Shown here: one piece after another, positions 1 through 64,000 of the stretch
How positions within the stretch are numbered: position 1 is the stretch's first letter
How the letters are laid out: the number at the start of each line of letters is the position of its first letter
Source: Cladophialophora immunda
Lineage: Eukaryota; Ascomycota; Eurotiomycetes; Chaetothyriales; Herpotrichiellaceae
Assembly: GCF_000835495.1 (NCBI RefSeq)
Contig: NW_015622544.1
Span: 4,430,855 to 4,494,854 of the forward strand
Direction of reading: 5' to 3'
Length of the DNA: 64,000 nucleotides
Program-made: the position numbers and the translations under genes
The notes under the pieces: model-generated
Seen by the model: only the letters and a program-made list of their open reading frames with translations
Told to the model about the DNA's origin: nothing
The model's database searches: none

Positions 1-899
1 CTTTGCGCCGTCATCCCGCCTCGCGAACGCTGACTGTGAAAATGCACGAACACAGAGCGGCGGATGGATTCGGCTCCGGAAAGACGATTTTACCCCAAGA
101 GACCCAAAGGCACTGTAGAGCTTGCGCTTCCCACAGGGGAGGAGCGGACGTGACAGCATGGTGGGATCCGATTCTATCTTCCACGCCGCTGGTATTCAGG
201 TGTCAGCACCACTCGCCCTCCTCCCCTACTTGGATCGGTCGCCAGCACCTGTGATCTGATCCAAAAAGTATCAAGCACCATGCATGGGTTGGAAGAGCAG
301 GAAATTATGACATGATTGTTGGGTTGAAGACGCCATCGCCAGCTGATGGCCGAAGAAAGCCCTCAAGCCTAGACTACGCTTGGCATGAATATACTCTGCC
401 GTAAGTGCTCGGTGAAGCTTTCGGCCCGAGTACGCAAGGCTGAATTGCCAGCCTTGTCCCTGTTCGAAACCACGGCACCTCCCTTGGGATGCATCTCAGG
501 GCTATCCCATGAAAATAGATAAGCGGTTTGGCAGATCTAGTACATGTGAAGACTGTCACCTGCTCCTCGCAGAGATCATATTAGGCTACGGTCTACTTGG
601 AAAATGGCTGAGTCCACGCACGCCACTCTTAAACATCTGAAAGCGCATCTCGATACATAACTCCTTGATTTCTCTCCAGCAGTCCGCAAATGGCGGTTGT
701 GGACTCCGTACTTTGGCAGAGGAGCTCAAAGCCGCTTTCCGAATTTCTCCCACGCTTACCTATGGCGTTTTTTCCTGAAATAATCCATATAGCGAACATA
801 TTGTGAGCCTGCGCCATAACACTTGCAGCAATTTACTTATCCTTCATGGAGCACAAATCCATAAACTTTTCACAAAACGCCGAACACATCTCAGAAACA
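1..899. other. intergenic, left edge
   Basis: Only short overlapping frames without codon bias or family similarity are visible. The right end is the 3' flank of the minus-strand MFS gene. I see no gene, RNA or repeat here. Confidence 0.5.
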
Positions 900-2679
900 T
901 TACTCTTCCCGGCTCCGTGCCAAGTCAGCCATGGGCGGAGCCTCGACGGCCGCCGTCGAGGCTCTCCGCAATATCGTCTCGTCATCGTCCCTTGGCCTGG
1001 GCGAAAAGTAAAACTGGATGACCCCAATGATGGCGACAAGGGCACAACTCCACCACGCCCCTGCTGACCCAAGGCTGCTATAGAATATACCGACGAGCGG
1101 TGGTCCCACCGTTCTGGCGGCGGAGCAAGCTGACATGGCTAGCTCGTTGACTTTACCCAACACCAGCGGCGAGGGTGTGGCGTTCTTCAACAGGATCAAA
1201 AAGGTCGGGAAGGAGACGACGCCCGCGAAGCTCTGAAATGCCAGCACGGCGTAAATTCCTGCCCCTGGTTTTGGAAGAAGAGAGACAAACGGCACCACAG
1301 TGTGGATGAACGGGCTGAGCAGTGTCACTGACAAGACGGCCTTCCAGACACCCAACTTGGCCACGAAAATGGGAAATACAACTGCTTGGAAGAACAAAGA
1401 CATGATGCTGCCGGCGGCGAGATATGTCCCGACTTCGTGCAGAGTCATGCCGAGCCCGCCCTTCAAGTCAAGTTCACGTGCCGGCCGTTGCGGGTCGTCA
1501 AGGAGGTAAATGGGGAGAACAGAGCCAAAAGCCATCGAGTGATATGACATCACCACGAGAGCAACGGTCCACATGATGACGGGCTTGGTGAAAGCCCTGA
1601 TTTGCTCCGGCTTAACAGGTTGTTCGTCGTCTTCGTCTTCAATGACGGCTTCGACTTGTGATCCGACTTTCAAGAGTGGCTTGAGTGAGCCGATAGATGC
1701 CACAGAAGGCCGCCGAAGGTCGAAGGCCGGATCGATGGCAACAGGCATGGACTCCGCGACGTAAGTGAGTCCGCCAGGTCCTGTCGAAAATGCACTGAGC
1801 GCCGACTCCCGCCTCTGTCTCGACCTCAGGGGCGTCGTCTCATCGATGGTATCGGAACTGTTGACCGTGACTAGTGTACCTGATGATCGCGACACTGGAT
1901 TCGTCTCCTCGAGGAAAAGGCAGCCCTGTATGATGGCGATGACAATGATCGCTACAGCAACCAGGTTCGGTAAGAGGTAAGGATATTCGCCGAAAATCCC
2001 GTCAGAAGAGAAGAGGTGAGGATAGAACCGGGCAGGTTGCGCTGTGAAGCCTCCCAGGGCCGACCCAGCAATTGATCCTAGACTCCATACAAAGGGCTGG
2101 ACGGCGTATGCGGTGGCTGAAGTCAGAAATCAGCTTTAAGTAATTTTCTGGGGCTTTGCACCATTCTGCAGACTCACGCTCGTGCTCAGGTCTCTTCACC
2201 ATCTCCGCCACCATAGTCTGCATTACAGCCACGTTTCCATTCAAAAGCCCCCCAACCACCCTCGCCATAAGAGCAACCCAGTAGCTCTTTGCAAACCCAA
2301 AGATCAGACTCGACAGCGCAACTCCCGCAAGCCCCAGAAGAACGATCGGCTTCCTGCCGTATCGGTCGGAGATGTGACCCCATATCATGGCCGTAGAGGC
2401 CTCAGCCATAGCAAAGGCGGAAATTAAAAGGCCGGCGTAAAACGAGGCATTTTCCTCGCCTTTGATGTCGACGACCATTACAAAGGTGTAGGCTGTGATG
2501 GAGCAGAAGGCGATGGGCTCGGCAAGGCGGCATAACGCTGTTTACGTCGTTAGCCGCGGTTCCAAGGGTGATCTGAGGACGACGAGGCCATCATACGTAC
2601 CCAAGACCGTGAGTTGCTGGTATGGATATCCATCATCGTCTCGCCCTGGATGATTAGTCTGTTGTCGCTGGTCGGGCAT
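900..2679 (-). CDS. MFS transporter, DHA1-like (three exons)
   Basis: Predicted 551-residue polytopic membrane transporter of the major facilitator superfamily. Exons by splice sites: 2601-2679, 2178-2537, 900-2116. Both introns (63 and 61 bp) have good donors; the first has a GCTAAC branch site. The start is the ATG of MPDQRQQT, which leads into a first membrane segment reading QLTVLALCRLAEPIAF. The cytoplasmic loop 2-3 signature GHISDRYGRKP is intact. Joining exons 2 and 3 restores HEPTAYAVQPFVW, typical of the fungal YCR023C / zinc-induced-facilitator-like branch. A long acidic and serine-rich central loop separates the two six-helix halves. Its substrate cannot be deduced. It stands alone, about 11 kb from the catabolic cluster, so there is no reason to link them. 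Confidence 0.9.
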
Positions 2680-3926
2680 CTCTCTCCCCCTCTCTACCAC
2701 TCCACAAAGACCAAATAGATGTGCTCCTGGTAGCAACGACGAGGCTCACAGAATCAAACAAATATTGTCCCTAAACAATGTAGGAGGGAAAGAGTAGGGG
2801 TTAGAATGAAAAACGAAAACAAACCCTCAGCGGGAAGAAAAGTGTCCCTTAACATTCGGACATGCAACCCACTCGCATCCCAGCGGCTGGTGGCGGTGAT
2901 CTGCGACCCTCCATTGTATTACCAACGGTAAGGCGCTCTCGACCCTGGGAATGTGAAAGTGAAAATGGCATAAAAGTGAGGGGAGGAGGAATTCTCCCCG
3001 GGAGGCACATCCCAGCTGCTGCTAGCCCAGCAGCTACCTGGACGGTCCTGCTGGGCAGGGCTGATCCCCTAATAAGTACCACAGGATTGACGTCGGATTA
3101 GCAGATCCTGGGCTCTTTCGTGTCTTGATGCACCATTGTGGACGTCGAGCCGATGGTGATGGAGGGGAAATGGCGCCACCAGTGTCTTTTTTAGGCTGAT
3201 CTTCGGTTGAATGCCCGCGCGAAACCGGGTCCAGATTGTGGATTGGGCTCTGCGGAGTGTCGGAACCGCACTTTACTTGTACAACAAACATTGCATGGGT
3301 ACTGGTAGGGCCGGAAGTATAGGGAGTCGGCGTTGGGACGCGGGATGCCGAAGAAGGAACCCGGAACGAGGCTCCAAATCGGCAACTTAACCTTTGATCT
3401 TAGACTGGAAGAAGCGAACGACAGATGTAGAGATGGCTTCGAGCGGGGAGGACATTGTCTGTTCGCACCAGTCAGCTTCGCCGAACTTCACCGCCATAAC
3501 GAGAAAGATACTCGGAGAGCGCATGGACACAGTCTTGACCGATTGTGCCATGGATCTAACCAGTCGGTTCGCTCTCCGCTGGCAATATCCAATATTGTGA
3601 TCCTGGCGGATCCGAAACAGGTGACGGAAGGAAGAGAGGGGAAAAGGAAATTCGCAAGGTGTTTAACACTTGAGACAAGAAAGTTTCCATCGTTCTGGGG
3701 AAATCGCGCCGGTATGGTTCTCATACCCTGGCTATGATTGTTCACGAGAATATATGTTCAGTATAGTAAAGGCTTGGACAGTATCATTCCGAGTCAGGCA
3801 CAGGGGTGTTCGCGTTCACTATGTACAGTCTGTCGCAAAGACAACCACCAAAAGCACCAGATCGAAGCAAATATCGGAGGGGGACTGGCCAGGCTCGCCA
3901 GTGGCTCTGTGCTAGGCGATGCTAGA
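2680..3926. other. intergenic: MFS promoter and 3' flank of the Rds1-like gene
   Basis: About 1.25 kb holding the upstream region of the MFS transporter and the downstream region of the next minus-strand gene. Frames here (for example around 3333-3737) look non-coding. No repeat or RNA gene seen. Confidence 0.45.
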
Positions 3927-5072
3927 CTAATTAGGGTAAATCAGGCCAGGACCGAAGAGCGTCTTGTTCGCAACCTCGTTGGCATTTGCGAATGGTCCGG
4001 TTGAGTTGACTACCGCCGCAATCGTAAGGCCGTTCAGTGAATTCTGGCTGAAGGGAAAGTCGGCGGAGAACGTGGTCACGCCGTTGCTGGTAGATGGGTT
4101 GATGATTGTTTCAACAATGGGCAGATTCTGTTGGTTGAGATAGACAAGGCTGAGACCTTCGATCGAATCTCGCTGAATGCTGAAGGTGAGAACCTGGTCG
4201 ACAGCTTGTATGTTCGTGGTTAAGACGTCCAAAGTCCCAAAAATTGGCACGTCAATGGTATTGTCGTTGGGACAGGTGCCAGGCACAATGAAGTTCTGCT
4301 GAAGGGACGAGTACGCAAATTCACGGGTTGACTGGGTCAGGAATGGAAGCTCCGAGGGGACAAGGTCATCGGGTAGCGTGCGGTAGATGCCTTGCTGTTC
4401 TCCTTCCTGGCCAACCACAGAAACAACCCCCCGGATGACAGCCGAGTCCCCGTTTTGACCAAGCCGGACTGCCACATCTTGAAGGGTGCTGATTACAACG
4501 GCAGTGAAGTTTGCAGCAATGTGAATGGCGCTTGTGAGGTCGGTCGCAGGAGACTTAAAAACACACGGCTGGATCTGAGAGACATTAAAGTGCTGTAGAA
4601 CGTTGCCGGCGTTGATGGCATGCCACTGCTCCTGGCCTTGGATGACTGTCAGCTTTTGAATGATGTCTTGCTTCAATGATGGGTCGCTGATCTCGAAACC
4701 GGGAACATCGTTGGTAATGTTGAGAAGCAATTGGGTGAAGTAGTAGACTTCAAAAGTCTCTTGGATTTGGATGACCTTGAAACTGCGCAGGTCATCGGCT
4801 GCCAAGGACGGCGGAGGCGGTGCGTTTGATATGGAGCCATGAGCTTGGACCGTTAGTTGCTGAAAAGCCGGCGTTCCTTTTGCTATATTTGGGAAACCAT
4901 TTGACAACGGGAACACGACTGGTGCGTTCGGTCCATTGGCGCCGACAGGGAACTGGATGGAAGCAGAAGACGGTTGTGCTGGCGCGGAAGCATCGAAGGG
5001 AGCAGCTTGGGCTGGCAAGACAAAAGCCAGATACCCAAAGGCTGAACCAAGGATCTGTCGAATGCAACGCAT
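3927..5072 (-). CDS. rds1: Rds1/LsdA-like secreted ferritin-fold protein
   Basis: Single-exon, 381 residues. The N-terminus (MRCIRQILGSAFGYLAFVLP then AQA/APFDA) is a clear signal peptide with a probable cleavage after about residue 23, so the protein is likely secreted or wall-associated. It resembles the fungal family of S. pombe Rds1 (stress-regulated) and Aspergillus LsdA (late sexual development), which carries a ferritin-like helical domain. Helical segments with Glu/His spacing appear at about 100-175, for example IQETFEVYYFTQLL and QGQEQWHAINAG. Several N-glycosylation sequons (NIT, NVS, NFT, NST, NKT) fit the secretory route. Family function is not biochemically settled; a metal-binding role is inference. 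A CTATAG element lies roughly 55 bp upstream of the ATG on the coding strand. Confidence 0.8.
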   Translation of the reverse strand: MRCIRQILGSAFGYLAFVLPAQAAPFDASAPAQPSSASIQFPVGANGPNAPVVFPLSNGFPNIAKGTPAFQQLTVQAHGSISNAPPPPSLAADDLRSFKVIQIQETFEVYYFTQLLLNITNDVPGFEISDPSLKQDIIQKLTVIQGQEQWHAINAGNVLQHFNVSQIQPCVFKSPATDLTSAIHIAANFTAVVISTLQDVAVRLGQNGDSAVIRGVVSVVGQEGEQQGIYRTLPDDLVPSELPFLTQSTREFAYSSLQQNFIVPGTCPNDNTIDVPIFGTLDVLTTNIQAVDQVLTFSIQRDSIEGLSLVYLNQQNLPIVETIINPSTSNGVTTFSADFPFSQNSLNGLTIAAVVNSTGPFANANEVANKTLFGPGLIYPN

Positions 5073-6257
5073 GTTGATCGTTTGACTTTATCTCAGCTGT
5101 TTTCCGGTAGGAACCTGTGCGAAGGTCTATAGATGTTACAAAAGAAATGCTTGCATCGTGACAGCCCGGCCTTTTAAAGCATAATGAGGTTGTGGCAAAA
5201 GGCTCCAACGCCGCAATGGCACACGGATCGTTCGTATAAGAATAGATCACAGGAAGGTGTCTCAGGTTCTGAGCCGCTTGTGCATGACGCCGAGAAGTTA
5301 AACACAAGGACGATGGGCCTGTGTCGGCAAGTAGGCGCTCAGAACTTTACCTTCTCTTATGATTGCTGAGACTCAGAGGTGTCAGTTGTTGACCTACCTA
5401 AATTGTTGGCCGTACCTCTCGTAGATGAAGAAAGGTGAGCATATTTTCCCGGGAAAGCCCCGTCTTGAGAGCACCTTCTGGTGCATCGTAAACCATTCCT
5501 AATCCACAGCAGAATAACAATGTCGTTCTGGTAACCTCGTATTTTGCTTCGTATATACCATCAGAGAGGCGCAGGTCCCCACGTGTCCAGATCACTGACG
5601 GAAGAGAGGAGCTGTATCTGAAAATAGATGACCCTACCAATCTATCTCAACCAATTGTGCGATCCAGCGGGTCTGCGCGCATTGCTGAAGGAAGCGTCCG
5701 CGGATATCGTGTCTTGGTACACCTGCGACGATGGAATAGCAAGAAACTTTAAAGGTCAATTTCATTTGAGCACCATATCTCCAATTCCCAACTGGTCATT
5801 TTGTGGGGGAATGGGATTTCGACTCAAGGCCTCGGTGCGGCCACACTAAGGCATAGCTCGCTGTCGCTAAGCCACAAATGTTTGACACGCTGCTGGAGGA
5901 GTGTACTATGAAGCACAGCCTCAAAGGCCGGAAGTGCGGAAGCAGCAGGAATTTGGCCGTATCTGACGAGATCTGAAGGTCTTTCGTGTTTGGTAGGAGG
6001 GAAGTGAGCGGGAGATTTAACAAAGGAGGTAAGCGAGAAGCAACGCCAAGACTGTCAGCCTCGTTTGGCCTCTGACTCTTCCCTAGCGCAGTCTTGGCAT
6101 ATTTGTCTAATTTTGAACTGAAGCTTGCCAGTGCTAGCTTCGAGAAGCACCTGAGAAGCTTGAAAACGCGTTCAGCTCAAGCACTCACAGTCAAATAAGT
6201 CGGTCTCTAGAGCCGCATTGCTGGACTCCAGCATTTCCTAGCGTACCTCGCGCAAGG
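5073..6257. other. divergent intergenic between rds1-like and AIM24 genes
   Basis: About 1.2 kb between two divergently transcribed genes, so it carries both promoters. No coding frame with family similarity and no repeat seen. Confidence 0.45.
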
Positions 6258-7481
6258 ATGCCCCAAATTGCGGCTCAGAGCCTGCGGCGGCTGAGCAAGT
6301 TTCCTCGGAAATGGGCGTATCCGGCGCATCTGGTCGCTGGACGGAGAGTTGGCGGATACAAGTACATATCGGTTGAAGCGACGCCGGCAACAGACACCAG
6401 CAGAATCAACGTGGCGGGCAGATCGTTGTCCGCTGCATCACCGGGTCAGATGAACCCCTTGCCCAGAGGGAGCACTTACTAACTGATTTTAGACGCCTCA
6501 TTCGAAGTCATCGGGAGCCCATACTCGCTCCTTTCCGTCACGCTGTCTCCTTCTCAAGAGCTGTATACCCGTCGGGGAACACTTGTGGCTTTTGCTGGGG
6601 ATCCCAATGGAACAGTCTCGACGTTGCGAATCCTTAATCCCGTCCGCCGTGCCCTAATCGGAATTCCATTCTTGTACCAAAAGATCACGTCCACATCCCC
6701 TGCCAATGCTTTGATATCGACAAGGTCGCCAATAACCACATTTGCTATTCTGCAGTTGGATGGCACGATGGACTGGAAGCTAGCCCAGAGAAAAGCGCTG
6801 TTGGCGTGGACTGGCAGCACGCTCTCCGTGAAGCCGAGTATAAACACGAGATTTTCTCTCGCATACTGGGGAAGTTCCAATGTCACCGGAAGAGGACTCC
6901 TAGCGCTCGCAGGTCAAGGCCAGGTTTACTCTGTCGAGCTTGCAGAAGGGGAGACATATCTAGTACATCCTTCCAACATACTCGCCTACAGTTCGTCTTC
7001 ACCTTCTCCAGCACCTCTGCCCTTTCGATTCAAATCATCCAGTGCTCGGTTTCAAATCCCTCTTCAGCTCGGAAACTTCTTCCCATCGTCGAAATTTGTC
7101 GAAACTCTCAAAACCAGCAACACTTACAAGTTTGTTGCCAATATGCTCTACAGAATCCGAACATGGAGCCGAAGGACTATCTGGGGGGACCGGTTGTTTC
7201 TACAGTTTAGCGGCCCGACGACGCTCCTGATTCAGAGCCGGGCTGCGAGAGTAAATGATGTCTTAACGACACAGGAAGTGAACGAAATTGCCGATACCCC
7301 TGCAGGGGCTTTCCAGGAGGCAATCTCCAATGTCCGCTCCGCTGGCCCTGAACTGTCCAAACCAGGCTCTGCCGTGCCTGTGTCTTCGGTGCCTGCGTCA
7401 CCGAGACTGTCAGTGGCAAGCGTTGGCCGCGACGGCAAAGTTACTTTCGATACCGCACAGAATTCTGACCAGAAAAAGTGA
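6258..7481 (+). CDS. AIM24: Altered inheritance of mitochondria protein 24 (Aim24)
   Basis: Two exons, 6258-6444 and 6493-7481, 391 residues. The 48-bp intron has a perfect TACTAAC branch site and a TTTTAG acceptor; the donor is GTCAGA. Splicing joins SAASPG to [19 protein letters not shown], the start of the conserved AIM24 domain, followed by [13 protein letters not shown]. The N-terminus (many Arg, Lys and Ser, few acidic residues in the first 30) fits a mitochondrial presequence. The family is an inner-membrane-associated mitochondrial protein linked in yeast to MICOS organisation and respiratory fitness. The C-terminal 60 residues are Ser/Pro-rich and poorly conserved. Length and architecture match other ascomycete members. 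Confidence 0.9.
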
Positions 7482-8708
7482 TAGACCAAAGTCTCTCGAG
7501 GACAACATGTACAATATCATGATACGAAATCTGACCTGCGTCGTGCTCGATTCCTTTGGTCGTTCGGATTGCCGCGTTTAGCGGTTTGGGGAATCCATTT
7601 CGAACCGTCGCATCGCAGACTCTTCGGTAAACCCACCATGAGTTTCGAGAAATTCATGATCTTTGAGTTACTCAAGTGACACCAATCAATCTTTTGTCGC
7701 TCTCCCTCCCTCCTATTTGGCATGATTTCTTCCGGTTCACCAGCAAAGTGCGAGTCTCCAATCCAATCCAACCAGAACCCCCTCTCCCTTGGTTGTCGAG
7801 GGCCGTTGCTCGGCTCCTTTCGTTCGTGTCATGAGGTTGAAGTATTAGTGGTCTCGCCTTCTTCGTGCTTGACGCCAACATCCTCTTCTCGTTTCTATCT
7901 CTCTACCCCATCTCTCTCGCAGTATTCACTATCACAGGCACATGATAGTTGTACGCTTGATGGATTGGGGCATCACCCATCATTTTCGTGCACGAGACGT
8001 ATTGCGTTCCAGACCAGACGAATTGCGGAGACCCTCCACCCTTCGAGCACAGCGTGTCGCATTCTTCGCTGTATTCCTCTGCTGGCTTCTTCGTTCTCCC
8101 CGCGCCGGAAGCGGTCGTCCTTGCAAGAAGCATCAGAGGGTGAACTGATCGACTACCAATCTCTAGAATTGGAAGATATATCCAAAGATGGTAGCTCATT
8201 CATTTGGCCGTGGCAAAGAGGAATGGGATCTCTACCTCTCCTGTCCGCCTGGTAATTGAAATCTCCTCGTGTCCTTGCCGTCTGGCAACCATCACAGACA
8301 ATGGCTTTACTTTCTCAACATTAAGGAGACCATTACGTACCTTGTCCTAGGAAAAAGCAGCAATTTGGAACGCGCATGGAGATCTGAAAGCTCGACTCCC
8401 TGTGATTAATCTGTTGTTTGTTCAATCCGCTCACCAATCAATGTCAAGGGGATTGTTATCCTTCAGCAAAGATATTGTCAACAGTGTCCAATAATGAGCT
8501 CATATTCCCTGATACGACCTTTTCAGCCTGTGCGATTCTCAGCGTCCACAATCCACACATGTGCTTCTATTTGAAGGATCGACTTGCGCTGGATTTGTCG
8601 CTTTGCAGGTGGGATCTCCCCTCTTCTGCGTCGAAGTATGGGAGCCATAGTCTGTGGCGTCGCCTCTCCACCTCATCGCGTCTTGGTATCCTCTACCTGC
8701 CCCTTGGG
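7482..8708. other. intergenic between AIM24 and the BTB array
   Basis: About 1.2 kb. A 177-codon plus-strand frame (7722-8255) and overlapping minus-strand frames have no recognisable domain or intron signals, and I do not call them. This is the convergent 3' flank of AIM24 and the first BTB gene. Confidence 0.4.
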
Positions 8709-10107
8709 TCAGTGCTGACACAAAGTTGCTCTCACATTGTCTGGCTCCCAAACGGGGCATTTTCTGTATTTCCCGTGAACGTGATACTCGCATCCCCGCT
8801 CCCACGGTGGAAGAGCACCTCTGCCCGCGCGAGCGGAGACAAGGGTGAACACGAACCGCGAGATGGGAAAGTCATGCCTTGATAGCAAGTGATCAACCTC
8901 TTCTTTCTTTGTCTCTTTGTCGAGGTAAGACTCGCTTGTTATTGTCATGTCCCATGCAAAAGAGTCAACGACGTATCTCCAAAGTGCAGTTGTGTGGCTG
9001 ACATTATCTAAAAACCAGGAGACCGGGTGTTTTTCCTCGAATATTATACACATATGCTCGGTCATAAGCTGGTCTTGCCATATTGGAACGCCGAATTTGT
9101 CCGCGAATGCCCAGCATTTGAACATCAACAACTCAGAGTAGTTACCAATGATCGGCGCCACGTGGATGTCATCATTGGCGTGCAAAGTAGGCAGATAGCG
9201 GGCAAAGGCAGCGACAGGAGCACCTGCAAGGCCCTCGATTTGACCTCTGCATCTTGTCTCCGTGTACGCAATGTTAATACCGTGAGGAAGGAATTTGAAG
9301 CAGAACAATGGGAAATTAAAGCTAGTCCAAAGTAATCCTAGTCCATTTTGTCATGTGCCACGTTCTTTCCGTTCCGGGCAACCCCTTTTCCCCCAACTAC
9401 CACCCTTAATGCCAACATCAATTCTAATTCAGAGCTCTGTGGAAGCCGAAAGGGATCATGCCGGATGCTTGCGAGCTCTGTCTAGAAGATCACGGGCTCT
9501 CCACTACTACGTAGCCGACAGGCACGACACTAGCCAGTCCAGCCGACGCAAAACCAATGCCCTCGTTGGCTTCGGCATATCCCAACATGTAAGAAGAGAA
9601 CCAACCCGTTGAGCGCGATAAATGATGAATCGTTGTCTTCAGACGCTGGTTCGGTGACTCGTGGACCGTACAGGAACTTCGTGAAGATATCGAGCGTTGA
9701 TACGTTATCATCCGGGAGTTCGATGACGTTGGAGAGAGACTCATTCATGCCGATGGAAAGGCACTTCGGAAAGAAAGCACCACCAAAGTCGAGCTTCATG
9801 AAGAGATGTTCGTGGAAGATGTATTCGATCTTGCCTTTGCCCACGAGGACAGTCACCGTTGGTTTTGTTGTGAAGCTGGACAGAGGCGGGTCAGCATCGG
9901 AAACATCTCAACCTGTGGTGCTCGGCACTGATGTTCGAACTGGAGGGGATATATAGTATATTACTTGTTTCCATGTGGCTGTTGTCTCGGGAGGAGTTCG
10001 AGCTCTGCGAATTCGTCGAATTCGTCAAATCTATCAGTGGATGGTGATGGGGGTTGTTTGTTTGCTGCGGGTCCGGTGAAGGCTTCATTCAACAATTGTG
10101 AGTTCAT
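8709..10107 (-). CDS. BTB/POZ domain protein 1 (tentative three-exon model)
   Basis: First member of the local BTB family. Exon 1 (9965-10107) encodes MNSQLLNEAF and an acidic, Gln/Pro-rich leader. An 89-bp phase-2 intron leads to the BTB core (9606-9875), with TVTVLVGKGKIEYIFHEHLF and FFPKCLSIGMNESLSNVIELP. The C-terminal half (from about 9246 down to 8709) has ELLMFKCWAFADKFGVPIWQ and ends with the family signature CEYHVHGKYRKC. The join between the halves is uncertain: a GTTGGT donor at 9605 and a GATGCAG acceptor at 9247 keep the frame and give 316 residues, but the 359-bp intron is long for this genome. The linker is also longer than in paralogues. A decayed or rearranged copy is an alternative. 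BTB proteins commonly act as dimerisation modules or cullin-3 adaptors; the role here is unknown. Confidence 0.6.
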
Positions 10108-10456
10108 GTTTGCTGCGCGTTATGGGAGATGTTTAGATTGACACAAACAAGCAAGTGGCACAAAAGGAGTTTGCGGTACTTGCAACTGTTGACGGTGAGG
10201 AGGCTAGGACACGCAGTTTTTCTTCTGACACGTTTTGCTCAGTGACGACCAGCACCTTGTGACAAAGGAAGTCACATTATCATTCACTATCCACTGTTGT
10301 GCCGGACTCTATTTGCGGGCCAGTGCTTCTGTGTTGCGAGGTCACTGTCGCTACGGTCATTGCCATCGCTGCAACCTCGTGCTGAAAGCGACCCGATCCA
10401 TCATTGTGAGGAATCCTGCCCACGGTGTCCTTTCGCAAGTTGTCTTTTCACATTGC

Positions 10457-11274
10457 TCAAGAGACACGGGACCGCTTGATGGGCCGCTTGATGACGTTAT
10501 CATTGAGGTCGCGGTAATAATGTTGGTCACAACGACCGTCACGACGAACGTCCCTGTCAGATTTGGTCGACATTTCGGCCTTGCGTGCCGCATGAAGAGC
10601 ACAGAAATCCAAAGGATACGCTCTTTCCAAGTCTTTTATGGTCTTCGTTGGATTGATGACGATCTCGCCCTCCTTGTGGACATGATATCGACATGGATTT
10701 CCAACCCATGGCGGCCAAAGTGGTCCATGAGGCTTCGGGTTCAAGACCTTCGAGAGCTGGTGCCGTCGGGTACATGTCTGGCCGCCCAGGCCATGTGTGC
10801 CGGGTGGAGGACCTTGTACTTCCAGTTTTCCAGGAATCTGTCGATAATGGCGTTCTGCAACATGTTCATGCACCACTTGTCGGCCTGCACGTACGCGTGC
10901 AGCATGCCGAAGATGTCGTCTGATGACTCCGGTTTCTTCACCTGGTCGAAGTACATCCAGTCCGCAACAACGTTGAACCCAAGAGGAGTGTCCCCTGGGA
11001 GTCTGATCGCCCCTTCTCGTGCTTCATTCATATCGGTCTTGAGACACGTCCTGAAGAACCCCTTCTCCTGAAGCAAGATGTATCTGTGGATATGGTACAC
11101 TCTCTCTTCCTTGCCCACAATGGCGTTCACGATACGTGACAGAAGAAAACTAGATGAGAGGCCCGGGGTCAGAATCACACTTTGTTGAAGGTTACATCGA
11201 AAGGAGGGTTCTTATTGGTCAGCCTTGTCCTTTCCGTCCAGAGGAGAATCGTCTGGAGGCTCATTGTCTGCCAT
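10457..11274 (-). pseudogene. BTB/POZ paralogue 2, decayed
   Basis: The BTB core is readable from the acceptor at 11149 to 10741: NAIVGKEERVYHIHRYILLQ, then CLKTDMNEAREGAIRLPGD and ARHVPDGTSS. The putative first exon (ATG at 11274, reading MADNEPPDDSPLDGKDKADQ) ends at an in-frame TAA at 11212-11214 with no good donor before it. The core frame stops at a TGA at 10741-10743, right after the PDGT element. The family tail CRYHVHKEG reappears about 50 nt later in another frame (C codon at 10691-10693), and its final cysteine is missing. Intact paralogue 5 has about 70 residues between these points, so roughly 200 nt appear deleted. The left boundary is where the tail-frame reading ends. A shorter expressed protein is possible but less likely. 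Confidence 0.7.
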
Positions 11275-12462
11275 TGTTGTCGCTTCTTCACAGCCTGCAC
11301 AATGCTATTAGCTGTCCAGCTGCGTTCAACACGCAAGGTAAGGGAGTGATACACGTGCAGGAAGACTTTGTCTTGTTGTCAGGCCTGGTGAAGCAAGCAA
11401 GAGTCGCGCGTACACGTCCGCCGCGTAGGATGAAGGTTGAGAGGGCAAGGAAGGAGAACGAATTGAAAAAAAGAAAAAAGAAACAACAACCGCAATATAT
11501 GGAAAAATCTCGTGGACGGGCCTTAGCTGTGCTCATCGCCGCCGCGGCGACGATGGGTGCCACGTTTCTTCCTCGCTCTGGCGCCGTTGTGGTGTGTACG
11601 CCCCGCTAGACTCTTCGACCGAGGGGAGAAGGCGCAGATCGGACTCGGGAAGTGCAGTTTGTTCATGTTTCTTGGAGCCGCCTAGCTGGGTGCTCTATAT
11701 CAAACGTCCTACGCGAGCTATCTATCCGCTGGGAGGGAAGGGAGTTTTCATCAAGGGCACAGGTTTCAAGACAACACCTGTTCTAATATCTCGAGAACAC
11801 GTAAGTCACACACCTTGTCAAACCAATTCTCCTTCTCTGGACAGAATTCTGCAGTTTGAGCAAACACTGGAGCTGCTCTGTTGTTCGTCCCGGAGGTTGA
11901 TATTGCCCCTTTTCCAAACCACATACCCGAGCTCAACCTCGCTGTTCTAGTCTCGAGACAGAACCCGGTCTCATGCTCACTGAGTGATCACGCATGAGCA
12001 GCATCGTCTCTTTCATTGTCGTATCATGCTCGTGGATATTTCGCGACTGTTTAGCTGTGGGGGGAAAAAGAGTTGTGATACAGGCAATAGTGGAGATCAG
12101 GATTAGCACGATAAAAAAGGACAGGCATGGCGAATTGCAAGGCTGGGACGAGACGAGATACGGCCTCGTCTCATATCAAAGTTCGCAATCCAGAAGAAAG
12201 TACACAAGAGGGAATTGTGATTGTATTCTTGTACTCAACGGCTCAAGAAGCCCAATGTGTGATGTCTCTGTGCACGGATGTGTCACGCGGCACCTTTGTC
12301 AAGGTAGGTGACTGATGTATCTACACAGGGTATCCTAACTGGTTGCTTTGGCATATTTGATTTGGCACCGTGTGTTCCAGCTCTTTTGCACATGTAACCA
12401 CTTTCAAAACTTGGGTGCGTCGTTGAAACACTTCTCGAGACCGGGCCGCTTTCGATCAGCTG
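11275..12462. other. intergenic inside the BTB array
   Basis: About 1.2 kb between two minus-strand BTB copies. It contains an 8-bp inverted repeat (GAGACGAG / CTCGTCTC) around 12150-12172. No further BTB remnant or other gene was recognised by eye. Confidence 0.4.
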
Positions 12463-13239
12463 TCATGTCTCCAAGTCTCGCCCTGGGCAAGGTCCACCAT
12501 CTTCATGAACATGATAATGACACCCGACAAGTTCTGCAGGGCTGTCATGCGGCTCATTCGGCGCGTTGTATGCGTGCCAGAACAACTTGACCGAGATCTC
12601 TGGGTTGGCCAGCAAGTCCCTGAGCGTCTCCGTGTCGCTTTCTGCGCGCCCGGACTCTGACTCGTCGCATTCGATCCACCCGTAGAAGTCGGGCCAGCTG
12701 ACCAAATCGTAAGCCAGCTGATCGTAGATGAATTCCCGGAGAGGATTCGTGGCTTTTGTGTTCTCCACCGCCCAAGACAGCAACCGAAGGTCCAGGACGT
12801 CGGTTTGACAAAAGCCCCGGAGCGCATCCATCAGGGCATCCTGAAGGGCCGGGATGCGATACTTGTCCGCCAGTGTCCAGGCTTGGGCGGCGGACGTGGC
12901 TTGCTCCTGGGTCTCGATCGCCGACACCTCGTGCCTGTAGACCCACTCGGCCAGAAACTCGAAGGCTCTGCATGGGTCGTCCGGGAGAGTGATTTCGTCC
13001 GTTTGCTGTTCGATCATCCCCGCCGACAGGCAAGCTTTGAAGAAGGGACTCGCCTCTGTCAAGCAGCCCTTGTGGATGTAAAAGGCCCGTGCTGGCGATC
13101 CGGCAACCACCTTGATGAGGGGGCCCGCATATGCGCTGAAAGGTTAGGAGCCTTGCAAATCGAACGGAATGGGAGCTCACCTCTCGACTTGGTAGTCGTC
13201 CTCGAAGCTCCAAGCCTCTTCACTCTGAGGATCTGACAT
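12463..13239 (-). CDS. BTB/POZ domain protein 3
   Basis: Two exons, 13181-13239 (59 nt) and 12463-13135, giving 243 residues. The 45-bp intron is phase 2, as in the paralogues. The protein starts MSDPQSEEAWSFEDDYQVE. The BTB core contains FYIHKGCLTEASPFFKACL, then EITLPDDPCRAFEFLAEWVY and AWTLADKYRIPALQDALMDA. After the BTB fold come about 100 mostly helical residues and the C-terminal signature GCHYHVHEDGGPCP. This is the cleanest intact copy in the left half of the array. The conserved Cys and His residues of the tail suggest a small metal site, but that is inference. No enzymatic domain is fused, so an adaptor or oligomerisation role is the best guess. Confidence 0.85.
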
Positions 13240-13925
13240 CTTTGGACCTATGGTAAATACTAAACCGTGATGTCAGTGATCTGTGGTCTTCCGAGCACAC
13301 GTGGTGCAGCAAACCTCAACTGACCCTTGATGGACTCCAGATGGATCAGCGCCACGAGCTGTCGAGTTGTGCAAAATCAGCACGTTGCTATTGCTTCTCA
13401 AGGCGCTGGGCGAAAGGAACGTGCAGATGCGATGAGAATGGCGTTCATATATAGATTTTCCTCCTGACTGAGCCTTGGCGAAAGGGAAGTCAAGTAAATT
13501 GAAGGAAATGAAAGTGAAGGGAAAGACATGGACGCGTCAAAGATCATAGCAAACTGATTTCATTCTCAACGCGTCTGGCTTGAGGCTTTTAATTCAAACT
13601 CAAAGGAAGTGACTTTCAAAGTGTCGGCAGAATCTAGTTCAACGTCAGCGAGCGAGCACCAGAAAGCGTTGTCTAGAGAATACCAAATGATATTCGGGTC
13701 GTATCCCCCTTACTCGTGTAGATGAATGTGTTGAAGATTGCATTTAATACAAGGCAGGCTCCTCCTCGAAACTACCTCGAAGCATCTTTCGGGACGTACA
13801 TTATCATCATTTCAAATGTCACCCCTCCAACGCCGTACGATCCGTCAACTTGAGGTCAAATTCCCCATACCACGCTTGGTTGCAGATGTCCATATTCGAT
13901 GCACCATGTCTTGTCTATCTCGACC
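13240..13925. other. intergenic: BTB 3 promoter and 3' flank of the bZIP gene
   Basis: About 690 bp separating the BTB array from the bZIP gene, both on the minus strand. It marks the left border of the candidate cluster. No gene, RNA or repeat seen. Confidence 0.4.
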
Positions 13926-15760
13926 CTAGAGATACTGATTGGTGGGCATGGGTAGACCCCACAATCCGGGGCCAAGGCTTTTCGTCATGTTGTCGGGTGG
14001 TATGTTGTACCACTGGTCCTGAGGGCCGATCGGAGGCATAGGCGTAAATCCAATCAACTTCTGGTTCCCAGGCGTCTCAATATACCTCTTTCTATGTCGC
14101 TGATTGGCCAGTTGCTTGGGACCCAGACTTTGCGGAATTTTCATGTACTTTGGAATGTCGCAGTCGAATTCCGGATAGTTGCCAAACATGTCTTTATCAA
14201 AGGTGAAGGATGTGAGGTCATTGAGGTGGCGGCGGAACAGCTCTGACAGCTGATACCTATTGGTGGATCGATTGTGGACATAACAATCACGGAGGTCATA
14301 TGGCCAGACGAAGCGGAAATGTTCTGCCAGCAGAGACCAGAACCTGTTGGAACAATACTTGTGATAGTGATAGACAAATCGCTCACGGATACCCGGCCTA
14401 GGAACGAAGAGATCAGGAAATGATGGTCTCGTGGAAGCTGGGTCGTCACCTACCAAACGAAAAAGTCAATGGCATAGGCATGTTTCTGAGCCACTTGCGA
14501 CGGCCTAGCGCTGGTCAACGTCGTCGCTACAAGCAGGAAACGAGGAGGTGGAGTGGAGATGAATGTTTACCTTGGCCTATACCATGCAGGCAGCCTCAAG
14601 AGATTCTCCTCTGAGGGATTGAGGTGGCACTGTATCTTGACGTCAGCCACGGCCGTGGGTCAGTCTCTGGAACAACAACAACATACCTGGAGCAGCAAGT
14701 TCATGATGCAGAGGACGGCGAGGCGATCGACGTCGCGAGACTGGGCCCATACTTTCTCGTCGACTTCGCGCAAGATGCGCCACGAGGCGCTTAAGTTGCC
14801 CATGGTGGACTCATTCCAGCCTTCGATGACGGCGCGGACGGCGATGTCGTCGGCAGTGCCATCGTTCTTGAGCTTGGGCCAGTTGTGCGTCTTCCAATCC
14901 ATCAACGTCTCGCTCACAAACGCCCACATGTTGGCCTGCTTGTGAGGATGGAGGTGGTGGGCGCACGTGCACGAGGACCCACTTTCCGGAAACGAAAGAG
15001 GGATAGAGGTGGTGGCTGTGGCTGCTACGGTGATTGTGTTACTGTGGTGGGGGCCAGCCATTTCGTCCATCTGAGGTGGTGCTTGCCCTAACCCCATCGG
15101 ATTGAAGGTTTGTTCATCGAACATGGCATCCGAAAAGTTTAAATTGAGGCTATCATCGACAGGAAAGCCGTATTCAGCCTCACCGTGGACGTTGCACACG
15201 GGCCCACGCGGCGGACGGCCAGCGTCGCCCGTGCCTTCGAGCTGGAGATCGTCCGCGACCGCCGGAGACGCCTTGAGCGGACTGAGGAGAGAAAAGGACG
15301 GAGAGAACTCGGCGCGCTCTGGCAAGCTTTGGTTAGTTGCTGGCACAATGTCACCAATGTCACCAATGTCACCCCAAGCTGATGCGGGCTGTAACCTACC
15401 CTTCTCCGCCATGTCCAGACGGGCCTCGGACTCCTCGTCCAGGTTGATCTGGGCCAGCGAATATATCGTCGCGAGCTTGCGTTTGAGCGACCGGCATTCG
15501 GTGCGGGCGCTCTCGAGCTGCTCCCTCAGTTCTCTGCAGACCTCGTTGCCGGACTGGCTCGTCAGATGTGCCACCAGAGACTCCAACTCGGCGATCTTGT
15601 TCTTGGTGCGGGCTCGAGCCTGGCGTTGACAGTGTCGGTCGGCCACCCGTTTCTTGTCGCGTCGCTTGTCGCTGATCTGCTTGGGCTTGCGGCCCGTCGG
15701 CGGAGGGCCGGTTGACAGCTGGAGGGGCAGCAGCACCTCGGCGGCCATGGTCTCCATCAC
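13926..15760 (-). CDS. bZIP transcription factor with DUF3425-type C-terminus
   Basis: Four exons by splice logic: 14687-15760, 14571-14629, 14454-14510, 13926-14397; 553 residues. The basic region at about 30-60 reads DKKRVADRHCQRQARARTKN and runs into a leucine zipper (KIAELESLVAHLTSQ). The middle is low-complexity. The C-terminal half matches the fungal DUF3425 module: WAFVSETLMDWKTHNWPKLK, then CHLNPSEENLLRLPAWYRP, then a restored FFVWPGIRERFVYHYHKYCS. Exons 2 and 3 (59 and 57 nt) are only apparent after splicing. A 60-nt in-frame stretch around 15335-15394 could be an optional intron. It is the first gene left of the catabolic cluster and the only transcription factor nearby, so local regulation is plausible but unproven. 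Confidence 0.87.
14638..14645. promoter_or_regulatory. TGACGTCA palindrome (CRE/bZIP site) in intron 1 of the bZIP gene
   Basis: A perfect 8-bp CRE palindrome lies within the first intron (14630-14686). bZIP proteins bind such sites, so autoregulation is conceivable. One exact 8-mer is expected by chance about once in 64 kb, so the evidence is weak. Confidence 0.25.
15347..15373. repeat. three tandem AATGTCACC units
   Basis: A 27-bp perfect tandem repeat inside exon 1 of the bZIP gene. It encodes GDIGDIGDI on the minus strand if the stretch is retained in the mRNA. Confidence 0.9.
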
Positions 15761-16626
15761 TGCCTGAGGGTATTCAGAAGGATCCTGTCGACTGTGCCGT
15801 TGAGATGCTGGAGAGTGTACGGACGACGGGATACTAGATGAAGCTAGGATTTAGCACACGGGGGGAATTCTGGAGAAGTCGGAAGAAGGACGCGGGGCGG
15901 TCAAGGCTTGGCTTGTTGCCCTCGGCACATGCCATCATGGCCATCATGGCCCTCCATGCCCCCCCCCATTGCCCTCCATCACCCTCCCACGCCTCCCTTA
16001 CCCTCACCCAAGCGCCATCTAAACCCAATGCGACTGTACAAAACACCCCCTACGAAAGCAAGCGAAATTTTGTACGGGGCGAAACCTGCCGCTCGACTCT
16101 TTGGGAATGAGGCGACTAGTCAGGGTGGTATTAGGCTGTTGTGGGAAGTTGTACGAGATACAAAAACTGCTTCCACTGATGATCCTGGTTGGAGCAGGTC
16201 GGAAGTTATTGGGTGCCTTGCAGGAGCAGCCAGGGGGGGCTTGCTGGGGGCGTTGAGGTGCCTGTGGGGGTGCTGTCGGGGACCTAGATAGCAATGCTTG
16301 AGGGCCGGCTAGTGAGGCTTGTAGGGAGCCCTATAGGGGAGCTTATAGGCGCCAATCCATCGGCAGTGCCTGAGGGCTTGCTGGTGCTTACAGGGTTTCT
16401 CATGGGGATCTCTTCAGCCAAAGTAGGGTCTATTAGTTGTTCTATGTGTAGTCATCGGGCTCTCACAGACACCCCAGACACCTTGATCGCTCTTCGATGT
16501 CTCGTCAAGAGCGCCGTGCTTGTCACATCTGCCCTGTGCATTGGTGCGCGAGTGGGAGTGGGAGTGGGAGTGGGAAGTACGAGGGCGAGAAATCAATGAC
16601 ACTTTGATTAGTAATCGAATGACCCT
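15761..16626. other. intergenic: bZIP promoter and 3' flank of the ACAD gene
   Basis: About 870 bp with homopolymer and GC-rich patches (C9 near 15958) and the (AGTGGG)4 repeat at 16551-16574. No coding frame was recognised. Confidence 0.45.
16551..16574 (+). repeat. (AGTGGG)4 hexanucleotide repeat
   Basis: Four perfect tandem AGTGGG units just downstream of the acyl-CoA dehydrogenase gene. Ordinary microsatellite. Confidence 0.9.
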
Positions 16627-18211
16627 TCACAGCTTCTCAATCCGCGCAACGTACTCAAACCGTTCTGTCGCAGGCACCCCCCACTCCTTCGCCAATTCAT
16701 GGTATCTCTTCTTGTATCCGAGATGTTTCGACCTGACCTCAGGTGCGGTTTTCAGCTGATCTCGCCCGACTTGATGCTTGTGTGCAGCGTCTGGCCCATC
16801 CGCGATCCGTGCGAACCTGGCGTACGTCCACTGCCAATCCATTAGCTCGAGTCGAGACCGCTCTTCGCCAAGTGTGTCGAGAGATGTGGGAGGGGATTGG
16901 GGGGCGAATCGCCCATTCTAGACAAAAGAGGGCCTTACAGCTTCAGGAAGGAATGTGTGCTGCGTGAGTCCTTGCCCGGCGAACATTTGCATGCACTCAT
17001 CCACAATCTTGGTCACGCCCAGAGGCACCATGATCTTCGCCTGTGCGATAGCATATCTCCCGGCGACGTTGCCCATCAGGTCCATGGTCTCTGCGGCGTT
17101 CAGAACAACCAGGCGAAGAGCGTCGATCTCCATGCGCATGTCGGCAAGCCGCTCGATGTTACTGTCGAACTCACCAATTAACTTGCCGCGGGGTTTCTTT
17201 CTCGCATCCGTAGCTCTGATGAGTGCATGTTCGTATGCGCGCTCAGCTTGACCAAGCAGACGCATGCTCCAATGACATTAGTCCTGGGGGAAAGCATGGC
17301 ATTTTGGAGGCCAACTCACCAATGGTGTATTCTCCCAGGTCCTAGTCGACCTTGAGCGATTTCAAATGCCCGGCCTTCTCCCAGAATGATGTTTTCCACG
17401 GGAATCCTCACATTTTCATACACATACTCACCATGTCCCTCTGGAGCACAGTCATAGCCCATGATCGTCATGTATCGAACCGCCTTCAATCCTGGAGTAT
17501 CCCTGGGCACAATGACGGTCGAGTGCCGCTTCCAAGGATCCGGATTGTCTGGGTCAGAGCATCCCATCAGGATGTAGAACTTGACATCCTCATTTCCAAT
17601 CCAGTTGCCATACAGTTTTCGGCCGTTGATCACATACTCGTTGCCTTCCCGCCGAATGCGGCACGAAATGTTCGTTGCATCGGAAGCAGCGACATCGGGT
17701 TCTGTCATTGAGTAGGCGGACAAGCATTCTCCGTCTAGAAGAGGCTGCATCCACTTCTTCTTCTGCTCCTCTGTGCAGTACTTGGCCAAAAGCTCAATGT
17801 TGCCGGTATCCGGAGCATGGCAATTGAGCGTCTACAACGTTGCGTTAGGGTTCATCTTTGTCTCTCGAGCGCTTTGCTACCTACCATCGGAGCCCAATAA
17901 ACTCGCCCAAGAAGCTCGCAGCAGCATGAGTACTCGAGGATCGTGAGCCCCGGGCTTTCTTTGAAGTGGTTCGGGAGGAAGAGATTGAACAATCCTTCTG
18001 CTTTTGCCTTCTTTCTCAGCTCCTTGATGTATGGCGGCATTGCCCAAGGTTTCTCTGCCAATTGCGCCTTGACAATGTGATCTGCCGGAATGCATTCATT
18101 TTCGACCCAATCGTATACTTTTGCAATGATGTCGACTGCTTTGGGGCTCAGTTTTGTCCTGTACCCTGGAGGAATCCGAGCCAGGGATGGGTGATCTGGT
18201 ATGGTGGTCAT
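16627..18211 (-). CDS. acyl-CoA dehydrogenase, ACAD10/11 (LvaC) type
   Basis: Four exons: 17885-18211, 17320-17831, 16939-17266, 16627-16860; 466 residues. FAD- and substrate-binding elements are clear: SAYSMTEPDVAASDATNI and [20 protein letters not shown], the latter restored by splicing and characteristic of the ACAD10/ACAD11 branch. Where ordinary short/medium-chain enzymes have the catalytic Glu (Y-E-G-T), this protein has ADGPD, an Asp, also the ACAD10/11 pattern. That branch works with an APH-fold kinase: a 4-hydroxyacyl-CoA is phosphorylated and the ACAD partner removes phosphate and moves the oxygen towards C3. Here the kinase domain is not fused but encoded at 26626-28136. The last intron (78 bp, GAG acceptor) is the least certain join. 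The C-terminus is IEKL, at best a weak peroxisomal signal. Divergent from the CoA ligase gene across 489 bp. Confidence 0.88.
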
Positions 18212-18700
18212 GGTGTTGGCTTCCGTCTTGCCGTACGAGCCCTCGTGGTTGTGAGAGTCAGAATCCACATGGCATGAGGCTGTTGTTGGCCGTTTTGAAC
18301 CAACGCACCGGGCCCACAGATAGCTAGACACCGGTTGCTGCGAGGCCCCCAGAATGGAAGGCCGAGGTAAACAGCGGCGCGCAGCTGCGGAGATGGTCCC
18401 CAGCACGGGCCACCGCTGAGTGTCCGCGACTTCGACGCAATCGACGTCGTCGGTGTGACTTGGCTGCGTGGTGTGCTGCACGCAGTCTCTATCCATACCG
18501 CCATGAATCCAACCATGTCGTCTCGGTTGTTGGTGCGTCCCACACGGCAAACAGCTCATGGCATGCGGGTCGAGCCAAGCTCCCCGGGATATGTATGCCT
18601 CTTGATATAGACCTTCATGCTCGTTTCCCAAATGTGTTCGTGCTGGAGGCCGTGTTAGACGTTGATCCTTGCTCTTTTGTTGTTTGTTTGCGCCAAAAGA
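18212..18700. promoter_or_regulatory. divergent promoter, ACAD gene / CoA ligase gene
   Basis: A 489-bp head-to-head intergenic region shared by the acyl-CoA dehydrogenase (minus) and acyl-CoA ligase (plus) genes, which suggests co-regulation. A GATATAG element lies near 18604. I found no copy of the 20-bp palindrome of the other divergent promoter. Confidence 0.55.
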
Positions 18701-20520
18701 ATGCCTTTCGTCTCCAAGATCGCGTCTCTGCCCTTGCAGAAATGCAGCATCCTGGACTTCCTGTTCCCGCCCGATCAACCTGTGTCCGATAAGCCACTCT
18801 GGATCGATGCCGCGGACACGTCGCATTGGAACTCTCCCAAGAGTGCCTTGGCTTTGGCCAAACGGTTTGGTTATGGTCTCCAGCAGCTAGGCGTTCAGTT
18901 CGAGGATAGATGCTTGCTCTTCACACCCAATCATATTATGGTTCCGGTGTCGTATTTTGGCGTTGTGGGCATTGGTGCTGCTTTCTCTGGAGCCAACCCT
19001 ACGTTCACTGAGAAAGGTGGGTAGAGCTCTGAAAAGAGTGTGACTGTTGAGATGAACATCGAGCTTATGGTTGGTGGCCAGAATTGGAATATCAAATTAC
19101 CATCTTGCAGCCCAAGATTATGCTTGTGCACCCGAGCTTGATCCCGACCGCAAAGGCTGCCGCCGCCAAAGCAGCTGTTCCGGGGATGAGGTTGTATGTC
19201 TTCTCAGACCGCGAGACAGGAACCATCGATGGCCTTCCAGATTGGAGGGACATTCTGGGGACGCCCGAGCAGGGTGAGCGGTGGCAATGGAGGAAGCTCC
19301 CTGGCGAAGAGGCAGTGAACACCATTGCTGCCATCAACTTCTCGTCTGGGTACGTCGCCTGACCCGGACGCGTTTGTGTGTGACGCTGACGAAGGCTCAG
19401 CACCACTGGGCTGCCCAAGGGCGTCTGTGTGTCTCATTTCAACGTGGTCTCGAACGTCATGCAGATCAAGTCTCTCTACGACTTCGAACCTTCGGAGAAA
19501 TGGGCGGGATTCCTGCCTCTGTATCACGCCTATGGACAGTGCTATGCTATCCTCATGGCAACAATCAATCATATTCCCATGCTCATCATCAGCAAGTTCG
19601 AGTTCGTCGAGTACCTTCGCATCATCCAGGAGCACAAGATCACCCGACTACAAACCGTCCCTCCAATTCTAATCATGTTGAACAAGAGGCCAGAGACTGC
19701 AAACTACGACCTGAGCAGCGTCAAGGAGATCCTATGTGGAGCCGCGCCGGTTTCGAGAGAGCTTGAAGCCAACGTGTCCAAGAAATTCAACGTCCGGATC
19801 ACGCAGGGATGGGGCATGACCGAGACGACGTGCGCCGTGTCTGGAATTCCGTACTATGAGAAGTCCCGGACTGGCTCCGTGGGAGTTGTCATGCCCAACA
19901 CCGAGGTGAAGATCATTACGGATGATGGCAGGGAGGCAAGTATAGGGGAAGCGGGAGAACTCTACGTCCGCGGCCCGCAGGTCTGTCTGGGGTATTGGAA
20001 GAACCCACAAGCGACGCTCGACTCATTCGATCCTGTGACTGGGTGGCTAAAGAGCGGAGACGTGATGGTCATGAGCCATGACGGATGGATGGCGATCGTG
20101 GATCGAAAGAAGGTATGTACAGTACCCAACTCGGTGGATATCGTGCATCATAAGCTAACTCGTGCGCCGCAGGAACTGATCAAGGTGCAAGCGCTTCAAG
20201 TGTCGCCCGCAGAGGTCGAAGCAGCACTGATCGAACATCCCGACATTGCCGATGCTGGCGTCGTCGGCATTACCTTTGACGACGGCGAATGGCCCAGAGC
20301 ATATGTGGCCCTGAAGGAGGAGTCCCGCGGGAAGGTCACGGAGAAGGAGGTCCAGGAGTGGCTGAACGCCCGTGTGTCGAAGCACAAGCGTCTCGTCGGA
20401 GGCGTCGCATTCATCCCTGAGGTGCCTCGTCTGCCCAGCGGCAAGATCCAAAGGAAAGTCATGAAGGAATGGGCGAAGCGGGACGCGATGACCGTGTTCA
20501 ATTCGAGGCCGAAGCTTTGA
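18701..20520 (+). CDS. 4-coumarate:CoA ligase-like acyl-CoA synthetase
   Basis: Four exons: 18701-19016, 19082-19349, 19401-20112, 20173-20520; 547 residues, the usual length for this AMP-binding family. Splicing restores the P-loop FSSGTTGLPKG. Downstream are GWGMTETTCAVSG (adenylate binding), ELYVRGPQVCLGYWKN, GWLKSGDVMVMSHDGW, and the hinge IVDRKKELIK across intron 3. The A10 motif PRLPSGKIQRK carries the catalytic lysine. It should activate a carboxylic acid to its CoA thioester using ATP; fungal members take aromatic, fatty or short branched acids, and the substrate cannot be read here. The C-terminus is SRPKL; PKL is a non-canonical peroxisomal signal in some fungi. In the cluster it would supply the acyl-CoA for the dehydrogenase, SDR and kinase. 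Confidence 0.92.
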
Positions 20521-20667
20521 TACGGGTGTCTCGGGAGTCTACTGTACACCAGAGAGAACACATAAAGCGTGATGGATTTTTCTTCAAGACCCGGACGACG
20601 TTCATGAGATACTTTGTTAAAGGGTATTCTTTATAGTGTTTATGAGCGCCATACAATGATTATTTAT

Positions 20668-21816
20668 TTATGCCATACTGCCCAGTTTGTAGGGCAACCC
20701 AGAGCTCAATCCACCATCCACGGCCCACACCTGGCCGTTGACATAGCTGGCTTCATCCGTGCCCAGGAACAGTGCAACTCTCGCGATCTCATCCGCCACC
20801 GCGCCGCGCCGGAGCGGACAGAGCTGTCCGACTTTGTGAAGCGTGCCCCTTTCCCGGGCTGGACCATAGAAGACCGGCTCCGTCATGCCCGAGTGCGTCA
20901 TCCCCGGTGCAATGGCGTTGCATCTGATATTGCGGCCCGCGTACTGGAAACACGCAGTCTGCACGAGGCTGACGACTGCGGCCTTCGCGGCGCTGTAGTC
21001 AGTGCTGCCCCCATTGGAACGGAGACCGGCCGTTGAAGAGGTCGCGATGATGGAGCCACTGGAGTAGGGCTTGTCTTTGCTGGTGACCTGCATTGCCGGG
21101 CCCGCGTGTTTGATGGCCAGAAACACACTGTGTCCAGATTCATCGAAGTGTCAGACCAGCGACTTGAAGGGCTGGGTTGCTTGCTGCTCCTCTCAACAGC
21201 ACAGTAGATATATGTGGGACCTACCTGGTCAAGTTCGTCCTGATGGTCCGCTCAAACTCGTCGACCTCCATGTTCCAGACTTCCTTCCAGGTGCCCGAGT
21301 TTGCGGCGTTGGCAAAGAACACGTCTAGTCGCCCGTAGGTCTCCAGGGCATGGGCGACGACAGCCCTGACCCCTTCCTCGTCTCCCGCGTCAAACTTGCG
21401 GGCATGGACAGCCACCTTGGGGTAGAGTTCGTTCATCTCCTCCACATGGAGGTTCAGGTGGTCGTCCATGTAGTCGCAGATGTAGACTGCTCGCGCACCA
21501 TTCCTGGCGTACTGGTGAGCCGTTGCCCGGCCCATGCCAAGTGGTGAGTTGCAGCCGGTGATGATGACCACTTTGCCTTGAGCACGTCTGGCACATGCCC
21601 ATTTGTCAGACCTCGTTCATCCTCTCAACCAGAAGCTGCATGAAATGAAGTTCTGAGGAGGGGTTTCAGCTCGGAAACTCACTGTCCCACTGAGTCTCCA
21701 GCCCGTCGGGCGACCCGGGGCATTCCTTTGTAGGTCCCTTCATCGATGATTGGGGGTTGCGCGATCTGGCTGGTGAGCTGTTCCAGGCGCCTCTTGGGCG
21801 TTGTTACTGTCGACAT
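20668..21816 (-). CDS. short-chain dehydrogenase/reductase (SDR)
   Basis: Three exons: 21683-21816, 21225-21587, 20668-21127; 318 residues. The first exon gives a leader from MSTVTTPKRRLEQL to RRAGDSVGQ. Splicing leads into GKVVIITGCNSPLGMGRA, the Rossmann nucleotide-binding motif. The catalytic set is complete: IIATSSTAG (Ser), DYSAAKA (Tyr and Lys), with NAANSG replacing the usual NNAG. A C-terminal GTDEASYVNGQVWAVDGGLS is typical of classical SDRs. It should reduce a ketone or oxidise an alcohol with NAD(P)(H). In the bacterial levulinate pathway an SDR (LvaD) reduces 4-oxo-acyl-CoA to 4-hydroxyacyl-CoA; by context this protein could do the same, but the family is too broad to be sure. It converges with the CoA ligase gene (147 bp apart). 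Confidence 0.9.
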
Positions 21817-22335
21817 GCTGGACGCGAGACTGGAGCACTCACACCAGGGAAACGACAATTTCCGAGGTCATGGAGAACACGCCACTCCAACCTGGCGAAC
21901 GTTGATATCAACCCAGTTCCTCGGTACCGAGGGCGGCAGCAACGTCCCTTGGCGCCTCCTCAGCTTCAACCTTGGATTAAAGACTCTGTCTGACTCGTGT
22001 TAGGCTGACTGCTGTCCGGGATTTGAGTTTTACAATCAGAGAGCGGTTTTCGGTTTCCAGGCTTGAAGCGAGCCCACTGTGGAGGATTGGTTTTCTTGGT
22101 CCCCGTGCGGCCCGCGGATGCCAGAGAAATAGGGGGCGTTGGGGGTTCTCTGGGGCACCTGGTACCCCGGGATGGGCCTCACAAATTTGACACCTTTTAG
22201 TCCCACAGTCAGCCACCAAACAAGGTTTCACTCTTCCATTTGGCTAAACGATGGACACTTCTATTCTGTTAGGGCTCAGCCCATGCCTCACATTCTCCAT
22301 TGGAACTCTCCCTGTCCAACCGTCCAACGGCCCTG
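21817..22335. other. intergenic: SDR promoter and 3' flank of the cyclase gene
   Basis: About 520 bp. It contains a GC-rich patch near 22125-22170. No gene or clear operator seen. Confidence 0.45.
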
Positions 22336-23549
22336 CTAGAAGACGGCTATCGCGTTAGGGGGACTCGCAATCCCTCCTGGGGTGTTCAACGGCGCGCTGG
22401 TGACGAAAAAGCTCCATCGTTGCTGCTTCTCACACTCGGCTGCCAACGCCTCCAAGTCCCACAGCTCCCCGAGCGGCATCCCCCAGAGCGCAAGGACAAA
22501 GTCGTGCAGACCTAAGCAGGACCAGGTGAGTCAGTGGGGGGGGGGCCAGGTCAACGAAAGAGTGAGGCTTGCGCAGTTGACTTACACCACGGTAGCTGCG
22601 GTGGCCAGGCTTCAAAGCCAATGGCATCACCACCAACGGCTGCAAAATGAGAGTTCCAAATCCACTCGACGACCTCCTCTGAGCCATCCACTCCCACGTA
22701 TTCCGATCCATTCTTGACCTTGGCGACGCGCTCTTCGGGGCTGTGTTCGTTGTACCATTTGATCCAACCCGACCTGACGAGCAAGATGTCCCCGGGACGC
22801 AAGACCACGTTTTCTTCTTTGGCAATGTCCTTCAAAACGTCCAGGGTAATGCGGTGCCGGGTCATGGCATCGTACGTAATGTTGTGGCGAGCTGCATAGG
22901 CGACATAATCTAGGAGGACGCCTCTCCCGACGATACCTCCGCGCTTGCTCCAGTCTTGGGAGAAGGTCAAACACAGGGCTGGAAAACAAAAAGATCACTT
23001 ACGGTCAATCCCAATACGGTCCGTTTTCAAGAGCTCGTCGTGGTGTATGCGATTATAATACAGTCCCGTCCCGCTATGGCCCCAGTGTCCTGGCAGGGGC
23101 ATATAAGCTCAATGCACGGGCGATTGTGGTTTCCATGGGTTGTATACTTAGACCATCCCATTGACTCCCGGACTGAGTGTTAATACTAATCTCATCGTCG
23201 TATGAATACCAAGGAGACCCCTTGGCCCGCCAGTCGGTGATGTTAACGGTCGGCTTAATGCGGTCAAATCCCGGCTCATGGACGTGGTCAATGGGCCAAC
23301 TATGCGAGTCAATCGGTTGTCATCAGGCTTCAGCCCTACGCCAAAGGTACCTCAGACGTACTTGAGAACAACACTCTTGCCGGTCTGGATCTCTTCTCGG
23401 GCCTTGACCACAGTCTCGGGCGTAAGGAGGTTCAAGGTGCCTATCTCGTCTCGGGTGCCATCCTTGTCAAACAGGCCCCAGGCGCAGCCATGTGGCATAC
23501 CCTCTACGGGTGGCAGATCTTTCCACGACGGCAGTTTGAGGTCAGCCAT
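22336..23549 (-). CDS. cyclase-family metal-dependent hydrolase
   Basis: Five exons: 23362-23549, 23148-23299, 23003-23089, 22586-22954, 22336-22511; 323 residues. All four introns are 48-74 bp and frame-consistent. The protein matches the fungal branch of the putative cyclase family (PF04199; relatives include kynurenine formamidase and isatin hydrolase). Characteristic stretches are GCAWGLFDKDGTRDEIGTLN, the spliced SQWDGLRHWGHSGTGLYYN (metal-ligand region, replacing the HxGTHxD form), HHWSKRGGIVGRGVLLDY and GELWDLEALAAECEKQQRW. Members hydrolyse cyclic or acyclic C-N and C-O bonds; the substrate is unknown. Being next to a transporter and upstream of acid-activation enzymes, it could open a lactone or similar ring to a hydroxy acid. 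That is inference. Exon 4 uses an AAG acceptor. Divergent from the permease gene. Confidence 0.88.
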
Positions 23550-24065
23550 GGCGAGTGGCTAGAAAGCGCGATATGCCCGGACCCGGAGTCTCACTGGGTA
23601 CGAGGTACAACAAATTCACAATCCTCCTCGCCTTCCACGCTTCCGCTTATGAATCCCTGCATGCCAGCCAATTTCTGGGCCAGCGAGTCGCGCGTTGGCG
23701 ATGTCAACCAGCAGGGGTGTCAGGGCGCCCTGACACTGATAACAATCTGCAGCTTGCTCGATTCTCGACGCGCCGCCTATGGGAACCCACGAGTGGCGGA
23801 TGATTCTGACTCGCAAGAGAAGAGTAAGACACCTATTTCCCCACAGGTGCCCGCACCCGCGGATGCATCTAAGGGAGCACCATGCACGCACCATGCAAGC
23901 ACCATGTGGGACCGCTAGACCGGGAAGCCCTTCGCCTGGGGAAGCCGCCCGGGTTCATATACAGCTCTAGACCTCGGGCAAACTCTCTCAAATCTCGAAC
24001 GACTTTGCTCCAGGAAAACACTGCAGCGCAGACTCGTCTCAGTTCCAGTCTCAGAAGCTGCCAAA
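23550..24065. promoter_or_regulatory. divergent promoter, cyclase gene / MFS permease gene
   Basis: A 516-bp head-to-head region. It holds the perfect 20-bp palindrome at 23717-23736, a run of imperfect CACCATGCA repeats at about 23876-23908 and a CATATAC element near 23956, about 105 bp before the permease ATG. Confidence 0.6.
23717..23736. promoter_or_regulatory. perfect 20-bp palindrome, candidate operator
   Basis: GTGTCAGGGC followed by its exact reverse complement, with no spacer. It lies 181 bp upstream of the cyclase ATG (23549) and 330 bp upstream of the permease ATG (24066). A dimeric regulator could bind it. No second copy was noticed in the window. Confidence 0.5.
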
Positions 24066-26026
24066 ATGCCGCACCTCGAGGGCGTTAAGAAGCAAAAGAT
24101 CAACGCATACAATGTGTTGTTGCTGTGTTTTATCGGCCTGGGGTCGTTGACCTATGGTTACACAGCCTCGATCATTGGGACAACCCTGGGTTGGTACCAC
24201 CCGGCTGAACCTGACTCCTCCTGCCCAAGACTGACGCTCCCAATCAACAGGTCAACCATCTTTTATTGCCTACTTCGATCTCGCCACCAGAAGCAATGGA
24301 ACAGACCTGATAAGTACTATGAACGGCCTGTTCCAGACCGGTGGCACTATTGGCACGTTGATGCTTCCCTACGTTGCCGACCGATGGGGTCGGAAATGGG
24401 CTATCGTCCTGGTAGGTGGAATTGGCGGTCGTTCGTTGTATCTGAGCAAGCTGACATTTTGATGCAGCCGGCAGTCATTGCAATGATCTCGGGGGCCTTC
24501 TTGGCTGGCAGCACCAATGTTGGCGAGTTCTTGCTCTTCCGATTCTTTGCAGGTGCCTCGGCGTTTATGATCCTTGCAGCTGTTCCAGTTGAGTCCCCTT
24601 GCCTGTTTCCTGGTGACTATCCATTACTCACGCTTGGTAGATTTGGATGTCGGAAGTCGTGCCGGTCGATTTGAGAGGTGCTCTGGTCGACGTTCACGCC
24701 GTCTTTCTTATTCTCGGGTACACCATCCAAGGATGGGTTGGATTCGGCTTCTACTTCTGGGATGGGGGTGAGGATACATGGCGACCTCCTCTAGCTCTTC
24801 AATGCGCGTGGCCTCTGCTCCTGCTTTGCGGTATCTACTGGGTTCCCGAATCGGTACGTTGTCGCTGCACGCTCAAATAAATCGAGGCTAACAGGACGGC
24901 AATCTCTAGCCTCGTTGGTTAATCATGCAGGGCCGCATTGATGAAGCAAAAGATATCCTCTTCAAATTGCACTCCGACCCCAGCGACCCGGACAACGAGT
25001 TTGCCAACGCAGAGTACTACCAGATCCAAAAGCAAATCGCCATCGACAAGACACTTGGCAACTCGTGGATGCACATGATTAAGAAGCCATCCTACCGGAA
25101 ACGATGCCTGCTCGCAGTCGGAACTACAGGGATCATTCAATGCTCTGGCGTGTTGGTTATCAACAGTAAGCCCTCGTCCGGCATTCTTTTCGTCAGACTT
25201 GACTGACTTTGGTCAGACTATGGACCGACCTTGTATGCCAACCTTGGGTTCAGCCCGGTCAAACAGTTGCTCTATCCTGCTGGCTGGCTCACTCTCACCC
25301 TGGGCATCAACATCATGGCCATGGCCCTGGTCGACCGTTTCCCTCGAAACCGATATATGGCATTCGGTGTCTTGGGCTGCATGGTCACCCTCATCATCGA
25401 GGCCGCCTTGGTTGCGAATTTCGTTCCATCCAACAACCAATCTGCCCTCCTTGCGGCTGTAGCGATGTTCTACATCTTCCAAATCTTTTACGGATTCTGC
25501 CTTGATGGTAAAGCCCCCCACGTATACACGCATGTCAAATTTCCCGAGCAGGCTTCTAACTGGCTTCCGTCACTAGGCACCCAATTTAGCTACCTCAACG
25601 AGCTGTTCCCCAGCCATATCAGAGCCAAAGGCGTCTGCTTGGGAGTTTCGATGATCTCGCTGATGAACATCATCTGGCTCCAGGCCGCTCCAACTGCTTT
25701 CAAGTAAGTTTGCCCCCCAGTAGCCTATTGTAGATGCAGTTTGCTCACCCACAAACAGGACGATCGGGTGGAAGTTCTACCTCGCATTCATCATTCCCGG
25801 GACGATTGGCGGATTCATCATGCTGTTCTTCTTCCCGGACACCAAGGGCATGCCACTGGAGGAAATCGCCGCCATCTTCGGCGATGCCGACGAGGTGGCC
25901 ATCTACCAACGCGAGATTGAAATCGACCACGTCACCCACACCATCATCACCCACGAACACGGTGGGGAGAAGACCACCACCCCCGTTGTCACCGAGGATC
26001 TCAAGACGGCCGACGATACCGTTTAA
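24066..26026 (+). CDS. MFS permease, sugar-transporter family
   Basis: Eight exons: 24066-24189, 24251-24411, 24468-24587, 24641-24853, 24910-25165, 25217-25507, 25577-25703, 25759-26026; 519 residues in one consistent frame. Sugar-porter signatures are present: MLPYVADRWGRKWAI after helix 2, LLFRFFAGASAF, the spliced VPESPRWLIMQGRIDEAKD, FSYLNELFPSHIRAKG and a C-terminal FFPDTKGMPLEEIAAIFGD. Fungal members of this branch move hexoses, lactose, quinate or other small carboxylic or polyol substrates by proton symport at the plasma membrane. Here it most likely imports the cluster's growth substrate. The tail is rich in His and Thr. Intron density (seven introns of 50-69 bp) is typical for the family. 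Confidence 0.9.
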
Positions 26027-26625
26027 ATCGGCAGGGGACCGGCGTTTTTGCCCTCTTGATAATGTCTTACCAAACGATATTTCTCCGACGAACTCTGAAC
26101 TGGTAATCCGATGCAGGCCACCAGCACTCCGACAATCGACGTTCACAGCTCGTAGATTACATAGGATGCATGGATGGAAGCTGCAGCACTTGGTCGCGTT
26201 TTCAACGGATACCCTATGGTATTTTTGATCTGGCGCATATATAAATACATTAGTTTTGAGCCGGGGGGGTTTTATCCAGCCCCCCGAGCCTCGTAGCAAG
26301 CGCGCTCAATAACCACACTCTGCTATACGCACTGTAATCACTACATTTCTCGGGCGCTTTGACATGACATCTCGCGTATATACCCCAGAGGGGCTCAGGT
26401 ACCCTCACATCCGAGGCATTTTGCCAAGCAATGCTGGATATTTCGCTTCTGCGAGCGTGAGAGAGCCCCTCGAGGAGTAATAATTAATATAAGAGGGTTG
26501 ATAAATCCAGTCCTCTTTTCCTCGGTCGTGGATGATTTTCCCATATCTTCCATCTGTTCTGCTCAGCCAGCGAGGTGTCATATCACCCCCATATATTGAC
26601 CCACAGTCGAAGAGAGTCTCTCACA
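26027..26625. other. intergenic: permease 3' region and kinase promoter
   Basis: About 600 bp in which the permease and kinase genes run in tandem. It includes the G7/C6 hairpin at 26262-26286. AT-rich patches follow near 26480-26500. No gene seen. Confidence 0.45.
26262..26286. repeat. short GC hairpin downstream of the permease
   Basis: CGGGGGG and CCCCCCG arms separated by about 11 bases (TTTTATCCAG core). It could form an mRNA hairpin in the 3' UTR; a role in 3'-end formation is only a guess. Confidence 0.5.
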
Positions 26626-28136
26626 ATGAGACAGCCGATCGACAGGGAGTCGCTGGAGCGCTATCTCGCGCAGCACGTCCCTGAGATCCAACCCCCCGTC
26701 CAAATCCGACAGGTACGCGAGGACAATATCGCCGACCTCCACAAACTCTACTATTCTCCCCTTTCTGCCCTTCCACCCTTTGGATTCACTAACGTGTCGG
26801 GTTCGGGGGGAGGGCCGGTCCCCTCGCGGGCCTCGCTCAACCCCCCAAACCACCGAAACAGTTCGAATACGGCCAATCCAACCCGACGTACCAACTGACC
26901 GACAGCCGCGGGCGGCACTTTGTGCTGCGCAAGAAGCCGCCGGGGAAGCTGCTCACGACGGCGGCGCACCAGGTCGAGCGCGAGTACCGGGTCATCAGCG
27001 CGCTGAACGGCACCGACATCCCCGTGCCCAAGGCGTACTGCCTGTGCGAGGACAGCGCCGTCATCGGCACGCCGTTCTACATCATGGAGTTCCTGGACGG
27101 GCGCATCTTCCAGGAGGCGTGCATCCCGGGGGTGTCGCCTGAGGAGAGGAGCGTGATGTACGTTCTTAACCTTTTCGTTCATACGCGGAGGGATCCTCCT
27201 GTCTCCTGTCCTTTTTAATTTGTCCAGTCTGCTTGGTCCGGCTGCAGGACCGACAAGGACCGGACCAAGTTCTTGCAAGACCGTGTCACTCTGACTTCGT
27301 ACGAGAGGAACAGGTGGAAAGAAGCCGTCCAGACCCTGGCGCGCCTCCACCGCGTCGACCCCGTCTCGGTCGGGCTCACCAACTTCGGCAAACCGCGCGG
27401 CTTCTACGGCCGCCAGATCCGCACGCTGAAGCGGCTGGACGAGTCGTACTCGAAGGTGGTCGACGTCGAGTCCCACGAGGCCGTGGGCCGGATCCCGGGC
27501 ATGGACGAGATGGTGGCGTTCTTCGAGGAGGAGGGCCGCGGGCCGCGGGATCGCGGCGCCATCACGCACGGCGACTACAAGATCGACAACTTGGTGTACC
27601 ACAAGACGAAGCCGGTGATTATTGGGATCCTCGAGTGAGTCCTGCCCCATCGTCCTCCCCCCTCTTCCTGCCAACGTACCGATCCTCCCCTTCCTCCACA
27701 AAAAGCACATCATACCAGGAAAATGACCGGCGTGTATAGCTGGGAGATCGCGACCGTCGGCCACCCGCTGTCCGACCTGAGCAACCTCACCATGCCGTGG
27801 ACGGTGACGCAGGGCTTCAAGGAGATCAAGACGCACTCGCACCCGGCCTTCGACGTGGGCGCCGGCCCGCCGGGCCTGCCCACCAAGCAGCAGTGCCTGG
27901 AGTGGTACCGCGAGGTGGCCGGGTGGGATCCGCGAGGCGAGATCGCGTGGGCCGACGCCTTCGCCATCTTCCGCACCGGCGTCATGATCCAGGGCATCGC
28001 CGCCCGGTGGGCGGTGCGGCAGGCGAGCGGGGAGGGCTCGTCCGCGGCCGCACTCGCGCTCGAGAGGTTCCCCTACGCGCGCGCGGCGCTGAAGATGGTC
28101 AGGGAGTTCAAGGGCGCCGGGGACTCGCGGTTATAG
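26626..28136 (+). CDS. APH-fold phosphotransferase (ACAD10/11 kinase-domain / LvaA type)
   Basis: Four exons: 26626-26712, 26862-27157, 27248-27634, 27740-28136; 388 residues. Kinase landmarks: [12 protein letters not shown] (nucleotide loop), [13 protein letters not shown] (ATP-binding Lys), [33 protein letters not shown], the catalytic loop [11 protein letters not shown], and [20 protein letters not shown], whose Asp is restored only by splicing intron 3. The last motif is the hallmark of the ACAD10/ACAD11 N-terminal kinase domain and of bacterial LvaA, which phosphorylate the hydroxyl of 4-hydroxyacyl-CoA. Its presumed partner is the dehydrogenase at 16627-18211. The C-terminus is Ser-Arg-Leu, a canonical PTS1, so a peroxisomal site is predicted. 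Third-codon GC is visibly higher than in neighbouring genes. The first intron is long (149 bp). Confidence 0.9.
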
Positions 28137-28686
28137 GGGATTTCATTCTCAACGACCCTGGGAGGAACCAACCCCTGTTCAGATCGGCGAGGAGATTGGT
28201 TGAGACCCGGCTGCAAGCTGTGTGGAATCGTTTTCCTTCCTCCCCATATCTGCAGCGTTTTGATACATGAGCGATTTGGTATTAGCGCGGCTTCAGAATC
28301 AGATTATGCAAGAGAGAGAAGCAAGGGAAAAGTGAGACGGAGAACAGCATGGAGCGAAGGAGAAAGCACTACCATTGTCGAAGCTCCACGAGCCTGATCA
28401 TCAACAGCATCTCGAGTCACCAACAACAGCCCTGATAAAGGCACTGGCTGGCTCTCTGTCCTTCCGAGAATGTGCCCTGTCGAAGTTTCATGCCTAGCAT
28501 AGTCTCCACACCATCCGCTCGCTCTCCTCAAGTACCTGGTCGCTCTCCCTCTCCACAGCCTTGACAGCTCATAGAGGAGTTGCTGGCTGGTTTATCTGGG
28601 TAGAACGAAGTTCATAGACGATTCTACCTCTCACTCATCAAGGCAAAGATAGTCATCTGTTAGCTGAGGTCAGGTCCGGTGTCAAG
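28137..28686. other. intergenic: right border of the cluster
   Basis: About 550 bp between the kinase gene and the resumed BTB array (convergent 3' ends). No direct repeats, transposon ends or genes seen. Confidence 0.45.
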
Positions 28687-29452
28687 TCAAGTACACTCCT
28701 TGCCGTCCTCATGGACATGATAGAAGCAGGTGTTCATTTTGAAAGCTTCTTTGGACGGACGATCTGCCGGGTCGGCAAAGCGCCAGAACAGCGCCGTCAC
28801 AAGCTGCGCGTTTGCCGTGAGCTGCTCCATCTCCGTCACGTACTTTCCATTCGCTTCGGCGGCGTCGGCGCCCTTCTTGTACGCATCCGGCTTCCTCAGG
28901 ACCTGGTGGTAAAATAGGTCCAGAACCAGCTTCCGCAGCGGGCATCCTTCGATCGTGTTCTTCCAGAAGTACGATGCCCACTCCGGATTGAGCTTCCAGG
29001 ACACAAACTGGGCCCGGAGCACGTCGACGAGGGCGTTCTGCAGGTCGGACATGCCAAATCGGCGGGCCGCGTTGTACGCGCGCAGCATGCATCCCCAATC
29101 GAGATTCTCGGCGATCTTGTCCGCGTACAGCCACTCGACGATGATGGCGAAGCCGGCCGGGTTGTCTTCGGGCAGGTGGACGGCCTTCTCTTCTTGCTCT
29201 CACATGCGGGAGTGGAGACACTTGTTGAAGAATGGCGACTTGCACAGCACGCTCTCGTGCACGAGGTGGCGCACCTTCTCCGGGCCAACGGTGACAGTGA
29301 TGATGTTGTCCCAGACGGCAAAACTGCATGTCCCTTGTTAGCAGGAAATCTCACTTTTTGAGTCAGGACCGTCTCTCCCTACTCTCTACTTACCTTCTCT
29401 TCTGGGCTCTGCCGTCCTCAGAGTCGTCCACAGAAGGGCGCTTGGGGGCCAT
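28687..29452 (-). pseudogene. BTB/POZ paralogue 4, interrupted by one in-frame TGA
   Basis: Exon 1 (29394-29452, 59 nt, MAPKRPSVDDSEDGRAQKR) and exon 2 (28687-29323) have the same exon-1 length and phase-2 intron as BTB 3. The frame is open except for a TGA at 29200-29202. The stop falls in the BTB fold: FFNKCLHSRM, stop, EQEEKAVHLPEDNPAGF. Paralogue 5 has CLGAGMKEAQENAVALPDD there, so a sense codon such as Lys is expected. Without it the product would be 231 residues, ending CFYHVHEDGKECT. Only one lesion is visible, so it is a very recent pseudogene, a sequencing error, or a readthrough case. A GTGAGA donor-like string overlaps the stop, but removing an intron there would cut conserved BTB residues. 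The Lys/Arg-rich exon 1 resembles a nuclear localisation signal. Confidence 0.75.
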
Positions 29453-30061
29453 GTCGAGGAGGATAGGGAAGATATTGGGATCGGCCGCTCGATCGATAGA
29501 CGAGTTGGCTCACTGTGTCCTTGACTGGTTTGCTTTCCCAGTGATGAAAGGAACAGGGTAAAGTAGGACTGGATGAGGGATGTGACACGGTGAGATCGGT
29601 AAGTAACAGGAGTTATTCTATCATGGATGTAGTGAAATCACTCCTTTCGCTTTTCTTTCCCTCTTCGTCAACATGTTTGCTAGAAGAAGTCCGGGAACAG
29701 AAGGTGGGAGTGCTTACCGGTGTGTCCCAGGCTGATGCTCGAAGGCAAGGCTGTGAGGGATGCGCGAGATGGCTATTGAGAAACTTCACGAGTCAGACAA
29801 CTTTGAAACTGTATCTGTGTTGGTTAACAAGCACGAAAGGACGCTCTGGTCTTGTCCATTTCTCCTTCCGTGTTTCAGTTCTCCAGCTCTTGCTCAGTGC
29901 TGTCATAGAAGTGATGTTCAATCCTGTCCAGTTCAAGTTGTTGAGATCCTCCCACAAGCAGTGTTGGCACAGCCGAAAATTGCATGTCCAGACAGGAACC
30001 CAACGATAGTGGATATCATTCCTTAACCCCCAGGCACAGAGGGATCTTGTTGCATCGTCCT
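29453..30061. other. intergenic between BTB 4 and BTB 5
   Basis: About 610 bp; promoter of BTB 4 and 3' flank of BTB 5. No additional BTB remnant recognised. Confidence 0.4.
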
Positions 30062-30859
30062 TCACTTGCATTTCCTTCCGTCTTCGTGGACATGATAAAG
30101 GCAACTAACGCCCGAAGCTGGGCTGGTAGGAATACAGCTCCCCGAGTTGCGGCTGTGGTCTATTATCTTCCATAGCAATGCAGTCGTTAAACCAGCATTT
30201 CCCTTAAAAATCTCCTCCAATGCTGCTGCAGAGGCATCCACTGTACCTATGCTGCCCCGTCGGTATCTATCTGGATATGATGCAATCCAATAATGCATCT
30301 GATCCAAAAATAGTTGGCGAAGCGGCGACCCCTCTGGCAGCCTTCCCCATGCCCATGAGGCATGTCCCAGAGAGATAAAGACACCAGCTCTGAAAACATC
30401 GGCGATTGCATTCTGGAGATCGGGAATGCAATACTTGTCGGCGAGAATGTATGCATTGAGGAGGAGGAATCCGGGTGTCCCAAAACCGTTCAAGCGACCA
30501 GTGTACATCCATCGGACGACGACGTCGAAAGCCTTTGGGTCATCATCCGGAAGAGCAACTGCATTCTCTTGAGCTTCTTTCATGCCTGCACCAAGACACT
30601 TGTCGAAGAACGGGCATTTTGACACCAAAATTTGCTTGTGAATCCCATATTTCACCTTCTCCTTGCCAACGGTGACCGCAACAATATCCGCGTAAGAGTA
30701 CATGTTAAGGCTGACACGTTAGCTCTTCAAAACTTCGGACCGGGAAGATGCTCGAGGAGCTCACCCTTGGGAGCTGTCTTTTCTAACTTCGTTGCGGGGC
30801 TTCTTGCTTGGGGGTTCATCAATACTGCCCTTGCCCGTGGGATTTTCGCTCCAAGACAT
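30062..30859 (-). CDS. BTB/POZ domain protein 5
   Basis: Two exons, 30765-30859 (95 nt) and 30062-30710, 247 residues, again with a phase-2 intron (54 bp). Exon 1 encodes MSWSENPTGKGSIDEPPSKK followed by PRNE, with a KKPR nuclear-signal-like cluster. The BTB fold follows: IVAVTVGKEKVKYGIHKQIL, FFDKCLGAGMKEAQENAVAL, AFDVVVRWMYTGRLNG, AYILADKYCIPDLQNAIADV. After the helical C-terminal half comes CLYHVHEDGRKCK at the extreme C-terminus. This intact copy is the best reference for judging the damage in paralogues 2 and 4. No fused MATH, Kelch or zinc-finger domain is present. The likely role is protein-protein interaction, possibly as a cullin-3 adaptor or chromatin-linked factor. Confidence 0.87.
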
Positions 30860-31697
30860 CTTGTTGTCTGACCCAGCTTTCGGCATATCTGTGTTTGTCT
30901 CTTTCACGCGGACTGTCTCCGGCATTCCACCCCGATGGGCCGCCCTTTGCCTCTGAACCCCCTTTCGTGACCGCGGCCTCGGGTACTGTGGCCAGTTTCA
31001 AGTGAGGATAGATCAGAGGAGAAATGCCCCGCGGCGTTTCGTCCTAGTAACCAATACTTAGTAGTCTGGTAACGGTAGAGTGAGAAGGGTAGATAAGACG
31101 GTTGTGAGAGAGAGGCAATGTGTGAATCAGTCAATATTCGTGTTTTCGCCAAAGATGACCCCAAAGTGAGCGACCAGAGAATATGTCCAAATCCTCAGCT
31201 GCCTCAGAGCCAAATTCACCGGAGAGAACAAAAACGTGCGATCTCTTACCCAATCCAAGGGAATGGAACGCCTTTCTGGATATGGTAGACAGACTGCCTC
31301 GGAGAGTTTTTGCTAACATATTCCTCATCTCATCCAAAAACCTAACAACTGTTTGTCAGAGGCCGTTGGAAAAGCCGGGTAGTAAGCTCCCTTTCACGAG
31401 CGTTCGCATTTCCTGGAACCTGGATATAGAACTGGTAAGGCAGCGCGAGTGGCCTTGTACACGCCCAGCTTCTTCGGAAGAGGCAAGCAGGCCATCCTCT
31501 ATTGCCGTGAGTATACCAAAGATCGTTCTTTCCTCGTATTACAAGATCATACTTCTGGAAAACCCATACAATGGCACATGCAAACATGACCCTTTTGGTT
31601 GTCCATGAGCTTTTGTGTTCCCCTCCTGGCCGTTTACATTCGGTGAGAGACTCCAGTATCGTGGCGTGAGTTCCGAATCCATTCGAGGGGGAGTCGT
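30860..31697. other. intergenic between BTB 5 and erv25
   Basis: About 840 bp; BTB 5 promoter and erv25 3' flank. A 68-codon minus frame at 31131-31337 has no recognisable features. Confidence 0.4.
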
Positions 31698-32511
31698 TTA
31701 GATCAGATGCTTCGACCTGGATAACAACACTCGTGAGCACTGATCGAAGAAAGCCGGCGCACAAGATCACAAACGCGATTGGAACAGGCGATAAAGGAAA
31801 AACAAACCTGAAGTAGGCCCTCAAATACACGACCTGCCACGCTCCCAGACCCACCAACATTCCCATCGTCCCAAAGGCAAACCATTTGACCCTTTCATTC
31901 GTGCTCTCGTTGGTATCCCGCAACTTCTGCTCTCTGATCCTGAGGTACTCCATCTCTTGGACGATCTCATTGACTGTCTCCTCTATTCTTCGCAGGTCCG
32001 CTTCCACAGGCTTCAGCTTTTCGTTGGCTTGAATGGCGGACCAGTCGCGGGCGTCAGCCCCAATATCAATGTCGAGTTCGACATGGCGAGTGGGATTGGG
32101 AACAGCGGCTTCATTGACTTGTTAGTCCTGATATTGCATTTCCACCGGAAAGATTTGACAATGGGGTTAAAGGCACTCACATCGGCCCGTCAATGTATTC
32201 TCAAAGCACACATCAAATGCGGTATCCGCCAAACTTGTGAATGCCATCCTCTTCTCCCCTGCAACATCCTTGGGTCTACCGTAATCGTTTCCTACGGCGT
32301 CTTTGATGTGCATGTTGACCATCTGCCCATCGCCTCTGCTCCCGCTCACAATTGCCGTGACCACGACCAGGGTATCCTTTGTGACAAAGTTCCGTATACA
32401 CCGTTCGTTTTTGGCACTATGTCCCGGCTGGGCAACAAGTTCAAACTTGAGTGCGGAAGAAAGGAAAGGATATAGGAGGAGGGAGAGGAAGAAGACTGCG
32501 AGCCGCGTCAT
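31698..32511 (-). CDS. erv25: Erv25, p24-family ER vesicle cargo receptor
   Basis: Three exons: 32181-32511, 31808-32108 and a 19-nt last exon 31698-31716; 216 residues, the family length. A signal peptide ([20 protein letters not shown]) leads into the GOLD domain with [20 protein letters not shown] and [20 protein letters not shown]. Then come [18 protein letters not shown], a coiled coil ([19 protein letters not shown]) and one membrane helix ([20 protein letters not shown]). The micro-exon supplies the cytosolic tail FRSKHLI, whose hydrophobic and basic residues bind COPII/COPI coats. The protein acts with Emp24 in ER-Golgi transport. Intron 1's acceptor is AAG following an ACTAAC branch site; one or two residues at that join are uncertain. 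Confidence 0.93.
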
Positions 32512-33098
32512 TCTGAGGACGAACCACCACTCCGGTCGTCGATGAAGTGCGCAAAGGGAAGGTGGAAAGGAAAACAAACAAAGGCCGCGCCGCGGCTCAG
32601 GTACAGAGAAAATGTGGTACTGTAAGGAGGGGAGAAGAAAGCGTGTAGCAAGTTGTTCAAATTGGCAGACCTTGAAGATGGAAATTCAATGTTCAGGAGT
32701 GGCAGAAACTGTGTACAAAACCTGGATCACGTGGGCGGTGAGAGTGAAGCCCCTTTTCCCGGCCCCTGGATTTGTGAGGCACGCGACCAGGAATGGGACA
32801 GATACTACCTCGTACTCTTCTTATTACAGGATGGAACATTTTGTGTATATTGACAATCTCTCAGAGCGCCCCTGACGCTAATCTACATGGCAGAACAGAT
32901 TTGCTCGGGTATCTGACTATCCAGCTCCAGCAGAGAAAAACACCCCTTTACCAATGTGACAGTTCGGTGGCCTTTCCCCCTCCTACATTGCTTCCTAGCA
33001 CAGCATTGAATGGGCATTATCTTTTGTCACATCCCGGGCACCCAGTGCTCAATACAGATCCCTCTGGACCTTCATCACATCATCGTCCACTTTCCTGA
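32512..33098. other. intergenic: erv25 promoter
   Basis: About 590 bp upstream of erv25 and downstream of the next minus-strand gene. Nothing else recognised. Confidence 0.45.
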
Positions 33099-36000
33099 TC
33101 ACTTTCTCACACTTCCCCGTCTCTGGAAAAACTTCAGAAACCCCGCCTGATCCTTCTGCACATTACCTCCCAACTTTTGTGGCGGCTTTTCATTTACGCC
33201 CGGTGGTGGTCCTGAACTCATCAAGTACGCAGCTAAATCCGCAGTACCGCCACCATTTGAGTTCGTGGTAGCATCTCTCGGTTGGACGCGCATCTTTTGT
33301 CTGTTTCGCTCTACATGCGGAGCATGTGTTGTTGTCGTCGGTCTGTATTTGTCCATTCTTGAGCCCACCTGTGTTAAGTGAGGAGATTCTGCGCGTGCGA
33401 TATTGACTGGTCTTGTGTTAGGCGTTGCAGTGTTCCCGCTTGCGTGTGGATTATTTCTGGCCGATGACGCTGAACCACCAGGTAGGAAGTCTTTTAGCTT
33501 GGTGCTGCTCGTCGATTGCCTCACCATGCTTGCTGGATCCGGCTGAGTAGGGTTGGGCATTGCAGCAAGAATGGGTTGAGTCGTCATGCCAGGAGGAGGT
33601 GCGGTGTTCCGGAGAAAATCAACAAGTGATTCTTCGTCGGTTCTGCGTCTCGGCGGCTCGTGCTCCTCTTCCATCTCTTCTTCCTCTTCATCAGAATAAT
33701 CGATCGCGTATGGGTCTCGGATTTTCGGCCGGTTTCTCCTGGGCATGCCATCTGTCTCGGGAATGACGGGCTGTTTCGATATTGCAGTTGCAGAGGATCC
33801 AAATCCATTCGTGAACTTCCCGGCAGCACGGTTTGTCGAGTCCAGTAAGCCAGTACGGGAGTTCATTGATGAGGGCATTGATTTGACCGTCATTGCACTT
33901 TCTTGAGCGCTGCCGTCAGAGTTGCGTCCCTTGGCGTCGAGCTCAGGCGGAGGCGCCAGTGCATTCAAATCGTCAGAATCCATCGTCGTTCGAAACGGGG
34001 CCACGCTCCGGTCTATCCGATGTTCGCCAGGGGCCCTTGGAGGGCCTTCTCTGATGAAATCAATCAAATCGGAACTTTCGGCCGTTCGAGGCCCTCGGGC
34101 ATCTCTAGCCTGGTACTTCAATCGACTCGAGGGCTTGCCAGATGTTGTGCTAGGACGGTTTTCACCATCCACCCCAAAGACCTTTTCCCTAAGAGACAAT
34201 TCCGCCCTGGCGCTTTGAGCAGTAGCAGGACGCGCACTAAGCAACTTGGGGAGCTGTGCCTCATGTTCTGGCCCGGTAGACCGTGCATAATCAGCGAGAT
34301 CCCGGGTGTTGTTTCGCACCATCCGAGCCTCACGCGGTTCACCAAGACGATTCTTAGGCTTAGAAGGCGAGGCGGCAGATTGCTGACCAGATGTTTGCGG
34401 TTGGGTTGATTTGATAGAAGTCGCAGGAGGGTTTGCTCGGAGACCGTCTTTCGCAGAGCGAGACGACTTTGGGCGGACTTCTTCTCCCGGAGGCGCAGTC
34501 GTCCTGAAGAAATCTGCCAGTTCCTGAGTCTGGCTTTTCACCTTTACCTTTCCTCCCTGTAAAGTTGTCAGCGCTTTGCAAAATAGAAGACAAATACTTG
34601 CATACCACATTGGCAGACGCAGGTGTCAGAGTATAATGGAGCGTTTCGTCGCTGTCAATCAAAAGATCAAGACTCTTTTTCGCTCGGTCCAAGTCCTCCC
34701 GCGGCCACACTTCCTCGTTGTCTGAACGAAGCCGAATGTGTTGCCGTCGAACTGTCCCAGAACCTGATGTTGATGGCCTTCCGTCCTTTGCGCTTCCACT
34801 TCTTGAACGGCCATTCTGCGTAGCCAAGGCTGAGGTCGCAAACCGCGGGATTAACTCTTGCGGTTTCTCGGCTGGCTCTTGGTTTTCCGACGAGTGGTAC
34901 GATGGTGGCAGTTGCTGGGGAGCTCGCATTTCGCTTTGCAAGTATTCGGGTTTCTGTGGGTCTAATGACGATCTCCTATTCGGAATTACCGCCGGCCACG
35001 CAGATGTTGTGCTTGGTGTGGTTGTAGCTGAGTTCGCACCAGCGTCATTTGAGCGCGCCATTCCTTGCACAAATGAACGGGTAGAATTTGGGTTGCTATA
35101 GCCTGAACTCGTATCCGGTGTTTGGAAGATCGTCGCGTATCCCAAATTCGAATACCTCGAACTGCGACCAGCGGCTCCGCTTTCCCCCTGAACTTGTTCA
35201 TAATCATGGTGATTTGTGATCTGTGGCTCTGTTTCGTCTGCGGCTACCTCTTGCTCGTGCTCATGAATATCATTCGCAGGGCCAGCAACGCTGAATCCAG
35301 AATCTCTAGGGTTCGTATGGTCGTTTGCGGCCGCGGCCCCTTCTCCATCGCTGGAGCTCAGAGCCAGGTCTTCGGGATCGCCTGTACCTTCGTGAGATTC
35401 TGGATCCACAACATCCATGCCAGTGGCTGACAATCGCGTTGGTATATGCATCCGTTCGAGATCATCTCCTGTGTTATTTGACATTCGTTGTTCTCCACCA
35501 GATTCAGGAGAGACTGGCGGAGTCAACTCGTGGCTCGGCCGTTCTCTCCGGAAAGCTTTGGCTGCTTCAACGTTGAGTGCACCAGCGATGGTAGCAACAG
35601 TGGCGCCGATTGCACTTGAACGCAGAACAGATCTGCTTCCATCCCGAGGGTGTTGAACTTCCTCGTCCCTTATCCCCTCTGTGTCGCCCATTTCATCCTT
35701 GTCTCCATGAACAGGCAGGGGTGGGGAGAGTCCTGATCTAGTCGCCAACTGTGCGCTGGAAGAAGCTTTGGAAGAAGTTGGGACCGATCTCGATCTCCTT
35801 CTACTTGGAGATGGCCTCTCTGGATGTTCATCGGCAGCTGACGAAGCTGGGAACTGGCCGGGCATAACTAACATGCTCGTGGGCCGCCGGTCTCCCGGAG
35901 TAGGGCGCTGTTCATTGGTCTCTACTTCTTCGAAAGTACGAGCCAGCCCCGGTACCTCTATTTCATCGACATCATTTTCGGTCATTGGTAGAGGGATGTT

Positions 36001-36951
36001 TGCTGGCGTAACAGATCTACTTCCTTCTTCTTGGATCGGCGGGATCACTGGAGCCGCAGGGAACTTCCATTCCTGCATGGGAGACTCTGGGCTTAGGGGC
36101 GACATAATGTTGGGCGTTGTGGGACGTGAGGACATGCTGCCGCCAGTCCGGATGCTGCCCTTCCATGACCGCCAAAGTCGGATTAGAGGCCCTTCTTTGC
36201 CGATACCCGACATGTCTATCTCTTCCAAGAAGATCACATCTGGGTCTGGGTGCTGCTGGGCGGGAGCCGTTTCTCGAGCCGCATCTTTGATGTACAAAGT
36301 TCGTTTCCTTGCATGCTGCGCCGCAATGCATAGGGCTTGCTCGGCGATGAATTCAAGGATAGTAGATAGGAAGATCGCAGAGTGTGGGGAGATTCTTGCA
36401 GAGGATCTGTAAGCCTCTTTCACTTGACTCAAATGTTCCCTCACGTCGTCGCCATCCAGGTAATCCTCCTCGTCTTCCTCTTCCATGTCTCCAAGTTTGG
36501 CATAAACCATACAGCGCAGCCTGGTGAGTTTCCAAGCAAGGTCAACGTCGAACTCAGCCCGGGGGTCAAGGACAGCTGGGTGGTTTTGGATATTCTCCAG
36601 TTCGTCTTCTTCCAAATAGTCTTGTAATTCCTCGTCAGCAGCTTTTATTGCTGCACGTCCCAGTCTCTGTTTTAAGACCAGCGGGATTGCAGCTCTGACT
36701 GCACCCAATGCAGTCGACTGCGATTTGGACAGAATGTCATAGAGTATCTGATCCAGAAACCCATTGAGCAAATGGACGGCGTTGTTTGAAATCTTGACTA
36801 GACGATCAATCTCTGCGTAGACCAGCTTCTCGGCTTCGGAAACTGAGACGTATGAAGGGGGTGCTGCGGCGTGTGGGAGAGTGGCTCTCGTAGATTTTGC
36901 AGACATGGAAAGGACGTCCGTTCCTGACCCCATGCTCCGTAGTTGCGCCAT
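33099..36951 (-). CDS. large protein with N-terminal histone-fold-like region and repeated LxDFhRxTxPP motif
   Basis: Two exons, 34606-36951 and 33099-34556, 1267 residues. The 49-bp intron has a GCTGAC branch region and joins ASANV to GGKVKVKSQ in frame. Residues about 30-130 contain EAEKLVYAEIDRLVKISNNA then AIPLVLKQRLGRAAIKAADE, a helix pattern that looks like a histone fold. A second helical block (FLSTILEFIAEQALCIAAQH) follows near 210-240. The rest is long, disordered, Ser/Pro/acidic sequence. The second exon carries five copies of a short motif: ELADFFRTTAPPG, DLADYARSTGPE, DLIDFIREGPP, SLVDFLRNTAPPPG, DLAAYLMSSGPPPG. I know similar uncharacterised proteins exist in ascomycetes, but I cannot name a function. 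A nuclear or chromatin role is inference from the histone-fold impression. Confidence 0.8.
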
Positions 36952-38923
36952 GTTGGAGAGATATCGATGCAAGGAAGGGAGCAGGCAGTGAGGAAAAGAG
37001 TTGCTGCTGGCAGGGCAATTGCAGTCGCAATAAAGCAATCAGTGATCCATGGGGATGCCCGGGTTGATACGAAACTGAGTGCGGAAATTAGTCTGGCAGA
37101 AATCGACTCAAGCTTCGTGGCAATTGAGGACTCTGCAGAGCGTCGTTATGAGTATCGAGGCAAGACACTTCGATTGGTCACTATGCTGAGTTCGAGTGAG
37201 GCGTCTGCGAGCCCTTTCTTGCGACTGGAAGCGGCGGTCGCAAAGGATGGACAGGGCGATGATCACCGGTTCCGCTCCGCAGTTGAGGGAGTTTGGGGGA
37301 AATTTCGAGGCTGAAAAGGTCAGTCCCCCTATTAACACAAGTGAAAGAACGAGCTGCGCTGTCGCTGTCAGCTGGACGATCGCTTCGACTTTGTAGAAAA
37401 AAGAAGGTCGAGCGCAATGAAAGTGTCAAGCAGCGACTGTGAGGACGGACTGAGCAAGGACGAGTGACTGAGTGATTGATTGCTGGATGGCGTCCGCGGT
37501 CGAGTGCTGGGCTTTTTCGGGGCTGGTGTTTCAATCGGGACATGGGGTGCCTCTCTCACTGTTTGACACCCATTGCTGTGGATGCTGCCCATCACGGACC
37601 CAGGCCCCGCGCCCAATTGCATCCTATCGGCCCTGAACTCTGGGTGTGCTTAAGGGGAAGAAATCCGGGCATGCTACTGGTCCTCTGTCGGAGCTGCATG
37701 ATTTCCCTAGCTAGCTGGGGACAAGCCCATGGCCTAGTGGACACATGTTCGTAGGTGTCCGAGTTTGACTGCTGCTCTTCGACGCCTATGCAGGAAGAAG
37801 CCCCGCTGCCATTGGCCTCTGACAACGGCCGGCCACCTGCATCCCCTGGCCTTAACTGGGCACTACAGCACCAGGCCCCCCCAGACGCCCACAGATGGGG
37901 GAATCTAGTTGAACTGTTTATCTGTAGCTTCTACCTATACTATACCAGTCCTAGGTATTGGCTACCTACTAGGTATGCTTCGGGTGCCACCTTACCCTTT
38001 TCATCCTCCTCCTACGTACAAGGCGGCGCCCCCCTGAAGCATGCATGCAAGACTCTCTCAAAGGTAAGACTACATCAAATTCTACAAGTCGCCCTCTTGG
38101 TCCCCAACGAAGTTTTGCCTAGCATGCGCCAATCCACTTTCAACGTCTACCGTCTTACTTCTTTAGGAGGTTCGACCTATTTCTAGTCCTTCACCGAGTA
38201 GATTGATCGCACGGAGCACTGACTGTCGACAAGAACAAAGGCTATGCGCCCCACTACAGAAGCGTGGCTTCAGTAGCCCCTGGTAGCCACATGCTACTAA
38301 CTATCCGTCTTGACTTGAGTGCAAAAGGTGGAGTTAGGACTTTGAGAATATTGACAAGAAGGAATCATTTCCACGTAAGCGAGTAGAGGATTTCTCCCAA
38401 GCGAAAGTGCACGTCCCTCTTGCTTTTGAGCGCCGCGATATGCCACAAGCCGCCGACTCCTGTCAGCTGGTGGCCGGCGAGGCGAAATTGTTGAGAACTG
38501 TTTGACATCCTTCTCCGGGAGATCTGTTAACGCACATGGTGATGTTGTAGCCCTGGTTATACCGAGTACAACCCTCTCTGAAACCGGGTGGTAATAGCGA
38601 ATGCCTCAACATCCTGTTGCCCGCTGCATGATGATGACCGCTGACATTCAGCGCAGTGCGGCTGCATTGACGAGCCAGGCATTAGGAGGAGTCGCCCGTG
38701 TATCTGACTTGCAACCGTATTAACGAGCCGTTAGAACAGGACCGATGTGTGAACGACACAGGGAGCTTTTGCGGTATGCATCAGTCTGTCGGTCGCCCAA
38801 ACGCAGGTGGCTCGACGCGTCAATCATCGCTTGAATCAGCTGTTTGGCCCAAGCACGAGGCTGACGCGGTTCTGAGCCACTCGATTGCTCATGGAGAAAT
38901 GCCACGTCTCAAGACGTGTATTA
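36952..38923. other. long intergenic region
   Basis: About 2 kb. The left part is the promoter of the histone-fold-like gene. A 123-codon plus frame at 36943-37314 overlaps its start and looks fortuitous. At 37925-37980 there is a cluster of TACCTA/TAGGTA words. No gene seen. Confidence 0.45.
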
Positions 38924-39706
38924 TCACTTGAGAAGGCCGCCGAGGTCTCTTTCCATGCCAGAGACACGCTCTTCCAAGGCTTTCTTCCTAGCCTCCAACT
39001 CGCGGATTTCTTCCTCTTCCACCTGGAAATCCTCTTCCATGAAGCCAAGCGCATCATTGTGGTAGACCGGATCTTGCTCCAGATCATTCTTATCTCCCCC
39101 TTCTTCAGGATTCAATGCCCGGTTCGTGCGGTTTAAAAGCGATTGTTGCCCGGAGACTTTGTCCTCGAGCATAGCTATCGAGCTTGCGACTTCTCGGTGA
39201 CGATTGCGGAGGGCTCGAATTCTGTCTGTCGCTCCTGCCACGGTGTACACCTCACAGAGTCTTTCTGCTCCGCGAAGGAGGACTTCAACGTTCACACCTT
39301 CACGAGATCGCCCACTGCTAGATTGTCTGATCTCCTGGAGCATCTCTTTGCCCAACAGCGCTGAGACCGCCGATTGTTTTATGGGACGCGCGGACGGAAA
39401 ACCACTCTGACGGCCTTGAAGACCATTTTTCGTGTCTGTAGGCCGAAAGCCATTCTGTGGACGATTCCTGTTGATAGCATTGGGGTCGATTGAGAAGAGA
39501 GCGCGCTCATGAGGTTCTGTATCGCGAATCAGGGTTGTGATCTCCTGATTGTTGAGCAAAGCATTTGTGAAGATCTTGGGGGGAGGGAATCTGCGACGCA
39601 GTCAGTGAAAGAGAACGAGAAGGCCAATGTTATATGCATACTCCAGCTCGGATATAGACTTCGCAGACAATGAAATCTGCTCTAGATGGTTCGCAAGGAG
39701 AGCCAT
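38924..39706 (-). CDS. spc34: DASH complex subunit Spc34
   Basis: Two exons, 39642-39706 and 38924-39590, 243 residues. The 51-bp intron joins the conserved N-terminus MALLANHLEQISLSAKSISE to LEFPPPKIFTNALLNNQEI, the diagnostic Spc34 block. DTEPHERALFSIDP follows. The middle has VSALLGKEMLQEIRQ and VNVEVLLRGAERLCEVY, and the C-terminal third is a coiled coil (EDFQVEEEEIRELEARKKAL). Spc34 is part of the ten-subunit DASH/Dam1 ring that couples kinetochores to spindle microtubules and is an Aurora B target. Length and architecture match filamentous fungal orthologues. Another DASH subunit, Dam1, lies 3 kb away. Confidence 0.92.
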
Positions 39707-40374
39707 CTTGCTGCTCAATGTTGAAGCACGTGTCCCAGTTTTAGTTCTCTCACCTGCGCTGTTGCTGTATCTTGCAGTTACAGAGTGTACGAAGCGACCA
39801 TGATGTCAACAGCATTTGAGTCCCCAAGAAAGTACATCATTCGCACCGTCAAGGCGCCTCATAAGTGCATCATGGGTTCAATGAATGATTTGTTGGTGAT
39901 TAGTTTGTGGCGTGTGGAGAGACACCGAACGCGTCTGTCTGTTGTGCCTGGCGAGCTGCGGCTGCGCTATGAACAGCAAGCGCCAGCCAAAGGTAAGAAA
40001 TCACCACTAGTTACTCACTGACTGCATCTCCATTCCCATCTCCATTCAGACTTCTGTTGCTTCAACCCAACCCTTACCTCATCCCGAGCATTCTCCCTTC
40101 AAGTCCGACCTCCTTTTCTCGGGTTTGCACCGCGATTGTATACCCTACAAAGTCGATCGCATCTACGGACCTGTGATTGGTGGCGGACCAAGACCTCGAA
40201 ACTCCGGGCATATGCCAACTGAGTAGCCCGATCTTGCCTTGATACAAGTCCTCCTTTCCATACAAGAGACCTCCGCACAACAAAGATAAGCCATACGCCT
40301 ATCTCAGCTTGACCCTGCCTCTGCAGCAGTCCGATTCATCTCCCAGAACAACATTTCTAGCTTCCGCCGAAGAC
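39707..40374. promoter_or_regulatory. divergent promoter, spc34 / rpn3
   Basis: About 670 bp between head-to-head genes. A GGTGGCGGA string near 40179 resembles only partly the proteasome element GGTGGCAAA, so I do not call it a site. Confidence 0.4.
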
Positions 40375-42220
40375 ATGAGCGGCGACAAACCCCATCTCAA
40401 CGGCACCGATCCCACCCGGAATGGCATCAACGGTTCGGACGACGTCGAAATGAAGGAGGATTCTAAAAATTCCAAGAAGACGCCAAAGCAAGCGAAGGAA
40501 AAGGATGGCGATGACGAGATGACAGTTGTCGTTCCACCCGCAAAGGGCTCCAACACTCCAAGTGCACCTCAGAAAGCTACTGACGTAGATCTTACAAATG
40601 GGGCAATAGATGAGGAGGACAAAAAGGAAGGCGAAGAGGAAGTTGATCCTCAAGAAAAGGCAATCGAGGGTGAGTCGCACAGTATTTCAGTTGTTGGAGA
40701 TGTGTTACTGACATCGATCCAGAAATCAAAGCCAATCTTCCGTTACTGGAACGCGCTGTCAGCCAGTTTGATCCTCGATTCAGCCTGAGAGTCCTCCGTT
40801 CCATACCTTCGATCCGAAAACACCTGTCCGCTTATGTGATAGCCTCTGTTGTTACCAGCACTTACGCAACACCAACTGCGACGGCAATGTCACTCCTCAG
40901 CGCCGTTAAGGATGACCCGTCCTTTCCAACCCAACAAGTTGAGGAATGGCATGGGAAGAGGGATTCAGTACACCAAAAGAACTCACACAAAGAGGTCCTC
41001 CCCGAGATAGACGTCTACCTGTCGATCTTGGTACAAGTCCACCTCTACGATAAGAAATCAGTCAACGCAGGCGCCCAATTTTCAAGCGCACTGGTTGAAC
41101 ATCTTCGGACGTTGAACCGTCGAACATTGGATTCGCTGTCGGCTCGGGTGTACTTTTACTATGCGCTATTCTTTGAAGAAATGGCGCCCTTGCCCCCTTC
41201 GCCTGCCGCTGCGTTGATCTCGATCCGGAAGCCTCTCCTTGATGCTCTACGAACTGCAACACTGAGAAAGGATCAGGATATACAAGCTGCGGTCACGACT
41301 TTGCTTCTGCGGAATTATCTTTCTACCTCTCACGTCACTCAAGCAGACCTATTGATATCCCACACCAAATTACCTCCCACTGCTGCCAACAATCAGATTG
41401 CCAGATATTTGTACTACCTTGGGCGTATCCGAGCAATCCAACTTTCGTACACTGAAGCTCACGAGCACCTGACAGGAGCGACGCGGAAGTCACCAACGTC
41501 CTACAAAGCCAGTGGGTTTTATCAAGCATCGACCAAAATGCTTATTGTGGTTGAACTATTGATGGGAGACATTCCGGACCGTGCAATCTTCCGCCAGCCC
41601 AGTTTAGAGAAAGCATTGCAGCCATACCTTCAACTCGTGCAAGCCGTCAGCTCTGGAGATGTGATCGGTTTCCAGACCTTGGTTCAGCGGTACAACGCCA
41701 CCTTTAGAAAAGATGATACGTACACCCTGATTTTGAGACTGCGGCAGAATGTGATCAAGACCGGCATTCGCATGATGTCTCTGTCGTATGCGAGAATCTC
41801 TTTGCGCGATATGTGCTTACGACTTGGACTAGACAGTGAAGAGTCTGCAGAGTACATTGTGGCAAAGGCAATTCGCGATGGGGTCATTGAGGCCAGCCTG
41901 GATCATGAGCGTGGGTACATGAAGAGCAAGGAAGTGGGAGATATATACGCTACCAGAGAGCCGGGCGACGCTTTCCATGAGCGTATCCAAGCTTGCTTAG
42001 CTTTGCACGATGAGAGCGTCAAGGTATGTGACTTCTAACATGCTTCGCAAGTCTGGTGCTAATCTTGGAACAGGCTATGCGTTTTCCCATGAACCAACAC
42101 AGATTAGAGCTCAAGAATGCCCAAGAGGCACGTGAACGCGAGCGTGAGCTTGCAAAGGAGATCGTGGAGGGAGAAATGGACGATGACGATGCCCCAGGCG
42201 GTGATTTCGACGGGATTTGA
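40375..42220 (+). CDS. rpn3: 26S proteasome regulatory subunit Rpn3
   Basis: Three exons, 40375-40669, 40723-42023, 42074-42220; 580 residues. After an acidic, Lys-rich leader, the spliced IEEIKANLPLLERAVSQFDP begins the helical repeat domain. The PCI domain follows with RYLYYLGRIRAIQLSYTEAH, then IKTGIRMMSLSYARISLRDM and AIRDGVIEASLDHERGYM. The C-terminus is charged (EARERERELAKEIVEGEM), as in PSMD3 orthologues. Rpn3 is a scaffold subunit of the proteasome lid. The start was placed at MSGDKPHLNG; upstream in-frame residues look like leader sequence. All splice sites are canonical. Confidence 0.95.
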
Positions 42221-42769
42221 GCTGAAGGAAGCATCTTGTGTTACCTACAAAGGGATGTTTGGGCAAGCAGCGAATGGCCGACCTTGACAGAACAGGACGT
42301 AGGGACGGGATTGATCCTCTTACAAGTCCAATGAGCATACATTCGGGAAAAACAAGGACTGTGGACCTGGAGTTGGGTCAGCCAGGTTTCGATGGGTCTC
42401 AGGGCCTTGCTGAACTCTAGAGCGTCGTGTTCAGTGATGGCAGCTATTTCCATAGCTTGGCCACACATGTAATAGTTTCCTGAAATACCTTTGTTCAGTC
42501 GCCTGGATTTCAAAGAGCTGCGCCCACGCCCACGAGCATCTTGCTTTTAATTCGGCAAATTGGTAGCATTCTCCAGCCTTGTAGCCTCGCCGGAACAATC
42601 TCGTATCAATGATTCTTCCGAACGCGCGGAAACTGCCGGATTGTAATTGGTGGACACGGACACGTCCACGAAATGCCAACTTCGCACCAACTCCCGTCCG
42701 TTGCACAGAAAACATAGGTACTGAACTCAACATCAGCGTCTACCTAGAGCCTATTGCTCTGTAGAAACG
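42221..42769. other. intergenic between rpn3 and dam1
   Basis: About 550 bp between tandem genes; holds the rpn3 3' UTR and dam1 promoter. Nothing else seen. Confidence 0.45.
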
Positions 42770-43552
42770 ATGTCACAGCCTCGCACAGCGTCTCAAATGC
42801 CTGTGCGGACGAGGTCGCGCTCACCTACTTCCCGGCCGACGACTCCTCTCCGCCCTTCGTCGCGTTCCTCATTCCGTGCCTCCGTCCACCAAAATAATGG
42901 GATCTTCACGGGGCCTGGATTGCCGCTCGACTCGCTGGAGCCCCAGTTCGCAGAATTAAGTGATTCGATGGCTGACCTGGAGGCGAATTTGATGCACTTG
43001 CAACTCATGCACGAGAGTCTCAGTCGGTTTGGGGAGAGTTTTGCCAGTTTCTTGTATGGGTTGAATATGAATGCCTTTGTTGTTGATTTCCCAGAGGTGA
43101 GTCGCATGTCTCCATCTCCTCTTTGACATTGTCGCTCTGTGACTGCTGTCGGGACGGCGTTGACAGTGATGTTTCTGCTCCAGGCTCCAATCTCTGAGTC
43201 CATCAAGCGCTGGCAAAAGCGTCAGCAGGGAGACCAGGGAAATCTCGACGATCAGTCGACGACAATGCAAAACAACACCACCGCTGGTGATGGAAGGCTC
43301 GGCGAGGGCAGTGCAGATGCCACCTTTATGACTGCAGCAGATGCAAGTTTCGCAAGCTTGAAGGCAACTCCACGCCGTAAAAGCATGGCTCCATCGCTAA
43401 CACCCGGAACTACCTCAACTATCAAGCAGAGCAATCTGCCTGCTAGTCGTGGAAATGCTGCTGCAGGGACAAGAGGAAGTAGAGGAAGTGTCAGCAGCCG
43501 TGGTTCGAGAGGAAGTGGTCTACCACGGGGTAGAGCGAGGGGAAGTAAGTAG
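42770..43552 (+). CDS. dam1: DASH complex subunit Dam1
   Basis: Two exons, 42770-43096 and 43184-43552, 231 residues. A Ser/Arg/Pro-rich leader precedes the conserved Dam1 core: LDSLEPQFAELSDSMADLEA, then LMHESLSRFGESFASFLYGL and NMNAFVVDFPE, joined by splicing to APISESIKRWQ. The C-terminal half is disordered and basic, with Ser-Arg-Gly repeats near the end (TRGSRGSVSSRGSRGSG). Such tails are microtubule-binding and Aurora-regulated in the family. Dam1 is the microtubule-contacting subunit of the DASH ring. Confidence 0.92.
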
Positions 43553-44004
43553 GCGACGGTGTCATCGAGTTGCAGTCTCACGACATCATGGCCTTTTGTT
43601 CTCGCCGAGAGAGTCCATTAGGGCTCTTCTACGACGCCGAGATACTAATTCATCAACCCCATACGCCAGATTCGTGGATGGAATCTGTCCGGCCAGACTT
43701 GTTCTTTAAGCTGTCCTGCCATGCACAATTAGAAAAGGGGGACTTCTCTTCTAGCGCTTGTCATCTCCAGAGCCTGTTAGCCACCATTATCCGTCGACAG
43801 GCCGTCCCAGTCGACAACACCATCATCTCCCAAGGACGAACCCTTGAAAGCGAGACAAAGATTCCCTGCGTACAGACCACCGGAAGACGTCGAGGTCCAA
43901 AAGCCCCATCCATCACACGTACGACTTCCAAAGCTTTATCTCACTCAACACCCTCCTCCTCGCACTCCTCCTTCTTACCTCCGTCTTGTCAATATTGTGT
44001 TAAG
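43553..44004. other. intergenic between dam1 and the small orphan gene
   Basis: About 450 bp. The orphan's frame remains open upstream to 43570, but the residues are low-complexity and unlike conserved coding sequence; I treat it as 5' UTR. Confidence 0.4.
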
Positions 44005-44577
44005 ATGGAAGAGCTCCAACCAAACAGTGAGTACTTAGCTACTTCACCTGTCACCTACAAATAGCTTACTAACTCTTTCACTACAGTGACTTTGTTTCAG
44101 TACGAGGTCGTCTACAAAGGAAGGTTGAGTGACAAATTCGAGGCGTTTTTTGAGAACATATTCCGAGTCGCGGCACTCGATTGGGCTTTGGCTCACAAAA
44201 TCAATGCTCGTGTGACAGGGCTCCTGGAGACTTTGGAAACGGGTACCAGGGACTCTGAGGACTTGGATCAGGCTCAGAAAGAGGAAGCTGCGGATGACTT
44301 GGCCTTGTACGTAGGTTACCAAGACAAAGCCATTGCGGCGCACGTCCAGGCCCAGTTCATTATCCAGGCGTGCGCTAAGCTCTTCGTCTTCATGATGTCG
44401 GTTCGCTACACTGATGAGAATGGAGTCCGCTTGCCGCCACAAAGCCCAGGACAGTCGCACTGGTGGACTTATGAGTTCATCGACTTGGTATCAAAGGCTC
44501 AAGAGGCGATGTGGGATGATGATGATATCGACACCGCCTTCAACGACATTCCTGAAGAGCTCTTTTCTTACCCTTGA
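44005..44577 (+). CDS. small uncharacterised protein
   Basis: Two exons, 44005-44026 (22 nt) and 44087-44577, 170 residues. I do not recognise the family. Splicing joins MEELQPN to MTLFQYEVVYKGRLSDKFEA with a canonical GTGAGT donor, a TTACTAAC-like branch region and a CTACAG acceptor. The protein is largely alpha-helical with long amphipathic stretches (IFRVAALDWALAHKINARVT, AAHVQAQFIIQACAKLFVFM). The C-terminus is acidic (AMWDDDDIDTAFNDI). No signal peptide or membrane segment. A start at the second Met inside exon 2 is possible. Codon use and a clean frame support a real gene. Confidence 0.65.
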
Positions 44578-45237
44578 AGAAGGCGTTCGACCAGGGTACA
44601 CGGAGAGTCGAGGGCGGGTTGCAGTCCATGACGACCTACTCGGTAGAAGTTAACGATTTGCTTTTTCTGGTACTGGCCCAGTGCTGGTGAGGCTGTGAGA
44701 CCCTCAAAGAAAGCGATGAAGAGAGAGGCCGTTGGGTTGAGAGGAAATGGACGCCATCTTCAGCAACGTGCTTGGAGGAGCGGGCTGGATTTGCAGGCGA
44801 CGCGGTGTGGAGATGGTCGGTTACCGCCAAAGAGTCTAGACCTTGATATGCAAGGCTGCGACAGGTGGGTGGTCTATTGGCCCACCGTAGTTCTACGGCG
44901 AAGCTTCGGCCGCTGGTAGCGCAAGAAATAATCGCTTCACTCCCAAAAATGTTCCTTGATTGTCGGCCACCACCTCGATCCACAATAGCCCCAGTCTCTA
45001 TTGTCCTTGTATTCACAAATGGGAAATGGGTATTGTCACTGCTAACAGCTATTGAGGAGGATCACAGGACAAAGGGCAACCTCATCGTGGATGTTTTGCT
45101 ATTAACACATTTTGCCTCTTCTGATTTCTCCTGAACTCGAAATCTCCAACAACCCACTTTGTTTTATATATATCCACCTCGTCCCCTGTTCTAACCCGTC
45201 ATCCATCTTCATCACCCCGAAAGATTTCTCGATAGTC
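44578..45237. other. intergenic: promoter of the ubp8-like gene
   Basis: About 660 bp. A TATATATA-like stretch lies near 45167-45172, about 70 bp before the ubp8 ATG. Nothing else seen. Confidence 0.45.
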
Positions 45238-47143
45238 ATGGCTTCAGCGCAATACATGCCCACGGCGGGCTGTGAGCATCTCGATGCCGACGCCACCAGC
45301 AAAATCAGCGCCTTTCGCGACAACAGCAACAACCACCTCGACCCGGACTTTGCAACCTACTCGTGCGTCTCGTGCTCTCTCTCCGGCAGCTTCGCGGTGC
45401 TGAACAAGCACCTCTCCAAAACGGAGCATGGGTTCGCCGTCTCTCACAATTCCGTCTACTGCGGTCACTGCAATGACCTGATCTACGACCCGGCATTGTT
45501 AGTCAGCAGCGGCAAAAGCAGCGCCATCAGCAACAAGGTCAACGGGGTGAAGCGGAAAATTACAGAATCCAACGACGGCGAAGACGACTCCTATCTAACA
45601 GCAAATACCTCCCAACGACCGTGCGGCAGGACCGGTGTCCGCGGCTTGTTCAACCTGGGAGAGACTTGCTACATGAACGCTGTGCTGCAGATGATGGTGC
45701 ACAATTCCCTACTGGCAAGCTATTTCTTGGGAATGGGCCACCCGATTCACACCTGTCCGATCTCCAAGGAGCCTGACAAGAAGGACAAGAACGATTCCGA
45801 CGACGATGATGACGAAGACGGGTCTGCGGAAGGTTCTCAGAATAAGGAGCAGAAAACTTGCGTCGCGTGTGGAATGACGGAGCTATTTTCTGATGTTACT
45901 ATGGTGGATCAGCCTCTCCCTGCCCATGCCGTCAACCTCTTATTTGCTTCGTGGAAGAATATTCCGGTAAGTTGCTATCCCTTCTCATTCCTATGGCTTC
46001 TCCCTTCCCCTGTCCCGTGGTTGGGTAATCCTAATGCTCATGCCCCACGAACAGCAAATGTCCGGCAAAGGCCAGCAAGACGCTCAAGAGTGGTTCATCT
46101 GCATTATCGACCGCCTACACGAGGGTGTAGCCCAGTACGTTCCCTCTTCCGAAAACAAGTCCCACGCCACCAACCAGGCCAACGGGATCGCCACACTGGA
46201 TAAGCAATGCGTCTGCTTCTTCCACAAGGTCTTTTACGGGCGCTACAACAGCCAGATCACCTGTGACACGTGTCACACCGTGTCGAGCAGAGAGGACGAG
46301 TTCTCGAGCATCTCGCTAGATTTCCAGAAACAGATGAAGAAGCGGAAGAAGGGGGCCAAGGACGGCAGCACCAAAGAATCCGCCTCGAAAGAAAAAGATG
46401 CCGGTGGCGGCGGCGGCCACGATGGAAGCAAAGACGACAAGGAAAACGCGAAGAAGGGCGACGGTACCAAAGCATCTCACAAGGACAAGGCCGCGGACCT
46501 CAAAATCACCATCCCCACCGTCCAAGACTGTCTGCGCGCCTTCACGGCGCCCGAGCCCCTGTCGCCAGAGCAATACAAGTGCAACAACTGCAACACGCGG
46601 CGGTCCGCCTCCAAGCAGACGCGCATCCGGAAGCTGCCCGCCATCCTCTGCGTGCACGTCAAGAGGTTCGGCATGAAGCAGATCGCCAGCGGGGTGTTTG
46701 GGCCCGAGAAATACGAAGGCAAGATCGACTTCAGCTTGCACCTCGACATGGCCCCGTACACGACGCGGCCGCCCACCAAGGGTGCCACCGAAGCGGTGAA
46801 GAAAGACAAGAAAGACGGCGGCGAGGCCGAGAAAAAGGACAAGGACAAGGACAAGGACAAGGAGAAGGGCAAGGAGACCAAGAATCCTTCCGCCCCGGCT
46901 TCTGCAAAAGCGGGTGCGAGTGCGGGTGCGAGAAAGGAGAGCGAGTTCATGTACGACCTCGACTGCGTGGTCGTGCATCAGGGCGAGCACGCCCAGAACG
47001 GCCATTACTTTGCCTTCTGCCGCCAGGACAACAAGTGGTTCCGCTTCGACGACGAGATTGTCAGTGCGACCACCACCGAGGACGTCTTGAGACAGGAGGC
47101 ATATCTCCTTTTCTACAGCTTGCGCAGCCTTGAGAAGATCTGA
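45238..47143 (+). CDS. ubp8: ubiquitin-specific protease, Ubp8-like (SAGA deubiquitinase)
   Basis: Two exons, 45238-45966 and 46055-47143, 605 residues. The N-terminus is a ZnF-UBP domain (residues about 10-95: CEHLD, YSCVSCSLSGSF, HLSKTEHGFAVSHNSVYC, GHCNDLIY). The USP core starts with GVRGLFNLGETCYMNAVLQM (catalytic Cys; Glu replaces the more common Asn or Ser of NLG-N-TC). GQQDAQEWFICIIDRLHEG follows. A structural zinc pair appears as CDTCHTVS and CNNCNTRR. The His box is GEHAQNGHYFAFCRQDNKWF with RFDDEIV. Two Lys/Glu-rich insertions interrupt the core, at about 46336-46500 and 46795-46930 in the DNA. Domain order matches Ubp8/USP22, which removes ubiquitin from histone H2B as part of SAGA. 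Confidence 0.9.
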
Positions 47144-48904
47144 ACGCCGGACGACGGGCGCGCGGGTTGTGCGTGTGCGGCTTGGTTGGATATTGGGCTC
47201 GCGGGCTGGGTTGCCGGCGTCGGTGCGGACAGGAATATGGATGGGCATGGCAATCAAATAAGGGGGGCGCTACCACCCAGGCCTAGAGCATGAGTAGAAT
47301 GCACTTGTAATTACATCTCAGATCTGCCTCCCTCGGGTGCCCTATTTTGTCGAATTGCATATGCGACAACTTCCTCTCCTGTCCTGATCGGTTAGTCAGT
47401 ACGTTGGTCCCTGTCGAAGTAGTGCAGGGATTATCGCCGTTGTCAACCCCCCCACATTTTCAGCATCTGTAAGAGAGGATGTGTACAAGTACGAACCCTG
47501 CTGCCTGTGACCTTCGGCAGACCACTGTCAGTGGAAAAGATTGCTTGGAACCACCATTCGTACTACTCGTACATTCAGAGGATGGTGCGCGGCATATCAG
47601 ACGAATACGTCCCCCGCCGTGTCAGATACACATAAAGCTCGTGATACGTCGCGAGACACCTCCTACGATTCGATATAAATATTGCTTTGAGAACAGGGCG
47701 TATCCATGGCGCAGAAATGGACATATTTCCATCCATTTGACAATGTGCTTCGACACGCTAAGCTATATACAGACTAGAACTCATACCAATTAATCATCAG
47801 CATGTTGTGCACCAGCAAAGGATTCCCTCTTTGACCGCAGTTCGGTTCCCAAGGATTTTGGTGAAGAGAAGTGACAAGATCATCGATCCATGATGTGCAT
47901 AAAATATTGTGCAGGGCGGTCAGCCGTAGCGCCGAAGCGGGAGCCAGTGCGGGATCGACGAGATGGTGTCCTTGTGACCACTTGCAGCGACGGCCAATGC
48001 AAGTGTCGGTGGTACGATAACGTGCGGGAAATGCAGTGGTATGGACAAAAGGAAAGGGCGCGGGGTGCCCAAAGGTGTTTCATGCATTGATTGACGCCTA
48101 GACGTCCAGGTAGAGAATAATACGCTCCAAAGGCACTGGGTAGAAGACAAATCGGTCTGCCAACCATTGCCAAGGGAGGAGCTAGCGGGTTGCACGGCAC
48201 CGAAACCCATACAAGGCTCGGAGCCTCGGACAGAAGAGTCGGCCGAAAAGAAAAAAGTCGCCATTTCCATTACTGAAGAGGTGGAGTATTCGCTGAACCA
48301 AAGCTTGAAGCTTTTTCAGAAGCGTTGTTGCAGCAGCGACGATGTGGATCGAGGCCTTGATTCGACGAAGAGGAAGATATGAGAACAAACTTTTCTAGGG
48401 CATTTCTTCGGCGAGTGGACGAATACTCCGTAGACCTACCCAGCGGTGACAAAGTTGGGTCGGTGGTCGACTTCGGCCCGGTGTGGGAGACCCGACTACG
48501 GGTAGGAGAGTATCCTGGTCGCCTAGGTAGGCCACCTGCCTGGCTTGGGCGTTTCAGGTTGCAGGATTATTCAACCAGTGACTCCATAGAACCGTTGGCT
48601 GTCCTGGGAGAGCCAGAGATATTTTCTGTATCGGGTTAGAGCCGCCGCCGATGAAACCGATGACCAGAGATGGTAATACAGCCAGTTCGGGTGTGGCGTG
48701 CGGGAAGTGATTGGGTGGGAGGAGAAGAGATGAGAGGAGTGCGGGAGGAAAGGCACGAGAACGATGGGTGCTCATGGAAGTCAGCAGAAGGTGACAGGAA
48801 CAGGATGCTGAGAGCAGCCATAAGCGAGGGCGAGAGGATCCCAATGATTCATTTTCCATCGACAATGGAAAGGTGTACGAAACCCGCGGTCAGCATTGCG
48901 CGTA

Positions 48905-48930
48905 GGTGACAGTGACGGTGACGGTGACAG
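48905..48930 (+). repeat. imperfect GGTGAC tandem repeat
   Basis: GGTGAC, AGTGAC, GGTGAC, GGTGAC and AGTG in succession; an ordinary short repeat. Confidence 0.8.
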
Positions 48931-50812
48931 TGGAGGCGATGGAGATGGAACCGATGGGTATCTTAGGTGTTGAGCGATGAACGGGTACTGTGAATGGGTT
49001 GAGCAGCAACAATGTGTAGAGTGCGGTGGTCATGGAAAGACTCGTCAAGATACAGCAATAGTGGGAGCGCAGAGAGTCAAGTAAGGGCAAGGCTGGCTTG
49101 CCTGAAACGATGGCTCAAAAGCAGCAGGACAAAGTCAGTTTGGGAAACCGCATCCTAACCATGTGCTCTCTCTCCAGACTCTCTACACTTCTCCAGCCAC
49201 CGGATTTCCCGTGCGGGAACGACGTGGTGCACCTGTCAGCATCCTCCGAGATGCCTGAGAAGCTGTCCGCTGAGTCACCGCTCCTCCGCCGCCGTCCACT
49301 GCTGTTTGCCGTTTGAGACCAACATCTCAATCTCGCGATCTCGATCCCACCAGGCCAGTCATAGACCACTTCTCACACCACACTCTCTAACCAGTCGCCC
49401 GGTTGGCAACTCGGCATTCCCCGTCTCCATCCAAAGTACCTTTTCACACCGCGCGAATCGAACGAGTCCCGTGCCTGACCAAGAGTCCAAATACCACCAT
49501 CACCAGATCCGTGTGCGTGTTCGGTGTCTGGGGCCACGGAATGGCTCGGAAGGACACCTCATTTTCTTCAGAACTCTAGTCGTCTACGAGATAATGACAT
49601 CATCTGGGGGAGGCTGGATGATGGTAGCAATAGATGTGAAGAGAGTGGAATTCTTGAGCAAATATAGACACTGATGCGAAAAAAGAGTCATGACAAGAAC
49701 CAAACAAGAATCTGACGCGGGAATAGGTTCAACCTGTCCAAATCTGGAGTACGACAAGAGGAATTTGTCTCCAATAATTCCGCGCTGATCGCGGCTCTGG
49801 ACAAGCACCCGATCTCGTCGCCCTTTTTGTCAGCAGGGCCAGGACTTTGTCAATTTACGACAGTTCGACTGCGACGTATCCGAAGTAGGGCGGCGGAGGC
49901 TAAACAGGAAGTATCCTTCCCGGTGGGGGCCCACGTCTGGGGACCAGCATCTTGAGGGAATTTGAGCTCCCTTGACAGTACGCTATCGAGTATGGCGCTC
50001 CTCAGAGAAAAGAGTGCGAGAGTGTGAGCTTTGTCGAAGAGCTTGGGCCAACAGCTCTACCTGATCTCCGCTCGTACGTGACTTTGCCCCATAAGCGCTT
50101 CTTCGCAGGAAGCTGGGCTCGTTGGTTAAGCGAATAATTTTGCGGGCAAGGGTGCCTGCGATCTGACGTGCCTCTCTGCCTGGCTGCTACCTAGTAGCAA
50201 CTCGTAGGCTCTTCGCGAGTACGCCGAGCTGGTCCGCCCGAGCTACCTACGAGGAGATAGAGACCCCTGCCTGAGAAAAATAAGTAAGGATAATAGTAAT
50301 AATACGCTCTGGTCCCTCCAAGTCGCAAGGCCCGGTGCTTGGCCCTAAGAGCTCTTCGGTGACCCTCGTTGGGCTCTGGTGGGCTCCTGTTGGCCGTTCC
50401 GGGCAGCTGCCAATGGGGGCGCCGCTGAGGTCAAGGGCGTCCAGGGCCTTTGGAGCTACTGCACCTGCGGGCCTTGTCACTTCTTGACGCCTCGTTCGAT
50501 TTTCCTCCGGCCGGCGATAAGAAGGGCCAGAGTGGGCTGCAAGCTACAACACGCACCACCAGCACCACTCTTTCGCGCATCCGAGAAATCCGGCCACCAG
50601 TCCCCAAGATGCGTCCAACTGATGCCAACAGTCGATGGCATGCTCCATGGCTGCAAAAGCTTTTGCTCTGCTGACCTATTCGTCCCTTCGTCCCCGTCCT
50701 TGCGCGATGCCTGTGTGCAGGCCCTCATCCGATGACTCGCTCCAGTCTCCACGACCGGCCCTCGACTCTTTAATAATCTCCCGTGACCGCTGCATGTGGA
50801 AGTCTGTGTTCG

Positions 50813-50830
50813 CTCTCTCTCTCTCTCTCT
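50813..50830 (+). repeat. (CT)9 in a pyrimidine-rich leader
   Basis: Nine CT units within a long CT-rich stretch 260-280 bp before the Ytp1-like ATG. Such tracts are common in fungal promoters and 5' UTRs. Confidence 0.85.
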
Positions 50831-51092
50831 GTACTGATCTCTGTTCCTCCTGTGAACCAACGTCTCCCCCTGTGTGTATACTTGATCCCTCACGCTGCCC
50901 TTCTTCGTATCGACTGTCCTCGCAGTCCTCTCCCTCCCCGTCACACCCTCCGCCGCCGTCGCATTCCGTCCTACCGCTCTTAATTGATCTCTAACTCCAC
51001 CCTCCCTTCTTGAACGAACCAAGCTTTCGAGTCAGGTGGGCGTTGGTGTAAAAGAAGGAGCATTGAAGACCGTCCAAACAAGTGTGAGCCGA

Positions 51093-53080
51093 ATGGGTTT
51101 GTCGAGATGGGCCATTGCAGCGGCGCTGCTTCAACTCGCCTCACTTGCACTTGCTCATGGTCACGATGAGGAGCACCATGATATGGATATGAAGAAGCCG
51201 GAAGCCCCTCATGACAATGGAGGAGAGGTCGACCCATATGACATGCCCAGCTATGCTGGCCTGGGCCAGCACCAGAATATGATAATGGCACATGTGGTCC
51301 TGATGGTGTTAGCATGGTTTTTCATTCTTCCAATTGGTGAGTCGGCAAGGGCAAGGTGGTGAAGCGTTTGTTCCTAACCAGAGTAGGCGCCATTTTCAGC
51401 ATTGGTCGATCCAAACTCGCTCTTCCAGTTCAATTTCTCTTCCTGCTCGTCAACGGCGTTGGGCTGCTGTTTGGGATTGTGTACAACATCAACACTCCAG
51501 ATTTGTACGTGCACAATGCCCACCACAGAATCGGCTGGATTGCCACCTGGATCATGACCGCTCAGGTCATTGCGAGCCTGTTGTTTGCCTACTCGCGGAG
51601 AGGCAAGCAACCCGCAGCTCCAGTCGGGGAGAGGGCAGCGTTCCTCCCAGTTTCAGTTGAGAACATGGCCCAGCATAACAGGCGGCCGCCCTATAATGCT
51701 TACCGCTGGTCCGGCGACAGTGGCCAAGGCACCGATACTTCCTCGACGCTGCACAGCCGTGACGGTTCTCCAACGGTTGTGGGTCGACGCGACACCTTTG
51801 ACGACTTCGAGAAGCCTGAGCCCGTGCCAGACTCGGAAGATGATGAAGACGTGCAATTGCCGCAGCAGCCTAGCCGGCAATCCCGTTGGTTCCGCATCAG
51901 CTTCATCGACAGATACCTGTCCGCACGAATCCCCAATCTGGTCTCCTCTCAGATTCTGCGAATCATCGAGATTGTGTACAATGTGGTTGACAGACTGATT
52001 CTGGTCCTTGGTTTCATCGCGTTGGTGACCGGATTCATCACCTATTGTGGTCTTTTCGTAAGTGTTTCCCTAACTGCGCCCCTTTCATCACTAGGGCGCA
52101 GTTAGCCATTCGAGAGCTTGCAGAGACTGACCAAGTGTGCACAGAGAGCCAACAACGTCTTCACGGGGCTTGCCCACTTTATCAAGGGAGGAATTTTCTT
52201 CTGGTACGGTCTGCTCACCCTAGGACGATGGATGGGTTGCTTTGCCGATCTAGGCTGGGCTTGGAATCTTAAGCCGACCCGCAGCGAAGTCGGCCAATGG
52301 AAGTCGAAAATCCCCTCGGCTGAATTCACAGAATCCTTTGTCATTTGGCTGTACGGTGCAACCAATGTCTTCTTGGAGCATCTTGCTGCTTGGGGTGGCC
52401 AGTGGTCGGCGCAGGACTTCGAACATGTCTCGATCGCCATCATGTTCTTCGGCGGTGGATTGGTGAGTTCCTCTTTGTCTCTGCTCTTAGTTTCCCTCGG
52501 GTGCCTCGGCTAAACCATTCCCCAGTGCGGTATGCTTGTTGAGTCCAGCATCGTGCGACGATGTTTGAACACCGTTGTCGACAACATGCCCGCCCGGACG
52601 GACGTCCATCCTAGCGAAGCGCTGGAACTGCGCGAAACCCCGAAGCAGTACACCACATCTCTCAACCCTATGCCCGGCTTGGTCATCATCCTCCTCGGAA
52701 TCATGATGTCCGCGCATCACCAGGACTCGATGGTTTCCGCCAACGTACACTCACAATGGGGCACGCTGCTGGTCGGCTTCGGTGTCGCTCGTATGTGCAC
52801 CTACCTAATCTTGTTCCTCTCTCCACCTAAGTCGGTCTATCCAACCCGACCCCCTACCGAGCTGGTCGCCTCCTTCTGCTTGATCAGTGGTGGCATCATC
52901 TTCATGGCCAGTGCCCGAGACATCATCCACTATATGGAGACGACAGGCCTCATGGCCATGTTTGTGCTCACTGTCACATGTGGGTTCACAGCGTTCATCA
53001 TGGCGTATGAGATCATCGTGCTGTCACTCAAGGGCTGGGCCATGAGGAGGGAAAACAAGGGCGCGGCCCCTAGATTTTGA
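51093..53080 (+). CDS. ytp1: Ytp1-like integral membrane protein (DUF2427-type)
   Basis: Four exons: 51093-51336, 51387-52057, 52145-52462, 52526-53080; 595 residues. A signal peptide (MGLSRWAIAAALLQLASLAL) is followed by a His/Asp-rich lumenal stretch (AHGHDEEHHDMDMKK), which could bind metal. A cytochrome b561-like four-helix block follows: HQNMIMAHVVLMVLAWFFIL, then GAIFSIGRSKLALPVQFLFL and HHRIGWIATWIMTAQVIASL. A disordered loop of about 130 residues separates the C-terminal Ytp1 domain (FTGLAHFIKGGIFFWYGLLT, LYGATNVFLEHLAAWGGQW, LGIMMSAHHQDSMVSANVH), which has several more helices. Conserved His residues sit at membrane edges, as in b561-type proteins. The family is found in most ascomycetes and its function is unknown. 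Intron frames are all consistent. Confidence 0.85.
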
Positions 53081-53798
53081 GGATTGAGCCATGCTCCGTG
53101 CAGTGTTTTCCTGGTCTGACTGCGTCGATCGAAGACCTGCACGTGATTGTCGAAAGCCGCTCATCCCCCACCACCCCCAATCTCAAAGGAGTCGGGAGGA
53201 CCTCCAATCACGCACTACACCAGAACCCCCGAGCTTTTTTTACGTTGTACAGCTTCTTACGATCATTACCCTACTGGGCGGCTCCTCGCATCAGACATAG
53301 CCTTGTGGAAGACCGACGCCCGAGTATAACGACGATTTACGACACGTCCCGAGTTTTGGAGAGACCTGCCTAATGAGGAAGCGAAAGGGTGAAACGAAAT
53401 GGGAGAGAGGAGGCTCATCATTATGTGATCTGGAATTTTTATTAAAACGCACGATACCCCCTTTTACAGACGCCGCGCGCCGGTCACGTTCTGCGTCGCT
53501 CAGCACTGCCATAGGCGTCCGCGCATCCAGTGATACCCCCCCAAATCCATAGATTATCGCAGCTAGTGGATAGCTTGCTTTCTAGCTAGCTAGCTGGTTA
53601 TTGTCCATAGCAGCAGTGGAAACACTGCCCTGGTGTGCTTTGTCCGCATTCGGGCGAACTACTAGTATAGTAATCAAAGAAGAACTATTGTTACAACTTG
53701 CCGCGTTCTGAATCTAGACGAAGCAGACCCTTTTTCCTTCTCCTGCTCAGCGACGGGATGCCGTCCCTTGTAACCCTCCAGCGTCGCGTGCTTATGTA
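53081..53798. other. convergent intergenic
   Basis: About 720 bp between the 3' ends of the Ytp1-like and Clr5 genes. It includes a CTAGCTAGCTAGCTGG stretch near 53582-53597. No gene seen. Confidence 0.45.
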
Positions 53799-56508
53799 CT
53801 ACAGTCTACCAAGGCCATGATCGTCTATAGGGTGGAGCCGTGGGAAAGCAATCGATGGGCCGGTGATGCCGGCAAGGATGTCCGTGAAGTCCTCACAGTC
53901 CCAGCTCGGTTCGAAGCCGTGTTGGTCGCTCTTGTCGTCTGGCGCATGGCACCCCAGAGCTCCCGGGTCATTGACTCTGCGAGCAAGCTTGCGGAACGCC
54001 TTTGTGTCTTCGGATAAGCCTGAGGAAGTGGTGATGACAGAAGGCGCCGGCCGCGGGGGCGGTGGCATGCGCATGGGGCTCTTTACGAGACTCCCGTTAT
54101 TGATGCCCGTCGAATCCGGGTGGGTGGACTTGGTCTTCCTATCTGGAGCAGTCGACTCGAATCGCGAGGTTGCCACCAGCGTCCCATTTTGACGGTTTAA
54201 AGAAGCTCTGAAAGTCAAGGGGGGTACATTCATGTCGTCTCCTGGCTGATTTGGCTCATGTCGAGTGGGTGGCGCTTTGAATTTCCAAGCATCAAATGGA
54301 GGCGCTAGGATAGTTGACTGCACGTGTTTGTGCTCCGTTGCTGGTTGGGGAGACAAGCTGCTTGAGTCGACTAGGGGTCTGAGGTTGAGAACTTGTCTAA
54401 GATAGCGATTTAGGAATTCGTGTGGCGATTGCCGGATTTGATACATGGCCTCTGCGGCGAAGCTAGACAATGAGTTTGGGCCAATCAAGAAGCTGTTGGG
54501 TGGTCCAGATTCCCGAGCAAAGAGCGAAGAGAGAAGGCGGCATAGGATGAAGCATGCATCCAGATTGGCAGAGTGGTAAGCTGTCTGGGGAAAGGGTGCC
54601 GGCCGAAAATCAGTGGCGCACTCCGGCTGTTTCGAGTCGAGCTCCAACAAGCCTTTTCTGCAGACAAGAAACCAGAATAATGTGAAGGTCGCATCTTCCA
54701 ATCCCTGGTCCGTTAGTGATTCAACTTTCGTGTACGAATCCAGAGTCGCGAGATCCGCAATTATCATGGTATGGCACTGATCGAGGAAAGCGGTAAAGCC
54801 GGAGGTATATTCGGGAGGAAAAGAACGCAACGGATTATCTTGAACAACTGGATCTGGCCCAAAAGTTAGTCGATTTAGGCATCTGGCAGAACGCTCTGAA
54901 TTTTGACCACCAACCTGGATTGCAGATATACGGATAGCATGTACTGTGCAGAACAGTAACCAAGTCCGCGCTGGGGGTCGGTAGCCCGAAAACCGAGGGA
55001 AGAGGAGTGACGTGTCTCCAGGAAGGTTGCGTATAACAGGACATGCGACTGAAAAACGTCAAGTACTCTCGATGTTGAATTGTCGGATGAATCACTTTCC
55101 GCCATTCTGTCTTCCATGAGTATGGGTTAGATTCAGCCGAGTGCCAGGGTTCGAGTTCGAGAGTAGTTATTCGTTCAAAAGGTCGAGCACCCCTGCACCC
55201 CCACCCAGCCTCGCCCATTTCGTACTCATAGCAGTCAAACAGGGTTGCGAGGAATCGGAATGTCCCCAAAGATTCAATTTCACCTGTAATGCGGAGAACT
55301 GCATCAAGCGCGGAACAAGCAAGTTTCGCATGGTCCAATCCTGAACAAGATCGGGCAATGCCGATGGCGGCTTTGACAAGAAGTTGTAAAACAGGACCCT
55401 TATTGGCAACAACATGAAAAAGATTCTGAGTTAGAGCATCCTGCTCAGTCTCTGGGTGAACAAGATCATCAGGCAGCGAGATCTGTCGGGCATGCGACAT
55501 AGCGCTGCCCAAGATCTCCACAAAACAGATATAGTGTAAATCGAAAGCGCTCGAGAAGTGACCTGCTGCGGCAAGAGCATCTGCAACATTGCCCATGCTC
55601 TGCCAGAACTCCAGAGACGTGCACCATTGACGAGATTCAGCGTCATGAATCTCAAAAGCGGTGGGCTGGAGGATCGTGCGTTTAGAAGTCATCCAAATCT
55701 CGGTTGCGTCGGTGCAAGGATGATATTCAGTAATCTTCTGAACGAGCTCGAGTAATGACACCAAGTCCTCTCCATCTGAGGGCCGTTCGTTAGAGAGGTC
55801 GGTAATAGGAGACGAATAGTTAGCGGTAGTCGAGCTCTCCCGCGATGCTGATCCTGGAGAGGATGCTCTGATGGGGGTGGGACAGGTGCTCGAGCTTGGA
55901 TTCGCAAGATGCGTGGTCGCACTAGGGCGTTGACTCGTATAGCACGGATCGACTTCAGAACACAAGTGACCATCCGACGAAGAGCTACGGGAGAGGATAT
56001 TATCTGGATTTGCTTGAGGGGTGGCAAGGGTCGAAATCGATCCAAAACTCGGGAGAGGCACTTCGGCAAAGTTGTGTGTCGTCCCCTTACGATGATATAT
56101 CGAAGCGTGATCGGGCAAATCATGGTTCGATGGGACGTAGGCAGAGGCCAGGTCAGTCCTGCTTGATGATAGGCCCTTCTTCCTCGTGAATAGTCCCCAT
56201 CGACCCATCTGTCTGTTTAACTGTGAGGTCCTTCGAGGCAGCAGAGCAAAAGAGTCAATAATCCGTGAAACTTATCAACGAAAGAGGATTCAAAGACGGG
56301 ACTCTCTTGAAAATAACATGACTTACGAGGCGCGGAAACCATGCTTCTCCCACAGCAATTTAACTATCATCGTTCGGGAACAACGTTGTTCGTGGTATCT
56401 TGTCACCGCCTCTCGTAAAGGTGCCCAGTCGAGGTCGTAACGATTTCTAGCCCGGCGTGGATTCGCAGGATCGTACTCCCTCGAAAATCGTGAATTGCTC
56501 TCCATCAT
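53799..56508 (-). CDS. Clr5-domain protein with uncharacterised C-terminus
   Basis: Three exons: 56327-56508, 54915-56230, 53799-54853; 850 residues. The first exon encodes the start of a Clr5 domain: YDLDWAPLREAVTRYHEQRC then IVKLLWEKHGFRAS. A 96-bp intron with an AAG acceptor completes it as TSQLNRQMGRWGLFTRKKG. Clr5 is a short helical domain at the N-terminus of many ascomycete proteins, named after S. pombe Clr5 (heterochromatin-related). The second intron (61 bp) has a CGACTAAC branch site and a GTTGGT donor, joining YICNP to DPVVQDNPLRSFPPEY. After a Ser/Thr-rich linker there is an alpha-helical region of about 550 residues with no domain I recognise. Without exon 1 the gene would look like an orphan starting at MGRWGLFTRKKG. 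Function unknown; nuclear location is inference. Confidence 0.8.
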
Positions 56509-58667
56509 ATAGCACGAGCTCGGGATTTACTGTTTGCACTGTGAGCACTATGTCATGCTCCAGGCTTGAAGGACCGAAGATGTGGTGAAGTGCCTTGGAT
56601 CGCCTAGACAAAGGACTCTTCTCTTTAGTCTTATTCTGCCAGAAAATGTGACCGTGCGAGTAATTCTCGCAGCGATAGAACACCAAAAAGAACCACTCGA
56701 GCAAGACCGAGAGCGGATTGTAGCGAAAGACAGTTGTATTGAAGTCAGCGCGCGGGACGTCTTGTTATTTCCTGATTCGGTCAAGCAGCTCGTCCTTGGC
56801 TGGGGAAAGCTGGTTGGTGGGTTTTACCCAGCTGAGGCTGCTGGACGTGTGACCGGTGTGTGGCAATGCGTCAGGCTCTCAAGTTCGAATTTCCTGCTTA
56901 AGATTAGTACTGGCACGCTAGGAGCAGTCAAGCCACAGGAACAATGAAATGAGTCCCTTCCCGGGCGGAATGTTACAGACAGGATCAATGCCGTTCGTAC
57001 TATGGGGGTATAGTTCCAAAAATGGTTGATGGCCATGAATTGCCCGTCGATTGTCATGCGGTGTCGTATGCAGCATCTCCTATTGCACCGCCATCACGTC
57101 CAGGCGATTCTCCACCTCTTACGCGCACTTGACCAGGGGTTATGTGGTTCCGTGATGAGGTGTTGCCTCCTGGAATTCCAGAACAGGAAATGAGGAATAG
57201 GAACAGACAGCCTTGTACTCATTCAAAATTCACTGGCGATGCTCCACTGCTATTGTACTTCCACAGATCGACGCTCCAAGAGGACGCTCCAAGAGGTGGC
57301 GACTCAACCCATGCCATGGCCTAGCATTAGGAAATCCACAAACTGGATTCCTCAATCGGGAAATGGCGATATGGATTGACCATCCATAAGGGAAATAAAG
57401 CAGGAGGCCTCCTTCAGGTACTTGTTTTCATCTCAATTTCTGGTGTTGCGCGGGAGAATAGGATAGCTTGACAACATCAGAAAATTGTCAGGACAGCCAG
57501 GTAGAAGGCACTTTTCCACGGTTCTGTCAATGCTGTAACGTGTTGAAGTTCACATACTGACTGTTGTCAAGGAACAGGCTCATCATGAGCAGCGAAACAC
57601 CAACCAGTCGGGCAAGCGAAGCCAAAATCGATGAGCACTTTGCATATACAGGTTCGCAATTTGAGGTGTCCAAGCCGGACGAAACAAGAGCTGCTAAATC
57701 AGAGGGCAGTGGACTTGCAATGGAAATGTTGAAGGAATGGCCCAATACAGTCTCACTTCTTCAGATCGAGGCCTGTGACAGAGTATTCGGTACCGAAGGG
57801 TTAATACGTGCGTCGTGTGGGAGAGGAGACATCGAGGAGGGACCTTGGCATGGTATCAGTACCGTCGTTGGACTTGACGAGCAACCTTGCGTGAATGGCT
57901 CAGGGCCATCTAAGCCAAAGACACAGGCCTCCAGTCTGGTCGTCGAAAGGAGCTGTGCCTGAGGAGGATGGGCAGTACGGACCGCGTCGATGAAGGGCAC
58001 GTGAGGGAGTGACTAGAGTCCCAGGATGCTTTGCAGGTAGATAGCTGCGACCGGTATCTGCGGCGCTCAGCGGTGAAATTGATCATGTCTGTGGCACATC
58101 TTCGACATCACGACGTGGGCGTCAACCAATAGTAGCTGGCAGCATTCCGTTGGGACGTTGAAGCCCAGCTGTCGATGCGCCCCCATCTTGCTCGCGATGT
58201 CGATGTGGCTCGGATGTAGAACACATCCAGACTCTCCTCTTGGTTTTCCCCCACGTGTTTTTCCTTCTTGGAGTGCTGGAATAAAAGGGATTGAGAGGAA
58301 ACTCTGGAGACGAGGCAGAGGTAAAGAAACAGTTGACCAAGTCGAGGCAGTCTCAGTGGCAGCTAATTTCAGCAGGATCGACCTGCAATTTCTCCGCAGT
58401 TTGCAACCGGCTCCAGCGACTCCAAAAATCTCCTGCGCAGATTCGTCGATGATTCTTCAGGCACGAGACACTGCATCTCTAGTCTTACAGTCGTATCCCC
58501 CAGATCATGGCGTACAGCAACTCAGACCGTACTTCTACGTGTTGAAGAGTCAGACTCGTATCAACCCAATGTGCCGCACTTCCACCCTCAACTGCCATCT
58601 CTGACCAAGCATTGAAGTGCCCGCTGGTACCGCTATCCACCACCATCCTCCTCTGCCTTGCGCCAGA
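56509..58667. other. divergent intergenic, Clr5 gene / rhomboid gene
   Basis: About 2.2 kb. A 126-codon plus frame (57585-57962) starts with a plausible ATG but shows no domain or splice evidence. The region contains both promoters. No RNA gene seen. Confidence 0.4.
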
Positions 58668-59836
58668 ATGGCAGCACCTCGAGCGTTGCCTCGAATAACG
58701 ACCAATAGCCTCCCTCTCCCAACCCGATTAATCCAGCCGTCGCGTATACGCTCCTACCTTCTGCGTCTCCCGCTTTTCACCCGCCTGATCCTCGTCGCAA
58801 TAGTAGCCTTTTGGCTCCTCGAACTGCAGACCGTCTGGAGTGTGGTAAAATGGGGCTCACTGGAACCCAAGGAAATCAACCTGGGCAGCATGTACAGGCT
58901 CAACACATTTGTCTTGATACACACGGGGTTCTGGCATATGTTAATCAATACCATCTGCCTTATGCCTTTACTAGAGAGGTTCGAGGCTGAATTTGGCACG
59001 TTGAATAGCATTGCCTTGTTTATGGGCCGTACGTCTCACATGCCGTCTTTTTGAAAGGACGACAGACTCGGATACCTCGGTCTCGATGCGAAGAATGGCT
59101 GCTAACTCATATCACAGCGTTGGGACAAATACCTGCGGTGTTATATCTGTTGTTGGACGGTGTCATCCTCAGAGACAATACCCCAGTCCTCGGGGCCAGG
59201 TATGGATAGAGCCACACGACTCGACTCGAGACGGAAGAGACAGGCTAACATGGGCAACCAGTATCTGGGTGTTCCTCCTTCTTGCGGCCGAGGCAATTAA
59301 AACTTATCGAGCGAACCCATATCTGGAGTAGGTCCTGGTCTTGTTCTCTGTTGACCCTGAGGGAAGCGTCTGGTTACTCTATAAGCTGCTAACAAGTGAA
59401 CAACAGGATCGCTGACCAAAAGATCCCCACTTGGATATCGCCATTAGTGATACTGGTCGTGACGTCCATACTGATTCCCAGTGCTTCCTTCCTTGGACAC
59501 CTCAGTGGGTGTATAACAGGATATTTATGTAGGTGTCGATTTCCTTTGGTCGAATTTCTGTTTGCTACCTTGAGGCGTCCCGAGTCTAACGATTATTCAA
59601 TAGGGGGCCTGGGCTATATCCGTTTCCTCGCACCTCCGGAGAAAGTCCTTCGCTGGATCGAAGGCAAACTCAATCTGCTTGGACGATTACCACACTATGT
59701 GTCTGTGGATCAGAAGACCTATGGGCGCTACGGCGTTCTTCCCACGAGTTCAGCCAGCGGACCAGAAGGTCATATGAGTCCTATTGGACTTGGTTGGATG
59801 GGCACCAGCAGTGATGGGCAGAGACTTGGGCCATGA
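58668..59836 (+). CDS. rbd2: rhomboid-family intramembrane serine protease, Rbd2-like
   Basis: Five exons: 58668-59028, 59118-59199, 59262-59327, 59407-59528, 59604-59836; 287 residues. A basic leader precedes helix 1 (LFTRLILVAIVAFWLLELQT). Then come RLNTFVLIHTGFWHMLINTI (the conserved HxxxHxxxN-like segment), GQIPAVLYLLLDGVILRDN and, after splicing exons 2 and 3, VLGASIWVFLLLAAEAIK, which carries the catalytic Ser. The catalytic His is in ASFLGHLSGCITGYLW. The residue after the Ser is Ile rather than the usual Gly of GxSG. Yeast Rbd2 is a Golgi rhomboid; in fission yeast and Aspergillus, RbdB/Rbd2 cleaves the sterol-response factor SREBP. The soluble C-terminal tail (about 75 residues) is typical of this branch. 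Confidence 0.87.
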
Positions 59837-60198
59837 CCATCTGCCGGCCTTTGGAACGCTTTTGACCTCTCGAAAATTGCGTTAGAGCACGCAGAACCCT
59901 GGACGGTTGGATCAACCCCACGTTGGATAAATGGAGCGTCATGTCTGTGGACAGGTTGCTCGATGTACTAGTAGCCATATTTGCCGATGGTTTAATGAAG
60001 ACAACTATTTGTGACTCTAAGATATTTTCCCTAGACTCAGGAAAACCAGGTGCCCCTTGGCCCCTTCGCCCCTTAAGCGGCTAATCTTCGGCGTGAGGGC
60101 AAGAGTACAGATTCCTCAAGACTGCGTTTGCCTTGAAGGTCGATGTCTGTGTACGAAGGCCTTGCCGTGAAGCCATTGATGAGCCGAGCAAGGTCAGT
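59837..60198. other. intergenic between rbd2-like and gaa1
   Basis: A 360-bp tandem spacer with the rhomboid 3' UTR and gaa1 promoter. Nothing else seen. Confidence 0.45.
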
Positions 60199-62294
60199 AT
60201 GGGCCTCATCCGTGAGTATACCACCAAATGTACTGAAAATCGGAAAAAAAATTGCTAAGACACGGCTCTCTAGGTAACCTCATCTCAAGCCTCCGCAAGG
60301 ACGACCCCCGACTCCTTCGAATCCCACCGTATTTGTCCCTGCTTTGCATGCTCGTTGGCATATCATGGATCCTGCCCTTGCCTCTACAGGAGTACTCTCG
60401 GCAGACGTACATCTCAGAAAATGCGCTCCTACCCGGCCAGGTCCACACTTACTTTGGCGGTAGCGAACAGAATGTTTTTCGCGCATATCGACACGAGTTG
60501 GCTACGGTCCTGGAAGATGCTGCGATGTCTGCTGAGAACGAGACCCTGGGGAAAGCAGAGCAGAGAGCCCGGGAAGATAGGACAAGTGGAAAGTTGGAAG
60601 AGCTCTTCCGGAACGCTGGCTTGAAGACTGCAAAGCAACGGTATTCTTACATGTCGTCCGGCCAGCTTTACGAGGGAGAGAATGTTTATGCTGTTTTGCA
60701 CGCGCCTCGCGGTGACGGAACCGAAGCAATCGTACTTGTCGCACCACTCAAAAACATCGACGGCATCCCAAACGTGAATGGTGTACCGCTCCTCATTTCC
60801 CTGTCGCGCTATTTCAAAAGATGGTCACTGTGGTCGAAGGACATCATATTCTTGGTCACCCCGGACAGTACTGCAGGACCACAAGCATGGATTGATGCGT
60901 ACCATTCCACCCACGATCCATACAAGGTACAAGATCTGTCGTTGAAGTCTGGTGCACTTCAGGCTGCCGTTTGCATCGATTACCCATTTGAGCATCGCTT
61001 CGAGAACCTTCATATCGCATACGACGGCATTAACGGCGCTCTACCTAACCTCGATCTGTTCAATACCGCCGTTTCTATTGCGTCTGGCCAGATGGGCATT
61101 TCAACATCGATCCAATTCCAACACACGTACAGCAAGCATGAGGAGTACAATTCGTACCCTGTTCGCCTTCAAACACTCGTGCGCGGAATGTCAACCCAAG
61201 CCCTCGGCCACGCAACTGGCCCCCATTCCACCTTCATGACGTATCATATCGATGCTATCACTTTGACGGCGACAAACGAGGGCTGGCAAGATGAGATGGC
61301 GTTTGGGAGGACGATCGAAAGCATCTGCCGAAGCCTCAATAATTTACTTGAGAAGCTGCATCAGAGCTTCTTTTTCTACCTATTGATGCAGTCAAATCGA
61401 TTCGTCAGCATTGGGACGTATCTTCCAGGTGCGATGATCATGGCTGCCGCTTATACGATTATGGCAATCTACCTTTGGGTATTGAGTGGCTATCAAGTTA
61501 CCGAGAAAGAAGCAGCGCCAGCGGTCAGCAAAATGGAGAATGGGTCAACTGAGAAGACAAGCGGTTCGCAACCGCAAATCACATTGCCCAGAGAATCCCT
61601 CTCGAAAATCGAATTCAAGCCAGTCGACAGACAACTCGTCCTTCCAATTGCCCTCTTAACGGCGATACACCTAGCGTCTCTCATCCCACTATATCTCCTT
61701 ACCTCACTGAGCCTCAGAGCCATGCCCTCGACATTTTTTCTGATTACGGTTGCCCTGCTTGTGCTCCCAATAGCTCTCGCATCAGCACTTGCCGAAATGC
61801 CGAACAACACCACCTTACCTGCCTTTTCCGCGCCGACATATGAGCAATACGTCCTAACCAAATCGCTTAGCCTTTTACTACTTGGCCTCTTCTTGACTGT
61901 CCTAGCGACACTGAATTTCAGTCTCAGCATGTTTCTTGGTATTGTTTGCATCCCACTGGTCTTTGTGGGTAGAACTCGCTCTAGGGCAGGGCTGTCACTT
62001 GTTCAGTATCTGATACTTGTCGTCATGAGTCCAATGGGACTAGCTATAGGGTTGAGCGCATATGGCGTCATTGTCTTGGGACGAGACGATGTTCTTGTCG
62101 AATGGCTACAGCGGCTCGCCCTAGGTTGGAACATCTGGGGGAGTTGGGGCGTTCCTGTTGGCGTTTTGTGCATTTGGTTGCCCGCATGGGTCGTGAGTGC
62201 GACTTTAGTGGCCAGCTCTTGGTTCACAACGACAGAGGCGGTCCAAAGTACGCAGAAAGCCACGAAGAAGATGTCATCCAAAACAGCGTCGTGA
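60199..62294 (+). CDS. gaa1: GPI transamidase subunit Gaa1
   Basis: Two exons: a 13-nt first exon 60199-60211 (ATG GGC CTC ATC C) and 60274-62294; 677 residues. The long frame has no ATG at its natural start. A TTGCTAAGAC branch site and CTCTCTAG acceptor lie just before it, and the micro-exon supplies MGLI so the protein begins MGLIRNLISSLRKDDPRLLR. Helix 1 (YLSLLCMLVGISWILPLP) is followed by a large lumenal domain with YSYMSSGQLYEGENVYAVL, APRGDGTEAIVLVAPL and PDSTAGPQAWIDAYHS. This is the peptidase-M28-like fold of Gaa1. The C-terminal half has several more membrane helices. Gaa1 works with Gpi8, Gpi16, Gpi17 and Gab1 to attach GPI anchors in the ER. Confidence 0.93.
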
Positions 62295-63140
62295 CGAGAC
62301 ATGCCTCAGAACAGCAAAGATTCAAGATGAAAAAGATTCTCCGTCAAAAGAGCCTGTTATTCTAGGAACATGGTCTCTACAGCTCAACATTTGTACAACC
62401 ACTGCCCCCGGCTCACCATGCTCGAGACCTGAAATTCCTGGGCCATAGACGCAACACCTGGATGCGCCTTGAGGTGACCACCCTTCAAGGTTGTCCCTCG
62501 GAATGACAGTCTCTCCTAGGAGGGCAGCCTGGAGCCCCGTCCACCCTCATCTATAAAAGTCCTTCCAACATCCCTCAATGCCTTGAGCGCAGGTCCGGGC
62601 GAGAGATCAATCTGATACAAGGCTGGAACATGTCGTCCACCAACTGATTAAGCTGGCCACGATGGAATCCTCCATGTCAAGATTTCCTGACTAATTTCGC
62701 TCTGCATGCGATGATGGTCGAGGCTGATGTGGGGAAATTCTCCTGTGCGATGCTGCTTCCCGTAGCCTCGGCTTCAGGTTATTGGGTTTGATATACCTCG
62801 TCTACTCTAGATACTTTACCCCTAAGAGGGCAGAAATCGTCTAGTCTTTACTGTTGGAGCAAGGCAATTGTAGCAATACGAGACTGTGTCCGAACGTCGA
62901 ACGATCTTCATCACCACCTACTGTGTTTTCCTTCAGCCGAGCTTGAGCATCGGCAAGCCGGCCTAGTCGCCCGATACAACGATACACGGTCCTCGTGCTT
63001 TGCATAGCTATCCTTCTGGCCCAGAGTCCTTTTGTCCTCTTGCCTCGTCCACTTTAAAGTGATAACTCCTCGTCCTGGGCTTTCCCCTCCCTCCCTCCCT
63101 CCCTCCGTCCTCTTCCTGGTCCCTGCCCTTGCAGGACGCG
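62295..63140. other. intergenic: gaa1 3' flank and GFA gene promoter
   Basis: About 850 bp with a CTCC repeat at its right end. No gene seen. Confidence 0.45.
63085..63106 (+). repeat. CTCC tandem repeat
   Basis: About five CTCC units in the putative 5' UTR of the GFA-domain gene. Confidence 0.8.
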
Positions 63141-64000
63141 ATGTCAAAGGACAACTCGCCGGCTGACAAGGTCGACCATGGGCGCTGCCTCTGCGGCGCC
63201 GTGACTTTCACAGTGGTGGGTGAGCCGGTATACAATGTCGTCTGTCACTGCGAGAACTGCAGGTGCGTAGTGGTCCACTTCCACTTTCTTCTTCCTGCTT
63301 GGGCCTTTCGTCACAGCCGGATTAGGGTTTGGAAATCCGGCCTTTTTGATTCCCATGTGTCTCTGCATGCTAGGCGACAGTGAGCTGTTGCGCGGTTAGG
63401 TGCGGAGTGAACGCTTTCGTGCCCTTTTTCGCTACATCCTGGGTTTCCAGCGAGTGATGAATGTCTTGTGTTTTGGGGGGGGGGGGGGTAATTCTCGCTT
63501 TTTATGCCGTTACCAAGGTTGTTTTCGAGCCTAGATGTACACACAGTATAGGGATCGGTTCAAGGGCAGAAGAAAGGAGATGGGATGGCGAAAGTTACGC
63601 TCGATAGCATCGGGGGGAGAATGAGTGCACAAAAGCTGACTTCTCGGGTGTCTCTAGACGACAAGGCGGAAGCACGTTGCACTGCGCAAGCATCTTTCTC
63701 AAGAAGGTATGTAAGCTCCCGATACGCCTTGAATTGCCCTATTGCATGCCCGCCTTTCTATCACTTGGGCCGTGGGCCGAGCAACTAGATCCCCCAGTCC
63801 CCTTGTGCGTACGTACCACACATACACCCCCTAACGATTCGGCAGCAATACACCCTGCACACCGGCTCCGAGAGCACGACGACGTACACCGACCCGGCCA
63901 CGCAGTCCGGCCAGCCGCTGTCCCGCGCGTTCTGCAAGATCTGCGGCTCCAAGGTCTGGGCCCAGACGCCGCTGAACCACGACATCATCTCCCTCCCCGC
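63141..64000 (+). CDS. GFA/CENP-V-type domain protein, partial (3' end outside window)
   Basis: Exon 1 (63141-63262) encodes MSKDNSPADKVDHGRCLCGA then VTFTVVGEPVYNVVCHCENC, with the zinc ligands CxCGA and CHCxxC of the glutathione-dependent formaldehyde-activating (GFA) fold. A likely exon 2 (63673-63706) gives STLHCASIFLKK. Exon 3 starts at 63846 with QYTLHTGSES and contains RAFCKICGSKVWAQTP, the second CxxCG zinc pair, before the window ends. Frames are consistent across both introns. The first intron would be 410 bp and holds a run of 14 G at 63475-63488; an extra small exon in it is possible. Members are zinc proteins of mostly unknown substrate; only a few act on S-hydroxymethylglutathione. 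Confidence 0.8.
63475..63488 (+). repeat. G14 homopolymer in an intron
   Basis: Fourteen consecutive G within the predicted first intron of the GFA gene. Prone to sequencing length error, harmless to the coding frame if the intron call is right. Confidence 0.9.

Follow-up and report, generated by a model that had tools for sequence, protein, structure and literature searches.

A six-gene cluster in Cladophialophora immunda with separate ACAD10/11-type kinase and acyl-CoA dehydrogenase genes, a candidate pathway for 4-hydroxy acids

The cluster and its proposed pathway

Six contiguous genes within a 64,000-nucleotide stretch of Cladophialophora immunda DNA (contig NW_015622544.1; hereafter the window) probably form a cluster through which the fungus breaks down carboxylic acids with a 4-hydroxy (or 4-oxo) group, their esters or gamma-lactones. 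The lva-type gene set of kinase, acyl-CoA dehydrogenase (ACAD), CoA ligase and SDR occurs together here, in a block spanning positions 16627-28136 (Table 1). All six predicted genes contain introns, all GT..AG in the models used, and the spliced frames are intact. Each protein scores over the curated Pfam cut-offs, supporting the six families that an earlier note on this DNA had named in the same place. The kinase and ACAD motifs quoted in that note are also found in the spliced proteins, and GILDWE exists only after splicing. The Pfam run and the PDB rankings given below used early ACAD and kinase models, each carrying a little extra sequence at the edge of one intron, as alignment to paralogues revealed; the final models have corrected borders.

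Table 1. Features of the cluster and its surroundings (window coordinates)
Feature	Position	Strand	Exons	Protein and residues	C-terminus	Remarks
Possible transcription factor adjoining the cluster	13926-15760	-				bZIP-like basic region by eye; DUF3425 below cut-off; candidate neighbour, not assigned to cluster
ACAD10/11-type acyl-CoA dehydrogenase	16627-18211	-	16627-16830, 16939-17266, 17320-17831, 17885-18211	456 aa; R271, H279, R282, D400	-EKL	
CCTCGG site	18362-18367	-				shared ACAD/ligase promoter; suggestive only
4CL/luciferase-like acyl-CoA ligase	18701-20520	+	18701-19016, 19082-19349, 19401-20112, 20173-20520	547 aa	-PKL	
Classical SDR	20668-21816	-	20668-21127, 21225-21587, 21683-21816	318 aa	-SMA	
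Three CCTCGG/CCGAGG sites (21862, 21919, 21927)	21862-21932	.				upstream of SDR; suggestive only
PF04199 cyclase-family hydrolase, QxxxQxDxxxH type	22336-23549	-	22336-22511, 22586-22954, 23003-23089, 23148-23299, 23362-23549	323 aa	-AVF	
CCTCGG site	23972-23977	+				shared cyclase/MFS promoter; suggestive only
Sugar-porter-type MFS permease	24066-26026	+	8 exons	519 aa	-DTV	
Two CCTCGG/CCGAGG sites (26411, 26520)	26411-26525	.				upstream of kinase; suggestive only
APH-fold kinase, ACAD10/11 kinase type	26626-28136	+	26626-26712, 26862-27157, 27314-27634, 27740-28136	366 aa; D215, N220, D235	-SRL	

In the pathway that we infer, the MFS permease would import the substrate, the cyclase-family hydrolase would open an ester or lactone, and the SDR would make the 4-hydroxy acid from a 4-oxo precursor by reduction. 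The CoA ligase would convert the acid to its CoA thioester, the kinase would phosphorylate the 4-hydroxyl, and the ACAD10/11-type dehydrogenase would eliminate the phosphate to leave a 2-enoyl-CoA for beta-oxidation. As with ACAD11 in animals, these last three steps would be peroxisomal, although here the kinase is not fused to the dehydrogenase. The predicted roles fit the 4-hydroxy-acid catabolism put forward in the earlier note, which is supported in its enzyme types and separate genes and gains plausibility in its hydrolytic ring opening. Levulinate as the substrate is not supported: nothing observed points to this acid ahead of lactones or 4-hydroxy acids of greater length.

The kinase and the dehydrogenase

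By sequence comparison the window dehydrogenase belongs with ACAD10/11, since among solved structures it most resembles ACAD11 and its bacterial counterparts, and it keeps the ACAD11-specific active-site residues. The early model scores 321.9 bits with PDB entry 4hr3 and 306.4 bits with human ACAD11 (2wbi), and the next family, MCAD, follows at 116; identity to human ACAD11 is 42% over 387 positions. The residues listed in Table 1 are equivalent, in order, to ACAD11 R626, H634, R637 and the catalytic D753, the first three of which are reportedly absent from conventional ACADs (PMC12440821). This set is present in 39/39 aligned family members and 0/2 other ACADs, and the active-site residue spacing of 116 was confirmed on 2wbi. 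The ACAD tree includes human ACAD11, 4hr3 and 34 bacterial relatives.

The kinase is likewise placed with the ACAD10/11 kinases on sequence grounds, because, among PDB entries, its similarity to the kinase domain of ACAD11 exceeds that to other kinases of the APH fold. PDB matches of the early model have E-values of 1.4e-62 (3dxp), 3.4e-47 (ACAD11), 9.1e-34 (9o56) and 8.6e-7 (3ats); the lower-ranked 9o56 is labelled an aminoglycoside phosphotransferase. Identity to mouse ACAD11 is 36% over 323 positions, and the catalytic motifs HGDxxxDN and DWE are present. No specific NCBIfam model scored over its cut-off for either protein. The two genes are separate and 8.4 kb apart, and PDB ranking, catalytic residues and gene models all agree with the unfused ACAD10/11-type pair described in the earlier note.

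This genome holds five loci of the kinase type and five of the ACAD type. A second locus repeats the ACAD (67-69%) and the CoA ligase, within 8 kb of one another, and no kinase was found there across the 18 kb read. These loci are new beyond the earlier note, as is the distribution of C-terminal tails described next.

Peroxisome-type C-termini

Peroxisome-type tails are confined to the three CoA-stage enzymes, the ligase, ACAD and kinase; the hydrolase, SDR and transporter do not have such ends. Endings in -KL or -RL are found on 10/11 kinases, ACADs and cluster ligases compared with 0/13 controls, the former becoming 10/12 when the degenerate-looking C3 ACAD (-EIA), otherwise omitted, is counted. 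Tails were read at 15/20 promoter-comparison loci and in two other ACADs; those of the C2 kinase (-SML) and all controls come from single-frame reading past the match, with introns ignored. The strict PTS1 rule is a C-terminal [SAC][KRH][LM], which describes 5/11 members and, in the window, the kinase -SRL only, not -PKL or -EKL. MFE-2-like genes of the same genome end in -PKL and -MKL. The SDR begins with a PTS2-like stretch that, on inspection by eye, does not match the PTS2 rule.

Given these tails on all three enzymes, the ligase, kinase and ACAD steps are probably peroxisomal. This suggests that import, ester or lactone opening and ketone reduction take place outside peroxisomes, and CoA activation, phosphorylation and phosphate elimination inside. 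The lva order, with CoA first and reduction after, is not obviously followed here, as the SDR has no peroxisome-type tail. A fuller version is tentative: uptake, lactone opening by the QxxxQxDxxxH cyclase and ketone reduction would occur in the cytosol, and ligase, kinase and dehydrogenase would then act as a divided ACAD11 module that is directed to peroxisomes and regulated by fatty acids. If this two-compartment reading is true, the fungus could use plant-derived 4-hydroxy acids, gamma-lactones or mid-chain hydroxy acids.

Ligase, hydrolase, SDR and permease

Among solved structures the ligase comes closest to 4-coumarate:CoA ligases, with luciferases close behind. This is one point for a rather improbable alternative, in which the same chemistry acts on aromatic or terpenoid compounds whose side chains bear a 4-hydroxy or lactone group, not on aliphatic acids. 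The 4CL similarity does not fix the substrate, however, as long-chain FadD-type ligases score almost as high. Ferulic acid use in A. niger reportedly involves FarA and peroxisomal CoA-dependent oxidation (PMC10512302), and of the kinase paralogues in this genome one is close to an AtuA-type gene and a second to an aromatic-ring hydroxylase, but the window cluster itself contains no aromatic-related gene.

The cyclase shares 7/7 named active-site residues, and 106/284 aligned positions, with the bacterial metagenomic enzyme MGS0169 (5IBZ), described as a metal-dependent cyclase-like esterase with the same motif as a dienelactone hydrolase (PMC5341072). These residues make the ring opening assigned to the cyclase in the earlier note more plausible. 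The cyclase may also be a bystander, since its family has 74 exon-level matches across this genome and it occurs in only 1/80 bacterial kinase loci.

That bacterial sample consists of 80 kinase relatives that were retrieved and their flanks scanned. An ACAD11-type ACAD flanks 34/80, and an SDR (at least 100 bits) occurs at 12/34 of these ACAD-bearing loci compared with 4/46 others (P 0.005). A CoA ligase (at least 150 bits) is no commoner near the ACAD-bearing loci (11/34 versus 12/46) and offers no support.

It is possible, though unlikely, that half of the cluster consists of bystanders: kinase, ACAD and ligase would act on 4-hydroxyacyl-CoAs from general hydroxylated fatty acid turnover (ricinoleate, cutin-like monomers), and cyclase, SDR and MFS would be unrelated, with no dedicated six-gene pathway. 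The scarcity of the cyclase in bacteria agrees with this, but the enrichment of SDRs beside the bacterial kinase-ACAD pair does not. Cyclase, SDR and MFS all come from large families (126 SDR and 132 MFS matches in this genome) and are the three without peroxisome-type tails. The second ACAD and ligase locus likewise has an SDR and an MFS/sugar porter nearby, which argues against the bystander explanation, although they bear no close resemblance to the two in the cluster and such genes are common. A fungal ACAD11-like gene is reported to be required on ricinoleic acid (PMC5922974), in keeping with general turnover; the promoter sites common to the whole cluster weakly oppose the bystander explanation.

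Promoter sites and a possible neighbouring regulator

CCTCGG sites are present in all four cluster promoters. Including related loci, 12/12 promoters contain the site compared with 5/16 others, or 7/13 when family-matched (P 0.01), and CCGAGG is the top of 2080 6-mers (21 sites, 5.3 expected). Promoter limits were hand-set, with some doubt over where the C1 kinase begins, and the set excludes the C3 ACAD promoter. By density, 21 sites in 6.9 kb compare with 11 in 7.2 kb from 12 promoters of other APH, cyclase and MFS genes (P 0.06). The site also occurs in further control promoters (MFE-2-like 3/5, ligase paralogues 2/2). Because the early enrichment shrinks to P 0.06 against family-matched promoters, the FarA/FarB-type sites are suggestive candidates only. 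In the possible transcription factor gene alongside, DUF3425 matches at 13926-14456 with 24.7 bits against a cut-off of 27.1, and 14660-15760 has no Pfam match.

Relation to known systems

Animal ACAD11, described as a peroxisomal kinase-ACAD fusion (PMC12440821, PMC11342911), resembles the fungal pair in both enzyme types, key residues and peroxisome-type tails. The animal protein is fused, whereas the fungus has two genes grouped with those for ligase, SDR, hydrolase and permease. The bacterial lva operon (LvaA, LvaC, LvaD, LvaE), as reported in PMC11342911 and PMC12440821, likewise has a CoA ligase, an SDR and an unfused kinase and ACAD. The likeness is one of gene content, and the fungal cluster differs in its added PF04199 hydrolase and sugar porter and in being eukaryotic and spliced with divergent promoters.

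Among fungi, the Rhodosporidium toruloides ACAD11-like genes RTO4_14567 and RTO4_10408 are associated with defects on ricinoleic acid, where an ACAD11-like deletion is said to fail; the available part of the source (PMC5922974) describes no cluster for them, and they are likened here by description. Ricinoleic acid reportedly yields 4-hydroxy-C10 (PMC12440821), which brings the deletion result into line with the proposed pathway as well. Work on Fusarium verticillioides lactones appears to concern other clusters (PMC10512309), and no fungal cluster of this six-gene make-up was found in a literature search with most subscription journals outside its coverage.

In mammals, the ACAD10/11 phosphorylation route was assigned only in 2024-2025 (PMC11342911, PMC12440821). 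A fungus with the activities unfused, at five loci each, offers a genetic system in which to ask what the route is for and why animals fused it, and could show whether fungi apply it to lactones and hydroxylated plant lipids. The cluster also suggests that, among fungal genes with an aminoglycoside phosphotransferase annotation, some may be acyl-CoA kinases.

Gene content and family placement

Six complete proteins, spliced by hand with GT..AG introns, are encoded within positions 16627-28136 of the window (64 kb, C4:4430855-4494854, of a 42.2 Mb genome); two intron borders were set by alignment against paralogues. The span is identical to that of the earlier note and Pfam agrees with its family names for all six genes, and the sequence observation is right. 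Among PDB sequences, the acyl-CoA dehydrogenase (ACAD) scores highest with 4hr3 (321.9 bits), human ACAD11 (306.4 bits, 162 of 387 aligned positions identical) and two other ACAD11 chains (299.7 and 297.4 bits), while the next best, MCAD, reaches 116 bits. The kinase has five PDB matches in all: 3dxp (E = 1.4e-62), two for ACAD11 (3.4e-47 and 4.4e-46), 9o56, named an aminoglycoside phosphotransferase (9.1e-34), and 3ats (8.6e-7). It is identical to mouse ACAD11 at 116 of 323 aligned positions. ACAD11 residues R626, H634, R637 and D753 have been tied to the 4-phospho group and catalysis (PMC12440821). Their equivalents are present in all 39 aligned family members (window ACAD, two paralogues, human ACAD11, 4hr3 and 34 bacterial sequences); two other ACADs encoded in the genome both lack them. 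These relatives and residues bear out the ACAD10/11 type claimed for both proteins, and the proposed 4-hydroxy-acid chemistry is very likely right.

In a tree of 85 kinases (four fungal, 80 bacterial and mouse ACAD11), the fungal sequences form one group (support 0.996), within which the window kinase pairs with the C5 kinase (1.0; C1 to C7 are contigs of this genome). Similarly, three fungal ACADs group together in a tree of 41 (0.895), and the window ACAD pairs with the C6 ACAD (1.0). Incomplete models kept the C2 kinase and the C6b and C3 ACADs out of the trees. Placement against LvaA, LvaC and ACAD10 relies on identities in PMC11342911, which gives LvaC as 62% identical to ACAD10 and 56% to ACAD11, and 29% for LvaA.

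C-terminal tails

The kinase, ligase and ACAD end in -SRL, -PKL and -EKL, and the SDR, cyclase and MFS permease in -SMA, -AVF and -DTV; within the cluster the -KL/-RL tails lie on exactly the three CoA-stage enzymes. Paralogous kinases end in -AKL, -ARL, -PKL and -SML, ACADs in -PRL, -SKL and -AKL, and the C6 ligase in -PKL. Overall, 10 of 11 kinases, ACADs and cluster ligases carry -KL/-RL endings (10 of 12 counting the C3 ACAD), against none of 13 controls (five other APH proteins, three cyclases, two MFS, one SDR, two other ACADs). The strict peroxisomal rule, with an expected frequency of 0.23% per protein, fits five of the 11. Two MFE-2-like proteins also end in -PKL and -MKL, and two further ligases in -PKL and -ARL. 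We regard the restriction of tails to the CoA-stage enzymes as the most telling new fact, though two of the three (-PKL, -EKL) fall outside the strict rule, which -SRL fits. Mammalian ACAD11 is reported to be peroxisomal. The split kinase/ACAD arrangement is new and, judging by its tails, probably peroxisomal.

Paralogous loci

Kinase and ACAD lie close together only at the window locus, of five loci each; about 0.012 pairs within 10 kb are expected by chance (25 pairs, 42.2 Mb).

Loci and flanking open reading frames (ORFs)
Feature	Position	Strand	Remark
ACAD	window
ACAD	C6:3125408
ACAD	C4:1973317
ACAD	C6:1246450
ACAD	C3:5739644
Kinase	window
Kinase	C2:5627143
Kinase	C5:481411
Kinase	C1:7259428
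Kinase	C7:3426284
bZIP-like/DUF3425-like ORF	13926-15760	-	adjoins ACAD; DUF3425 score below cut-off
C.YHVH...C ORF	8792	-
C.YHVH...C ORF	12522	-
C.YHVH...C ORF	28728	-
C.YHVH...C ORF	30103	-

The intronless ACAD at C6:3125408 matches the window ACAD at 67-69%. Its locus contains a CoA ligase (57% over 309 and 43% over 256 positions; 598.7 bits with pieces summed, third among window ligase paralogues after 614.7 and 608.0), a Zn2Cys6 factor, an SDR, a sugar porter, and GST-like and glycosyltransferase-like ORFs; no kinase match was found within the 18 kb read. The best paralogues of the window MFS and SDR lie elsewhere (C7:1768463, 77%; C1:3382105, 58%), so the locus does not simply duplicate the cluster.

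The neighbourhood of a kinase paralogue at C2:5620000-5635500 holds a TRI12-like MFS, an ACAD of another kind and an AtuA-type gene (acyclic terpene utilisation); the best window ligase paralogue is about 22 kb away. A possible second beta-oxidation cluster lies at C1:7252500-7266500, where the kinase paralogue has a CoA ligase, an enoyl-CoA hydratase, an MFE-2/MaoC-type hydratase and a Zn2Cys6-type ORF as neighbours. The fifth ACAD (C3:5739644-5740992) has GLGRIHH in place of GPGRIHH and no -KL/-RL tail, and the gene may be decaying.

Bacterial relatives

The kinase matched at least 593 stretches in a scan of genome contigs, 570 of them encoding relatives. Among the best 80, an ACAD11-type gene (>250 bits) occurs within flanks of up to 8 kb in 34, a lower bound because contigs are short. 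An SDR (>=100 bits) accompanies 12 of 34 loci with the ACAD versus 4 of 46 without (P = 0.005), a CoA ligase (>=150 bits) 11 of 34 versus 12 of 46, and a cyclase 0 of 34 versus 1 of 46. The 258 matching plasmid records are all below 60% identity.

Hydrolase and substrate

The hydrolase (the cyclase-family protein) is a new element. In the PDB it has a single relative at E = 0.001, 5ibz, which is MGS0169. This metal-dependent esterase is described as weakly active as an isatin hydrolase and as sharing a Q-x-x-x-Q-x-D-x-x-x-H motif with P. reinekei trans-dienelactone hydrolase (PMC5341072). Because all seven residues named for MGS0169 (R76, Q105, Q109, D111, H115, H268, E281) are kept, ester or lactone hydrolysis is a fair guess, but the PF04199 family is unusually large for one fungal genome (74 exon-level matches). 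Cyclase, SDR and MFS are candidate cluster members.

No single acid is assigned as substrate. R. toruloides deleted for the ACAD11-like RTO4_14567 failed to grow on ricinoleic acid during 96 h (PMC5922974), and microorganisms fed this acid produce 4-hydroxy-C10 (PMC12440821). Amorphotheca resinae ZN1 cut levulinic acid from 3.0 to 0.6 g/L (PMC2998489).

Promoters and flanking genes

CCTCGG, the Far/CTF1 site (PMC5068947), occurs in all four cluster promoters (seven sites in 2.1 kb; 36 across the 64 kb) and all eight paralogue promoters examined. As background, 5 of 16 other promoters contain it, as do 34% of random 600-base pieces. Within the same large families, non-peroxisomal members have it in 7 of 13 promoters, against these 12 of 12 (P = 0.01; site density, P = 0.06), a difference only suggestive of Far/CTF1-type control. 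Ferulic acid use by A. niger requires FarA (PMC10512302).

The bZIP-like ORF is a possible regulator. The four ORFs sharing a C-terminal C.YHVH...C pattern flank the cluster on both sides; two match Pfam BTB and two have no Pfam match, and the cluster may sit within a BTB gene array.
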